This document shows, piece by piece, positions 1 through 50,323 of a stretch of 50,323 bases of DNA. The stretch is from Caldifarciminota bacterium SM23_42. Lineage in GTDB: Bacteria; Hydrothermota; Tepidihabitantia; SM23-42. The position numbers were made by a program, and so were the translations under genes. The stretch spans positions 1 to 50,323 of the forward strand of contig LJUJ01000014.1 of NCBI GenBank assembly GCA_001303785.1, given 5' to 3'. The notes under the pieces were generated by a model. That model saw nothing but the letters and a program-made list of their open reading frames with translations, had not been told where the DNA came from and ran no database searches. Position 1 is the stretch's first letter. Every line of letters begins with the position of its first letter.

Positions 1-380
1 TTCTGGTCATACAAACGGCACTTGTCGGACAAAGGTTCAGGAATTCATTAGTCTTTCGAATTGTCTCTGGTAACTTACTTCGATCAACAACCGTGAATCC
101 GAGTGTCCCAAAGAACTTTTCGGCTGTTGTCGTGAGCAAATACAGTACCCTGACCCGGCGCATAAGCCATAACTCTGTCATAGAGCATCCTACCAATGCC
201 GTTACCTTGAGAAATCGATGCTACGACAAGTGACCGTAACAGCCCCAATTCGCCATATATCTCAAGACCCACTGTAACAACGAATACATCATCATGCCTT
301 GCCACGAGAAAATTGTGCAAGTGCATGTGAATATCATCATATGGCAGTCCTGCCGCAGCCAGCAACCTTTTAATCTCTTC
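1..380 (-). pseudogene. Arsenic-resistance N-acetyltransferase (ArsN2-like), broken, runs off the window
   Basis: GNAT-fold acetyltransferase resembling the ArsN2 group of arsenic operons. The first part reads EEIKRLLAAAGLP, then a FLVA strand and GLEIYGELGLLRSLVV, then the acetyl-CoA loop GNGIGRML. The frame then shifts: after codons for APGQG the continuation LYLLTTTAEKFFGTLGF and CPTSAVCMTR lies one base over, so one extra base in the CCC run at 148-150 (GGG on the coding strand) explains the break. The usual first ~10 residues are also missing: an in-frame stop lies at 381-383, inside the end of the preceding gene. A TTG at 363-365 could start a truncated product of 93 residues. The last few residues lie beyond base 1. 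Family assignment is by recalled motif; the frameshift is directly visible but could be an assembly error. Confidence 0.7.
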
Positions 381-690
381 TTACTGCAGCCGGACCGGCG
401 CCCATTTCTATGGCCACTTCTATCGCTTCGATTATTTGTCGATTCGTTGCACCGGATTTTAAAGCCTGCCCGATATGCCACTCCAGACAAGATTCACAAT
501 CGGTTACGATCGATACACCTATTGCGATGAGTTCTTTGTGCTTCCTTTCAAGCACGTCCGTGGTGTAGGCCGCTTTCTCCATCAGAAGAAACGCCTCGTA
601 GATCTTTGATTTCTTTGCCATCAAATACTTATGTGCTCTCTTCCTGTCATTGATTATGTTCTCGAGTTTCTCGATATCTCTTTGGTACAT
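370..690 (-). CDS. Carboxymuconolactone decarboxylase/AhpD-like protein, C-terminus apparently clipped
   Basis: Small all-helical protein of the CMD/AhpD family, whose members are thiol peroxidase-like or decarboxylases. The active-site pattern C-E-S-C-L-E-W-H (CxxCxxxH) is intact near residue 70. Relatives often continue ~10 residues past the EMGxGPA motif; here the frame ends shortly after GPAAV, exactly where the arsN2-like remnant begins, so the two genes look fused by a small deletion. CMD proteins of this kind often neighbour arsM and other arsenic genes, and arsM is 3.3 kb away on the same strand. The start ATG has an AAGG ribosome site. It follows the repeat protein by 34 bases and may be cotranscribed with it. 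Confidence 0.75.
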   Translation of the reverse strand: MYQRDIEKLENIINDRKRAHKYLMAKKSKIYEAFLLMEKAAYTTDVLERKHKELIAIGVSIVTDCESCLEWHIGQALKSGATNRQIIEAIEVAIEMGAGPAAVRRD

Positions 691-724
691 GATTAGCCTT
701 CTGATTGTTTACTACTCATGGGAT

Positions 725-1111
725 CTATACGCAACATGGCGATACTGCTTCTTTTTTTGCGTTTGTGTGGCGTTTACGCTGCAATCTCGCAAATATAAGT
801 AGCCCAGCAACTACAATGCAGCTTGCAACCGAGATCCACAAGAGGTATTTTGACACCCAACTCAGAAAACTGTTTTCGTTGTATCCTTGTCGTTGTGGCT
901 GGACATTCTCGTCAAATCCTGAATATCTCTTTGCAGTCACAACGACCTCAGGCATCATACCTATCTCATCTGAACTCTCAGTGTAATATCGGTGTGTAGT
1001 GACCACAATCTCCGGCATACGCCCGATTGAATCGCCAGTCGCGCCAATAGCTGGCGATATAGGGTTGGTGAATAGTACAGCAATGATTAGCAACCTCATC
1101 AAACCAATCAT
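725..1111 (-). CDS. Secreted, membrane-anchored protein with two 21-residue TonB-box-like repeats
   Basis: No known family recognised. The 128-residue protein has an N-terminal hydrophobic signal (MIGLMRLLIIAVLF), then two adjacent 21-residue repeats with cores IGRMPEIVVTTHRY and IGMMPEVVVTAKRY. A single membrane segment follows (YLLWISVASCIVVAGLLIF) and a basic tail ending in PCCV. This suggests an exported repeat region held by one membrane helix. Start chosen at 1111 because AAAGGAG lies just upstream; an ATG at 1141 would overlap the preceding stop codon. It is the third gene of a minus-strand operon after the DUF5916 protein (26-base gap). The repeat core resembles the EVVVTA stretch at the start of TonB-dependent receptors. 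The same repeat occurs four times in the protein at 20649-21002. Confidence 0.75.
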   Translation of the reverse strand: MIGLMRLLIIAVLFTNPISPAIGATGDSIGRMPEIVVTTHRYYTESSDEIGMMPEVVVTAKRYSGFDENVQPQRQGYNENSFLSWVSKYLLWISVASCIVVAGLLIFARLQRKRHTNAKKEAVSPCCV

Positions 1112-1137
1112 GTCAACTCCTTTCATGTTGTTGTTAA

Positions 1138-3261
1138 TCAAAAGTACAATAAGTACTTGGCCTTGACCGCGCTAATCTGATATTGAGGTTCCAACGAGCC
1201 TAAATCATCCTGCTCACGGTAATCATTCAACGCAACGTATAGCCATGACTTGGGTCTGAAACGCCAGGAAAACAAGAAGCCAAACCGGTTTGACGTTTGT
1301 GTCGCGTCATCGACATCACCACGTGGCATTTCGAAAATCATTTCGTTAAAAACCTCTAGTCTCAGGTCGCTGTTGAAGAAGAATGTGATGTATGGACGAA
1401 AGCGCGGTGTTACCGTAGCAACAGCATTCAGTGTATCCCATTCAACCCACAGATTAGCGCTGATTCCAGGATTAATCAACGGAGTGAATGCATAGCTGTA
1501 GAACAGTGAAGTGGAACTACGGTAGGCCAAGAAATTCTGATAATAATTGTGCATGTAGCCAAAACTGGAATTAATCTGTAGCCAATATCCGAAAACATTG
1601 CCAGACATTGAAAGCAGTATCTCCTTGCGTAGATAGTTGGTATCTGCTTCGTAATATGGCCCGGCGAGAAATTGAAGCGTGGTCGATATGTTATTGCGAA
1701 ATATCGGACTAAAGATCAATACACCCAGTTTCGACCACTCGCTGTTACCTGCTTCCCTTACTGCCTTGATACCACCTGCAATATGCATCGTCCGGACAAA
1801 GCCTTTATTAAATTGAAGATATGGTCCGGTGTAAAGCGTAAGCTTGTCTCTTCCGGACCAGGGTACAAATCCGATATCAGCAACATCAAAGGAATCATGC
1901 ACCGCCTCAGCCGAAGCCATAGTTCTAAGAATACCGACATCGCCCATGTACCCGGATGCGAAAGCCCAACCTTTCCTTCCGTTTCGCTCGCTCACAGCAC
2001 CTTGTAGAATGAATTGATTAGCGCCACTTCGGTAGACACCATCAAGACCCGCGGCATAGCTGTAATCGTCACTGTTTGCCATTGCTCCGCTGAATAGTAT
2101 TCCTAAATCCGAGTTATCCAGCATGCGATGCTTAACCCTTATTGCACCAAACCATTTAGCTGGTTCAATCAGTGTACCATTATCGCTGTAATCCGCAGTT
2201 CGAACGGCTAGTGCACCAACATTCCAGTGTGCGGATTTATTGGTTAACTTCAGTCCGGCACCAATCGGCACTGCGTCACCATCAGTAGACTTGCCAATCC
2301 TTCGCGAGTAGAATATGTTTAAGGGCTGAAAGAAACCCCTGCCCGGACCAAAATCAGACATCCGAAAGATATCTGCGCCCTCGAGAAAGAACGGTCTACG
2401 CTCCTGCAAGTATACCGGATAACGATCAAGATTTAGCGTGAATGGGTCAGACTCAATGTGTGCGAAGTCAGGATAGAATGTGCTATTCAACGTCGTCTGT
2501 GATGTAAGATCCCATTTGAGATTTAAACTCAAACTGGGCTTGAAGTCGGTCGCATCGGATAATACGTCCCGGTCGTATCTTACATAACCTTCGGGGTAAA
2601 GCTCGAAATGATAACCAACCACATGCGGCTCGACATTGGTCAGCAACCCCCACTTTGAGATTAAATCACCCTCGGCCTGCAACACTTCGGTCCAGAAATC
2701 ATCCTCGGCTATGAATGGTATATGGCGTTTGAACTGCACGCCCCACTCATCGAGACCACGTTTATATCGTATCGATTTGTAAGGTATCTTTATTTCCACT
2801 TCGTAGCGATCTTGATATAATTTCACACCGCTGTACCACACACCTTCCCATGAATCATCATTGGTTCTGCCGTCATCGTGTAGCCAGCCATCCCACATCT
2901 GCTCGCTCGCAAATACCCAGAAATAATATCCGGCGGTTTTACTACCAAAAGGGTCGACTTTAACAATAACATAATCTTCATCACCGGTTGGACTGGCAAT
3001 CGGCCTATGGTTTTGCGCATAGCATTTGAACGCAAAATAGATATTCGCTGCATCCTGCAGGACATAAACCACGGTTTTCTCAGTCGGCGCTGCCTTCTCG
3101 TAGGGAACATGCTGCACGAATTTATACACTGAATCTGCCTGCTGCCAAGCATCTTCAATCACGCCATCTATTCTGGGAGCGTTTTCAGTAAAACGGACAT
3201 TCACTGTCTTCGCACTGGTTATGGTTACCGCGGTCAGTAGAATCAATAAGAGCATACGCAT
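1138..3261 (-). CDS. DUF5916 protein: CBM9-like domain plus outer-membrane barrel
   Basis: 707 residues. The signal peptide MRMLLLILLTAVTITSA is followed by a carbohydrate-binding-module-9-like domain (about residues 20-200; APRIDGVIEDAWQQAD is characteristic), then the DUF5916 region with DPFTLNLDRYPVYLQERRPF and FFLEGADIF, and a C-terminal half of alternating strands with many aromatic residues, expected to form an outer-membrane beta-barrel. The function of the family is unknown. Start 3261 is chosen because AAAGGAG precedes it; a GTG at 3303 would overlap the upstream gene and put 14 polar residues before the signal peptide. Middle gene of a three-gene operon. Confidence 0.85.
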   Translation of the reverse strand: MRMLLLILLTAVTITSAKTVNVRFTENAPRIDGVIEDAWQQADSVYKFVQHVPYEKAAPTEKTVVYVLQDAANIYFAFKCYAQNHRPIASPTGDEDYVIVKVDPFGSKTAGYYFWVFASEQMWDGWLHDDGRTNDDSWEGVWYSGVKLYQDRYEVEIKIPYKSIRYKRGLDEWGVQFKRHIPFIAEDDFWTEVLQAEGDLISKWGLLTNVEPHVVGYHFELYPEGYVRYDRDVLSDATDFKPSLSLNLKWDLTSQTTLNSTFYPDFAHIESDPFTLNLDRYPVYLQERRPFFLEGADIFRMSDFGPGRGFFQPLNIFYSRRIGKSTDGDAVPIGAGLKLTNKSAHWNVGALAVRTADYSDNGTLIEPAKWFGAIRVKHRMLDNSDLGILFSGAMANSDDYSYAAGLDGVYRSGANQFILQGAVSERNGRKGWAFASGYMGDVGILRTMASAEAVHDSFDVADIGFVPWSGRDKLTLYTGPYLQFNKGFVRTMHIAGGIKAVREAGNSEWSKLGVLIFSPIFRNNISTTLQFLAGPYYEADTNYLRKEILLSMSGNVFGYWLQINSSFGYMHNYYQNFLAYRSSTSLFYSYAFTPLINPGISANLWVEWDTLNAVATVTPRFRPYITFFFNSDLRLEVFNEMIFEMPRGDVDDATQTSNRFGFLFSWRFRPKSWLYVALNDYREQDDLGSLEPQYQISAVKAKYLLYF

Positions 3262-3299
3262 ATTGACTCCTTTACTCAAAGCAAGAAACGATTCCCAAA

Positions 3300-3845
3300 T
3301 CACTCGTGCATGTATTGCACCCTGTAATTAGGGTCTGGGTACGGTGGCTCGCTGACGAATAGAACGTAATCATTTTCTTTCTCTATTTTCCTTATTTTGT
3401 GACTGCTTGATCTTTGTGTCTCGAATTTGAATACCGAATTTACTTCAATAGCATTGAAAACGTCACGGGATACACTGAAACTATGGATTCTATTGGCACC
3501 GCACAGTCGGATCGAGGCTCGATACTGGATATCAGTAAAGTTATGTTTAATCCTGTTTTCAAATGTCTGACTTACCTTCAGGTCATCATCATGTGCTATT
3601 CCGCCCCGCAAATTCTCCGCAATGGTTATGGCTCTCCCGCCTGTATCCAGCCATAAGACATACAGTTGCTGGTCGTTCATGCCAGTAATCAGTTTATACT
3701 CAACGATTCCCGTCTGTACCCGGGGTGTATAGCCCAAAATAACCAACGTGGCAATTAACCCCAAACAGACCACTATGCCTCGGGGAAGTAACCATCGAAG
3801 GAACTTCTCCGTACAGGGAATTTCTTCCGCTATCTTCTTGAACAT
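3300..3845 (-). CDS. Membrane-anchored protein of unknown function
   Basis: Not recognised. 181 residues: a short cytoplasmic start (MFKKIAEEIPCTEKFLRWLL), one membrane segment near residues 22-42 (GIVVCLGLIATLVILGY), then a ~140-residue extracytoplasmic domain with mixed strands. There are no obvious catalytic motifs. AAGGAGT lies 5 bases before the ATG. First gene of the operon leading to the DUF5916 barrel and the repeat protein, so an envelope role is likely, but this rests on context only. Confidence 0.6.
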   Translation of the reverse strand: MFKKIAEEIPCTEKFLRWLLPRGIVVCLGLIATLVILGYTPRVQTGIVEYKLITGMNDQQLYVLWLDTGGRAITIAENLRGGIAHDDDLKVSQTFENRIKHNFTDIQYRASIRLCGANRIHSFSVSRDVFNAIEVNSVFKFETQRSSSHKIRKIEKENDYVLFVSEPPYPDPNYRVQYMHE

Positions 3846-3881
3846 ATCTACTCCTTATATATTACGCTACATTACCACATA

Positions 3882-3955
3882 CCACGCATATGCGAAATCA
3901 CTGCGTCTTGGGAAGGTAATACCGCCCAGACTACAGCAAGATCGCATATGTGTGG
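3882..3955. repeat. Nested inverted repeat between arsM and the envelope operon
   Basis: CCACGCATATGCGA at 3882-3895 and TCGCATATGTGTGG at 3942-3955 are inverted copies with one mismatch. Between them lies a second small hairpin (TGGG/GGT at 3909-3917 pairing with ACC/CCCA at 3921-3928, three-base loop). Both outer arms also contain a CATATG palindrome. It could be a bidirectional terminator, an operator pair for the operon starting at 3845, or a small mobile relic. No T-run follows on either strand, which argues against a simple terminator. Confidence 0.5.
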
Positions 3956-3988
3956 CTATATTGATCAGAGTTCGTGATACGCGATGTG

Positions 3989-4798
3989 TCATTTCCAGGC
4001 TTCTATGTGTGCACTGACGACGGTATTGGAAAGTGATTTGTATTCCTCGGAGTTTAACTTAAGAGCCTTTGCGGCTTCTTTTTCGGCATCGGCGTCGCCC
4101 GCACTCGCTGCCTCATTTAAGGTGAATTTCACATCTCTGAACCCGGCGGAACGTACTGCTTTTTCATAATCATCAAGATGTATCGCACCGGCCACGCAAC
4201 TAACGTATGCGGCCATATTATCGCGTATCTTCTTCGGCAACTCACCACGCAGCGCGAGGTCGGATATGGCAATGCGTCCACCTGGTTTGAGCACACGGTA
4301 GGCTTCCTTCATCACATCGTGCTTATTCGGCGCAAGATTGATGACGCAATTAGATATTATGACATCGACTGAATTGTCGGCCACAGGAAGGTGTTCAATT
4401 TCTCCTAGCCTGAACTCCACATTACTGTAATTACCTTTCTGCGCATTTTCTCTCGCTTTGTCTACCATTTCGGGTGTCATGTCCACACCTATGATTCTTC
4501 CGTCCTTACCAACCTTCTTTGCGGCCAAGAAGCAGTCAAAGCCTGCGCCGGAGCCCAAGTCCAGCACGGTCTCGCCAACCTTCAGGCTGGCGATTGCGAC
4601 CGGATTGCCGCAACCCAGGCCCAAGTTGGAACCCTCAGGCACAGCCTCGAGCTCGGCAGCACTGTATCCCACACCTTGAATCTTCGTATCCGCACAAGGC
4701 GTGCTCTCGCTTGAGGCCTGTGGGCCGCAGCATGACGTGCGTTTTGCCGCCTTAGCATAGCTTTTGCGCACGATTTGTTTGATTTCATCATCCTTCAT
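3989..4798 (-). CDS. arsM: Arsenite S-adenosylmethionine methyltransferase
   Basis: Transfers methyl groups from S-adenosylmethionine to arsenite. 269 residues with the hallmarks of ArsM: Cys-Cys near residue 23 (RTSCCGPQ), the ELEAVPEGSNLGLGCGNP stretch, SAM motif I VLDLGSGAGFD, GVDMTPEMVDKAR, and the As-binding cysteines in SNCVINL and VSCVAGA. Start 4798 is supported by AAGGGGGA just upstream. The ATG overlaps the end of the AbrB-type gene by 11 bases, so the two are translationally coupled. Likely controlled from the promoter and operator region near 5120-5160. Confidence 0.95.
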   Translation of the reverse strand: MKDDEIKQIVRKSYAKAAKRTSCCGPQASSESTPCADTKIQGVGYSAAELEAVPEGSNLGLGCGNPVAIASLKVGETVLDLGSGAGFDCFLAAKKVGKDGRIIGVDMTPEMVDKARENAQKGNYSNVEFRLGEIEHLPVADNSVDVIISNCVINLAPNKHDVMKEAYRVLKPGGRIAISDLALRGELPKKIRDNMAAYVSCVAGAIHLDDYEKAVRSAGFRDVKFTLNEAASAGDADAEKEAAKALKLNSEEYKSLSNTVVSAHIEAWK

Positions 4799-5096
4799 GT
4801 TGTCCCCCTTTATTGTTTGATTTTCCCTCAAAATCTCGTAAAAGTGGAAGAAGAATGTTCTTTAGGGAATCAGTGAGTTGCTCAACCCGCATGAGTGATA
4901 TGCAGTACAACTGACCATCCTTTTCCCACGAAATCACGGCGAATTTATTGCCTGCCTGGATGTCTGCGCTGTCCCGGATATCCTTTGGGAGCACCATTTG
5001 ACCGCGATCATCAATCGAGATGATCGACTCCATCTTGCAGCACTTTGTTTTATGCTCGGAACCGTTCGTATCCAGCTTTTCCAGCTTTCTCTTCAC
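4788..5096 (-). CDS. AbrB/MazE/SpoVT-type protein (HgcAB-associated-like)
   Basis: 102 residues. After a short Lys/Cys-rich lead (KTKCCKMES) comes a swapped-hairpin AbrB domain (SIISIDDRGQMVLPKDIRD, residues ~27-70) and a helical tail. The combination of an N-terminal Cys pair, DDRGQMVLPK, and SWEKDGQLYCISL resembles the small AbrB-like proteins annotated as HgcAB-associated; that is from memory. It could bind metal or arsenite through C-C and act as regulator or chaperone for ArsM. The start is GTG at 5096, set by GAGGAGGT 6 bases upstream. Confidence 0.75.
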   Translation of the reverse strand: MKRKLEKLDTNGSEHKTKCCKMESIISIDDRGQMVLPKDIRDSADIQAGNKFAVISWEKDGQLYCISLMRVEQLTDSLKNILLPLLRDFEGKSNNKGGQHEG

Positions 5097-5141
5097 TTAG
5101 GACCTCCTCACATTTTTCCGGTATTTCGTTATAATTAGACC

Positions 5142-5159
5142 AATCAGATTTATCTGATT
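5142..5159. promoter_or_regulatory. ArsR-like palindromic operator upstream of the arsM operon
   Basis: An 18-base near-palindrome, AATCAGAT-2-ATCTGATT, lies 46-63 bases before the GTG of the AbrB-like gene, beside an AT-rich minus-strand stretch (TAATTATAAC) that could be the -10 region. The symmetry and sequence resemble operators of ArsR/SmtB repressors. No arsR gene is visible in this window, so the regulator would be elsewhere. Confidence 0.5.
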
Positions 5160-5254
5160 TCTACTCCTTAGACAACATTTCCGTAGAATGGTTTATTGCA
5201 AAAAAGAACAAAGGAGTCAGTTGTTCAGTGGATTGAAATGAAGGTATTAATGTA

Positions 5255-5277
5255 AGAGGCGGGTCGAACCCGCCTCT
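5255..5277 (-). terminator. Hairpin terminator after lepB
   Basis: AGAGGCGGGT and ACCCGCCTCT form a perfect 10-bp stem with a 3-base loop, located just past the lepB stop codon. The T-run on the minus strand is weak (CTTACATT), so termination may be partial. Confidence 0.6.
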
Positions 5278-5303
5278 ACTCTAGAGAATAGATGCTAGGC
5301 CTT

Positions 5304-6017
5304 TTACATCACCTTACCAATTCTCGCCAGGCGGATTTCCTTCCACTGCCAGACCTTTATCAGGTCCAGCAGATTCTCTCCCTCGTTGCCAGGGTCAAAG
5401 GAGAAGAATATGAATAGTGGCAAGCCTTTTAGATACTTCTTGTGCAAGGGTCCCCAGAACCTTGAATCAAAGGATGTATCACGGTTGTCGCCCATAACAA
5501 AAATACAATCTTCAGGTACGACTACTGGTCCGAAATTGTCTCTAACCTGTATTCCCATCATGTCGGCAAGCAGACCCTGCTCCCATTTCTCCTGATAAAT
5601 TTCAAGATTCAAGTCTACCCCGCGGAAATAGCGTCGATCATCGTGCCGTGCCTGTGGTTCATCGATCTTCTGTCCATTAATGAATACGATTTTATTGACT
5701 ATCCGTACGGTATCGCCTTCGATGGCCACACACCTCTTGACGATACTCTTGTTTTCAAAAGGCGATGCAAAAGCAACTATCTCGCCCCTTCTGGGATTCC
5801 GTCCTGGTATCAAAGGAATTTGCTGATTAGAGAACGGAACCGGGATCTTCACTCCGTAAAGAAACCGATTCACCAACAGCGCGTCGCCAACGAGCAGTGT
5901 CTTTTCCATGGAGCCCGTTGGTATCACATATGCCTCCACAAAAGCCGCCCTCAGAACAAGGACTATGGCAATGACCACTATCCACGATAAAATATACCTT
6001 CTGATTTTTTCAGCCAT
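5304..6017 (-). CDS. lepB: Signal peptidase I
   Basis: Cleaves signal peptides from exported proteins at the inner membrane. 237 residues: one N-terminal membrane helix (residues ~9-28), catalytic Ser36 in VIPTGSMEKTL, general-base Lys94 in SIVKRCVAIEGD, and the box E motif FVMGDNRDTSFDSRFWG. The cell clearly exports many proteins, judging by the neighbouring genes. The start ATG has no ribosome binding site; a TTGACT-17-TATAAT promoter ends 5 bases before it, so the mRNA is probably leaderless. Confidence 0.95.
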   Translation of the reverse strand: MAEKIRRYILSWIVVIAIVLVLRAAFVEAYVIPTGSMEKTLLVGDALLVNRFLYGVKIPVPFSNQQIPLIPGRNPRRGEIVAFASPFENKSIVKRCVAIEGDTVRIVNKIVFINGQKIDEPQARHDDRRYFRGVDLNLEIYQEKWEQGLLADMMGIQVRDNFGPVVVPEDCIFVMGDNRDTSFDSRFWGPLHKKYLKGLPLFIFFSFDPGNEGENLLDLIKVWQWKEIRLARIGKVM

Positions 6018-6022
6018 ATCAA

Positions 6023-6051
6023 ATTATAGGCCACTTCAAAATGGAAGTCAA
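6023..6051 (-). promoter_or_regulatory. lepB promoter (leaderless)
   Basis: Minus strand: TTGACT at 6046-6051, 17-base spacer, TATAAT at 6023-6028, then 5 bases to the lepB ATG at 6017. The predicted transcript would begin at or next to the start codon. The -35 box shares bases with the stop codon of the transposase gene upstream. Confidence 0.8.
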
Positions 6052-6953
6052 CGATCCCGAAGCGGCACTTCCCCAACCACGGGGACAGGCATAACATTTT
6101 TAACTTTTTTGTGCAACGCTCTGTACACTGTAATATGCGAGATACGACACAATTGCGCAACCCGTGGCGGTTTCAACCCAACTTCCTCGACCAAATATGC
6201 AATGATTTTGCCTCTCAAACGCTTCTCTCTCCATCCATTGGGAGCAAATAATAGCCTAGGCTTGATCTTGAAACGCGTAGTAATCAGTTCAAGTATTTGT
6301 TTGTCACTGAGATCCTCTTGCCCCGCAGGAATTTGGCGTTCTCGTACTTCCTGCTTAAACTCGTCATCACCAACAACTACTGCAGATTTCATATCCCAAT
6401 CTATCGGTCCATTTGCAGATCCTAACACGAATTTTCTATATCGATTGATACGTTCCTGCTCGTTTCCGAATTGTTCCAGGATAACATCAGGCTTTAAGAA
6501 CCCTAATGGCGCATCTCCAAGATATATCTGGTAGCTGGTCCAAGGATAATACCTCGGATCTGTTACAAGATTTGCTTCGACGGCCTGACGATGGATATAG
6601 CGGGACAACCATAAACCGTACTCATTTGCCTGTACAACTTTGTTGTTGAATCTTTCCCCAAAAACATGACCGACTCGTCCGGTCATACGATTAAAGTACT
6701 GCGCGTACTCACCATGAAGGCTATTCATAAACTCCGACACCCTACCTAGAGGATCATACACAAAGAGATGAATATGCGTTTGCATCATGGCGTACGCGAC
6801 AATATCAACTCGATAGTCCTTGCTGTATTTCTCAAGAGAATCAAGATACCTGACATAATGCTGGTCAGCAAAGAAAATCGCTTGCCGGTTATTACCCCGC
6901 GCATATATATGATGGTATATTTCTTTCCCGGATAATCTTGGACGTCGAGCCAT
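6048..6953 (-). CDS. REP-associated tyrosine transposase (RAYT, Y1/HUH family)
   Basis: Single-strand DNA nuclease of the IS200-like superfamily that acts on REP hairpins. 301 residues: N-terminal ARRPRL and YHHIYARGNN, the HUH pair at His60/His62 (MMQTHIHLFV), and the catalytic tyrosine Tyr119 in SRYIHRQAVEANLV. The C-terminal third has a helix-turn-helix look (GLKPPRVAQLCRISHITVYRALH). AAAAGGAG precedes the ATG. The C-terminal residues VKNVMPVP are encoded by one of the flanking inverted repeats, so the gene reads into its own REP sequence. Confidence 0.9.
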   Translation of the reverse strand: MARRPRLSGKEIYHHIYARGNNRQAIFFADQHYVRYLDSLEKYSKDYRVDIVAYAMMQTHIHLFVYDPLGRVSEFMNSLHGEYAQYFNRMTGRVGHVFGERFNNKVVQANEYGLWLSRYIHRQAVEANLVTDPRYYPWTSYQIYLGDAPLGFLKPDVILEQFGNEQERINRYRKFVLGSANGPIDWDMKSAVVVGDDEFKQEVRERQIPAGQEDLSDKQILELITTRFKIKPRLLFAPNGWREKRLRGKIIAYLVEEVGLKPPRVAQLCRISHITVYRALHKKVKNVMPVPVVGEVPLRDR

Positions 6954-7128
6954 TTTACTCCTTTTGCAGATAGTGTTTATGACAAAAGGGTGATAAACAT
7001 CGATAAAATGTGCAAAATGCTATGCCTGTCCCCACTATATATACAAGTTTCGAGGCCAGAATAACAACAAAGGAAGTTAGGGACAGTGATTAGAAGGTTA
7101 AAATGTTAAAAATGTTATGCCTGTCCCC
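6081..7128. mobile_element. RAYT unit bounded by 24-bp perfect inverted repeats
   Basis: Bases 6081-6104 (begins GGGGACAGGCATAAC) are an exact inverted copy of 7105-7128 (ends TTATGCCTGTCCCC). A third copy in the same orientation as the right one lies at 7014-7033, matching 19 of 20 bases. GGGACAG at 7080-7086 pairs with CTGTCCC at 7026-7032, giving a REP-type hairpin in the upstream region. The arrangement is typical of REP/BIME units mobilised by RAYTs. The gene sits between lepB and the M1-like gene, all on the minus strand. Confidence 0.8.
7014..7033 (+). repeat. REP copy upstream of the RAYT gene
   Basis: AAAATGCTATGCCTGTCCCC, a near copy of 7109-7128 (one mismatch). Together with GGGACAG at 7080-7086 it can form a long-loop hairpin; the pair probably marks the substrate of the adjacent transposase. 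Confidence 0.7.
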
Positions 7129-7131
7129 GGG

Positions 7132-9870
7132 TTAGGAGGAAAAGCCGATGGACCAGCGCAGTTTCCACGGCTCATCACCATAGCTGTATAATGGCAGATT
7201 CAGAGATAGGCTAAGTCCATATAGAGGAAGACCCGCAAAGGTTTCGGTGCCGACCACGAAGCGTACGCCAACGTCAAAAGCAAATTCTTCATAATATCCA
7301 ATGTCAGTAAATACTCTGACGAGCGATCGTGTCGGGAACTCAAGATTCAATACATACATCTGATCGGCTTTGATATGCAGTGTTTGATACCCGCGCATAT
7401 TACCACCACCGGGAATATGAACTCGCTCCTGTGGTGAATAGGTACCAGATTGACTGACCAATAGATTGGCGAGCCTGTTGACTCGTAACAAACCACTCAA
7501 GAATAGCCTTTCCTGCGTCGGTGCACTGCCAAATATCTTACCAACAAAAAGACGTGCGCTGAAAGGCACAAAAGATTCAAATGATTTTTTAATCTCGAAG
7601 GTGGTTTTCAGATACTCCCACTCACTTCCCAGCGCATGATGCGCGAAGGATAAACTGACATCAACATCTATTTTCGAATGTCGGAATCTAAAATAATTAT
7701 CGAAAGCGACATTCCTCCCTAACTCCCAGTCGGTTGAATCAAGACCAGAATAAGTAGAAAGCTCATAATATGAAACCATATTGGTAATGCCAGTTTGTGG
7801 TCTTCTTGTGAATGGCCGTCCGAGGTTGCTGGAGAAACCAATACTTATATTGTCTCCACCGCGAGAACGTGAACCGCCAAATAGAACTCGCATCCGCAAG
7901 CCATCCTTAAAAAGCACCGGGGTTTGGTAGTTCAGTAACGGATAATGTCTCCCACTTCCGAAACCGTAAGTGTAACCCGCAGCCACTTGATATCCACCTT
8001 TCACAAAATCGAAATCAGCAAACTTATCGCCAAACAAATAAAAACCTGCAGTTACGCCATCGTAACTATCATACCAAAGATAAGGCGCCCACAGAATTTG
8101 GTACGTCGAAAATGAAGGCCAGTCAAAGTCGAAAATCGGCTTGATCGACAGCTTCCGTGGTGAATAGTTGTTCCAGTAATTTGGGTCCAGCGTATATTCA
8201 GAGGGATCCAGTGCCACCGTCGTGATTTCCCCTAACGTGTCAGGTACTACAACAGTGTATTTCTTGTTTTCTGCATCAATAGAGTACACCTGCTCTCCAG
8301 ATGCCGTTGTTATATGTAAGTCTACCGGGATCTTTAAATCCCCCATGTTTTCGATCTCCACTGCATTCTCTCTTACGCTATTTACTCGCCAATCACAGAA
8401 TTCTGTAGTATTGAGAAAAGAATCGAATAGCCGGACCAAATTCTCGCTACACATTTCTCCATAAATTTTTATGAAATCCTCTGACCTTGCATGCTTGAAA
8501 GTGTACGCTCGATAATACTCTTGTAGAATCTTATCTAGTACCTCTTTACCAAGTATGTTCTCGAGAGCAAAAAGAAAAAGTGCCGGCTTGGAATTTGTAC
8601 CACTATGGTGGGAAATCGGGATATCTACGTAGTCATAAACCGGTGTGGATACGGGTTTCCCCAGATGATTGGTCTGAATAAGATAGTAGTAAGCCCTATT
8701 TAAATATCGCAATGATAGGGGTGGTAAGAAAGACACTTTGATAAGACTATTATCTATTCCGTATTTATCTTCCATATAGCGAATTGCCGCGTACGCTGCA
8801 AACCCGCTGCCGAGCCATGCATCGTTTACACCGTCCGGGCCTATCGCACCATTGAACCATTGCCTCGCAATCTCGGTAGCTATCGTGGATTCGAACAACC
8901 TAGTGAACCGATCTTCCCTAACACCCAGAATAATCAACTGTGGATACGTCGCATCGCCCTGATGAAAGCCATCAACGATGCTTAGAGTCTTATAGGGATA
9001 CTGACCAAACCACTGGCTATATCTGTAGATCGCATCAGCTGCATAAAGATTGGTATGCTCAGAATTATTATTTTTATGTGGGCGATAGAAAATGTAAATA
9101 TCCGTGTTCTGGTTTCTAAATCGCTTAACACCGAATTCTAGATCGCAAATCCAAGCAAAATCGTGCACATTTTCGGCGCGGAAATGTACTCTCTTACGCT
9201 CACCTCGCGGCAGCTTCGTGCCGAAGGCAACAAGCGTATCAAGGAATTCCTTTTCCACCGTATCAACGAGTTCGCCTGTAGCAGCCACGACATAATTGCC
9301 GGGAATGTTTAGGGTCACGTCGTATGTGCCAAACTCCCCAAAACTACCCCCAAGCGGATGGAGTTGACCATGGTGCCAGCCTTCTTGGTCAAATACGCAC
9401 ACCTTAGGATACCACTGAGTCATTTCATAGTGCTCACGCCAGTACCCAAAATTAGGAAACTCCTTGGGTATTCTAACGTGGAATTTAATTTTCAAGACTA
9501 ATGAATCACCTGCTTCCAACGGTTGATGCATCGGAATAGCCATCACGGTTTCGTCAACCTGGAATTGCAGCAACAGATTACCGCAAGTGATTTCCACTAC
9601 ATCCACGTACCCACGCACATCGGCTTTCGCTTTTATATATTTCTCATCACCCATCTCATACGCCTCCCGCGCATAATAGGTATCTCTGTCCCGATAAGCA
9701 TTGGCATAGAGATGTATGTAGAGCGTTTCGAGTTGATAAGGCGAGTTATTATAGTAGGTGAGATACTCTACACCGCTGAGTGTGTGCTCCTCAGTATTGA
9801 GTTTCGCCTCTATGTCATATGATACACCCTGTTGCCAATTGACAATAGCAAGAAGTAGGCAAGCAATCAT
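7132..9870 (-). CDS. M1-peptidase-like protein without zinc ligands, fused to an Omp85-like barrel
   Basis: 912 residues. A short signal-like start (MIACLLLAIVNWQQG) precedes an aminopeptidase N-type N-terminal domain and a gluzincin domain. In M1 enzymes the zinc site is HExxH-x18-E; here the aligned stretch is TEIAR (residues ~330) and WLGSGFA, so all three metal ligands are replaced (His to Thr, His to Arg, Glu to Ser) at the exact spacing. The usual GxMEN/GGMEYP motif has become GDATYPQL. The C-terminal ~330 residues are strand-rich, with GGGNMRGYQ, the Omp85/surface-antigen barrel signature. It is likely an outer-membrane protein with a binding rather than peptidase role. It starts 1 base after a micro-ORF. 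Confidence 0.8.
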   Translation of the reverse strand: MIACLLLAIVNWQQGVSYDIEAKLNTEEHTLSGVEYLTYYNNSPYQLETLYIHLYANAYRDRDTYYAREAYEMGDEKYIKAKADVRGYVDVVEITCGNLLLQFQVDETVMAIPMHQPLEAGDSLVLKIKFHVRIPKEFPNFGYWREHYEMTQWYPKVCVFDQEGWHHGQLHPLGGSFGEFGTYDVTLNIPGNYVVAATGELVDTVEKEFLDTLVAFGTKLPRGERKRVHFRAENVHDFAWICDLEFGVKRFRNQNTDIYIFYRPHKNNNSEHTNLYAADAIYRYSQWFGQYPYKTLSIVDGFHQGDATYPQLIILGVREDRFTRLFESTIATEIARQWFNGAIGPDGVNDAWLGSGFAAYAAIRYMEDKYGIDNSLIKVSFLPPLSLRYLNRAYYYLIQTNHLGKPVSTPVYDYVDIPISHHSGTNSKPALFLFALENILGKEVLDKILQEYYRAYTFKHARSEDFIKIYGEMCSENLVRLFDSFLNTTEFCDWRVNSVRENAVEIENMGDLKIPVDLHITTASGEQVYSIDAENKKYTVVVPDTLGEITTVALDPSEYTLDPNYWNNYSPRKLSIKPIFDFDWPSFSTYQILWAPYLWYDSYDGVTAGFYLFGDKFADFDFVKGGYQVAAGYTYGFGSGRHYPLLNYQTPVLFKDGLRMRVLFGGSRSRGGDNISIGFSSNLGRPFTRRPQTGITNMVSYYELSTYSGLDSTDWELGRNVAFDNYFRFRHSKIDVDVSLSFAHHALGSEWEYLKTTFEIKKSFESFVPFSARLFVGKIFGSAPTQERLFLSGLLRVNRLANLLVSQSGTYSPQERVHIPGGGNMRGYQTLHIKADQMYVLNLEFPTRSLVRVFTDIGYYEEFAFDVGVRFVVGTETFAGLPLYGLSLSLNLPLYSYGDEPWKLRWSIGFSS

Positions 9871-9871
9871 A

Positions 9872-9937
9872 TTATTTACGCCGCCATGAAAATACGAATA
9901 GGCGAACAGTCGAGTTGTAAGCAGGGCGTAACTTCAT
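9872..9937 (-). CDS. Leaderless 21-codon upstream ORF coupled to the M1-like gene
   Basis: ATG at 9937 lies 9 bases after a TATACT box. The frame encodes a basic peptide beginning MKLRPAYN and ending SWRRK, and its TAA ends 1 base before the ATG of the M1-like gene (TAA-T-ATG). That gene has no ribosome binding site of its own, so its translation probably depends on ribosomes finishing this frame. It could be a leader peptide, or the remnant of a split signal peptide: the basic residues are here and the hydrophobic core is in the main frame. Confidence 0.5.
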   Translation of the reverse strand: MKLRPAYNSTVRLFVFSWRRK

Positions 9938-9946
9938 ATCATTTAG

Positions 9947-9974
9947 AGTATAATAGAAACTGGAATACTGTCAA
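9947..9974 (-). promoter_or_regulatory. Promoter of the micro-ORF/M1-like gene
   Basis: Minus strand TTGACA (9969-9974), 16-base spacer, TATACT (9947-9952). The predicted start of transcription falls 2-3 bases before the micro-ORF ATG. Confidence 0.75.
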
Positions 9975-10013
9975 TATCATGCCGAAATTATCTGGTCAAC
10001 CGCCCTCGAATCA

Positions 10014-10041
10014 TTGACATGGTATACAGAATGAGTAGAAT
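10014..10041 (+). promoter_or_regulatory. Promoter of the outer-membrane protein at 10075
   Basis: TTGACA (10014-10019), 16-base spacer, TAGAAT (10036-10041). It is divergent from the promoter at 9947-9974. A strong AAAGGAGG site at 10061-10068 serves the downstream ATG. Confidence 0.7.
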
Positions 10042-10074
10042 CAAATATACATTCTTTGAGAAAGGAGGATCGTT

Positions 10075-11082
10075 ATGACTCGTATCCGTATACTACTTAT
10101 CGAATTACTCAGTGGATTAATAGTCATATCATCAACCGCGAGCATGTATGCGCAAGTTCCGGAATATGATCTACTCAGAACCCAGGTTGAAAAAGACAGC
10201 CTAGCAACTGTCGAATATCCATACATCTTTCCATTATTTGGAGAGAACATAGTACGCAAGGGGTTCGACTTACCGTTGCCGATCGGTATCAGCATCAGCT
10301 ATTACCAGCAAAGCATGGATGTCATAATAGACAGTGTGGCTCTCGGACTTGGAGGCGCTGGCTTTATGCCTCTCACTTTTGTTGATTTTGAAAAAGTGAC
10401 CAACGAGGCGCGCAACTATAATGCACGCCTCGACCTCTGGTTATTTCCGTTTCTTAACATCTACGGCATGCTCGGTTATGCCGAGTCGGACGCTGCTGTC
10501 ACTCTCAACGCACCTTTTGATTTTGAAACGGCGGTCAGTTTCAATGGATGGTCGTACGGTGGAGGTGCCATACTTGCAGTCGGATTGCAGGGTTTCTGGA
10601 TTACGGCCAATGGCAATCTTACATGGACTGACATGGAGGATTATTACGATCCAGTACGGGCAACCGTTTTGTCATTTCGTCTGGGCCGAACCCTACGTAT
10701 CATAAAGAACACTAGTTTTCAAATTTGGCTCGGCGCCATGCATCAAGACCCCGAGTCTAAAGTCACTGGTAAATTTCTCTTAGACGATGTTGTCACTAAT
10801 GAATTAATGGGTTACTTCCAGAACTACCAACAAAGTCAATGGTATAATGATTTGACTCCTCAGGAACAGCAGTTCGTGGATACCTTTATTGAAATAATGC
10901 AACAGGGTCCAACCGGTTTGGCTCTAGATTACGAAGTAGTGCAAAATCCAGAACAAAGATGGAATATGCTTGCCGGAGCACAAGTGGAGCTAAGCAAGAA
11001 GTGGTATATACAGGCAGAGGCTGGATTCCTGGGCAGCCGCACCTCCCTCATGATGAATTTGAATTACCGGCTGCCGCTATAG
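10075..11082 (+). CDS. Predicted outer-membrane beta-barrel protein, unknown function
   Basis: 335 residues. Signal peptide residues 1-27 ending SMYAQ; the mature part consists of repeated amphipathic strands rich in Gly and aromatic residues (LDLWLFPFLNIYGMLGYAES, WSYGGGAILAVGLQGFWI) and ends in a strand, NLNYRLPL. A helical insertion lies around residues 235-290 (LTPQEQQFVDTFIEIMQQ). The layout suits a small porin-like or autotransporter-like barrel. It is transcribed alone from its own promoter. The last 19 bases overlap convergently with the atl gene. No family name is recognised. Confidence 0.7.
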   Translation: MTRIRILLIELLSGLIVISSTASMYAQVPEYDLLRTQVEKDSLATVEYPYIFPLFGENIVRKGFDLPLPIGISISYYQQSMDVIIDSVALGLGGAGFMPLTFVDFEKVTNEARNYNARLDLWLFPFLNIYGMLGYAESDAAVTLNAPFDFETAVSFNGWSYGGGAILAVGLQGFWITANGNLTWTDMEDYYDPVRATVLSFRLGRTLRIIKNTSFQIWLGAMHQDPESKVTGKFLLDDVVTNELMGYFQNYQQSQWYNDLTPQEQQFVDTFIEIMQQGPTGLALDYEVVQNPEQRWNMLAGAQVELSKKWYIQAEAGFLGSRTSLMMNLNYRLPL

Positions 11083-11399
11083 GGTTGCCAGAGAAAGCGC
11101 TTTAAGTCGATACCGTCTTCTTCGTCAAAGACAATCCCTTCGTCTTCCAACAATGTTTTTTGCAATTCGTAACCGCGGCCCCGTTTCATTGATATGCGAC
11201 CTTTGCTGTTTATGACGCGTTGCCAGGGTAGGTTTTCCTTCTCGGAAGATGAATGCAGTATATAAGACACCTGACGGGCCGCTCTCGGATTACCGGCGTA
11301 TTCGGCAATCTGACCGTAGGTGGCGACCTTGCCTTCCGGAATACTTCTTATAAGTTTTACAACATGTTGATAGAATACAGGCTCTATATCATACATCAT
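11064..11399 (-). CDS. atl: Alkyltransferase-like protein (ATL), catalytically dead MGMT homologue
   Basis: Binds O6-alkylguanine in DNA and hands the lesion to nucleotide excision repair. 111 residues. The MGMT active-site motif PCHRV appears as PWQRVI at residues 58-63, with Trp replacing the acceptor Cys, which is the defining ATL change. The helix-turn-helix region GKVATYGQIAEYAG and the following arginine-finger area (NPRAARQV) are intact. It overlaps the tag gene by 4 bases (ATGA), so the two repair proteins are translated together. Confidence 0.9.
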   Translation of the reverse strand: MMYDIEPVFYQHVVKLIRSIPEGKVATYGQIAEYAGNPRAARQVSYILHSSSEKENLPWQRVINSKGRISMKRGRGYELQKTLLEDEGIVFDEEDGIDLKRFLWQPYSGSR

Positions 11400-11980
11400 A
11401 GCCTGTTGATTTCACGGTGCCGATAACAATCAGTAGTATGGTCATTGACCATACCCACAGCTTGCATGAAGGCATAGCATATTGTCGGACCGACGAATCG
11501 AAATCCGCGTTTCCTTAAATCACGACTCATTGCCTCGGACTCCCTGGTCTGAGCGGGAAGTTCTGAAAGTTTCTTGAACCTATTTCTCATGGGCTTACCA
11601 TCCACGAATTGCCAGATATATTCGTCAAACGAACCGAATTCTTTTCTCACATCAAGAAACCTCTTGGCATTTTCAATGGTCGCTTCAATTTTCAGACGAT
11701 TGCGTATAATACCTTTGTCATTGAGTAAACATGCAACGTCTTCTTTCGTGTATTTGGCGATCTTGCGTGCATTGAAATTATCAAAAGCCCGGCGGTAGTT
11801 ACTCCGCCTATTAAGCACTGTCTGCCAACTCAAACCAGCTTGAGCGCCTTCGAGAATAAGAAACTCAAAGAGCTTACGGTCATTGTGTACAGGCACGCCC
11901 CATTCTGTGTCATGGTATTTCAGCATCAATGATGCACTACCTGCTGCCCATGCACATCTCTTCAGTCGCTTGCTTTTCAT
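11396..11980 (-). CDS. tag: 3-methyladenine DNA glycosylase I
   Basis: Removes 3-methyladenine from alkylated DNA. 194 residues with the Tag signatures: RCAWAAG at the N-terminus (zinc Cys), YHDTEWGVPVHNDRKLFEFL, EGAQAGLSWQTVL, FRFVGPTICYAFMQAVGMVNDH, and the C-terminal His/Cys zinc ligands in NDHTTDCYRH. There is no clear ribosome site; the ATG is 12 bases after the preceding stop, suggesting coupling to the DUF4412 gene. With atl it forms an alkylation-repair pair. Confidence 0.95.
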   Translation of the reverse strand: MKSKRLKRCAWAAGSASLMLKYHDTEWGVPVHNDRKLFEFLILEGAQAGLSWQTVLNRRSNYRRAFDNFNARKIAKYTKEDVACLLNDKGIIRNRLKIEATIENAKRFLDVRKEFGSFDEYIWQFVDGKPMRNRFKKLSELPAQTRESEAMSRDLRKRGFRFVGPTICYAFMQAVGMVNDHTTDCYRHREINRL

Positions 11981-11992
11981 GATAAAAGGTCA

Positions 11993-13222
11993 TTACTGAC
12001 TTACGTTGACTAGTATTTCACCCTTCTCAACGCGGACAATGAATTCATCAGCCCCTGATGAATTACTCCATGTATTCTTCTTGCTCTCACCCTTCTTTTT
12101 CAAAGTATAAGTCCTGTAGTCTTTCGGGCCGATAACATCCTCACTCACTTCGTTGCCGCCTTTTGTCAGGGTAACTGTGCATACTGATTCGCCGTCAATA
12201 ATGTTCACCAACCTGAAGTCAATATTATAACCGGCTTTAACCGGCACCTTCAGCTCGTTTCCTGCCGAAACGCTTTCCTGCTTACCCACATCAATCGCCT
12301 CAAGTTTCAGTGTAATCGTACCTTCTTCAACACGAATGACAATCTCGTCTGCCTCGTAAGGCGTGAGCTTGAATGTATTGCTCCAGGTTTGTCCCTCGTT
12401 ACTCAGGTTATACAGATACATCGTTGGTTCATTGATAGGCTTACCATCCTTGAAAGGAACGGCCATGAACGCAGATCGATCGGTGATTTTGTTAGTCCCG
12501 CTGACCTTAACTCCTTTCCCAGACTCAATCTTCACGCGTAGGATTTCCTCATCCAACATCATCTGTTCGAATGGCGGCTCCACATACTTTGCCGATGCGA
12601 TCCGCTCGGTCCACTCGGGCAATTCAATCTCCCTTTCTCCTGGCTCATCCATTTTAGTATATCCAGCAGGCATCGCAAAAAGATTGTCTTCGAGCGAACC
12701 GGTTTTTATTTTTTCCAGCAGCATTGTGCGACCACCTTTGCCGGGAATCTCGATCTTCATAGGGAAATTCAGTTTCTTCGCAACCCACAGCTTCATCAAA
12801 TCATCGCCATCGCGTTTGATTGCATAAACATCACAGTCATAGCCGCTGATTTTCTCAACTCCGGCTTTTGTTTTCTCACCGATGGTTTCGGTATATTTGG
12901 CAGCCTGGAAGGGATCGTTCATGAGACTCTGCATATCATCACTCGCTATTTCCACATACATCTTGTCGGCTGGCAGCAAGACGCGGGTCAATCGTTGTTC
13001 CTGGTCGACCAGAACAACGATTTCCTGACCGTCTTCTACCTGCTCCATCCGGTATCTAGATTCTTTAACAAAAATTTTGCTTGTCTGTACTGCATTATCA
13101 TGGTGAATAGTCACGGTCATATCGGCCGTGAATTCAGTCGCCGAAGAGGTACTGGAGCACATTGAGATCAGGAGACCTAAACAGCTCAAAACAAGCCATT
13201 TTGAAAACCGAACGTTCTGCAT
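11993..13222 (-). CDS. DUF4412-type secreted protein with two C-terminal repeat domains
   Basis: 409 residues. Signal peptide around residues 1-30. The first ~200 residues match the DUF4412 pattern (periplasmic, LolA-like half-barrel): FTADMTVTI, SRYRMEQ, VLLPADKMYVEI, ISGYDCDVYAIKRDG, LWVAKKLNFPMKI, AMPAGYTKMD. Two related C-terminal modules follow, each with a WSN then DE(I/F)(I/V)(I/V)RVE(E/K)G motif. Start 13222 is set by AAGGGGGT just upstream. A second, shorter DUF4412 protein is at 38210-38953. Its own promoter lies at 13274-13301; tag and atl probably follow in the same transcript. Confidence 0.75.
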   Translation of the reverse strand: MQNVRFSKWLVLSCLGLLISMCSSTSSATEFTADMTVTIHHDNAVQTSKIFVKESRYRMEQVEDGQEIVVLVDQEQRLTRVLLPADKMYVEIASDDMQSLMNDPFQAAKYTETIGEKTKAGVEKISGYDCDVYAIKRDGDDLMKLWVAKKLNFPMKIEIPGKGGRTMLLEKIKTGSLEDNLFAMPAGYTKMDEPGEREIELPEWTERIASAKYVEPPFEQMMLDEEILRVKIESGKGVKVSGTNKITDRSAFMAVPFKDGKPINEPTMYLYNLSNEGQTWSNTFKLTPYEADEIVIRVEEGTITLKLEAIDVGKQESVSAGNELKVPVKAGYNIDFRLVNIIDGESVCTVTLTKGGNEVSEDVIGPKDYRTYTLKKKGESKKNTWSNSSGADEFIVRVEKGEILVNVSQ

Positions 13223-13273
13223 GCTTACCCCCTTTTTCATTAGGTTTTCTTGTTGTTCTTTTGCGAATAGGTA

Positions 13274-13301
13274 ATAATATCCATAAATTAAGAGCAGTCA
13301 A
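13274..13301 (-). promoter_or_regulatory. Promoter of the DUF4412-tag-atl operon
   Basis: Minus strand TTGACT (13296-13301), 16-base spacer, TATTAT (13274-13279), about 50 bases before the ATG. Confidence 0.65.
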
Positions 13302-13411
13302 TGATTACCGCAAGAGCGTCGTCAGGAACGTTATTATGTCATTACCATCGCATCCAAAGCATAGTTTTCGACAACTCCGGATCGAAACCAACGACAATGC
13401 CATTTCTATAC

Positions 13412-13439
13412 TTGACTATACATACCAGTATGATATAAT
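13412..13439 (+). promoter_or_regulatory. Promoter of the cysteine desulfurase-like gene
   Basis: TTGACT (13412-13417), 16-base spacer, TATAAT (13434-13439), giving a leader of about 45 bases with a GAGGT ribosome site before the ATG at 13492. Confidence 0.75.
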
Positions 13440-13491
13440 GAAATCCATAACATTACCAAAGTACGACTAAGCCAAGAAGTGAGGTAGGCAT

Positions 13492-14907
13492 ATGAACTTA
13501 GCAGAACTACAGAAGCAAGTAGTTGGTATGAACGAAAGTGTAGCACTTCTGGATGGAACAAGGACAAAATACATAAATTTCGATAACGCGGCAAGCACGC
13601 CGACGCTTCTACCAGTTATGGAAAAGGTCAATGAGTTCTGCAAGTGGTATTCCAATGTTCACCGTGGTACAGGATTCAAGTCACAACTTTCGTCATGGGT
13701 CTTTGAGGAAGCAAGAAACATCATCGCGAACTTCGTGGGCGCCGACGCATCTTCGGCAGTAATATTCTGCAAAAATACAACCGAAGCCATCAACAAACTC
13801 GCTTGGCGCTTCCAGTGTCCGATGATCAAAGCCATGGGCAAGGATGCAGAAAAACCTGTAATACTCACTTCGATCATGGAACACCATTCTAATGAATTAC
13901 CCTGGAGGAAAGTAGGAAAGGTTGTACACGTCGATATCAATTCTGACGGCACGGCTAACACATTTGATCTCTATGAGAAACTTGAAAAGCACAAGGGCAA
14001 AGTATGTTTAGTGGCCATTACTGGAGCGTCCAATGTAACCGGCTACATCAATCCGATTCACGAATACGCCGAGAAGGTTCACGAAGCCGGGGCTCAGATT
14101 GCAGTCGATGCGGCGCAACTCGCACCGCATCGGCCAATTGATATAAAGCCAAAAAAAGACCCGCAACATATCGACTACCTAGCATTCTCTGCACATAAAA
14201 TGTATGCGCCCTATGGGATTGGCGTTTTGGTTACTGACCGTTCGGTCTTTGAACATGGCGATCCCGATTACGTAGGTGGCGGCACGGTTGATATCGTCGA
14301 CCTCGAAAGCGCGTATTGGAAAGACCTGCCCGAAAGAGAAGAAGCCGGCACGCCAGATATTGTAGGTGTGGTGGCACTTGCCAAAGTCGTTAAGCTAATC
14401 GAAGACGTGGGATTTGATTCGATAATCGAGCATGAAGCCGACTTGACCGCCTATGCACTCGAGAAGCTGTCATCCATGCCACATGTCACTATCTACGGCG
14501 ACAAGAATCCAAAAAACGCTCGAAACAGGTTAGGTGTCATATCCCTTAACATAAAGGGAATGGATCACGCATTAGTGTCCGCGATTCTAAGCTATGAAGG
14601 TGGTATCGGTGTAAGAAACGGTTGTTTTTGTGCTCATCCGTATGTAAAATGTCTGCTCGGAGTCACATCCGAACAAGCTAAAGAAGTCGAGAAGCATATT
14701 CTCGCCCGCGACCGTTCTACAATTCCCGGTACCTTCAGAATCAGTTTTGGCCTCTATAATACCAAAGCGGAAATCGACCATTTCTGCACGGTACTCGCCA
14801 AGATCATACGAAAGGATTACAAGGGCAGATATTTGGTCGACAAAGAACGTGGTGAATACTACCCTGAAGGTTTTAACGTTGATTTTTCAAAATTCTTCAT
14901 CTTCTAG
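13492..14907 (+). CDS. Class V aminotransferase, cysteine desulfurase-like (SufS/CsdA group)
   Basis: PLP enzyme that would release sulfur from cysteine or act on a related substrate. 471 residues. INFDNAASTP at the start, HHSNELPWR in the middle, AVDAAQLAPHRPID for the PLP Asp, the PLP lysine in AFSAHKMYAPYG (~residue 236), and RNGCFCAHPYVK, which carries a Cys at the position of the persulfide cysteine. It is longer than SufS (~410) because of a C-terminal extension after RISFGLYNT. There are no iron-sulfur scaffold genes nearby, so the exact substrate is uncertain. Transcribed ahead of hsp20 with a 62-base gap. Confidence 0.85.
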   Translation: MNLAELQKQVVGMNESVALLDGTRTKYINFDNAASTPTLLPVMEKVNEFCKWYSNVHRGTGFKSQLSSWVFEEARNIIANFVGADASSAVIFCKNTTEAINKLAWRFQCPMIKAMGKDAEKPVILTSIMEHHSNELPWRKVGKVVHVDINSDGTANTFDLYEKLEKHKGKVCLVAITGASNVTGYINPIHEYAEKVHEAGAQIAVDAAQLAPHRPIDIKPKKDPQHIDYLAFSAHKMYAPYGIGVLVTDRSVFEHGDPDYVGGGTVDIVDLESAYWKDLPEREEAGTPDIVGVVALAKVVKLIEDVGFDSIIEHEADLTAYALEKLSSMPHVTIYGDKNPKNARNRLGVISLNIKGMDHALVSAILSYEGGIGVRNGCFCAHPYVKCLLGVTSEQAKEVEKHILARDRSTIPGTFRISFGLYNTKAEIDHFCTVLAKIIRKDYKGRYLVDKERGEYYPEGFNVDFSKFFIF

Positions 14908-14969
14908 CACCTAATAAACTAAAAGCCATTTTCCCTGTCTAAAAAATAGAACGGATTAAGGAGGTTAAC

Positions 14970-15416
14970 ATGAACGAGAAGAAAATGAAAGTTTGGGAGC
15001 CATTTAGAGACTTGGTTAGTATGAGAGACGATATGGACCGTCTCTTCGAAACGTTCTTCGGTACGCAACCACAGGGTATGGATGATTTCTGGCGGCCAGC
15101 GATAGATATCGAGGAAAATAACGGCAATTTGATGGTAAGGGCTGAAATACCGGGCATGACCAAAGAGGATATAAAGGTATCGGTACAAGAAGACCTGCTC
15201 ACGATCTCGGGCGAGCGCAAACAAGAGAACGAAACCAAAGACAAGACATATCATCGCATCGAACGCTGCTATGGCAAATTCCGCCGGATGATTAGACTAC
15301 CAGCACAGGTTGACGCCGATAAGGTCAAGGCTTCCTACAAAGATGGAGTGCTAAACGTGACGCTGCCCAAGCCAGAATCGCTTAAGCCCAAGCACATAGA
15401 CGTGGAAATCAAATAA
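14970..15416 (+). CDS. hsp20: Small heat shock protein Hsp20
   Basis: ATP-independent chaperone. 148 residues with an alpha-crystallin domain at ~40-140: AIDIEENNGNLMVRAEIPGM, KEDIKVSVQEDLLTISGERK, the closing GVLNVTLPK, and a C-terminal tail. AAGGAGGT precedes the ATG. No CIRCE element or sigma-32 box is visible upstream. A strong terminator at 15432 ends the transcript. Confidence 0.95.
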   Translation: MNEKKMKVWEPFRDLVSMRDDMDRLFETFFGTQPQGMDDFWRPAIDIEENNGNLMVRAEIPGMTKEDIKVSVQEDLLTISGERKQENETKDKTYHRIERCYGKFRRMIRLPAQVDADKVKASYKDGVLNVTLPKPESLKPKHIDVEIK

Positions 15417-15431
15417 ATTCCAATTCCTCCC

Positions 15432-15460
15432 AAGGGCCGGCTCTGCCGGCCCTTTCTTTT
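15432..15460 (+). terminator. Terminator after hsp20
   Basis: Perfect 10-bp GC-rich stem AAGGGCCGGC / GCCGGCCCTT with a 3-base loop, then TTCTTTT. Nearly identical to the terminator at 17582-17614. Confidence 0.9.
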
Positions 15461-15510
15461 ACGCACCGACACGCTGGCCCTTTTTTCGTAAGTCATACCG
15501 CCAGCGGGCA

Positions 15511-15523
15511 GGGATGCCATCCC
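15511..15523. promoter_or_regulatory. 13-base palindrome just upstream of a promoter
   Basis: GGGATGCCATCCC, a perfect palindrome around its central base, ends 12 bases before the -35 box at 15536. It is a possible operator for the secreted protein gene; no regulator is identified. Confidence 0.3.
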
Positions 15524-15535
15524 ATTAGAAAACGG

Positions 15536-15564
15536 TTGACATCCGTGACTCATATAAATAGAAT
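15536..15564 (+). promoter_or_regulatory. Promoter of the secreted sorting-domain protein
   Basis: TTGACA (15536-15541), 17-base spacer, TAGAAT (15559-15564). The leader to the ATG at 15735 is about 165 bases and contains an AAAGGAGGTGA ribosome-site-like run at 15620-15630 that serves no canonical start codon. Confidence 0.65.
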
Positions 15565-15734
15565 AGAACGAGACGTATCAGGAATACTAGTCTACCATAG
15601 ATGTCTGTTCCTTGGACTGAAAGGAGGTGACCAATACATCATTGTCCCAAGGAAGATTGTGAAGCGTGATTTGAATGTCAAAAACATAATGGACATCTTT
15701 TATAAGTAGTACAACAAAGAAAGAGGAGGTATCG

Positions 15735-17558
15735 ATGATTGACAAAAAGTTGAAGTATTGTGTTGTGTTCATGGCAATGCTACTCTTGATGACCATGGCC
15801 AATGCTACACAAGCAGAAGATCACCAGACTTCATCACATACCCTTCGTTTGGAGACGGTATCTTCATCATCCGTTGTTTTCTATCCCATGCGTCAGGAGT
15901 TTGTAGACAGCTTCGAGCGAACGGATCTAGCGCCCTGGACATCAACCGGACTAAGCCCCTGGATTATACGGGATACGACCGATGTATACGGACCTGAAAC
16001 ATGCGCTGTTTCAGGATACCGGTACGCCGGTTTCCCCAATGGCGATATTCCGTTTTATCCGGGTAATCAAACGTCTCGGCTGATTACTCCGACGATTGAC
16101 TTGACTGGTTGGGATTCATTGTATCTCTCATTTGTCTACTGGGCAGATTTTGAGGGAGCGGCGACTAATTTCGACGGTGGCATTCTCGAGATATCTCCGG
16201 ACAACGGCACAACCTGGATGCAGATAGATTCGCTCGCCCAAGGACATCTCAATCCAACGTATGATGATACATTAGTCGGTACTGGACAGATAGGAACACC
16301 CTGGGCTTATTGTTGGGACACGTGGGAATGGGTAGATGTTAGTTCCATGGACCTTATCGGTTTGGGATACGTTGCGACTGGTGATCAAATACAAATCCGC
16401 TACACCTTTGACTCTGATGACCTGTCGGGCGGACAGGGCTGGTTCATCGACGATGTCCGTATTGCCGACACCTCGCCTCCCGACCTCCAGGCGCCGATCA
16501 TTGTTCATACACCGCTCCCTGACACTGCAGACACGGTAAGCAATTATACTATAACCACGACCATCACCGACGGAGGCACCGGCGTCGATCCTGATTCAGT
16601 AATTCTGCACTATGAGATCGAGAGTGGCCCGATCCTTGATGTCTACATGACACTGGTCAGCACAGACACGTACGAGGCAGACATTCCAGCACAGAGTTGG
16701 CACACCGATATCTGGTATTATATCATGGCTGCTGACTATGCCGGCAACTGGGCGCAAACACAGACCTACAATTTTGAAGTAACCAACGCCCGAACGATTG
16801 TCTATGATGATGGCCAGCCCTGGTATGCACCGAATGTCACGGGACCCGGTGATGGATGTTTTGTCCGATTCTTGCTTGCCGATGCTCAATTGGACAGCGG
16901 GCTTCTGCATCAAGCCAAGTTCCTGTTCGAAGGAGCTGGGGGTTATGATCTACGCGTCTATGAAGGAACATCAGGGTTTCCTGGTGCCTTTATCGATTCG
17001 ATGGCCGGATTGATGTCGCCCAGCTATGACTGGCAAACCGTAGACATAACCGACCTGGATATCCGAACAAGTAATCCAAACGGTATCGTTGTCGGTTATA
17101 TCATCGCGCCTGGTGACTCACTCGGCCTACTTCGGGATCCTACATTGGATTATGCGAGCCAGAATTACGATTATGTAGCTGGTCTGTGGGGGTATGGGAC
17201 GGCCGGCGACTATATGCTGAGGTTGAAGGTAATTCCTCTGCCACTAGTCGGTATCGAGGAACAGCCAGGAAGACCCATCAATCACTTTGTCCTCTCACAG
17301 ATCTCATCCAATCCGACGAAAACTGACGCGGTCATTGAATATCAGGTACCAACTGCGCAGCAGGTTTCACTCAGAATATTTGACACTTCGGGGCAACTCG
17401 TAAAGACATTAATAGAACAACACGTTGCAGCAGGCACGCACCAGGTTACGTGGAACCGCCGTGATGACCGTGGTAAAGAAGTTGCCAGTGGAGTCTATTT
17501 CTATCGACTACAGGGTGAAAATCAGAGTGCAGCCAAGAAGCTGATCCTCGTGCGCTAA
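15735..17558 (+). CDS. Secreted protein with Ig-like domain and FlgD/Por-type C-terminal sorting domain
   Basis: 607 residues. Signal peptide 1-28 (ends NATQA). Residues ~50-240 form a jelly-roll of the kind found in immune-inhibitor-A-like and MAM proteins (LYLSFVYWADFEG, ILEISPDNGTTW, GQGWFIDDVRIAD). Residues ~255-350 are an Ig/fibronectin-like domain with TITDGGTGVDPDSVILHY. A second sandwich domain follows, and the last ~80 residues form a FlgD-Ig/T9SS-type sorting domain (VSLRIFDTSGQLVKTL, WNRRDDRGKEVASGVYFYRL, KKLILVR). No protease motif is seen. AGAGGAGGT precedes the ATG. Likely surface-attached or secreted; role unknown. Confidence 0.8.
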   Translation: MIDKKLKYCVVFMAMLLLMTMANATQAEDHQTSSHTLRLETVSSSSVVFYPMRQEFVDSFERTDLAPWTSTGLSPWIIRDTTDVYGPETCAVSGYRYAGFPNGDIPFYPGNQTSRLITPTIDLTGWDSLYLSFVYWADFEGAATNFDGGILEISPDNGTTWMQIDSLAQGHLNPTYDDTLVGTGQIGTPWAYCWDTWEWVDVSSMDLIGLGYVATGDQIQIRYTFDSDDLSGGQGWFIDDVRIADTSPPDLQAPIIVHTPLPDTADTVSNYTITTTITDGGTGVDPDSVILHYEIESGPILDVYMTLVSTDTYEADIPAQSWHTDIWYYIMAADYAGNWAQTQTYNFEVTNARTIVYDDGQPWYAPNVTGPGDGCFVRFLLADAQLDSGLLHQAKFLFEGAGGYDLRVYEGTSGFPGAFIDSMAGLMSPSYDWQTVDITDLDIRTSNPNGIVVGYIIAPGDSLGLLRDPTLDYASQNYDYVAGLWGYGTAGDYMLRLKVIPLPLVGIEEQPGRPINHFVLSQISSNPTKTDAVIEYQVPTAQQVSLRIFDTSGQLVKTLIEQHVAAGTHQVTWNRRDDRGKEVASGVYFYRLQGENQSAAKKLILVR

Positions 17559-17581
17559 TCAGATTGTAGTCAAAAAAAAGT

Positions 17582-17614
17582 GAAAGGGCCGGCATCGCCG
17601 GCCCTTTCTTTTTT
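17582..17614 (+). terminator. Terminator after the sorting-domain protein
   Basis: 12-bp stem GAAAGGGCCGGC / GCCGGCCCTTTC with a 3-base loop and a run of Ts. Almost the same sequence as the terminator at 15432-15460. The stem is symmetric, so it may also act on the convergent gene at 17630. Confidence 0.9.
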
Positions 17615-17629
17615 GTAACCGAAACTTAA

Positions 17630-18952
17630 CTAACCATGATACAAGATATATTTCACCTGCGCCACATAATTTTCAATCTGAACCCTATCTCTTGACTCAC
17701 CGATAACCCTAACCAGATGCTCGGTCTGAGACGGTCTGATGTGAAGCCAATAGTTGTCACCCATGATCTTTAAGCCGTCGGTAAAATCCAATTTGCCCCG
17801 GAACGCATCAATGATCGTTTCCTTCTTCTCCGCGAATTCCTCGCTACCGATCCTTAATTTCCTCTTGAGTAGAAAATACTTGGGGTAGTCAGCCATGATC
17901 TCGGATACATTCTGGCCGCGCTCGGCAAGCAGGTGGACGATCAAGCCTGCACCGACCATGGCATCGCGGGTGAAGTTGACCTTCGGATAGATAACGCCGC
18001 CATTACCTTCACCACCAATCACCGCAGCCGATGATTTCATCTTAGAAACAACATTGGCCTCGCCAACCTTGGTTCGATACAAACGAACGCCATGCTTTTG
18101 CGCTATGTATTCCATAAGCGCGGTCGTCGATAGGTTGGTCACAACCTTACCCTTCTTTTTGCTCAGAATGTAATCTGTAGCCAGGACCAGGGTATTCTCT
18201 TCACCGATCGCTTTGCCATTCTCATCGACGATGGACAGGCGGTCACAGTCAGGATCACAGGCAAAACCAATGTCCAACTTACAGCTTTTCACAAAACGGC
18301 ACAGGGCACCGATATTCTCTCTTGTCGGTTCAGGTCGGCGCGGGAAAATTGGCGCAAAACGACAATTGAGTCGGAAAACTTTGCAGCCCATTTCTTCAAG
18401 CAATTCAGGCAAGCCGATTGACCCGGCTCCATTACCAGCATCGACACCAACTCTTAAAGAAGATGTAATTGGCTTCAGCGTAGAGACTATCTTGCCGATA
18501 TGTTCCTTCAAACCAGATGCATAAATCTTAACTCTATCCCTTTTCCGCCGGTTTGGCGTCTGATCATCAACGATCTTCTTAGAAAATCTTTTGAATGCCG
18601 TTTCGGTTAAGAAAATGCCCCCGGAAGAAACGAATTTCAAAGCATTCCATTGTATGGGATTGTGGCTCGCCGTTATGATGATGCCGCCTTTCGCCTTAAG
18701 TTTGCGAACCATGAACAGAACTGTGGGCGTAGGAACGATCCCCAGGTCGATAACGAAACGTCCGGTGGAATTCAATCCCCGAATAACCGCCTTGCGGAAT
18801 TCTTTACCTGATTGACGAGTATCTCGACCAATAACGACACGTCCGGATTTCAGGTATCTGCCAAACGAACGAGCATACTTGAATATTACTTCTTCAGTTA
18901 AATCTTCATCTACTTTTCCACGTAACCCGGAAATACTGAATAATAATGACAT
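17630..18952 (-). CDS. glmM: Phosphohexomutase (phosphoglucosamine/phosphomannomutase family)
   Basis: Moves phosphate between C6 and C1 of hexose or hexosamine phosphates for cell-envelope sugars. 440 residues, the family's usual length. Four-domain signatures: SGLRGKVDEDLT, phosphoserine Ser96 in IITASHNPIQWN, metal loop CDPDCDRLS, sugar-specificity loop GGEGNGGVIYP, and the C-terminal phosphate-binding region RPSQTEHLVRV. GEGNGG rather than GEMSGH favours a GlmM-like or archaeal-type mutase; the exact sugar is uncertain. The ATG is 6 bases after a TATACT box with no ribosome site, so it is probably leaderless. Confidence 0.8.
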   Translation of the reverse strand: MSLLFSISGLRGKVDEDLTEEVIFKYARSFGRYLKSGRVVIGRDTRQSGKEFRKAVIRGLNSTGRFVIDLGIVPTPTVLFMVRKLKAKGGIIITASHNPIQWNALKFVSSGGIFLTETAFKRFSKKIVDDQTPNRRKRDRVKIYASGLKEHIGKIVSTLKPITSSLRVGVDAGNGAGSIGLPELLEEMGCKVFRLNCRFAPIFPRRPEPTRENIGALCRFVKSCKLDIGFACDPDCDRLSIVDENGKAIGEENTLVLATDYILSKKKGKVVTNLSTTALMEYIAQKHGVRLYRTKVGEANVVSKMKSSAAVIGGEGNGGVIYPKVNFTRDAMVGAGLIVHLLAERGQNVSEIMADYPKYFLLKRKLRIGSEEFAEKKETIIDAFRGKLDFTDGLKIMGDNYWLHIRPSQTEHLVRVIGESRDRVQIENYVAQVKYILYHG

Positions 18953-18958
18953 TCAACT

Positions 18959-18986
18959 AGTATACTCGCCAGAATGCGTTTGTCAA
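18959..18986 (-). promoter_or_regulatory. Phosphohexomutase promoter (leaderless)
   Basis: Minus strand TTGACA (18981-18986), 16-base spacer, TATACT (18959-18964), then 6 bases to the ATG at 18952. Confidence 0.8.
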
Positions 18987-19034
18987 TGCAACGCTTCATA
19001 TTATATTGAGAAAGCCACTATTTTTCGGGATAAA

Positions 19035-19068
19035 GCAACCCCGCACCTGAGCAGAGGTGCGGGGTTGC
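19035..19068 (-). terminator. Terminator after the M3-like peptidase
   Basis: Perfect 14-bp stem GCAACCCCGCACCT / AGGTGCGGGGTTGC around a 6-base loop, 24 bases past the stop codon, followed on the minus strand by TTTATCCCG. Confidence 0.8.
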
Positions 19069-19092
19069 GGGGGGTGTTTTATGAGAAGAACA

Positions 19093-20634
19093 CTATCGTC
19101 CAGAACGCGAAACCATAGAGCTGAGATATCCGTCAACATCGAGTTCCTTACCCGTAGCCCTTTTCAGACGCGTCTTCCAAGGATAGAACTCCCCCTCAGC
19201 ACAAAAACCGTCCTTTAAATATTCACCCACCTTCTTGTCAAATACATAATTGGCACCGTATCTGTCTTGTAATACACGATGAATTTGCCACGACATTATT
19301 TCGGCAATCAAGTAATTCTGCACATAAATTGGATAAGAAACGTAGATTATATTGGTAAAGGGCTCAGATCTTCCAATTGGCTTGTCCAAAAACAGGTATT
19401 TCTTATGAACCCTTTCCCACAATTCAAGATAGTTTTGCTCAGGATCCTTGTATAATTCAATCTCAATCATGGAACGCGCAAGCAGAAATCGAAGGTACAC
19501 CGGCAGATACGCCGTTACAATATCCTCTTGTGTTGCCAGATCTTCCCCGCTCAGATCCGTGTATTCTCTCTGCCACGCACCATTACACACAAATTTCGCA
19601 ATGGTCTCTGCTATTCCTTCAGAGTAAGCGCCGCAATCATTACCAATACACCACTCATAACCTTTTAACACGGGATATTTCGTTATTGTAAAGGTACAGT
19701 GCAAACCATGGCCTAGTTCATGCATCCGGTCATACAACGAAAGCTCATCACGGACCACGATCCTGAAATTGGTAGGGATTCTGATTGCCACTGACTGCCC
19801 ACCGACACCACCTGGCAAGTTTTGCTCCACCAGATGAAGATTAAGGGCATCAAAGTCAATACCAATGTTCTCGATTGCCTTTTCCATCAGGACACTCATC
19901 TTTTCCTCAGGTATTTGAGCACCCTGACTATTCACATAATACACCCCAAACAGCTGACGGATATCCTTATACTCGATCTCTTCCTTGTTCTTTTCCTGCC
20001 TGATCGTCCGAAGCAGCTGTTTGTATGGTCCGGCCGTCGCTGAGTCTATTGTCTCAACGAATGAGTGAAACCAATCTGCTCCAATTTCTGTAACTTCCAA
20101 GACCATTTCCGAAAAATTGCCAAAACCGCATTCTTGAGCCTTGGTGTTACGCAACTTCATCAACTGCAACATCATCTTATCGAGCTCTTCCTGAGATGGC
20201 CTTTCAGAAGCACCACTCGTTTCGGTCAACCATAGCTCTAGTTGATTCCTGAGATCGAATACCTCATCATCCATCTCAACTCTCGCCGCGGTTAGAATAT
20301 TACGCCAGACCCTCACCCTGCGCATCAATACCGAGTCTCTAATCATTGTACTTCTCTCACACCACTTGCTAACCAGCATATTCAAGGTATCATTACTGAG
20401 TAGCTCACGGCATCTCTGTTTTGGCGTCTCTAGATCTGACGGCGCCTCCTGGGAATACGCATTCCAATACGCAGTGCCCATCTGTACACAGATATCTTCG
20501 AAGACAACTTCCTTCGCATCGAGATAACGTCTCAGGTACTGCTCGCTATACGTTTCTTGCGCAACATAATGAGAACACCGTAAAAGCCCGATTACAGCGA
20601 CCGCTAACCAAGTGCGCCAATCAACTGTTTTCAT
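19093..20634 (-). CDS. M3/M2-like zinc metallopeptidase, exported
   Basis: 513 residues. N-terminal hydrophobic segment (TWLAVAVIGLLRCSHYV) suggests export; the Cys is not in a good lipobox. A long helical N-terminal half leads to the gluzincin site MHELGHGLHC (HExxH) followed by YSEGIAETIAKF, which supplies the third ligand, as in M3 oligopeptidases and M2 dipeptidases. Shorter than typical M3 enzymes (~600). It would act on peptides in the periplasm. The gene begins 14 bases after the second 21-residue-repeat gene, in one operon, and ends at a strong terminator. Confidence 0.8.
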   Translation of the reverse strand: MKTVDWRTWLAVAVIGLLRCSHYVAQETYSEQYLRRYLDAKEVVFEDICVQMGTAYWNAYSQEAPSDLETPKQRCRELLSNDTLNMLVSKWCERSTMIRDSVLMRRVRVWRNILTAARVEMDDEVFDLRNQLELWLTETSGASERPSQEELDKMMLQLMKLRNTKAQECGFGNFSEMVLEVTEIGADWFHSFVETIDSATAGPYKQLLRTIRQEKNKEEIEYKDIRQLFGVYYVNSQGAQIPEEKMSVLMEKAIENIGIDFDALNLHLVEQNLPGGVGGQSVAIRIPTNFRIVVRDELSLYDRMHELGHGLHCTFTITKYPVLKGYEWCIGNDCGAYSEGIAETIAKFVCNGAWQREYTDLSGEDLATQEDIVTAYLPVYLRFLLARSMIEIELYKDPEQNYLELWERVHKKYLFLDKPIGRSEPFTNIIYVSYPIYVQNYLIAEIMSWQIHRVLQDRYGANYVFDKKVGEYLKDGFCAEGEFYPWKTRLKRATGKELDVDGYLSSMVSRSGR

Positions 20635-20648
20635 TTTCTATGGCATTC

Positions 20649-21002
20649 TTATGGAATAGGTTCGTTCTTGTCGATATATGCAATATTCGCGCCCTGGGGC
20701 TTCATTGCGGTTACGACGACTTCTGGCATCAGACCACTCCAAGCCTCATCTTCATACTCATATCGTGAAGCGGTAACTGTCACTTCGGGCAATGCGCCAA
20801 CGTATGCGGGAATCTCATCGTCATATCTGGATGCGGTCACCTCAATTCCAGGCATGATACCCACATGCGCCTCAACCTCGTAATCAGGGTGCAGTGCTGT
20901 CACCTCAACCGCTGGCATTAGTCCAACATATTGGGGCTGTTCTAACGTATTTTGAGCGATAGAAAAGCTCAACACGAACAAACTAGTCAAGAAAATCTTC
21001 AT
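20649..21002 (-). CDS. Secreted protein of four exact 21-residue TonB-box-like repeats
   Basis: No known family. 117 residues: signal peptide MKIFLTSLFVLSFSIAQ, then four consecutive units of exactly 21 residues with cores VGLMPAVEVTALHP, VGIMPGIEVTASRY, VGALPEVTVTASRY and SGLMPEVVVTAMKP, each followed by an acidic linker, then a short tail (YIDKNEPIP). Unlike the protein at 725-1111 there is no membrane anchor. Start 21002 is set by AAAGGAGG upstream. The operon partner is an exported metallopeptidase. The EVxVTAxRY core resembles the segment that begins many TonB-dependent receptors. Confidence 0.8.
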   Translation of the reverse strand: MKIFLTSLFVLSFSIAQNTLEQPQYVGLMPAVEVTALHPDYEVEAHVGIMPGIEVTASRYDDEIPAYVGALPEVTVTASRYEYEDEAWSGLMPEVVVTAMKPQGANIAYIDKNEPIP

Positions 21003-21115
21003 GATTCCTCCTTTGGTTTTTTGGATTCTTCGTCTCATTAAAGCCATCACTATATAATACGCATGAAAACATCCTAAAGTTTCACATAACCCTGCATAAA
21101 GTTTGTCAAGATATA

Positions 21116-21129
21116 ATGTAACGGTTTGT
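21116..21129 (+). repeat. Left subterminal inverted repeat of the IS
   Basis: ATGTAACGGTTTGT; exact inverted copy at 22384-22397. It overlaps a TATAAT hexamer at 21112-21117 that would serve as the -10 box once the element is circular. Confidence 0.85.
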
Positions 21130-21172
21130 GTATTTTGTGGTTTTGCGGTAAAATATAGGAAAAGGAGGTAAA

Positions 21173-22222
21173 ATGAGCTATATCGGTATTGATTTGCATC
21201 GGCGGTTCTCTCAGGTGCATGTGATTACTGCACCGGCACAGCATGAGACGACCCACCGGCTCCCGAATGATGAGCTTGCCGTACGGCAATTCTTCAGTGC
21301 TTTAGAGGATGGGTGTAAGGTGGCGATCGAGGCGACCGGGAACTGGTATTGGTTAGTCGATGTACTGCAGGATATGGGTTGCGATGTAGCCCTATCCAAC
21401 CCCCTACAGACCAAGGCGATCGCCACAGCCCGGATCAAGAATGATAAGGTCGATGCCCGCATTTTAGCGCACTTGCTGCGGGCGGATCTGCTGCCGACCT
21501 GCTGGATCCCTGATCCAAAGCAGCGCAGCATCCGCGATATGTTACGCATCCGGTTGCGCTTGATCGTCTTTCGTACCCAGTGTAAGAATCTCGTGCGCGC
21601 GGTCCTGGCCAAGTACAACATCACGCTGGCGGCACAACAAATCTGGCAGGGTAGCGGCCGTGAGGAATTACTACAGACGGTGCTGCCCGCATCCTATCCG
21701 GAAGTTATCCAGCAGGCATTAGTCCTGATCGAGCAATTGACCGCACAGATCCAGTACTGGGAAGAACGTATTCACGAACAGGTTACTGTTACCCCCGCCG
21801 CACAACGACTCTTGACCGTACCAGGCATTGGTGAACTCTCGGCCCTAACGATCCTCTACGAGAGCGGGCCGATTACCCGCTTCCCGTCGGCAAAACACTA
21901 TGTGAGTTATGCCGGATTGGTGCCACAGGTGAAAGCGAGTGCCGATAAGTGCTGGCACGGCCGACTATTCAAACAAGCCAATATGTATCTGAAACGAACG
22001 TACGTGGAAGTCGCCCAGGTCTCGGTGCGCACCCGGGCCACGGATGCGCGACTCAAATGCTTTTATCACCGAACCATGAAACGCAAAGGCAAAGCGATCG
22101 CCCGCATCGCCCTCGCCCGCAAAATCGCAGGCCTTGTCTACCATATGCTCAAACACAATATTAATTACACAACTTGTATGGCGCGAAATAAAATGGCTGA
22201 GCAAGCCTCTGTCACCCCTTAA
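21173..22222 (+). CDS. IS110/IS1111-family transposase (DEDD recombinase)
   Basis: 349 residues. The N-terminal RuvC-like DEDD domain has GIDLHRRFSQVHV (first Asp), VAIEATGNWYWLVD (Glu) and KNDKVDARILAHLLR (the two Asp). The C-terminal Transposase_20 domain has LLTVPGIGELSALTIL and RFPSAKHYVSYAGLVP, with a Ser in KASADK where the family has its catalytic serine. The frame is intact. AAAAGGAGGT precedes the ATG. These enzymes recombine DNA under guidance of a structured RNA made by the element. Confidence 0.95.
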   Translation: MSYIGIDLHRRFSQVHVITAPAQHETTHRLPNDELAVRQFFSALEDGCKVAIEATGNWYWLVDVLQDMGCDVALSNPLQTKAIATARIKNDKVDARILAHLLRADLLPTCWIPDPKQRSIRDMLRIRLRLIVFRTQCKNLVRAVLAKYNITLAAQQIWQGSGREELLQTVLPASYPEVIQQALVLIEQLTAQIQYWEERIHEQVTVTPAAQRLLTVPGIGELSALTILYESGPITRFPSAKHYVSYAGLVPQVKASADKCWHGRLFKQANMYLKRTYVEVAQVSVRTRATDARLKCFYHRTMKRKGKAIARIALARKIAGLVYHMLKHNINYTTCMARNKMAEQASVTP

Positions 22223-22261
22223 TCAGAAAATGATTCCTGTCAAGATTAGGTAGCTCAGCCA

Positions 22262-22332
22262 CGCCGAATAGATACCTTGTCCTTTAATGGACGAATAGCA
22301 GGCTGGGATTTCCCGCCTGGTAACGATCGGCG
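22262..22332 (+). ncRNA. Predicted bridge/seek RNA core of the IS
   Basis: Downstream of the transposase, where IS1111-group elements carry their guide RNA. An outer stem CGCCGA (22262-22267) with TCGGCG (22327-22332) closes a three-way junction. Hairpin 1 is GTCC-6-GGAC (22279-22292). Hairpin 2 is CAGGC.GGG with CCC.GCCTG (22299-22319) around a 4-base loop. Pairings were found by eye; the true ends, and the target- and donor-binding loops, were not determined. Confidence 0.45.
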
Positions 22333-22383
22333 CAGATAATTATAATAAAAGGAGGCTCTATGTAAAGCCAAAAAAACCATTTG

Positions 22384-22397
22384 ACAAACCGTTACAT
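22384..22397 (-). repeat. Right subterminal inverted repeat of the IS
   Basis: ACAAACCGTTACAT on the plus strand, the exact complement of 21116-21129. TTGACA at 22381-22386 points outward and would be the -35 box of the circle-junction promoter. Confidence 0.85.
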
Positions 22398-22491
22398 AGC
22401 AGGGGTAACTAGATAACAGGCAACATGAGACAGCACATAGGGAGAATTTTCGGCAATTATGTAAGACGTGTCTAAATTTCGTGCGTTTCGA

Positions 22492-23574
22492 CTAATATGG
22501 CTTGAGCAGGAAGACGATCAGGAAGGACCAATATATGGTTTTTTTCACCCAACGAGCCACGGAGATGTGCTCATGTTTCAATCTGTGCCATACATAGGCA
22601 AGCAGCACCATTGCCGCCAATAGCCAAACCACGAAACAATATAGCTCACGATACGAGAGCGTGGCTCCCCAGTAGACATTAAGACCTTTGTTCAATACAG
22701 AACCATAGATAACAACAACATGCAAGACGTAAACAACTATGGATTCCCGACCAAAATACTCCACCGGCGACGGTAGTTTCTCCCATAGACGCTCAAACCT
22801 CTCAAGAAATACCGTCAACAAGATTATCACTCCACCCTTTGTCATAAAACTCTGGAGAGTGGGTATTACTCCTGCCCTATTCAGCAGCTGAGCGACCACG
22901 ATGAATAACAATGCAGCAAGTAATGAATACATGGGCCAAACACAACGCTGTTTGACAAAGAGATATCCGATCAGGAAACCAAGTAAGGGATATGAAGAAT
23001 AATCAAACAATGGAAATCGCGAATCCATGAAGTAGTATCTAACGAAGTCAGGCAAGCCGGACACGAGAGAACTGTTTCTGACTGCAGGAGTCAAAATCGG
23101 CAGCACGACCGTGAGCAAACCGATGAAGAGCCATGTCACCTTCTGTCTTGGCTTAAGCAGTAACCAGACTTGCACGATGAGGCCGGAAACTCCAATACAC
23201 CGAAGAATATCCACTTGTAGGAAACTGTGCCAAGCGGGCGATCCGATTGACAGAATCGTTTTGCGTAGTGAAAAATACGGCAGGTACATTGAGTAACCGA
23301 GCAAGATGACGAAAAAGAGTCTTTGCAATCTTCGCCGTAGGGTGTTGGAGAGATGCGAATACTCACCCATGCGGGGAAGGGTAGCAACAGCCAAGACAAA
23401 TCCCGCGGCAAATAGGAATATCGGCGCCGTATATCCCCTTACATGTATCCAACTTGTAAAGAATGGTGTATCACGCAACGCGATATCTAAAAGGCCATCC
23501 AGACTATGACCGTGAATCATCTCGGCCACAGCAATCGCCCGCAGCATATCCAGGAAAAGATACCGCTTATTCAC
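22492..23574 (-). CDS. Polytopic acyltransferase-like membrane protein (DUF1624/HGSNAT-like)
   Basis: 360 residues with about ten membrane segments. The opening RYLFLDMLRAIAVAEMIHGHSLD has the Arg/His arrangement of the acyltransferase-3 and heparan-glucosaminide acetyltransferase superfamily, in which such His residues take part in acyl transfer to envelope sugars. Other marks are RGYTAPIFLFAAGFVLA and YFGRESIVVYVLHVVVIYG near the C-terminus. The substrate cannot be read from sequence. It follows the small membrane protein by 18 bases on the same transcript. Confidence 0.75.
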   Translation of the reverse strand: MNKRYLFLDMLRAIAVAEMIHGHSLDGLLDIALRDTPFFTSWIHVRGYTAPIFLFAAGFVLAVATLPRMGEYSHLSNTLRRRLQRLFFVILLGYSMYLPYFSLRKTILSIGSPAWHSFLQVDILRCIGVSGLIVQVWLLLKPRQKVTWLFIGLLTVVLPILTPAVRNSSLVSGLPDFVRYYFMDSRFPLFDYSSYPLLGFLIGYLFVKQRCVWPMYSLLAALLFIVVAQLLNRAGVIPTLQSFMTKGGVIILLTVFLERFERLWEKLPSPVEYFGRESIVVYVLHVVVIYGSVLNKGLNVYWGATLSYRELYCFVVWLLAAMVLLAYVWHRLKHEHISVARWVKKTIYWSFLIVFLLKPY

Positions 23575-23592
23575 AAAGGATTGTGCACGCGA

Positions 23593-23865
23593 TTAGAATA
23601 ACTTCAGCAGCACAACGATGATCGGTAACAACAGAAATATCCAGCCGAAGAGCGATACCAGACCACCAGGCGATCTCTTTGTAATATAGGGTTTCCCAAT
23701 GCGGTGAAATCCACCGATGTAGTCACCCATCTCCTCGCCGAACCAGATCATGGCCAGTGCAACGAACAAAAGCACCAAGGTGATTAGAAACCAGACTAAG
23801 CCACCAAATATTAAGGCACAGAGAAGGTAGATAGCGGCGATTATCAATGAGATTTTCTTTGGCAT
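23593..23865 (-). CDS. Small two- to three-helix membrane protein, unknown
   Basis: 90 residues. A hydrophobic stretch at residues 5-42 (two helices), a conserved-looking loop WFGEEMGDYIGGFHRIGKPYITKRSPGG, and a C-terminal helix (LFGWIFLLLPIIVVLL). Not recognised. It has its own promoter and is followed by the acyltransferase, so it may assist or belong to the same pathway. Confidence 0.6.
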   Translation of the reverse strand: MPKKISLIIAAIYLLCALIFGGLVWFLITLVLLFVALAMIWFGEEMGDYIGGFHRIGKPYITKRSPGGLVSLFGWIFLLLPIIVVLLKLF

Positions 23866-23885
23866 ACTCTCAATTTGTTTTATAC

Positions 23886-23913
23886 ATTATACAAACCCCA
23901 AATACGGAATCAA
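23886..23913 (-). promoter_or_regulatory. Promoter of the small membrane protein/acyltransferase operon
   Basis: Minus strand TTGATT (23908-23913), 16-base spacer, TATAAT (23886-23891), 20 bases before the ATG. Confidence 0.7.
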
Positions 23914-23983
23914 GCCTCGAGGAGACACGCTACGGTGAGAGAAAACAGATTACGTGGAATGCCGCTAGTTTAGTGGACCATTA

Positions 23984-24011
23984 TTGACATTACGTGTTCT
24001 TTCGCTATACT
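23984..24011 (+). promoter_or_regulatory. Promoter of the FemAB-like gene (near-leaderless)
   Basis: TTGACA (23984-23989), 16-base spacer, TATACT (24006-24011), then 10 bases to the ATG at 24022. There is no ribosome binding site, so the 5' leader would be only a few bases. Confidence 0.75.
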
Positions 24012-24021
24012 CACATTTGAT

Positions 24022-24966
24022 ATGGATATACACAAATTCTCCGAAAGAGATCATAGTAACTGGGAAGATTTCGTAGCACAAGCGAACAACGGAACGATAT
24101 TTCACAGCCTGGCATTCTTGAGCTACCATCCACCCGACCGCTTTCAAAACCATCATCTCATCATCAGGGACCGGAGCAACATCATCGCCGTATTCCCGGC
24201 GGTCGAAGATACCGACACGATAATCTCGCACCAAGGCGCATCCTACGGTGGATTCGTGTTCAAAGATAATCTCGGCATTCACACAATATACCTTATGGTT
24301 GAAAATGTAGTTCAGTATTTCAAAACAAAAGGCTATCGAAAAATAGTTCTCACGCAGCCCCCATTGATATACTACAAGAGTCCAAATCAGTATATCGATT
24401 TTGCATTGATGAAGAACGATTTCGTTTATCTGAAGAGAGACGTCACCGCAGTCATTCCGCTGGACAGTGCAGAACCACTTACGACCTTTCACAGTGATGC
24501 GCGCCGTTCAACAAAAAAGGCAATACGGGAAGGAGTGTGCGTTAGGATTTCCGACGACCTCCCTCATTTCTACGATATCCTCAAACATAATCTCGGCATG
24601 CGGCACAACGTTACACCCACTCACTCGTTGGAAGAACTACACAAGCTCAAGAAAATTTTTCCTGAAAAGATACTGTTGTTCGGTGCCTACATTAAAGAAA
24701 AAATGCTTGGAGGTATGGTAATATTCAAAGCAAACCCCAGAGTGATTCTTGCCTTCTACATCAGCCACCAGGACAAGTATCAGAATTATCGCCCGGTCAA
24801 TTTGCTCTTTTACGAAGTCATCAAATGGGGACGCACCCAGGGCTTCAAATACCTTGATCTTGGAACTTTCACCCTTAATATGGCACCTAACTGGGGTCTC
24901 GGCCGATTCAAGGAAAACTTTGCAGCGCGCGGCTTCCTGCGCGACACATATCAACTACTGGTTTAA
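24022..24966 (+). CDS. FemAB/GNAT-like aminoacyl- or acyltransferase
   Basis: 314 residues with two GNAT-like halves as in FemA/B/X enzymes, which add amino acids to peptidoglycan, and in related exopolysaccharide-system proteins. Support: WEDFVAQANNGTIFHSLAFL at the N-terminus, the ASYGGFVF motif, ARRSTKKAIREGVCVRIS in the middle, and KILLFGAYIKEKMLGGMVIFK followed by KYLDLGTFTLNM and GLGRFKENFAARG at the C-terminus. The length fits FemAB-related proteins. The substrate is unknown. It is a single gene in its own transcript. Confidence 0.75.
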   Translation: MDIHKFSERDHSNWEDFVAQANNGTIFHSLAFLSYHPPDRFQNHHLIIRDRSNIIAVFPAVEDTDTIISHQGASYGGFVFKDNLGIHTIYLMVENVVQYFKTKGYRKIVLTQPPLIYYKSPNQYIDFALMKNDFVYLKRDVTAVIPLDSAEPLTTFHSDARRSTKKAIREGVCVRISDDLPHFYDILKHNLGMRHNVTPTHSLEELHKLKKIFPEKILLFGAYIKEKMLGGMVIFKANPRVILAFYISHQDKYQNYRPVNLLFYEVIKWGRTQGFKYLDLGTFTLNMAPNWGLGRFKENFAARGFLRDTYQLLV

Positions 24967-25091
24967 TGGTTGGGGTTAGGATACTTGACACAAAATCGTC
25001 TACCGGTTCCGGTTGGGACGCTGGATATAAAATGAGATTGTCGATTCTCGATATTTGATTCGAAAATCGGATACAGTGGGGTAGCGAACAA

Positions 25092-26093
25092 TTGAAGCAA
25101 GATAAAATTCGATTAGGTCACGGCTCGGGCGGGCTGCTGATGTCAAAATTGATCAAGGACGTCTTACTGAAATACTTTGACAGCAAGATCCTGCAACGCC
25201 TCGAAGATGCAGCGGAACTGTCCAAGCCGAAAGATAAGCTCGCATTCACCACCGATTCGTATGTGGTCGACCCGATATTCTTCCCGGGCGGTGATATCGG
25301 CAAGCTTGCCATCTGTGGGACAATAAACGACTTGGCCATGAAGGGTGCGATACCGAAGTACTTGTCATTTGCCCTGATAATCGAAGAAGGCCTTGCTTTT
25401 TCCGATTTGGAGAAGATTCTCAAATCCGCTGCCCATGCCGCGAGAACAGCAGGCGTCAGCGTGGTATGCGGTGACACAAAAGTTGTTGAGAAGGGAAAAG
25501 CCGATAAGATATTCATAACGACCTCCGGGGTCGGCGTTATAAAGCGTGACTTGGGCAAAGAAAAAATTAGAGCCGGGGACCGAGTAATGATAAGTGGAAC
25601 CATTGGCGACCATGGCATCGCCATAATGAACGAACGACTGAAACTGGGCCTTGAGTTCAATGTAAAAAGTGATGTGGCTGCATTACACTCGCTCGCACGT
25701 AAGATTCTCGAAGCGGGCAGCGGTGTACATTTCATGCGCGATCCCACAAGAGGCGGTGTTGTCTCGGTTCTCAATGAGGCGGTCGATGGCACTGGGTTCG
25801 GCATAATGATTGACGAATGCGCCCTGCCGATCAAGAAACAGGTCAGGGGCGCAAGCGAGATCCTGGGCCTCGACCCGCTCTATATCGCTAACGAAGGCAA
25901 GCTTATCGCGATCGTCGACCGCAAGGATGCAACCAGCATTCTCAAGAAAACCAAATCCCATCCCTTCGGAAGAAACGCGGCAATTATCGGCGAAGTGTTC
26001 CGAGAACCCAAGGGCGTATGGCTAAGAACTAAGATCGGTGGCACCCACCCATTACTGCAATTAGAGGCTGAAGGCTTACCACGTATCTGCTGA
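25092..26093 (+). CDS. hypE: Hydrogenase maturation factor HypE (orphan)
   Basis: AIR-synthase-like ATPase that dehydrates the carbamoylated C-terminal cysteine to a thiocyanate, the source of the CN ligand of NiFe hydrogenases. 333 residues: LGHGSGGLLMSKLI, FTTDSYVVDPIFFPGGDIGKL, VVCGDTKVV, MRDPTRGGVVSVLNE, and the required C-terminal PRIC with Cys as last residue. The start is TTG at 25092 with a weak GGGG run upstream. No other hyp or hydrogenase gene lies within the window, and no clear promoter was identified in the preceding 125 bases. Confidence 0.95.
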   Translation: MKQDKIRLGHGSGGLLMSKLIKDVLLKYFDSKILQRLEDAAELSKPKDKLAFTTDSYVVDPIFFPGGDIGKLAICGTINDLAMKGAIPKYLSFALIIEEGLAFSDLEKILKSAAHAARTAGVSVVCGDTKVVEKGKADKIFITTSGVGVIKRDLGKEKIRAGDRVMISGTIGDHGIAIMNERLKLGLEFNVKSDVAALHSLARKILEAGSGVHFMRDPTRGGVVSVLNEAVDGTGFGIMIDECALPIKKQVRGASEILGLDPLYIANEGKLIAIVDRKDATSILKKTKSHPFGRNAAIIGEVFREPKGVWLRTKIGGTHPLLQLEAEGLPRIC

Positions 26094-26310
26094 ACGCTGA
26101 AACACAGAAAAAGACACAACACACCCCGAAGACACTGAGAAAGAAATAGCACTGAAACACATTAAACACTGAATACACTGAAGAAAAGAAGCACAGAAAC
26201 CAAAAAAACACTTAAAACATTGAACAGAGAAAGTACAGAAATACACTAAAGACTGAAGGTACTGAAATACTCTGATACTGAAAGCACTGAAGGTATTGAA
26301 GACACGCTAT
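26094..26310. repeat. Degenerate ACTGAA-type low-complexity tract
   Basis: Roughly 215 bases after hypE built from loose variants of CACTGAAACA (for example ACACTGAATACACTGAAG and GCACTGAAGGTATTGAAG), very poor in T on the plus strand. The repeats drift in length and spacing, so it is not a clean tandem array. No credible gene lies here; long frames on the minus strand are low-complexity Phe/Cys/Val strings. Confidence 0.7.
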
Positions 26311-26670
26311 CCCGATAGAGACATAAAAGCTGAATCCACGCCAGCCAACGCTGGCTGAAGACATGCTTCGCTGACCGAGTTACTTCCGACAAGCTCAAAG
26401 CATAGTCGCATGTTACCATTCCCCTCGCTGTACTCAAGACAAGCGAGCAGAGTCGATTCCGTTTTTACTCTAATATCTGATCTGGCTGCAGAAAACGAGA
26501 ATCCCGCGTCCGCGGGAGAACATCCCTGAAGCAGTCCTCCTCGACTCGCCACCTCTCGCTCGAAGAATAATCCTCCGCAGGGTGGTTCTGAAAAGCCATA
26601 ACACAAACCTTTCACCGTTCAAATTCAAATCTTGTCACTGGAAACAACATCACGGTACGATGCTGCATTC
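26311..26670. other. Non-coding region with many short palindromes
   Basis: No convincing gene. Local inverted repeats include CCAGC-4-GCTGG (near 26339) and CCCGCG-1-CGCGGG (near 26504), and GCGAG-rich motifs recur. The 102-residue minus-strand frame here has no family resemblance. It is not an FMN riboswitch: the conserved RFN motifs are absent despite the ribD gene downstream. Confidence 0.4.
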
Positions 26671-26698
26671 TTGACTTCACCATGGGTGCAGGTATAAT
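26671..26698 (+). promoter_or_regulatory. ribD promoter (near-leaderless)
   Basis: TTGACT (26671-26676), 16-base spacer, TATAAT (26693-26698), 12 bases to the ATG at 26711 and no ribosome binding site. Confidence 0.75.
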
Positions 26699-26710
26699 CC
26701 TAACAACAGT

Positions 26711-27769
26711 ATGCATAATACAACAGCATATGATGAAATGTTCGTGCAATATGCACTGTCGCTTGCCGCGAAAGGCAGCGGTCAGACCGGTATCAACCCC
26801 TTGGTCGGTGCCGTAGTTGTGAAGCAAGGGCGTATTGTTGGTCAGGGATTCCATCGAAAAATCGGTGAAGCACATGCTGAGGCGATCGCTCTTCAGCAAG
26901 CTGGCCGGCTGGCCCACGGTGCACAATTGTACGTCAATCTTGAGCCATGCTGTACGTATGGATACACACCGCCCTGCGTGAATGCCATTATCAAGGCGAG
27001 AATAAAGAGGGTCATTATCGCGGCTAGGGATCCAAATCCAGCGGTCAATGGCAAAAGCATCCAAATACTACGCAAGCACAATGTTCGGGTCGATGTAGAT
27101 ATCCTGCATGATCGGGCCAAGAAACTGAATCGCTGGTACCTGAAATATATCACGACAAAGATACCTTATGTGATATTGAAAATTGCGACAACCAAGAACA
27201 TGAAAATATCCGGATTCTCGACAAGGTACGTGACTTCAGAACCTGCACGACGTTATGTTCACGCGTTGCGCAGTCAGGTTGGCGCCGTGTTAATCGGAAT
27301 AAACACGTTACTTGTCGACAACCCCCTTCTTACCGATCGGTTGGTAGGTCGACACAATCCGGCTAGAATCGTCATCGACCCACATCTCAAGACGCCCCTG
27401 AATGCCGCGTTTCTTGAACCCAATGCCCGAAGGATAATACTCACGAAATCCGATGACAATCAGAAAAAGGTGGAGCAGCTAAAGAACACAGGCGTCGAAT
27501 TCGTATTTATGGAGGGCGATGACTATTCGACCATGGATCTGCTGAAGTCTATCAGTACGTTGAAGATCGGCTCGGTTCTCGTTGAAGGCGGTGGTGTAAC
27601 ATTTGATTACTTCTTGAAAGATAAGGCGTACGACGAATTATTCCTATTTGTCTCACCTACTACAACAGAAGACGGCATCGGCGTCGAAATCGACCAAAGC
27701 ATTATCGAAAAAAATAAGCCAAAACAGATAGGGGAGGATTTACTTTATCATGTTTACCGGAATAATTGA
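26711..27769 (+). CDS. ribD: Bifunctional riboflavin deaminase-reductase
   Basis: Carries out the deamination and side-chain reduction steps of riboflavin synthesis. 352 residues. The N-terminal cytidine-deaminase-like domain has the zinc site HAEAIAL and EPCCTYGYTPPC. The C-terminal reductase domain (~145-352) has KIATTKNMKISG, RSQVGAVLIGINTLLVDNP and VLVEGGGVTFDYFL. It overlaps ribE by 20 bases. No ribBA or ribH is in the window. Confidence 0.95.
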   Translation: MHNTTAYDEMFVQYALSLAAKGSGQTGINPLVGAVVVKQGRIVGQGFHRKIGEAHAEAIALQQAGRLAHGAQLYVNLEPCCTYGYTPPCVNAIIKARIKRVIIAARDPNPAVNGKSIQILRKHNVRVDVDILHDRAKKLNRWYLKYITTKIPYVILKIATTKNMKISGFSTRYVTSEPARRYVHALRSQVGAVLIGINTLLVDNPLLTDRLVGRHNPARIVIDPHLKTPLNAAFLEPNARRIILTKSDDNQKKVEQLKNTGVEFVFMEGDDYSTMDLLKSISTLKIGSVLVEGGGVTFDYFLKDKAYDELFLFVSPTTTEDGIGVEIDQSIIEKNKPKQIGEDLLYHVYRNN

Positions 27770-28304
27770 AGAAAAAGGAAGAATACTTGCAATTTCAAAA
27801 TCGAGGGTTCAAAAGATCACCATCAAGTCAAGCTTAAAGGTTCAAGAGGGAGACAGTATTGCTATCCAGGGCGTATGTCTTACCGTCACCACCCTACACA
27901 AGAATGGATTCGCCGTCGACGTCATGCGTCAAACGCGTGGTGTTACTACTCTTACCGCATGGCGCGCTGGTGAATACGTCAATCTTGAACGCGCCCTGCG
28001 CCTAGGTGACCGTCTCGGTGGGCACATTATGCTCGGTCACGTCGATGAGGTTGGCAAACTAGTCAGAACGAAATCCAACGCGTATTTTTTCGAAGCAAGT
28101 GAAAAGAACGCACCATATATCGTACCCAAAGGTTCGATTGCTATAAATGGTGTCAGCCTGACAATCTCATCTGTTACGAAAAATGTCTTCTCGGTTTCCT
28201 TGATACCTTATACGCTCAAACAAACGACTCTAGGAAATCTGCATACTGGTTCCCGAGTCAATATCGAATACGATTATCTCGCAAAACTGTTCAAGAAGAA
28301 TTAA
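27750..28304 (+). CDS. ribE: Riboflavin synthase alpha chain
   Basis: Dismutates two lumazine molecules to riboflavin. 184 residues, slightly short for the family (195-215). It has the MFTGIIEEKGRI start and two lumazine-binding repeats: GDSIAIQGVCLTV with RALRLGDRLGGHIMLGHVDEVG, and KGSIAINGVSLTISSV with VNIEYDYLAKL. The start overlaps the end of ribD; GGGGAGG lies about 10 bases before the ATG. Confidence 0.95.
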   Translation: MFTGIIEEKGRILAISKSRVQKITIKSSLKVQEGDSIAIQGVCLTVTTLHKNGFAVDVMRQTRGVTTLTAWRAGEYVNLERALRLGDRLGGHIMLGHVDEVGKLVRTKSNAYFFEASEKNAPYIVPKGSIAINGVSLTISSVTKNVFSVSLIPYTLKQTTLGNLHTGSRVNIEYDYLAKLFKKN

Positions 28305-28335
28305 CGCTTTAATATTGAGAAAAAAGTTAAAGACC

Positions 28336-30066
28336 CTAGTTTATCTGAATCTCGATTTTCCTTTCCGAATCCTTTAGAAAAAATCTAGAATTGTCCAGCT
28401 GCTCGAATATCATCTGCCGCAAGAGTGTATCGGCTCCAAGGGCGGGATACTCCAGCACCACGTCCTGTAGTGACCCTGAAGTCGAGAGCAAGCCGGCCAG
28501 CCGGATCGGCGTGGCCAAAGCGATGTGAGGTACAAACAACAAGAACGAATCCGTTGTCACAGTGGTCTGTATGTTTAATTTTCTAAGATTGGGCACTCCT
28601 TTATAACGCAATACCTCTATTTGCAGCGTATCAAGAAGAAAATCACCTGCTTCGGCAAAAACCGGCAATGGGTTGACTACCTTGATGAACTCCACACTGC
28701 TGCCGATCAGTGTATTATGTAGCGATAATCCCACTTGGAAATATACACTGTCCAGTCCAGTTTCTTTGTAGCATGTGAACTCGAACCTTCCATGTGAATC
28801 GGTCTTGCCTTGCCATATTGGTTCGACGGATTTTCGTTCCTCATACGATACCTTGTTGACAAAAAATTCGACCTGGTTCAACGGACTCCCGTTCAATATC
28901 ACCCAACCAACAACCGTAATGTCGGTATCGAGCGCTTCGTATCTTGTCCTCACATAATCGGTCCAATACTTGAATTGTCCAGGTATGCGGTAGCGCTTAC
29001 CTTCGATGATGTATCGGAGCCTATTGAAAATATCGTTATTACGCGGACCATGAGCGAGTATCTTGATTATTCTCTCTAGGCGATAATAATCCAAGCCTTC
29101 GATTATCTTCATGCGTAATATATCTCTGGCATGCCGGTTAAGCGTATCTTGTAAATCGAAGCTTCCAAAAGGGTAGAAAACATTCTGACGGTCACTGGAG
29201 AATTTGAACTGACCTTCGTCAAACGACAGCATCTGTCGATCATCGCGAGCCGCATAATAAACCGTGGCAATACCACGACGATAGTCATGGTACCGATAGC
29301 GTCGAGAGTCGTCGCGCATGATCATCAGCATCAGGGATAGAGCAATCGAGAGGCCAACCGGTGTCATGATACTAAGTAATGAACGCTCTCGAGGTGCCAG
29401 ACGAAGGAATTGTCGCTCGAATACAAAAACATAGAAAACCGACAGGCACATCAAGACCAGTAATGCAAGTAAAGGCATAGTGCTCAGGAAGTTGTTCACC
29501 AACGACATTCTATAGCCAAGCGCATGGAATAGAATCTGATATTTCAGCAACAGTAAGAGGTCGGCCAGGGTAATAACCACAATAATAAGCAGGAAGTTGC
29601 TCAAGGCCCACGCTCCGGCAACGAGATAATTTTGGCGAAAGAAAAACCGATTAGCCAAGAACAGTAATACTAGCAAGGCAACAAACGGCAACACACGCAG
29701 CTGATAGCTACTGATAGTCGTCGCATATCTGACCAAAGAGAAATATTCAATACCAAAGGGTAGAAATGGTAGTGCGACCAAAGACATCCAGATGAACATC
29801 TTGAATAATGTCTTAGCCAGCGGCTCGTCGTAGACAGCATTTCTGACAACAATAACATATGACCAGAGTAGTACGTAAAACAGAACAAAAATGCTTCCAT
29901 TGCCATAACCGCGCAGCATGTTAATCGGGAAGAGTACAATCCATACGAGATGAGTGTAAAGACCTGAATGGCTGTAGAACGGCCCCAGTGCCAGTCTTAA
30001 AAGCAATATTCCAAACAGCATCCCAAACAAACAGTTGAGTAATCTGAGTCTCTTCTTCCTTCTCAT
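28336..30066 (-). CDS. Polytopic membrane protein with C-terminal Ig/CNA-B-like domain, unknown
   Basis: 576 residues. About eight membrane segments in residues 10-250. A soluble part follows with a charged region (~250-380, SRRYRYHDYRRGIATVYYAARDD is shared between loop and start of domain), then a strand-rich domain (~385-450) of the kind that decorates surface proteins (VVGWVILNGSPLNQVEFFVN, GKTDSHGRFEFTCYKETG), and a final ~120-residue domain. No catalytic motif is recognised. A TATAAA box lies ~25 bases upstream. It is convergent with ribE and possibly cotranscribed with the VOC gene upstream (47-base gap). Confidence 0.6.
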   Translation of the reverse strand: MRRKKRLRLLNCLFGMLFGILLLRLALGPFYSHSGLYTHLVWIVLFPINMLRGYGNGSIFVLFYVLLWSYVIVVRNAVYDEPLAKTLFKMFIWMSLVALPFLPFGIEYFSLVRYATTISSYQLRVLPFVALLVLLFLANRFFFRQNYLVAGAWALSNFLLIIVVITLADLLLLLKYQILFHALGYRMSLVNNFLSTMPLLALLVLMCLSVFYVFVFERQFLRLAPRERSLLSIMTPVGLSIALSLMLMIMRDDSRRYRYHDYRRGIATVYYAARDDRQMLSFDEGQFKFSSDRQNVFYPFGSFDLQDTLNRHARDILRMKIIEGLDYYRLERIIKILAHGPRNNDIFNRLRYIIEGKRYRIPGQFKYWTDYVRTRYEALDTDITVVGWVILNGSPLNQVEFFVNKVSYEERKSVEPIWQGKTDSHGRFEFTCYKETGLDSVYFQVGLSLHNTLIGSSVEFIKVVNPLPVFAEAGDFLLDTLQIEVLRYKGVPNLRKLNIQTTVTTDSFLLFVPHIALATPIRLAGLLSTSGSLQDVVLEYPALGADTLLRQMIFEQLDNSRFFLKDSERKIEIQIN

Positions 30067-30113
30067 TATTTTAATGTTTATACTTTATAGTGCGTACCGT
30101 ATCCTTATATGGA

Positions 30114-30461
30114 TCAGAGACGAACCGGATCAAGAAAACACTGAAACTCCAAAATCCTCTCCTCGGGATCGTGTGCATAGAACTGATAGATACGGTACTT
30201 CTCGTTCATCCTGGGTGTTCCGTTTGCGACATTTTTCAATCTATCATACATGATATCAACCTCTTCGGTCGTGTCGTAAAAAAACGTAATCGTACCTGTG
30301 CGATCAACTTCCGAACGCTTGCAGAACCCTATGAGCAGGTTTTCATGTTTAAGAATAATACAGTCCCCCTGTCTCAACCATACCTGCATGTCGATCTTCT
30401 CGGTATAGAATGTCTCTACGTCTTCGATACACTGAGTCTTCAAGAATACTATGCCGGCCAT
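30114..30461 (-). CDS. VOC-superfamily protein (glyoxalase/bleomycin-resistance-like)
   Basis: 115 residues, one pair of beta-alpha-beta-beta-beta modules: FLKTQCIEDVETFYTEKIDM, an IILKHENLLIGF strand, TITFFYDTTEEVDIMYDRL, and YQFYAHDPEERILEFQCF at the end. The final Glu sits where the family has a metal ligand. Substrate unknown. It starts 64 bases after the saccharopine dehydrogenase-like gene, same strand. Confidence 0.8.
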   Translation of the reverse strand: MAGIVFLKTQCIEDVETFYTEKIDMQVWLRQGDCIILKHENLLIGFCKRSEVDRTGTITFFYDTTEEVDIMYDRLKNVANGTPRMNEKYRIYQFYAHDPEERILEFQCFLDPVRL

Positions 30462-30504
30462 CGTGTCGCTTACAAGAATGTCATTACGGGGGGTCGTTCA
30501 ACTA

Positions 30505-30540
30505 TGCATCCCGCTTTGCATCCCGCTATGCATCCGTGGC
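30505..30540 (-). repeat. Three 12-bp tandem units (TGCATCCCGCTA type)
   Basis: Plus strand units TGCATCCCGCTT, TGCATCCCGCTA and TGCATCCGTGGC. The array covers the stop codon of the gene that ends at 30526, so the last residues (ATDA) are repeat-encoded. A related GCATCCG cluster occurs at 38973-39026. Confidence 0.6.
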
Positions 30541-31761
30541 CACTTCGAGTATATCGATACTGCGCTTCTTCAATTCGTCGATGAAAATCTTGTACAGATC
30601 ACCTGTTACCGCATCCTCTGGGGCAATGATACCCTTTTCTTTTATCTCGCCCCTGCCGATCAGTCGCGCGGTAATCGCCATCGGGAAGCCGGTGACCCTC
30701 ATCATCGATGAGATGTCATTCGCAGTATCAGCCTCATCCCACATGAAATACTCAATCTTCACATTCTTACCATCTTTCTTTCCTTCCAAAGTATTATACA
30801 TGACACAAACATCGGTCTCGCCGGGATTTGGCAAGAGCTTCGGTGAGATCATCGACAGCAGAAATTCCCTGGGCACAATCTTGTGGTCCTTGAAATCAAC
30901 CGGATCAATATCGAGCATACCGCATTCCTTGAGCGTTTGCACACCCTGCCAGTGACCGGGCCAGCGCACGGTTTTTTCAGCGAATTCCTTGAGTTGGGTT
31001 CGGGTGAAAAGAAAACTGGGCATACCCGGAGTCACGGCGCATTCCAAATTCTCATCCTTGCCGAATTGCTTGAACCTAAACTTTTCGAGGTCGGTTGCCG
31101 CATCAACCTCAACAATCTTTCCGTCTTTTATCACGTTCAGTCTTATCACATATTCTCTAAGCACGTGTTCAAATGCCCACGTTATCATGTACCGCAGCGG
31201 ATGTTTCCAAGCAGCCTCTTTAGAAGGAATACCGCCGACTCTGGCGACGGCGCGCTCCGCGACATCCATTTTTCTGATACCATCACCCAGAGTTATATTA
31301 CTCAACCCGGGGGCGAATCCCATACCGTCAACGAACGTCACACCGTTCTCAGATGCCTTCTTGTGCAACCACTCACCGTATTCGCTCAGCTTCATACCTT
31401 CGGGGATCTCTAATCCTTCGGTCTCATAGGCATCCGGGGTGCGATGAAACTCCTCTATCGTGTCGACAATATTCAAACCAGCCTCGATTGCCAGATGTAC
31501 AGTCTTGTAGCTCGTCTGTCGGTTGGGCAATGTCAAAACACCAACATCATACTGCTTCATTAAGCCAATAGCCGCTTGCTTATCATTGATATCGAGTATA
31601 TGTGGAATCAACTTATCGCTACCGACCCATTGCTTGACCCTATCGAGTGTCTCCTTGTGCCTACCGACAAGGCCGATCGCTTCGACGTCCTTATCCCCTG
31701 CCAGGTCCCATGCGACCGCAGAACCGATCTTGCCTGAACCGCCAAAGACAAGAATTCTCAT
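30526..31761 (-). CDS. Saccharopine dehydrogenase-family NAD(P)-dependent enzyme
   Basis: 411 residues. Rossmann start MRILVFGGSGKIGSAVAWDL, then GLVGRHKETLDRVKQW and a later catalytic/dimer domain with GMGFAPGLSNITLGDGI, VGGIPSKEAAWKHPLRY, AVTPGMPSFLFTRTQLKEF and MMRVTGFPMAITARLI. These match bacterial saccharopine dehydrogenase-like proteins, which act on amino or carboxy-polyamine substrates; the real substrate is not readable. Start 31761 is fixed by AAGGAGGAAGT just upstream. Confidence 0.85.
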   Translation of the reverse strand: MRILVFGGSGKIGSAVAWDLAGDKDVEAIGLVGRHKETLDRVKQWVGSDKLIPHILDINDKQAAIGLMKQYDVGVLTLPNRQTSYKTVHLAIEAGLNIVDTIEEFHRTPDAYETEGLEIPEGMKLSEYGEWLHKKASENGVTFVDGMGFAPGLSNITLGDGIRKMDVAERAVARVGGIPSKEAAWKHPLRYMITWAFEHVLREYVIRLNVIKDGKIVEVDAATDLEKFRFKQFGKDENLECAVTPGMPSFLFTRTQLKEFAEKTVRWPGHWQGVQTLKECGMLDIDPVDFKDHKIVPREFLLSMISPKLLPNPGETDVCVMYNTLEGKKDGKNVKIEYFMWDEADTANDISSMMRVTGFPMAITARLIGRGEIKEKGIIAPEDAVTGDLYKIFIDELKKRSIDILEVATDA

Positions 31762-31897
31762 ACTTCCTCCTTCGATGTTATCTGTAAAGCAATTTGGACA
31801 CCAAGAAATACGCCTAATGGACCGCTGTACAAGTGATCCTTCCTTGCTCTGAACCAATCCCTACCGGTTGCAGTCAATATACCAATATAAGTCTATA

Positions 31898-31925
31898 ATT
31901 ATAGTAAAATATCGTGTGGTGTCAA
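31898..31925 (-). promoter_or_regulatory. Promoter of the saccharopine dehydrogenase-like gene
   Basis: Minus strand TTGACA (31920-31925), 16-base spacer, TATAAT (31898-31903). The leader is about 130 bases. Divergent from the rpsO promoter. Confidence 0.75.
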
Positions 31926-31952
31926 TTCCATTCGCTCTGATTGCGATTTCGC

Positions 31953-31980
31953 TTGACTTTTTTCAGAAAATGTGGATAAT
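31953..31980 (+). promoter_or_regulatory. rpsO-pnp promoter
   Basis: TTGACT (31953-31958), 16-base spacer, GATAAT (31975-31980). AAAGGAG at 31986-31992 precedes the rpsO ATG, so the leader is only ~13-15 bases. Confidence 0.7.
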
Positions 31981-32000
31981 ATCCTAAAGGAGAACCGATT

Positions 32001-32270
32001 ATGACTCTCGACAAGAGTAAAAAAGACGAAATAATACAGAATTTCAAAAGACACGGGAAAGACACCGGGTCGCCAGAAGTACAAATAGCCATACTAACTG
32101 AGCGGATCAAGAACCTGTCTGACCACCTTAAGCAATTTCCGAAAGACAAGCATTCGAGGCGTGGGCTGATCAAGATGGTGAATGATCGACGCCGTCACCT
32201 CAACTATTTGATGAAAAAGGACCGCAGCAAGTACCTACAGATCATTAAGACCCTAGATTTAAGAGGTTAG
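32001..32270 (+). CDS. rpsO: 30S ribosomal protein S15
   Basis: 89 residues, full length. Signature [36 protein letters not shown] is split across helices 2-3 of S15, followed by [16 protein letters not shown]. It binds 16S rRNA and starts platform assembly. The rpsO-pnp order is conserved in many bacteria. Confidence 0.98.
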
Positions 32271-32271
32271 T

Positions 32272-34335
32272 TTGTACTCCGCATCACTTAAGGTTGGGGA
32301 AAAACAACTAAGACTAGAAACCGGTCGCGTGGCAAAGCAGGCTGCTGCCGAGTGTACGGTCAGTTACGGGGACACGATTGTCCTCGTTTGTGTTTCATAC
32401 AAACCAGATGCCTCTGAAGGTATCGATTTCTTACCCTTAACTGTGGACTACCGCGAGCTCTCCTTTGCCGCGGGTAAAATCCCGGGTGGCTTCATTAAAA
32501 GAGAAACCCGACCCTCGGAGAGCGAGATTTTGATTTCAAGACTGATCGACCGTCCAATGCGCACCCTTTTCCCAAAAGAATTTCGTAACGAAGTACAGAT
32601 CATCGCCAATCTTCTATCTTCTGATGTTGAGCATGAGCCTGATACGTTTGGCATCATCGGTGCAGCAACTGCTCTCTTGATGTCTGAATTACCTTTTACC
32701 AAACCAATTGCCGCCGTCAAAGTCGGGCTGGTCGATGGCAAATATGTGATAAACCCCACCTTGGATCAACAAGGGAACAGCAGGCTAAACATAATCATTG
32801 CCGGCACCAGAGATAGCGTCGTCATGATCGAAGGAAGCGCTAAGGAAGCAAGCGAGGAAGAAGTAATTAAAGCCATTAGGTTGGCACAGCCCGAAATCGT
32901 ACGCATCATCGACATTGAAGAGGAGATGGTTAAGAATGTCGGCAAGGAAAAGGTCAATCTCATCAGCTCTTTTGTCGAGGAGTCGTTGTCGGCGGAGATA
33001 AGACAAGCATTGGGCGATGAAATAGATCAAGTGTTTCTTTTCAAGGAGAAAAAGGCACACGAAGATGCAGTATACGAATTAATCAAGGTAACCTCGGAAA
33101 AGCTCAAGGAACGTGATGATAATATTGAAGATAAGGTCAAGCATGTTGTTGACGAATTGCTACGCACCAAAATGCGTGAGATGGTTCTTAAGGAAAAGAA
33201 ACGTATGGATGGACGGGGGCTAGAAGAAATCCGCCCGGTTTCCTGTGAAATAGGGCTCTTACCCCGAACCCACGGCTCGGCCATATTCACCAGAGGTCAG
33301 ACCCAGAGTCTTGCGGTTACAACGCTGGGCACGGCAAGCGATGAACAAAGAGTTGACGACATATACGGTGAAGAATCAAAATCCTTCATGCTTCACTACA
33401 ATTTTCCACCTTTTTCGACCGGCGATGTCCGACCCATGCGTGGACCAGGGAGACGCGAGATCGGACACGGAGTATTATCAGAGCGCGCCATAGCGCCGGT
33501 ACTGCCCGAGGAAACGCAATTTCCTTATACGATCAGGGTTGTCTCCAATATCCTCGAGTCCAACGGCTCATCATCCATGGCCAGTGTCTGCGGTTCGTCA
33601 CTTGCGCTCATGGATGCCGGTGTACCAATCAAGACCGCTGTCTCGGGTATTTCCGTTGGCTTGGTGAAGGAAGGTGAGCAATACGCACTGTTGACTGACA
33701 TCGTGGGCGCCGAAGACCATTACGGCGACATGGACTTCAAGGTGGCCGGGACCAAGGATGGAGTCACCGCGATTCAGCTAGACTTGAAAATAGAAGGATT
33801 GTCCGTAGACATCCTTTCACAAGCCATCGAACGGGCACGCACAGCGCGTCTGGAGATATTGAAGGTAATGAACAGCACAATCAGCACACCACGCAGTGAA
33901 TTATCCAAATACGCACCAAAAATAGTTGTGTTCTCAATCGCTAAGGCAAAGATTGGTGAAGTAATCGGCCCTGGTGGCAAGGTTATTCGAAAGATCATTG
34001 CCGATAACGACGTGGAAATCGATATTGACGATGATGGAAAAGTAACGATTGCTGGCGAGGATCGACAAAACGTTGAAAAAGCCCAAGAGACGGTCAAGAG
34101 CATTGTCCAGGAAGCCGAAGTCGGGAAGACTTACATCGGTGTAGTCAAGCGTATTACAAGTTTCGGAGCGTTTGTTGAAATCCTGCCTGGTAAAGAGGGT
34201 CTTGTACACATCTCTAAGCTTTCCCGCCAGCGCGTCAGAAGAGTCGAAGATGTTGTCAAACTAGGCGATGAAATCGTCGTAAAAGTATCCAACATTGACG
34301 ATCAGGGGAGGATTAATCTTATCCGAAAAGAATAA
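32272..34335 (+). CDS. pnp: Polyribonucleotide nucleotidyltransferase (PNPase)
   Basis: Phosphorolytic 3'-5' exoribonuclease. 687 residues: first RNase PH core (~5-230, [18 protein letters not shown]), helical linker, second core (~300-520, [29 protein letters not shown]), KH domain ([24 protein letters not shown] split at ~545-600) and S1 domain ([27 protein letters not shown] type, last ~70). The start is TTG one base after the rpsO stop, with AAGAGGT upstream. Confidence 0.97.
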
Positions 34336-35593
34336 GATAGTCCTCGCTCAGCTGAACCCCGCAGTCAGAATCATTGCCGAGAAACTACCCAAGTTTTACT
34401 CGTTTTCAATGGGTTTCTTCCTTGATCACGGTTCCCGGGATGAATCCTTGAAGGACAGCGGCATAACCCATCTGATCGAACACATGCTGTTCAAGGGCAC
34501 GTCGCGCAAATCCGCCTTGGAGATTGTGAAAATGATGGAGAGTCTGGGCGGTGCATTCGATGCCTACACCACCAAGGAAAATCTGATTATAATAACCAAG
34601 TTTCTTACAGAACACATTGGGTTAGTCTTCGAATTGATCGCCGAATTACTCCTCGAGTCAAAAATAGACAGCACCGAGCTGGATAAGGAAAAATCGGTCG
34701 TACTCGAAGAAATCAAGTCGAGTAACGACGATCCGGGTGACAGTGTATTTGACTTGTTCTTCGAAACCTTAATGCCTGAGCATGCGTTGGGCCGTCCAAT
34801 TGCTGGTACCATAGATTCGGTGAAGGGGATCGATGCCGCACGCACCAAGCGATACTACCGAACGCTAAGGAACCGGGAGATGGTCATCGCCTTGAGCGGC
34901 AACTATGATTATGAAAAGGTAACCGACCTAGCCAAAAAGAAATTTCCCAACGGAAAATCGGAAACCCCGCGACGCATTACACCTAAACCACAGTTTGGGG
35001 AGGTGGCGGTCCTACCACGTAAAGAAGTCTCACAGGTACACTTTGTCATCGGAACACACGGTGTCGAATATGCCTCCCAGCATCATTATGGGATGGCAAT
35101 AATGAATACAGCATTCGGAGGTGGCATGTCCTCGAGACTCTTCCAGGGTTTACGGGAGAAAGATGGCCTGGTCTATAATGTTCATTCGTTCATCGATTTC
35201 TATCGCGATTGTGGTGTCACCGGTTTCTATTTCATATGTGACAAGCAAAATATCTCTAAAGTGGTCCGCCGCCTGAAGGAGATTTTTCGGGATATAAGTG
35301 GACACGGTTTTGCTAACGAGGAAATTGAGCTCGCCAAGACTTATCTCTCCGGCAATTTTCTGCTCAGCCTTGAGAGTTCGACGAGCCGTATGCTACGCCT
35401 TGCGCGCGAGACGGTGTACAAATCAGAAGTCGCAAGTATCGACGATGTCGTGGCCAAAATCGATACGGTGAATGCCGCGCAGATCAATGGTCTAACCGGT
35501 GATTTCCTCAACCCGAAGCAATACACCATTGCCGCGGTAGGACCGATCACCGAGAAGGAAGTACACAGTATCTTTGAAGATTTGAATAGTTAA
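34295..35593 (+). CDS. M16-family zinc protease (pitrilysin/PqqL-like)
   Basis: The usual bacterial neighbour of pnp. Inverted zinc site [10 protein letters not shown] (HxxEH, residues 59-63 counted from the TTG) with the distal Glu in [11 protein letters not shown], and the C-terminal non-catalytic half with [22 protein letters not shown]. 432 residues. The start is unclear: the only canonical codon is TTG at 34295, 41 bases inside pnp without a ribosome site, whereas a strong AGGGGAGG at 34304-34311 is followed by ATC and TTA codons rather than ATG/GTG/TTG. Confidence 0.9.
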
Positions 35594-35605
35594 TTCTTAC
35601 CACGA

Positions 35606-35633
35606 TTGACTTCAATTAGATATTCTTTATAAT
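35606..35633 (+). promoter_or_regulatory. Promoter of the radical SAM gene (leaderless)
   Basis: TTGACT (35606-35611), 16-base spacer, TATAAT (35628-35633), 5 bases to the ATG at 35639, no ribosome binding site. Confidence 0.8.
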
Positions 35634-35638
35634 TACGC

Positions 35639-36934
35639 ATGAAGGTAACACTCATTGCACCGGCTGTAGTCGACGAGAAAAGAAGGGGAATGCAAGGCAG
35701 GGTATTTCAACTACCACCGCTCGCCCTTGCGACGGTTGCCGCGGCAACCCCTAAGCATGTCGAAGTAGAAATCATCGACGAAGCACTCGAACCGATAAAC
35801 TACAACTGCGCTACCGATCTCGTAGGTATCACCGCACTTACCCGTTTTGCTCCGCACGCATATGACATTGCCGACCGCTTTCGCAAGAGGGGTGTCAAGG
35901 TAGTGATGGGCGGTATGCACCCCTCGGCACTACCCAACGAAGCAATCAAGCACTGCGACAGTGTAGTCATTGGCGAGGCCGAAGGAATCTGGGTTCAGCT
36001 GGTCAAGGATTTCGAGAAGAAGCGTCTGAAAAAGTACTATAAGAATAAAGAATTCGTTGATTTAAGCACGATCGGCAGACCACGTCGTGACCTCTACAAG
36101 AAAGAACGCTATCTATTCACTCATTTCATACAGACAACGAGGGGTTGTCCCTTCAATTGTGGGTTCTGCAGTGTAACCAAGTTTTTTGGTCGAACATATC
36201 GTACCAGACCCGTTGCTTCGGTGATCAAAGAGATCAGAGAAATGAAGACAAAATTCGTCGGCTTTTCTGACGACAACATCTTCGGCAACCGGATCTATGC
36301 GCGCAAGCTTTTCTCAGCACTGAAGTACGAGGGTGTGGTGTGGTTGAGTCAGGCGTCACTAAATATCACCGATGACCCGAAACTGCTCCACCTTGCTGCG
36401 CGCAGTGGCTGCAAGGGACTTTTCATCGGCCTGGAATCGGCCGACTACGAGTCTCTGACCCAAATGAATAAAAGATTCCTCAAGCCACAGAAATTCAAGG
36501 ATGCGATCAAGCATCTCCACGATGAAGGCATCAGCGTACTAGGTGCTTTTGTCTTGGGCAACGATAATGAGGACCAATCGATATTTGCGCGCACCTTGGA
36601 GTTCGCCAAGAAGATCAAGATCGATCTTGCTCAGTTTGCAGTGCTCACACCTTACCCCGGCACCGCGATATACAACAGATTAATTAGGGAGAATAGAATC
36701 TTCAACTTTGATTGGACAAAATATGATGCGGGTAATGCAGTCTATAGACCACTGAAGATGACCGCCGAAAAACTGAAGCAAGAAGTCGACAAGCTTTGGC
36801 GTGATTTCTATCGCTTTGACGAAGTCATTATGCGAATATTGACATTAGGCAAACGAATACCACTTCAGTTGTTGCCGATACTCCTCATCAACTTCAGTTT
36901 CCGTAAGGAGATCGCCGCAACGCAAGATCTGTAG
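35639..36934 (+). CDS. B12-binding-domain radical SAM protein
   Basis: 431 residues. An N-terminal cobalamin-binding-like domain (~1-140, with VVMGGMHPSALPNEA and VVIGEAEGIW) is followed by a radical SAM core whose iron-sulfur motif is CPFNCGFCSVTKFFG, then FSDDNIFGNRIYARKLF and GLFIGLESADYESLTQMNK. A C-terminal domain with ILTPYPGTAIYNRL follows. The layout matches cobalamin-dependent radical SAM methyltransferases and related enzymes. Substrate unknown; it stands alone between the M16 protease and truD. Confidence 0.85.
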   Translation: MKVTLIAPAVVDEKRRGMQGRVFQLPPLALATVAAATPKHVEVEIIDEALEPINYNCATDLVGITALTRFAPHAYDIADRFRKRGVKVVMGGMHPSALPNEAIKHCDSVVIGEAEGIWVQLVKDFEKKRLKKYYKNKEFVDLSTIGRPRRDLYKKERYLFTHFIQTTRGCPFNCGFCSVTKFFGRTYRTRPVASVIKEIREMKTKFVGFSDDNIFGNRIYARKLFSALKYEGVVWLSQASLNITDDPKLLHLAARSGCKGLFIGLESADYESLTQMNKRFLKPQKFKDAIKHLHDEGISVLGAFVLGNDNEDQSIFARTLEFAKKIKIDLAQFAVLTPYPGTAIYNRLIRENRIFNFDWTKYDAGNAVYRPLKMTAEKLKQEVDKLWRDFYRFDEVIMRILTLGKRIPLQLLPILLINFSFRKEIAATQDL

Positions 36935-36970
36935 ACAGAAAGACTCCTATTAGTACTACCCTATAAATCC

Positions 36971-38125
36971 GTGTACAAGATAAAAGTCAGATCTGAAGAT
37001 TTTGTCGTTAGGGAACTGGTCTCAATACCCCTGGCGACAAGGGGCGACTACACCATTTTGAAGTTGGAGAAACAGCTGTGGAATACGCTCGACGTCATCG
37101 ATTTTGTTGCCCGCAAGATGCGCTTGCCGAAAAGGTTTTTCTCTCGGGCCGGGCTCAAAGACCGCTATTCACTATCCACGCAATATCTTTCTTTCAAAGG
37201 TGGCTTCAAGCGAACCATAAAAGAAAAGAATTTTACGCTCAAGCCGATCGGCAGGAGCAATTTCCCGGTAACACCAAGAATGCTGTTCGGCAATGCCTTC
37301 AGCATAACGCTTCGAAACTTGACCGAGAAGGAAATTGAAAAATCTAACCGTAATGCCACCGAGATAACAGGGCATGGTTTTCCCAATTACTTTGACGAAC
37401 AGCGTTTTGGCTCAGCACGTCACGGGCAGGGTTTTATCGCCAAGAAAATGATCCAAAGGCACTATCAAGGCGCTCTGAAGCTACTGCTGTGTTATTCTTA
37501 CAGAGAAGACAGCGCGCGCGAAAAACGGTTTAAGAAATACTGCCTGGATCACTGGTCTGACTGGCAAGGATGCCTGGAAATCGCACCACCCATGTACAGA
37601 CCGATTCTGGGATATCTTTGTGACCACCCAAAGGATTTTAAAAACGCGATCAAGAAAATCGACCAGGAATTCCTTAACCTATACCTGCTTGCCTATCAGT
37701 CTTTTCTCTTCAACGAAACGCTTTCTAATGTCATAAAGCAATCCGGCGAGAAATTTGTATCTCTGAGATATTCACAGGGGGAATTTGTCTTCTATCGTGA
37801 ATTATTGGCAAGAAGCACTCTCAGAACATTACGTTTGCCGATGCTCAATGAGAAGACGACATTAGCCGGATTTCCTGGCGGATTCACTGAAAACGTATTG
37901 AAGAAAGAATGCATTACCTTGAAAACCATGGGCCTGCAAAAGATGCGCCTGCGTGGTGTTCGGTTCAAAGGCTTCGAACGTAACGCGATAGTCGTCCCAG
38001 TCGATTTTGTGGTCACAGAACCCATGCCCGATGAAATCTACAAGAATCGGCTCAAGCGCACAATCGAATGCACTCTACCGCCGGGCGCTTACGCTACAAT
38101 ACTTGTAAAAAGACTGTTCTTATAG
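36971..38125 (+). CDS. truD: tRNA pseudouridine synthase D
   Basis: Makes pseudouridine 13 in tRNA. 384 residues. Catalytic Asp64 in RAGLKDRYSLSTQYLS, NYFDEQRFGSARHGQGFIAK in motif II, and LLAYQSFLFNETLS later. The start is GTG at 36971; a TATAAA stretch ends 4 bases before it, so this may be another leaderless gene, but no well-spaced -35 box is visible. Confidence 0.93.
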   Translation: MYKIKVRSEDFVVRELVSIPLATRGDYTILKLEKQLWNTLDVIDFVARKMRLPKRFFSRAGLKDRYSLSTQYLSFKGGFKRTIKEKNFTLKPIGRSNFPVTPRMLFGNAFSITLRNLTEKEIEKSNRNATEITGHGFPNYFDEQRFGSARHGQGFIAKKMIQRHYQGALKLLLCYSYREDSAREKRFKKYCLDHWSDWQGCLEIAPPMYRPILGYLCDHPKDFKNAIKKIDQEFLNLYLLAYQSFLFNETLSNVIKQSGEKFVSLRYSQGEFVFYRELLARSTLRTLRLPMLNEKTTLAGFPGGFTENVLKKECITLKTMGLQKMRLRGVRFKGFERNAIVVPVDFVVTEPMPDEIYKNRLKRTIECTLPPGAYATILVKRLFL

Positions 38126-38163
38126 AATCCCAACGCTGGGGTCAGTCTCAGTACGCAGCACAA

Positions 38164-38191
38164 TTGACATTATCACTGTTTGTTGTATAAT
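38164..38191 (+). promoter_or_regulatory. Promoter of the second DUF4412 protein
   Basis: TTGACA (38164-38169), 16-base spacer, TATAAT (38186-38191), then AAAGGAGGT at 38196-38204 and the ATG at 38210. Confidence 0.8.
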
Positions 38192-38209
38192 TTTCAAAGG
38201 AGGTAATCG

Positions 38210-38953
38210 ATGAGATTACTGTGTATCACATTATTGGTTTGCTTCGCATCGGGGCTGTACGGTGACGTTATGTATGAAATGGTATCGACGAGCGAAGGGA
38301 TGATGGGAATGAAAGGTGAAACTAATATGCGCATCTTTGTTAAGGGTGACCGCTCATTGACCGAGATGACGGCTGAGGATCCGATGGCCGGCAGCATGAC
38401 CGATATCAAGATCATTCGTCTGGATAAAGGCGTGATTTGGTCCATTGACCATGACAAGAAAGAATATACCGAAACAAACATAACGGCTGCGCAACAGGCG
38501 CCCGAAGAGGCAGAAGAGGATATACCAATGCCTAATCTTAATGTTGTTGTCACCGGCGAGAAGAAGAAAATCCTCAACAAAGACTGCGAGCAGGTCATCG
38601 TGACCATGGATGTGAAAGACGAAGAGGGTGCCATGACCTTCAAGCAAACCATGTGGGTGGCCAAAGATATTGCTGGGTATGAAGAAATACGTGATTTTCA
38701 AAAGCAAATGTCCGATTTGGACTATTCAGCGTCGTCCGCCATGATGGGCGCTAACAAGAAACATTATGAAGATTTTCAGAAAAAAATCAGTGAAATCGAG
38801 GGTTTTCCACTCGAAATAGACATGGAAATGATCATGGGCGCGGAAGGCATGTCATTTTCATTCCTGACCCATAGTGAAGTCACCAAAATCGAAACCAAAC
38901 CCATTAATAGCAAGGTCTTTGAGATACCCGCCGGTTATTCCTTAAAGGAATAA
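38210..38953 (+). CDS. DUF4412-type periplasmic protein
   Basis: 247 residues. Signal peptide MRLLCITLLVCFASGLYG, then a LolA-like half-barrel domain: VMYEMVSTSEGMMGMKGET, IRLDKGVIWSIDHDKKEYTE, NKDCEQVIVTMDVK, TMWVAKDIAGYEEI, and a closing VFEIPAGYSLKE. Similar in plan to the first domain of the protein at 11993-13222. It may bind lipid or another hydrophobic ligand, by analogy only. Own promoter, single gene. Confidence 0.8.
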   Translation: MRLLCITLLVCFASGLYGDVMYEMVSTSEGMMGMKGETNMRIFVKGDRSLTEMTAEDPMAGSMTDIKIIRLDKGVIWSIDHDKKEYTETNITAAQQAPEEAEEDIPMPNLNVVVTGEKKKILNKDCEQVIVTMDVKDEEGAMTFKQTMWVAKDIAGYEEIRDFQKQMSDLDYSASSAMMGANKKHYEDFQKKISEIEGFPLEIDMEMIMGAEGMSFSFLTHSEVTKIETKPINSKVFEIPAGYSLKE

Positions 38954-38972
38954 TGGATTCACACGGATTAGG

Positions 38973-39026
38973 CGGATGCATACAGATGCAATAATCAGTG
39001 TGCATCCGTAGCCATCCGTTTGCATC
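38973..39026. repeat. GCATCCG inverted/dispersed repeat cluster
   Basis: CGGATGCA at 38973-38980 is the complement of TGCATCCG at 39001-39008; a second pair is GATGCA (38985-38990) and TGCATC (39021-39026). The TGCATCCGTAGCCA here resembles TGCATCCGTGGCCA at 30529, suggesting a genome-wide intergenic motif. Confidence 0.55.
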
Positions 39027-39064
39027 TTCAGTCATTCATGACAAGGAATAAAGGGTAAATTCTG

Positions 39065-39625
39065 GTGTATAATAAAGTAGATAGTGACGATGCGTTACTC
39101 GAATCCGTTAAAAAGGGCGACTGTGATGCCTTCAATCCTCTGATTGAGCGGTACAAGCTACCACTCTACAAGGTAATGTATCGCATGGTGTTGAATCGCG
39201 ATGATGCCGAAGACCTGGTCGAAGAAGCGTTCATCAAGGCCTATCGTTCTATCAAGAGCTTCGAACTCGGACGACCGTTCTATAGTTGGTTAAGGAGGAT
39301 CGCTGTGAACAATGCAATCAATTTTTTGAAGAAGGAACATCGAACAAGAAGTGAACCGCTAGAGGCAGTTGAGAGAACACTGAGTGACAAGCGACACGAC
39401 CCAGTAGCCATGACGAGGCAGAAGATGCTAAAGGAAAAAATTACCCTCGCCATGGAAAAGCTGCCCGAGGAATCTCGAATCATCATTTCGCTCAAGGTTG
39501 AGGAGGATCTGTCATACGATGAAATGAGTGAGTTACTAAATATCCCCAAGGGAACGGTGATGTCCAGGCTCGCCCGTGCTCGTCACAAATTGAAGAAAAT
39601 ATTAGAAGATATGGAGGTGCCTTAG
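39065..39625 (+). CDS. ECF-type RNA polymerase sigma factor
   Basis: 186 residues. Region 2 (~25-95: YKLPLYKVMYRMVLNRDDAEDLVEEAFIKAY in pieces, FYSWLRRIAVNNAINFLK) and region 4 (~130-180: MEKLPEESRIIISLKVEEDLSYDEMSELL in pieces, PKGTVMSRLARARHKLKK). Directs polymerase to a stress or envelope regulon. The start is GTG at 39065 with AAAGGG 9 bases upstream. The next gene, 1 base away, is its anti-sigma factor. Confidence 0.95.
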   Translation: MYNKVDSDDALLESVKKGDCDAFNPLIERYKLPLYKVMYRMVLNRDDAEDLVEEAFIKAYRSIKSFELGRPFYSWLRRIAVNNAINFLKKEHRTRSEPLEAVERTLSDKRHDPVAMTRQKMLKEKITLAMEKLPEESRIIISLKVEEDLSYDEMSELLNIPKGTVMSRLARARHKLKKILEDMEVP

Positions 39626-39626
39626 T

Positions 39627-40370
39627 ATGAAATGCGATTTGCCCATTGAATTACTAAATGGGTATCTTGACAATGAACTAGATGACGAGCAGCGAGCTTG
39701 GGTCGAAACCCACCTTAAAGCATGCCCGGCTTGCCGTGACGAACTCGATGTCTTAAAAAGAATTGACCGAGCCGTGAGAGACGAAGTATACGAAGAACCA
39801 TCATCAAAATTCGTCCTTGGCCTGAACCGCCGCGTCATGGAGAAGGTAAGCATCCCCCGCCGACGTAGTTTGTTCAGATTTGCGCCGGTTTTCGTACCCG
39901 TGGCCGCGGCGTTTCTGATACTAATTGTCCTCATTAACATAAGTCCTTCGAAGCGATTGGTTGACGTAAATGACCGAATGTTCTATGAGGAACTCGCGGC
40001 GCGTCAAGAGGTGCAAGTTTCAATACCCGAGCCGAAAATTGCCCGGGCCCCAATATCTAAAAAGGGCGTTGCACAAGCGGATGTCGACAGGGAAAAATCT
40101 GCGCCGGCAAGACTGGAGGAAACACGTATTGCTGAGACCGCCGGAAAACCCGATATGCCTGAAGCAGGAATCATGGCTCCCGCCGGCGAACAGGTTGTCC
40201 GTGCAATCATTGATTCCACCGGTATTGTGATTAAGGTGGCAACCGGGAACACGCTAGTTCCCGAAAAAGATACCATGCTCGAAAACGAACTATCGGGTCA
40301 GCAGCTATCTCCTCCAACTATCGCCGGAAGGAAGAAACAAGTCTATGTGGATTTTTCAACCGAGGAGTGA
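39627..40370 (+). CDS. Membrane anti-sigma factor with zinc-finger (zf-HC2) domain
   Basis: 247 residues. The cytoplasmic zf-HC2 domain has HLKACPACRDEL (HxxxCxxC) at ~32-43, a membrane helix lies at ~88-106 (FAPVFVPVAAAFLILIVLI), and the remaining periplasmic part is rich in Pro, Ala and Glu and ends in KKQVYVDFSTEE. It should hold the ECF sigma factor inactive until an envelope signal triggers release. GGAGGT lies at the end of the sigma gene. Confidence 0.9.
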   Translation: MKCDLPIELLNGYLDNELDDEQRAWVETHLKACPACRDELDVLKRIDRAVRDEVYEEPSSKFVLGLNRRVMEKVSIPRRRSLFRFAPVFVPVAAAFLILIVLINISPSKRLVDVNDRMFYEELAARQEVQVSIPEPKIARAPISKKGVAQADVDREKSAPARLEETRIAETAGKPDMPEAGIMAPAGEQVVRAIIDSTGIVIKVATGNTLVPEKDTMLENELSGQQLSPPTIAGRKKQVYVDFSTEE

Positions 40371-40385
40371 AAGGATCAACTACTG

Positions 40386-40607
40386 ATGTATTTGCGAATC
40401 CGCGTGGTGCCACGGTCGAAGCAAACAGAAATAAAAGAGCTGGCACATAATCATCTCAGAGTGCGGGTCTTATCCCCGCCAACAGACAACCGGGCAAACA
40501 AGGAATTGGTTGCAATACTTGCCCGTTACTACAACAAACCTGAATCGTCGATAAGTATCAAAAAGGGGTTGAAATCCCGGGACAAGTTGGTCGAAATCCA
40601 GGATTGA
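40386..40607 (+). CDS. DUF167/YggU-family protein
   Basis: 73 residues, the compact form of the family: RIRVVPRSKQTEI, LRVRVLSPPTDNRANKELVAILA and GLKSRDKLVEI. Function unknown; the family is widespread. It is 15 bases downstream of the anti-sigma gene and probably on its transcript. Confidence 0.9.
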   Translation: MYLRIRVVPRSKQTEIKELAHNHLRVRVLSPPTDNRANKELVAILARYYNKPESSISIKKGLKSRDKLVEIQD

Positions 40608-40640
40608 GCAAATCACATCCAGGCCACGACAGCTGCCGGG

Positions 40641-41234
40641 TCATGATGCTCTTTGCGTGAGGAATTTACGGAATTTCTTAAGCGCCTTTGCTCGGTGACT
40701 GATCCGATTCTTGACCCCCGGACCCAATTCGGCAAAGGTCTTCTTGTAACCCACTGGTATGAAAATCGGATCATAGCCAAAACCCTGACTACCCTTTGGC
40801 GCCCGCGCGATTCGACCCACACATTCGCCTTCAAATACTGCATGCTTCCCAGGCGCGTAATAGTAGACGAAAACGACTCGGAATGAAGCGCTGCGGTTTT
40901 CCTTGTTGATTAGGCTCTTCAACAACCTTGCAATACGTTCTTTGTCGGTTCTACCATACCTGGCAGAGTAGATCCCTGGCTCCCCATCCAGACTGTCAAC
41001 AAACAACCCGGAATCATCTGCCAGAACTGGCTTGCCACATAACTTGTAACAAAATGAGGCCTTGGCAAGGCTGTTTTCCAACAACGATCTTCCCAATTCC
41101 GGGATGTCGACCTTCAACAACTCACCCATCGGTTGAATATTCACCACGTCACCAATCATGGTTTCAATCTCACGCACCTTATGTGGATTCCTGCTTGCCA
41201 GGACAATAGTGTGTTGTGCAGATCCTTTTCTCAA
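40641..41234 (-). CDS. rdgB: XTP/dITP diphosphatase (RdgB/HAM1)
   Basis: Removes deaminated purine nucleotides. 197 residues: IVLASRNPHKVREIE, LLENSLAKASFCYKL, VLADDSGLFVDSLDGEPGIYSARYG and GFGYDPIFIP are all present. The start TTG at 41234 has an in-frame stop just upstream, so the N-terminus is bounded. Last gene of the lemA-htpX-DUF3108-manC-SPOR operon. Confidence 0.95.
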   Translation of the reverse strand: MRKGSAQHTIVLASRNPHKVREIETMIGDVVNIQPMGELLKVDIPELGRSLLENSLAKASFCYKLCGKPVLADDSGLFVDSLDGEPGIYSARYGRTDKERIARLLKSLINKENRSASFRVVFVYYYAPGKHAVFEGECVGRIARAPKGSQGFGYDPIFIPVGYKKTFAELGPGVKNRISHRAKALKKFRKFLTQRAS

Positions 41235-41254
41235 CGCCTACTTGTCAACCTGAC

Positions 41255-41824
41255 CTATGGTGTCACCATCGTCTCAACGATAAACGCACCACGATAGCCC
41301 GCACTCAGGGCTCGGCTCTTCAACGGCTCGACTTCTTCACGCGTAAGATAGTCGCCGACCCGTACCTTGTAGTACGGAGCCATGTATTCCACGTATACTT
41401 TTTCACTGAAAATATCGCGCGCGTCCATGGCGACCCGCGATGCATTTTCCTCGGTCGAGGATGCGAATATTTGAACCCGAAAACCATAGACCGTCTGCGG
41501 CGCCGGAACTGGCGTCTCGGGCTGAGCCGGAACATACGGTTCTGCAGCGGGAGGCTCAGACACGATCGGCTTCTCTTCGATGGGAGGTGGTATGAGTACG
41601 ATCTCTTCTTGCATTTGTGGTGGCTCTTCGGCAGGTTCAACTGGCGGCGGTGGCAAGATCGGTTCTTCCTGCGTCGGTAATGTGGGTTCTTCGGCTACGG
41701 CTGGTGCCTGTTCTTCCTCGCCAAACACTACCACCTCTTCCAAGCCTTCGGTCTCAATCGCTGTTTTTCTTGGTGCACAAGAAACAAATAGTAAAATGCA
41801 CCCAATTAAGCAAATTATTTTCAT
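41255..41824 (-). CDS. SPOR-domain lipoprotein
   Basis: 189 residues. Lipoprotein signal MKIICLIGCILLFVSC with Cys16, a Pro/Glu-rich linker (~25-110), and a SPOR domain at ~112-185 (YGFRVQIFASSTEENASRV, YYKVRVGDYLTREEVEPL). SPOR domains bind peptidoglycan stripped of stem peptides, typically at the division site. AAGGGGGT precedes the ATG. Confidence 0.9.
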   Translation of the reverse strand: MKIICLIGCILLFVSCAPRKTAIETEGLEEVVVFGEEEQAPAVAEEPTLPTQEEPILPPPPVEPAEEPPQMQEEIVLIPPPIEEKPIVSEPPAAEPYVPAQPETPVPAPQTVYGFRVQIFASSTEENASRVAMDARDIFSEKVYVEYMAPYYKVRVGDYLTREEVEPLKSRALSAGYRGAFIVETMVTP

Positions 41825-41849
41825 AATTACCCCCTTGTTATGTGCAAAT

Positions 41850-42857
41850 TCATTTCAATAACTTCTTTATGTCTTGAGCACGCTCTTTCTTGCATACCAG
41901 AACACCTTCATTGCTCACGACTATGATCAACCCTTCAACATCATAAGCACGCAGCGGTATATCCCGGCTACACATGATCGAATCCTCGATCGCAATGCCT
42001 CGAGCATCACCAATCAGTATGTTCTTCTTTTGATCCTTACTAAAATAGCGCTCGAGGGCGAGCCAAGAACCGACATCGTCCCACTCGAAATTTCCCTGGA
42101 CCACACACAGGCGATTGCTCTTTTCCATGACCCCATAGTCGATTGAGATATCCGGCACGTTCTGAAAATCCCTCTTTTTACCCCGGGCTAGAAACCGTTC
42201 AACACCCTTGTGAACTGCTGGAACAAAATGCCGTATCTCCTCAAGCATCGTCTCAATTGAGAACGTGAATATGCCGCTATTCCAGAGATAGCGTTTGCTG
42301 CGAACATATCGCTTGGCCGTAGCCTTATTAGGCTTCTCCGTAAACCCGGCACCACCATACGATACATTATGGCGCAAAGTTCCCAGTTTACGGCCTAATC
42401 GTATATAACCATAACCTGTTTCTGGGCGAGTCGGCCTGATTCCGTAAGTCACAAGATAACCGTTTTCAGCAAGCTCCTGGCCGTATTTTAACGCACTGAG
42501 AAAGGTTTTTCTCGGGCGTATGAGGTGATCGGCCGGCATCACATGCATAACCCCGTTTCCATGCCTCTTGCGCAAAGTCATGGCCGCCAGACAAATCGCC
42601 GGCGCCGTATTGCGACGCAAGGGTTCAAGAACTATGTTTTCTCTGCCAACATGCTTCCTTGTAAGCTTCTTCAGTTCCTTGGGAATTACCAACAACCGCT
42701 CATGTCTCTTGAAATTGCCCGCGATACGCTGTATTGTCTGAATCAACAATGGCTTGTTGTCAAAGATGTTAAGAAACTGCTTGGGAAAATCGGGTTGACT
42801 AAGAGGCCAGAATCGCTCACCTCTGCCGCCGGCAAGGATTACCGCGAATTTCTTAAT
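41850..42857 (-). CDS. manC: Mannose-1-phosphate guanylyltransferase, ATT start
   Basis: Makes GDP-mannose. With an ATT start at 42857 the protein has 335 residues, beginning IKKFAVILAGGRGERFWPLS (nucleotide-binding signature), then PADHLI, TGYGYIRLG, FTEKPNKATAKRY, WNSGIFTF, EWDDVGSWLAL. An in-frame TGA lies two codons before the ATT, and no ATG/GTG/TTG occurs until TTG 42749, which would delete the catalytic loop. The ATT overlaps the stop of the DUF3108 gene by one base (ATTAA) and follows AGAGGTGA, so coupled initiation at ATT is the best reading. It lacks the phosphomannose isomerase domain of longer ManC proteins. Confidence 0.9.
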   Translation of the reverse strand: MKKFAVILAGGRGERFWPLSQPDFPKQFLNIFDNKPLLIQTIQRIAGNFKRHERLLVIPKELKKLTRKHVGRENIVLEPLRRNTAPAICLAAMTLRKRHGNGVMHVMPADHLIRPRKTFLSALKYGQELAENGYLVTYGIRPTRPETGYGYIRLGRKLGTLRHNVSYGGAGFTEKPNKATAKRYVRSKRYLWNSGIFTFSIETMLEEIRHFVPAVHKGVERFLARGKKRDFQNVPDISIDYGVMEKSNRLCVVQGNFEWDDVGSWLALERYFSKDQKKNILIGDARGIAIEDSIMCSRDIPLRAYDVEGLIIVVSNEGVLVCKKERAQDIKKLLK

Positions 42858-43527
42858 ATCTCACCTCTTTCAATTTAAATAACACGCTACCAAATTTCAT
42901 CCTTGCCTTGATCTGCACTGGCAGGCGTTCGGCCTCCGAATACCATATCACCATATTGCCCTTGGCTCCGAAGATTCCTTTCCCCTCGGTTTTTGGTTCG
43001 ACGACGATAGTATTATATGTACCGGCACTGGTTTCAATTCTTTCCTGCCCGCGCACCAAGCAGTATATTTCATGATTCTCCTGAGAATTGTGTACGTTGA
43101 GCACGATTGTATCACCACCTTCCAGAGGTATCTCACGCAGATAATACCAAAAACTCAAAAGATCCCTCGTATCTTCTGCAATATCAATTCTCAACGTATC
43201 ATCATAGGATACGTAATGTGCGTCATGGTTGAAATACATGTTACTTTTCCGATGGTACCCGCTTTCGTTGATGCGCTCCTGGTAAAGGTGGGGCAAGAGG
43301 GTTTTCACGCTCGTATACACCTCAATGGTATCATTTATCGAAAACAAGATTCTCAATCCGCTAGACGAGTTCAGAACCGAAGAGATGAGATAGCAATGCT
43401 CCCCCTCATAGGTCAGTGTATCTCTCACTTCCAGAGTCATCTTACCAAGAGTCAGGAATGAAAACTTTGCATCGTACTCGAGACTCTCGCCCACCGGGAA
43501 AATCAACAACAAAGAAACCAGAATCAT
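42853..43527 (-). CDS. DUF3108 periplasmic protein
   Basis: 224 residues with a short signal (MILVSLLLIFPVGES). The mature part begins LEYDAKFSFLTLGKMTLEV, typical of DUF3108, with SGLRILFSINDTIEVY, LLSFWYYLREIPLEGGDTI, SAGTYNTIVVEPK and VIWYSEAERLPVQIKAR. Family role unknown, likely envelope. The start overlaps the htpX stop by 4 bases (ATGA); the end overlaps the manC ATT start. Confidence 0.85.
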   Translation of the reverse strand: MILVSLLLIFPVGESLEYDAKFSFLTLGKMTLEVRDTLTYEGEHCYLISSVLNSSSGLRILFSINDTIEVYTSVKTLLPHLYQERINESGYHRKSNMYFNHDAHYVSYDDTLRIDIAEDTRDLLSFWYYLREIPLEGGDTIVLNVHNSQENHEIYCLVRGQERIETSAGTYNTIVVEPKTEGKGIFGAKGNMVIWYSEAERLPVQIKARMKFGSVLFKLKEVRY

Positions 43528-44429
43528 ACGACGAGTTTGTTCAACCTCTCGATCCGTTTATCAATGGGCGGATGAGTCGCAAACATACTCGCCACGTCAC
43601 GTCGGTCCTTGCCAAAAGGATTGGCGATAAAAAGGTGAGCATTGGCATCAGAGGCGCGCTTCATTTTCTGCCCTGCGTCACGCAGCTTTACTAAAGCCTG
43701 AGCAAGACCATGGGGGTAACGCGTGATGTACGCACCGGATGCATCCGCAAGATACTCCCGCTGCCTCGAGATCGCCGCCCTGATCAACGCGACAAAGATG
43801 GGCGCGATGACCGCCAAAACAAGACCAACCACCAAGAGAATCAAGCCTGCATTACCACCGCTGCGCCGATCTCGCCTGCGCCCACCCCACAACATAGAAC
43901 GCAGAAAGAAATCCCTTAAAAGGATAATGAGACCGCCGATTGCCGCGACCACGGTCATGAGTAACATATCGTAATTCCTGATGTGGGATATTTCATGGGC
44001 CACAACGCCCTGCAGTTCCTGCCGGTTCATGATTTCCAAGAGACCGGTTGTGACGGCCATCGAGGCATTCTGGGGATTTCTGCCAGTCGCAAAGGCATTA
44101 GGCGCTGGAGAAGGCGTGATATAGACCTTGGGCTTGGGAGTGCCGGCCGCAATGGAAACTTCTTCCACAACGTTATGTAACATTCTGAATTCTTCTGGAT
44201 CGGCAGGCACTGAGCCGGTCGCCTTCAACGCTATCTTATCTGAATTATAGTACAGGAAGATGTTATAAAAGACAATGAAGAGCGCGAAAAATATGTAACC
44301 ACCAATACCCCAATCGAGAACCTGCACCAGCGCATACCCGAGTACACCAAGAAAAAGACTTGTGATGACAATAAACAGGAACGTTTTGCGCTTATTGGCG
44401 GCAATTAGGCTATATAACGTCTCGCGCAT
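43524..44429 (-). CDS. htpX: HtpX-like M48 membrane protease
   Basis: Zinc protease that degrades misfolded membrane proteins. 301 residues: two N-terminal membrane helices (~17-60), zinc site VVAHEISHIRNYD, two further helices (~155-215), then SRQREYLADASGAYIT and ATHPPIDKRIERL at the C-terminus. The ATG overlaps the lemA stop (TGATG). The lemA-htpX pairing is common. Confidence 0.95.
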   Translation of the reverse strand: MRETLYSLIAANKRKTFLFIVITSLFLGVLGYALVQVLDWGIGGYIFFALFIVFYNIFLYYNSDKIALKATGSVPADPEEFRMLHNVVEEVSIAAGTPKPKVYITPSPAPNAFATGRNPQNASMAVTTGLLEIMNRQELQGVVAHEISHIRNYDMLLMTVVAAIGGLIILLRDFFLRSMLWGGRRRDRRSGGNAGLILLVVGLVLAVIAPIFVALIRAAISRQREYLADASGAYITRYPHGLAQALVKLRDAGQKMKRASDANAHLFIANPFGKDRRDVASMFATHPPIDKRIERLNKLVV

Positions 44430-44971
44430 CAGAACTTAACCCGCACCGGCTCTTTTTCCTCAGCCGGAGCCTCGAAGAACTCACGGGTGTTAAAACCAAA
44501 CATCGAGGCGATTATTGTCTGCGGGAATTTCTGAATTGTTGCGTTGTAATCCATAACCACGTCATTATAGAATTGACGGGCAAATGCAATCTTGTTCTCG
44601 GTGGCGGTCAATTCCTCCTGCAACTGCATGAAATTCTCATTTGCCTTCAACTGAGGATAATTCTCCGCAACGGCGAAGAGTGTCTTGAGCGTTGCCGTCA
44701 GCATATTATTTGTCTCCGCTGCCTCTTTAGGGTTCGTTGCGCCCATGGCCTTGGAACGCAGTTCAGTAACCTTTTCCAGCACCTCTTTCTCATGGGCGGC
44801 GTAGCCCTTCACGGTTTCCACGAGATTCGGGATTAGATCGTAGCGCCGCTTCAGCTGAACGTCAATCTGCGCCCAGCCGTTATCTACTCTCGTCCTCTTC
44901 ACGACGAGACTGTTGTATATAAGGATGAATGCAAACACAATGACAGCAATGATTATAATCAGCAATATCAT
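44429..44971 (-). CDS. lemA: LemA family protein
   Basis: 180 residues: one N-terminal membrane helix ([20 protein letters not shown]), then the LemA helical bundle with [31 protein letters not shown] in pieces, [20 protein letters not shown] and [20 protein letters not shown]. Function poorly defined. GGAGGT precedes the ATG. First gene of a six-gene operon. Confidence 0.95.
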
Positions 44972-44988
44972 CTTACCTCCACTGATTT

Positions 44989-45016
44989 ATTCTATACATA
45001 TTTATTAAGTTGTCAA
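44989..45016 (-). promoter_or_regulatory. lemA operon promoter
   Basis: Minus strand TTGACA (45011-45016), 16-base spacer, TAGAAT (44989-44994). Divergent from the kinase promoter. Confidence 0.75.
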
Positions 45017-45042
45017 GTTAAGCCCCTTACTATGCTTAAGCC

Positions 45043-45070
45043 TTGACTAAATTTGGAATATTTGTATAAT
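45043..45070 (+). promoter_or_regulatory. Kinase gene promoter (near-leaderless)
   Basis: TTGACT (45043-45048), 16-base spacer, TATAAT (45065-45070), 12 bases to the ATG at 45083, no ribosome binding site. Confidence 0.75.
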
Positions 45071-45082
45071 TGCATTAGAAAA

Positions 45083-47179
45083 ATGATAAATCGAACTATT
45101 AAAGACTATGAAATGAAGGAACTTATCGCCACCGGCGGCATGGCGGCCATTTACAAGGCCATCCAAATCTCCACCGGTCAGACGGTAGCGATCAAGATCC
45201 TACACGGCCATCTTGCTCAGGATAAGGATTTCATCACCCGATTTGAAAGGGAAGCAAGAGCTGCCGCCGATTTGAAGCATGATAGCATCATTGATATCAT
45301 CGGCTACGGGCACGCCGAAGGGGTCTATTACATTGCCATGCAATATGTCGATGGCAAGAGCCTCAAAGACCTCATCAATTCGGTAAAGTTCATACCCCAC
45401 GATGTCGCCCTCGCCATTGTCTACGAAATCTGTCAGGGAATCGAACACGCTCACCAAAAAGGTGTTGTTCACCGCGACATCAAGCCCGCCAATATCCTCA
45501 TCAGCAACGCCGGGACCGTAAAGATCACTGACTTCGGCCTGGCTCAAGCCCAAGATCTAACGTCAATAACCGTTACCGGCGCCATCGTCGGTACACCGGC
45601 ATATATGTCTCCAGAACAGGCCGCCGGTAAGAGAATCGATATACGCTCCGACATATTCTCGTTAGGAGTCGTAACATATGAAATGATGACCGGGACCAAG
45701 CCCTTTCAGGGCGAAAGCTACTCGTCAGTAATCCATGCGATTCTTACGACACCGGCACCCAAGCCTGTTGAGGCAAATCCAATTGTTAGTGAGGAAATAA
45801 GCGCCATCATTGAAAGAATGATCCACAAGGATGTCGATAAACGGTACCAGAATATAACGCAAATCAGTGATGACATCTATGCCTACTTCAAAGAGCAGAA
45901 CGTTGAAGTGCCGAGTAAGAGAATCGCCGAATTTATGAAAGAGCCACAACGCATCGCGCAGAATATGATGCAACAAATTAAGGAAAAGTGTATGAAACGC
46001 GGGCTCTATTACACAACACTTGGAAAAACAAACATTGATGATGCGATCAAGGAATTCGAGAAGGTGCGATACATCGACCCAGATGATGGTCAGGCAAACA
46101 GTCATCTTGCCGAGTTGAAACGGAAAAGGAAAGTCGATAAACCGGTCAAGGTGAAAGAACCCCATGTTCCAAAAAAAAGGAGCTACGTCACAATCGCCTC
46201 TATAATAGGTGCGATATTCGTAATCACGGTTTTTGCCGCCGCGTTATATCGTAACCACAACGCGCGCACAACGACCTCGAGTGACTACGGTTATATTCAA
46301 GTCGACTCAAAACCCGCGCAGGCTGCCGTGTACTTGGACGACAAAACCCTCGAAGCACCGACACCAATAAAGATCGACAGCATTAGCGCGGGAGAGCACG
46401 TAATTGAGATCCGCAAGCAAGGGTATCAACCGTATGCGCAGACAGTTCAAGTCAAGGGAGGCGATACACTCTCGGTCAATGCGCTCTTGATAAAAGAAAT
46501 CGGCAGGTCCGCCATGGGCAGCATGGCAGTACAATCCAGCCCGAGCGGCGCGACCGTCATTGTTGACGGCAAGGACACCAGGATGAAAACGCCTTGTACG
46601 ATCGATGAACTCATTGCTGGTAGTCACAGAATCCGCATTGAAAAAACCGGCTACCGGCCGGCTGATCTGACGCGTAGTGTCAGAGCCGGTCAGACGACAA
46701 GGGTCTCCGCCAACCTGACCAAGGTTCAGCAGGAAATAGCAAGACAAGGCACGCAGAAGTCCTATTTTAGAATAAACGTTGACCCATGGGCAAAGATATA
46801 TATCGATGGTAAATATGTCGAAACAACCCCTATCGCCAAACCATTGGTGGTCACATCGGGAACGCGTCTCGTCCGGCTCGTCAATCCGAGTTTCCAGGAT
46901 TGGCAGAAGCGAATAAGCTTCCAGCCCGGGCAAACGAAATCCCTCGATGTTAAGCTACAGCCCCTTACTGGCTATGTTAAACTCAGTGTTCGACCCTGGG
47001 CAGATGTATACATCGATGGAAAATTCTATGAAACGACACCTATCGCCAAGGCGATAGAGTTATCAGCAGGAAGGCATACGTTGAAATTAATAAATCCGTC
47101 CTTTATTGCTCACGAAGAGGTAATTACTGTCGTGGCAAACAAGACATTAAAGAAATCTGTCGAATTGTTCCAAAAATGA
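45083..47179 (+). CDS. Ser/Thr protein kinase with four PEGA repeats
   Basis: 698 residues. Cytoplasmic kinase domain (~8-275): glycine loop ATGGMAAIY, Lys in VAIKIL, catalytic HRDIKPANIL, metal site TDFGLA, GTPAYMSPEQ. A linker follows, with one membrane helix near residue 370 (VTIASIIGAIFVITVFAAAL), then four PEGA-type units (GYIQVDSKPAQAAVYLDD, GSMAVQSSPSGATVIVDG, FRINVDPWAKIYIDG, VKLSVRPWADVYIDG). PEGA repeats probably sense or bind envelope components. Start 45083 is preferred over a TTG at 45053 because the promoter covers the latter. First of four same-strand genes. Confidence 0.93.
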   Translation: MINRTIKDYEMKELIATGGMAAIYKAIQISTGQTVAIKILHGHLAQDKDFITRFEREARAAADLKHDSIIDIIGYGHAEGVYYIAMQYVDGKSLKDLINSVKFIPHDVALAIVYEICQGIEHAHQKGVVHRDIKPANILISNAGTVKITDFGLAQAQDLTSITVTGAIVGTPAYMSPEQAAGKRIDIRSDIFSLGVVTYEMMTGTKPFQGESYSSVIHAILTTPAPKPVEANPIVSEEISAIIERMIHKDVDKRYQNITQISDDIYAYFKEQNVEVPSKRIAEFMKEPQRIAQNMMQQIKEKCMKRGLYYTTLGKTNIDDAIKEFEKVRYIDPDDGQANSHLAELKRKRKVDKPVKVKEPHVPKKRSYVTIASIIGAIFVITVFAAALYRNHNARTTTSSDYGYIQVDSKPAQAAVYLDDKTLEAPTPIKIDSISAGEHVIEIRKQGYQPYAQTVQVKGGDTLSVNALLIKEIGRSAMGSMAVQSSPSGATVIVDGKDTRMKTPCTIDELIAGSHRIRIEKTGYRPADLTRSVRAGQTTRVSANLTKVQQEIARQGTQKSYFRINVDPWAKIYIDGKYVETTPIAKPLVVTSGTRLVRLVNPSFQDWQKRISFQPGQTKSLDVKLQPLTGYVKLSVRPWADVYIDGKFYETTPIAKAIELSAGRHTLKLINPSFIAHEEVITVVANKTLKKSVELFQK

Positions 47180-47188
47180 GGAGGCTAT

Positions 47189-48007
47189 ATGTCTAGATTT
47201 ATCACAGTATTGCTATTTGGCTGCCTGGTCGTCCAAATGGGTATTTCACAAACAGTAACCCAGGACTCACTTGAGATGATGCTCGGCAAGGCAAAGACCC
47301 ACTACTACAATGGTGAATATGAGAATGCCATAACAGAACTGGAGAAGGCGCTGCTGTACCTGCGACAACTAAAGCGAACCGACCAGGTTGAGGCATACAA
47401 ATATTTGGCTTTCAGTTATGTCGCATTCGGTAATCGTATCAAGGCAAAAGAACAATTCCGAAAAGCATTGGTGTTGGATCCGGAACTGGAGTTGGATCCG
47501 GCTACTGTTTCTCCTAAAATAATCAAGGTATTTGAAGAAACAAAGGCAGAGATGGCAGCTGCTCCTGTGGAACCCAGTGAACCGACTCCTACTGTTTACA
47601 GGGGAGAAAGGCGCGGATTCGATGCTACAATACGTTCCTGCTGTGTCGGCGGCTGGGGACAAATGTACCGTGGGGAAAGTAGCAAAGGTAAAAAGATGAT
47701 GATCGCCTGGGGCGCAACAGTGGGTGCGACCGTGGTATCCTGGATCATGACGAGCAACAGGGAGGAGGAATACATGAACCTTCGGGCCCAAGGTGCCCCC
47801 TATGACGATGCTTACAACAAATACAAAATCTGGTATAATATCGCTTGGGTCAACACGGGAATCTTTTTAGGCATCCACGCCTATAATCTTTACGATATCA
47901 TCTTTCGTAGGCCAAGTACAAAAACCTCGATGTCAGAATTCGATCGATGTTTCATTTGTGAGGCTAGCAAAGATTACATAAGACTTGGCTATGAAGTGAA
48001 ATTTTGA
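47189..48007 (+). CDS. Exported TPR protein with DUF5683-like C-terminal region
   Basis: 272 residues. Signal peptide MSRFITVLLFGCLVVQMGISQ, two to three TPR helices pairs (~30-115: AKTHYYNGEYENAITELEKAL, YKYLAFSYVAFGNRIKAKEQFRKAL in part), then a region with GGWGQMYRGESSKGKKMMI and two membrane-like helices, as in DUF5683 proteins, and a short C-terminal strand (YIRLGYEVKF). It follows the kinase by 9 bases with AGGAGG; a kinase-associated envelope role is plausible from context. Confidence 0.75.
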   Translation: MSRFITVLLFGCLVVQMGISQTVTQDSLEMMLGKAKTHYYNGEYENAITELEKALLYLRQLKRTDQVEAYKYLAFSYVAFGNRIKAKEQFRKALVLDPELELDPATVSPKIIKVFEETKAEMAAAPVEPSEPTPTVYRGERRGFDATIRSCCVGGWGQMYRGESSKGKKMMIAWGATVGATVVSWIMTSNREEEYMNLRAQGAPYDDAYNKYKIWYNIAWVNTGIFLGIHAYNLYDIIFRRPSTKTSMSEFDRCFICEASKDYIRLGYEVKF

Positions 48008-48018
48008 GGGAGGCTACC

Positions 48019-48939
48019 ATGAAGAAAATTCTTCTGCCAATTCTGTCGATACTTTTTTTCACGACGTGTTTGGAGCCACCGCGCGACAACCCGTACGACC
48101 CTTACAATCAAGCATACTTCGCAGGCACGGCCTACGATCATAACGGGAATCCCCTGGAAGGCGCTCATGTGGAATTGAAATATGATCACGAAATCAAGTA
48201 TGAAACAGTGACCATTAGCAGCGGCTGGTATGAATTTCCTGAGGTCATAGCCCGTACCTACACGGTTGTCGCAGAAGCTGAATACTACAGCACGTTATAC
48301 ATTGACAATGTCGACATTCCACTATCGTCGAACATCGATACCTTTGACCTCTATTTCGACGAGCTCTATTTCGATTTTGACAATGAGGCACTCGGTACTC
48401 AAAATCCGGTCGGTTTCCTTTCGTTAGTCGGCACCTGGCAAATCCAAGCAGACCCCACAGAACCAGATGAACATTCAACACCCAATGTTTACAACGCCCT
48501 ACACACCGCGGCCAGTGAATCGTTTGCGCTATCAGTGTTCAGAGATACGTTAACAGACTTCTGGTTTGGTGTTAATATCAAGGTACTCAGTGGGTCGAGC
48601 CCTTGGAATGCGGGTATTGCGCTCAGATATCAGAATGCTGACAATTACTATCTGGTCCAATTCATGACCACTGGCTTAACGCTCACGAAAATCGAAAACG
48701 GAACTGCTATACAGTTGGCTTTCGATAACACGTACACCTTTTCCACTGACCACTGGTATCGGGTCTCTGCTTATCTGTACGACAACAATATCAAGATTTA
48801 CTTGGATTATGAAGAATTATTCGAAATCCAAGACAATTCATCTCCATTCTATACAGGTGTGGCCGGACTGTGGCTTCATACCAGTGAGCCAACCGGGTCG
48901 GCCACGGCTAATTTTGATGACGTGCATATCTGGCCTTAG
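48019..48939 (+). CDS. Lipoprotein with carboxypeptidase-regulatory-like and LamG-like domains
   Basis: 306 residues. Signal MKKILLPILSILFFTTC ending in Cys, a probable lipid attachment site although the lipobox is not ideal. Residues ~35-110 form a carboxypeptidase-regulatory-like Ig fold (FAGTAYDHNGNPLEGAHVEL, SGWYEFPEV). Residues ~115-306 are a concanavalin-like/LamG-type sandwich (ALRYQNADNYYLVQF, WYRVSAYLYDNNIKIYLD, TANFDDVHIWP). Start 48019 is set by GGGAGG. Its role is unknown; sugar or surface binding is possible. Confidence 0.75.
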   Translation: MKKILLPILSILFFTTCLEPPRDNPYDPYNQAYFAGTAYDHNGNPLEGAHVELKYDHEIKYETVTISSGWYEFPEVIARTYTVVAEAEYYSTLYIDNVDIPLSSNIDTFDLYFDELYFDFDNEALGTQNPVGFLSLVGTWQIQADPTEPDEHSTPNVYNALHTAASESFALSVFRDTLTDFWFGVNIKVLSGSSPWNAGIALRYQNADNYYLVQFMTTGLTLTKIENGTAIQLAFDNTYTFSTDHWYRVSAYLYDNNIKIYLDYEELFEIQDNSSPFYTGVAGLWLHTSEPTGSATANFDDVHIWP

Positions 48940-48971
48940 CAGAAAGAAAATCAAATTTCGCAAGGTAGCAC

Positions 48972-50323
48972 ATGGCGACCTTTCTGGTTCACAAAGCCGA
49001 TGACGACACCCAGATAGTCAAACTGGAAAAACAACACATCACGCTTGGACGGCGTGAGGACAATGACATCGTACTCGATGATATGTTCGTCTCGCGCAAA
49101 CACGCCGAGGTCGACCGAAAAGGCGTCTTCTATTACATTCAGGATAAACAAAGCCGCTATGGCACATTCGTCAATGGTGCACGGATAACGGAGACACGTT
49201 TAGACTACGGCGATGAGATTCAACTGGGCAATACTGTGGTCACCTTCGTCGATGAGAATAAGCTGGATCAAGTACCCACACCCCGAAAACCATCCCGCGT
49301 CGTCGGCACGAAGATTGACATTCCGGGAAAGATTGAGTCGCTAAAGGCGGAGTTAGAGAAAGGAACCAACAAAGAAGCCATACTGAAATCGCTCAACGAG
49401 ATCCAAGGTTACTTCAATCAATATCAAGAGAATCTCGTAGAAGCAGAGAAGCTGAAAGAGATTGCGTCTACACTCTGTGAAATCGGCAAGATCATCAATT
49501 TTGTGTTCGATCTCAACGTGCTGCTGAATCTATTGATGGATCTAGCCATCAAAATACTCCAAGCGCGACGCGGCTTCATCATGCTCCATGATGACAAATC
49601 CAACACGTTGACCGTCAAGGTTGCTCGTAATATGGGTGGTGAACTTGAACCCGCAAAATCATATGGTATCAGCCAGAGTATCGCTTGGCAAGCTTTCAAG
49701 ACTGGTGAAATGATCAATACCGAAGATGCGACAAAAGACGAAAGGTTCAAAACCCAAGAGAGCGTTATTAGTTACGCAATCGGCTCGGTCATCTGCTTGC
49801 CTCTCATTTCCAAAGAAAAAGACAAAATCGGCATCATCTATCTCGACAATCCAGTAGCCCATAAGAAATTCGACCGCGATGATATTCAATTCATGGCCTC
49901 GTTTGCCAATCAAGCCGCAATCGCCATAGCTAATGCCCAATTGTACGCGAAGGTGAAAGAAGAGGAGAACATCCGCGAACGCTTGCAGCGTTTCTTCTCA
50001 CCCAATGTTGTCGGCAAGATTATGTCAGATGAAGAAACCGTGTCATTGGGTGGAGAAAACCGCACCGCGACCATTCTCTTCAGTGACGTACGCGGCTTCA
50101 CTTCACTGACCGAACGAATTCATGTGTTAACCTCGATGGAAATATTAAACGACTTCCTCAGCAGCATGTCTGAAGAAGTATTTTTACACGAAGGTACTTT
50201 AGACAAGTACATTGGCGATTGCGTCATGGCGATATTCGGCGCGCCGGTTTCACACCCCGACGACGCGCTGCGGGCCATAAAAGCAGCCCTCGGCATGAAA
50301 AAGCGCGTCAGCCAGCTCAAGGA
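48972..50323 (+). CDS. FHA-GAF-class III adenylate cyclase, C-terminus beyond the window
   Basis: At least 450 residues, open at the right edge. FHA domain (~1-92: ITLGRREDNDIVLDD, VSRKHAEV, SRYGTFVNG), which binds phosphothreonine; a coiled linker; a GAF domain (~160-320: ARRGFIMLHDDKSNTL, SVICLPLISKEKDKIGIIYLD); then the cyclase catalytic domain from ~350 (ATILFSDVRGFTSLTE with the first metal Asp, TLDKYIGDCVMAIFGAP with the second Asp and the Lys that favours ATP). With the Ser/Thr kinase three genes upstream, a kinase-to-FHA link to cyclic nucleotide signalling is a reasonable inference. The ATG has only a weak AAGG upstream. Confidence 0.93.
   Translation, partial: MATFLVHKADDDTQIVKLEKQHITLGRREDNDIVLDDMFVSRKHAEVDRKGVFYYIQDKQSRYGTFVNGARITETRLDYGDEIQLGNTVVTFVDENKLDQVPTPRKPSRVVGTKIDIPGKIESLKAELEKGTNKEAILKSLNEIQGYFNQYQENLVEAEKLKEIASTLCEIGKIINFVFDLNVLLNLLMDLAIKILQARRGFIMLHDDKSNTLTVKVARNMGGELEPAKSYGISQSIAWQAFKTGEMINTEDATKDERFKTQESVISYAIGSVICLPLISKEKDKIGIIYLDNPVAHKKFDRDDIQFMASFANQAAIAIANAQLYAKVKEEENIRERLQRFFSPNVVGKIMSDEETVSLGGENRTATILFSDVRGFTSLTERIHVLTSMEILNDFLSSMSEEVFLHEGTLDKYIGDCVMAIFGAPVSHPDDALRAIKAALGMKKRVSQLK

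Follow-up and report, generated by a model that had tools for sequence, protein, structure and literature searches.

What role is left to a peptidase fold that has lost its zinc ligands and is joined to an outer membrane barrel? The question is raised by a gene in a 50,323-nucleotide stretch of DNA from Caldifarciminota bacterium SM23_42 (contig LJUJ01000014.1; hereafter, the window). An initial annotation of its product, P0001, had proposed an outer membrane pseudopeptidase, with an M1 peptidase fold and an Omp85-like barrel, that could be a receptor or an assembly factor. Omp85 proteins are the universal machines that insert barrels into the outer membranes of bacteria, mitochondria and plastids, and they are built around POTRA domains.

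Domain organization

Open reading frame analysis gave a fusion protein of 912 residues plus stop. The frame is on the minus strand, a point on which the initial annotation had to be corrected, and the plus strand over 7132-9870 contains many stops. The features of the gene and its two neighbours are collected in Table 1.

An AlphaFold2 model of P0001 was calculated from 44 homologues and had a mean pLDDT of 90.3 and a pTM of 0.88. In this model the M1 fold spans residues 14-560 and comprises the saddle, the helical catalytic-type domain and the Ig-like sandwich. When the N-terminal part was compared with M1 structures using VIA-align, Z scores of 30-35 were obtained, the best of which was 34.6 to 1z1w (470 residues, rmsd 2.9). 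Pfam PF01433 (Peptidase_M1) matched residues 323-485 with an E value of 1.1e-12 and 48 bits against a cut-off of 27.7, and a PDB sequence search with P0001 matched M1 aminopeptidases, human ERAP2 among them. The aminopeptidase N matches in NCBIfam were weak, far below cut-off. By domain order and fold, P0001 belongs to the M1 fold family, as had been proposed. It shares the saddle, helical catalytic and Ig-like domains with the M1 metallopeptidases (aminopeptidase N, ERAP1/2, LTA4H, tricorn F3) but, unlike them, it lacks the zinc ligands, the GxME motif and the catalytic tyrosine, and a membrane barrel replaces the M1 C-terminal helical domain.

Table 1. Features of the M1-Omp85 fusion gene and its neighbours, in window coordinates.
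Feature	Position	Strand	Basis
IS200-like (Y1) transposase gene, immediately downstream	6048..6953	-	Pfam PF01797
M1-Omp85 fusion gene (P0001)	7132..9870	-	Open frame; same-genus homologues 56-59% identical
Omp85-type 16-stranded beta barrel, residues 585-912	7135..8118	-	Full and barrel-alone models, structural matches
GGGNMRGY motif, residues 821-828, loop L6 between strands 11 and 12	7387..7410	-	Sequence, model
Ig-like beta sandwich of M1 enzymes, residues 491-560	8191..8400	-	Model, VIA-align span
M1 catalytic-type helical domain, residues 263-490, inactive	8401..9084	-	PF01433, model
Former catalytic Tyr position, residue 426 (Asn)	8593..8595	-	Homologue comparison
Former zinc motif, residues 332-355, TEIAR-x18-S for HExxH-x18-E	8806..8877	-	Sequence and homologue comparison
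Former GxME position, residues 307-309, ATY for MEY	8944..8952	-	Homologue comparison
M1 N-terminal saddle domain, residues 14-262	9085..9831	-	AlphaFold2 model, VIA-align to M1 structures, domain-loss survey
Hydrophobic N-terminus, residues 1-11, probably a signal peptide; conserved WQQ next	9838..9870	-	Sequence and homologues
Divergent small outer membrane barrel gene (OMP_b-brl, under Pfam cut-off)	10075..11082	+	Relatives near the fusion in two genus mates

The catalytic centre

The HExxH-x18-E zinc site of active M1 enzymes is absent from P0001. The corresponding stretch reads T332-E333-I-A-R336-x18-S355, so that all three ligands are gone and the spacing is kept, exactly as the initial annotation had described. 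The GxME motif is lost as well, the position being occupied by D306-A307-T308; the motif reads GGMEYP in the zinc-intact family members, and not GAMEN. In addition, the position of the transition-state tyrosine, which had gone unmentioned, is N426. The general base Glu333 is the sole catalytic residue left. The whole protein was checked for an alternative zinc site and no HExxH was found elsewhere. Judged by these residues, the peptidase of P0001 is catalytically dead.

The barrel

Sixteen barrel strands were found in the AlphaFold2 model at residues 589-911, as in the C-terminal barrel of the Omp85 superfamily (BamA, TamA, Sam50, Toc75). The GGGNMRGY motif sits in a long loop, residues 783-836, between strands 11 and 12, which is the L6 site of the Omp85 RGF/Y motif, and RGY or RGW is retained by most homologues in alignment A2. 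The barrel was also modelled alone (pLDDT 79.8) and compared with the PDB. All 50 of the 50 best matches listed were of the BamA/TamA/Sam50/Toc75/CdiB types, with Z scores of 16-19 over about 260 residues. Structure prediction of both halves, the check that the initial annotation had suggested, thus returned an M1 fold and a 16-stranded barrel. Neither observation that would have spoken against that annotation, a zinc site elsewhere or a C-terminal part other than a barrel, was made.

P0001 differs from the superfamily in having an M1 module and an Ig domain and no POTRA domain, and its barrel is too divergent for the Pfam Omp85 profile. PF01103 had no match in P0001 and, in alignment A1, matched one of 44 members. 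The assignment to Omp85 is consequently based on the structure, on where the motif lies and on the relatives; one of these, the zinc-intact L137, scores above the curated cut-off for PF01433 as well as for PF01103. No POTRA domain was found in the model, where the Ig-like domain runs straight into the barrel, and no patatin domain was found by Pfam or in the model, so that P0001 does not qualify as a PlpD-like type Vd protein. Omp85 members lacking an N-terminal domain ('noNterm') are recognised in the passages found of one survey (PMC4104836). Because POTRA domains are absent but such members are recognised, P0001 was classed as an Omp85-type barrel protein, without assignment to BamA or TamA. 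Besides three stronger Omp85-family matches, the window genome has a fourth (L097, G000:C21:44937-45722), which lies inside a 933-residue frame.

Given its even strand number, the modelled barrel would by the Omp85 rule have both ends in the periplasm, and the M1 module would lie there with them. A periplasmic M1 module would then stand where BamA and TamA have their POTRA domains.

Distribution and loss of the zinc site

A search with P0001 gave matches in 97 of 150 related genomes. The genus mates carry open frames 56-59% identical to P0001 in which the zinc site is likewise lost, which bears out the earlier view that the loss is not random decay. No copy of the fusion was found in G006, a genus mate with a 94% complete genome, which indicates that this organism can do without the gene. 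The two partial copies in each of G010 and G012 were not counted as paralogues, because runs of N, together with the surA and cca genes that flank the two pieces, point to a single copy split in two in each case.

The survey of homologues, also suggested by the initial annotation, was made on 64 proteins in which the catalytic region is covered, a site being scored as intact when HExxH, Glu, ME and, where covered, Tyr were present. The zinc site was complete in 38 and lost in 26. The zinc-dead set comprised every one of the six proteins found in the window genus, single proteins of g3 (a genus of the same family) and of g9, and all 18 proteins of family f6. The zinc-intact proteins included those of most other genera of the window's family and all of the sister family f2. 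An intact zinc site is the canonical condition in M1 enzymes, which makes the dead state the derived one. The g9 protein (L018, genome G015) reads HKxxR...K at the zinc site and keeps ME and Tyr; this partial loss looks like an early stage in the shutdown of the protease.

A tree built without the motif columns required three changes of state. AU tests rejected trees that group all dead proteins, as expected for a single loss (p 6.6e-6), and trees that group the seven tested dead proteins of the window's family, as expected for a single loss within it (p 0.0044). With both rejected, there were at least three losses: the zinc site was lost at least three times independently, and the barrel was kept.

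A profile search of 390 genomes found full-length fusions of about 940-1110 residues in several genomes of other phyla. Among those fetched, ten had an intact zinc motif and barrel profile E values from 1e-100 to 6e-14, and two further proteins matched the barrel profile with an altered L6 motif. The nearest named relatives suggest that the window genome belongs to candidate division WOR-3, and this barrel recurs in zinc-intact families from other parts of that division (hhalign 99.7%). The occurrence of intact fusions in several phyla indicates that the fusion is old and widespread and that the dead state is not. In the very diverged L151 of another phylum (G200, 1167-3932, minus strand), the barrel profile matched with an E value of 3e-34 and the M1-like half was weakly recognisable, with no catalytic residues; on its sequence, this is a probable fourth independent loss. 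The term pseudopeptidase therefore holds for P0001, but most relatives inside and outside the phylum are zinc-intact, and the pseudo-state is derived and convergent.

Evolution after the loss

The ratio of M1 to barrel branch lengths was 0.91 in proteins with zinc, compared with 2.39 in the window genus and g3, 1.83 in f6 and 1.53 in g9 (Mann-Whitney p 0.0008 with branches treated as independent). Pairwise distances concurred. Two stems of dead clades had ratios of 0.68 and 0.63, with no speed-up of the M1 half, so the relaxation is seen inside the dead clades. The N-terminal saddle domain was absent from five of the 26 zinc-dead rows and from none of the 38 zinc-intact rows; a sixth zinc-dead row is cut by a contig end and stands outside the five. 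The losses were in L015 of the window genus, in L045, L052 and L059 of one f6 genus and in L062 of another. The missing domain was not found in the flanking DNA examined of these five, all of which retain the helical domain and the barrel.

Within the genus, the M1 catalytic domain is 47-68% identical, with 73 of 228 positions invariant, and the barrel is 60-81% identical. The M1 half of the zinc-dead proteins is relaxed but not free of constraint. Because this half is relaxed and not newly constrained, there is no support for a specific new function of it. Repeated shutdown of the peptidase left the barrel in place, which suggests that it is the barrel that counts.

The possibility was considered that the barrel alone matters in the zinc-dead lineages, with the M1 half decaying as a passenger and kept only by the need for an open frame. 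This is the main rival to the assembly and quality-control reading. It would account for the roughly twofold faster evolution of the M1 half relative to the barrel once zinc was lost, for the five deletions of the N-terminal domain and for former zinc-site residues that vary freely among the six genus members (T/N/D/N/G/G and R/W/L/K/K/E). However, the invariant positions of the catalytic domain show that some constraint remains, and the helical domain is kept even where the N-terminal domain was dropped. This explanation is considered unlikely, with something like one chance in four.

Genomic context

The usual gene order in zinc-intact members of the window's family and in G025 (f2) is PPIase-PPIase-SurA-fusion, mostly followed by cca. 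In the window genome (G000, contig C17), G002 and G009, surA is followed directly by cca and the fusion sits elsewhere; in G015 the fusion is also away from surA. The link to surA was rejected as a strict rule because the fusion is not behind surA in the zinc-intact genomes G020, G023, G024 and G026. It is confined to the window's order (f1, f2), and neither f6 nor the genomes outside the class showed a conserved neighbour of the fusion.

The displaced fusion of four genus mates lies downstream of or near genes for an ECF sigma factor, a zinc-finger anti-sigma factor and two LTXXQ/Spy-CpxP-like proteins. In L077 and L078, the fusion is the next gene after this cassette on the same strand, and in the window genome the cassette is on another contig, not beside the fusion. 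The surA operon and the sigma cassette are both settings of outer membrane assembly or envelope stress.

At L078 (5964-8153), the ECF sigma factor, the anti-sigma factor and two LTXXQ/Metal_resist proteins are encoded directly upstream of the zinc-dead fusion, and this envelope-stress cassette may regulate it. In the window, an anti-sigma (zf-HC2-type) match at 39627-40370 (plus strand) lies just behind 39065-39625, possibly a second sigma/anti-sigma pair. Relatives of the transposase at 6048..6953, which may be of the REP-associated type, adjoin the fusion in the genus mates G002, G004 and G007 and lie between surA and the fusion in G013 (L128). A frame at 21173-22222 (plus strand) starts, as judged by eye, like an IS110-type transposase (MSYIGIDLHRRFSQVHV...). 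A DUF5916/CBM9-like protein of 721 residues is encoded near the fusion at 1138-3303 (minus strand), and a relative (c26) lies close to the fusion in G004 (L077) and to surA in G033 (L120).

A protein of this layout might instead be a surface receptor, or might export the M1 module through the barrel as an enzyme passenger, in the manner of the PlpD-type (type Vd) proteins. Omp85 barrels do exist fused to enzymes, as in PlpD (PMC11116518) and the PF00149 'Metallo' group. However, in the model no POTRA domain stands between the M1 module and the barrel, and the zinc-intact relatives are found behind surA and PPIase genes. Receptor or export functions are improbable on these grounds. Of the two roles first suggested, assembly is favoured by the barrel superfamily, the predicted periplasmic M1 module and the surA/PPIase neighbours of the zinc-intact relatives, while the receptor is disfavoured.

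Discussion

P0001 is best read, with a probability of roughly 0.55, as an envelope assembly or quality-control factor in which an Omp85 barrel carries a periplasmic M1 module whose protease activity has repeatedly been switched off. The assembly and quality-control role, the periplasmic side and the binding of clients are what we infer; the two domains, the catalytic losses, the relocation of the gene and the faster evolution of the M1 half were established computationally. The ancestral form would be the zinc-intact fusion, still present in most of the phylum and in other phyla and, in the window's order, usually behind surA. By analogy with BepA beside BAM, the intact peptidase might clip or remove stalled or misfolded clients at the barrel on a SurA-dependent route. 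In the window genus, the fusion gene moved out of the surA operon and the catalytic centre was lost, and either event may have come first. What remains is a barrel with a non-catalytic M1 module, whose role would go no further than that of a lid on the periplasmic side, structural or client-binding.

BepA belongs to peptidase family M48. This periplasmic zinc metallopeptidase acts at BAM in E. coli in both chaperone-like and protease roles, and its protease-dead form, E137Q, keeps a weakened chaperone-like activity (PMC8423444). It resembles the fusion as a metallopeptidase at an assembly site; unlike the fusion, it is soluble, comes from another peptidase family and has no barrel, so the analogy is functional only. 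A likeness in layout is offered by proteins with PF00149, a metallophosphatase fold. The passages found of Heinz and Lithgow (2014, PMC4104836) describe a 'Metallo' Omp85 group that carries PF00149 and for which periplasmic quality control is suggested. In that group, as in P0001, the barrel is joined to a metal-enzyme domain, although this is PF00149 and not M1 (PMC4104836, same passages). According to the parts available of a 2024 review of dead metallopeptidases (PMC11266112), the yeast M1 relative Tma108 is probably non-enzymatic and is thought to bind nascent chains. On that partial account, Tma108 is likewise an M1 relative acting without catalysis but is cytosolic, misses only one substrate-binding residue and has no membrane domain.

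Two further explanations were weighed against the assembly and quality-control reading. Acquisition of a new catalytic or metal site by the M1 fold might be entertained since E333 and several His remain in P0001. However, within the genus the M1 half has gained no fixed His, Cys or Asp, the single newly fixed Glu (Glu558) is isolated at the barrel junction, and the former zinc site is variable among the genus members, all of which makes a new site very improbable. A sequencing or assembly artefact or a pseudogene, conceivable for a MAG-derived genome, is already refuted by homologues, as open frames with the same losses occur in separate contexts in five other genomes of the genus and in one of another genus of the family, with the barrel well conserved in the genus.

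Searches of the open literature found no report of an M1-Omp85 fusion. Such a fusion is not among the passages found of the 2014 Omp85 survey, whose main text does not contain the word 'peptidase' (PMC4104836), and Tma108 alone is mentioned among M1 relatives in the available parts of the 2024 review (PMC11266112). P0001 can be called an Omp85 protein with an undescribed N-terminal module, here in a convergently inactivated version. More tentatively, and at slightly less than even odds, the M1-Omp85 fusions may form an undescribed, multi-phylum class of outer membrane assembly and quality-control proteins, whose BamA-like barrel bears a metallopeptidase and not POTRA domains, whose proteolysis was lost convergently at least three times and whose dead peptidase would be kept to handle clients without catalysis.

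To put an M1 peptidase where Omp85 barrels usually have POTRA domains is a distinct solution. The natural series from intact through partly lost (G015) and dead to N-domain-deleted proteins makes the cutting of clients as opposed to their holding testable. Moreover, the three independent losses provide a clean comparative data set for the origin of pseudoenzymes.
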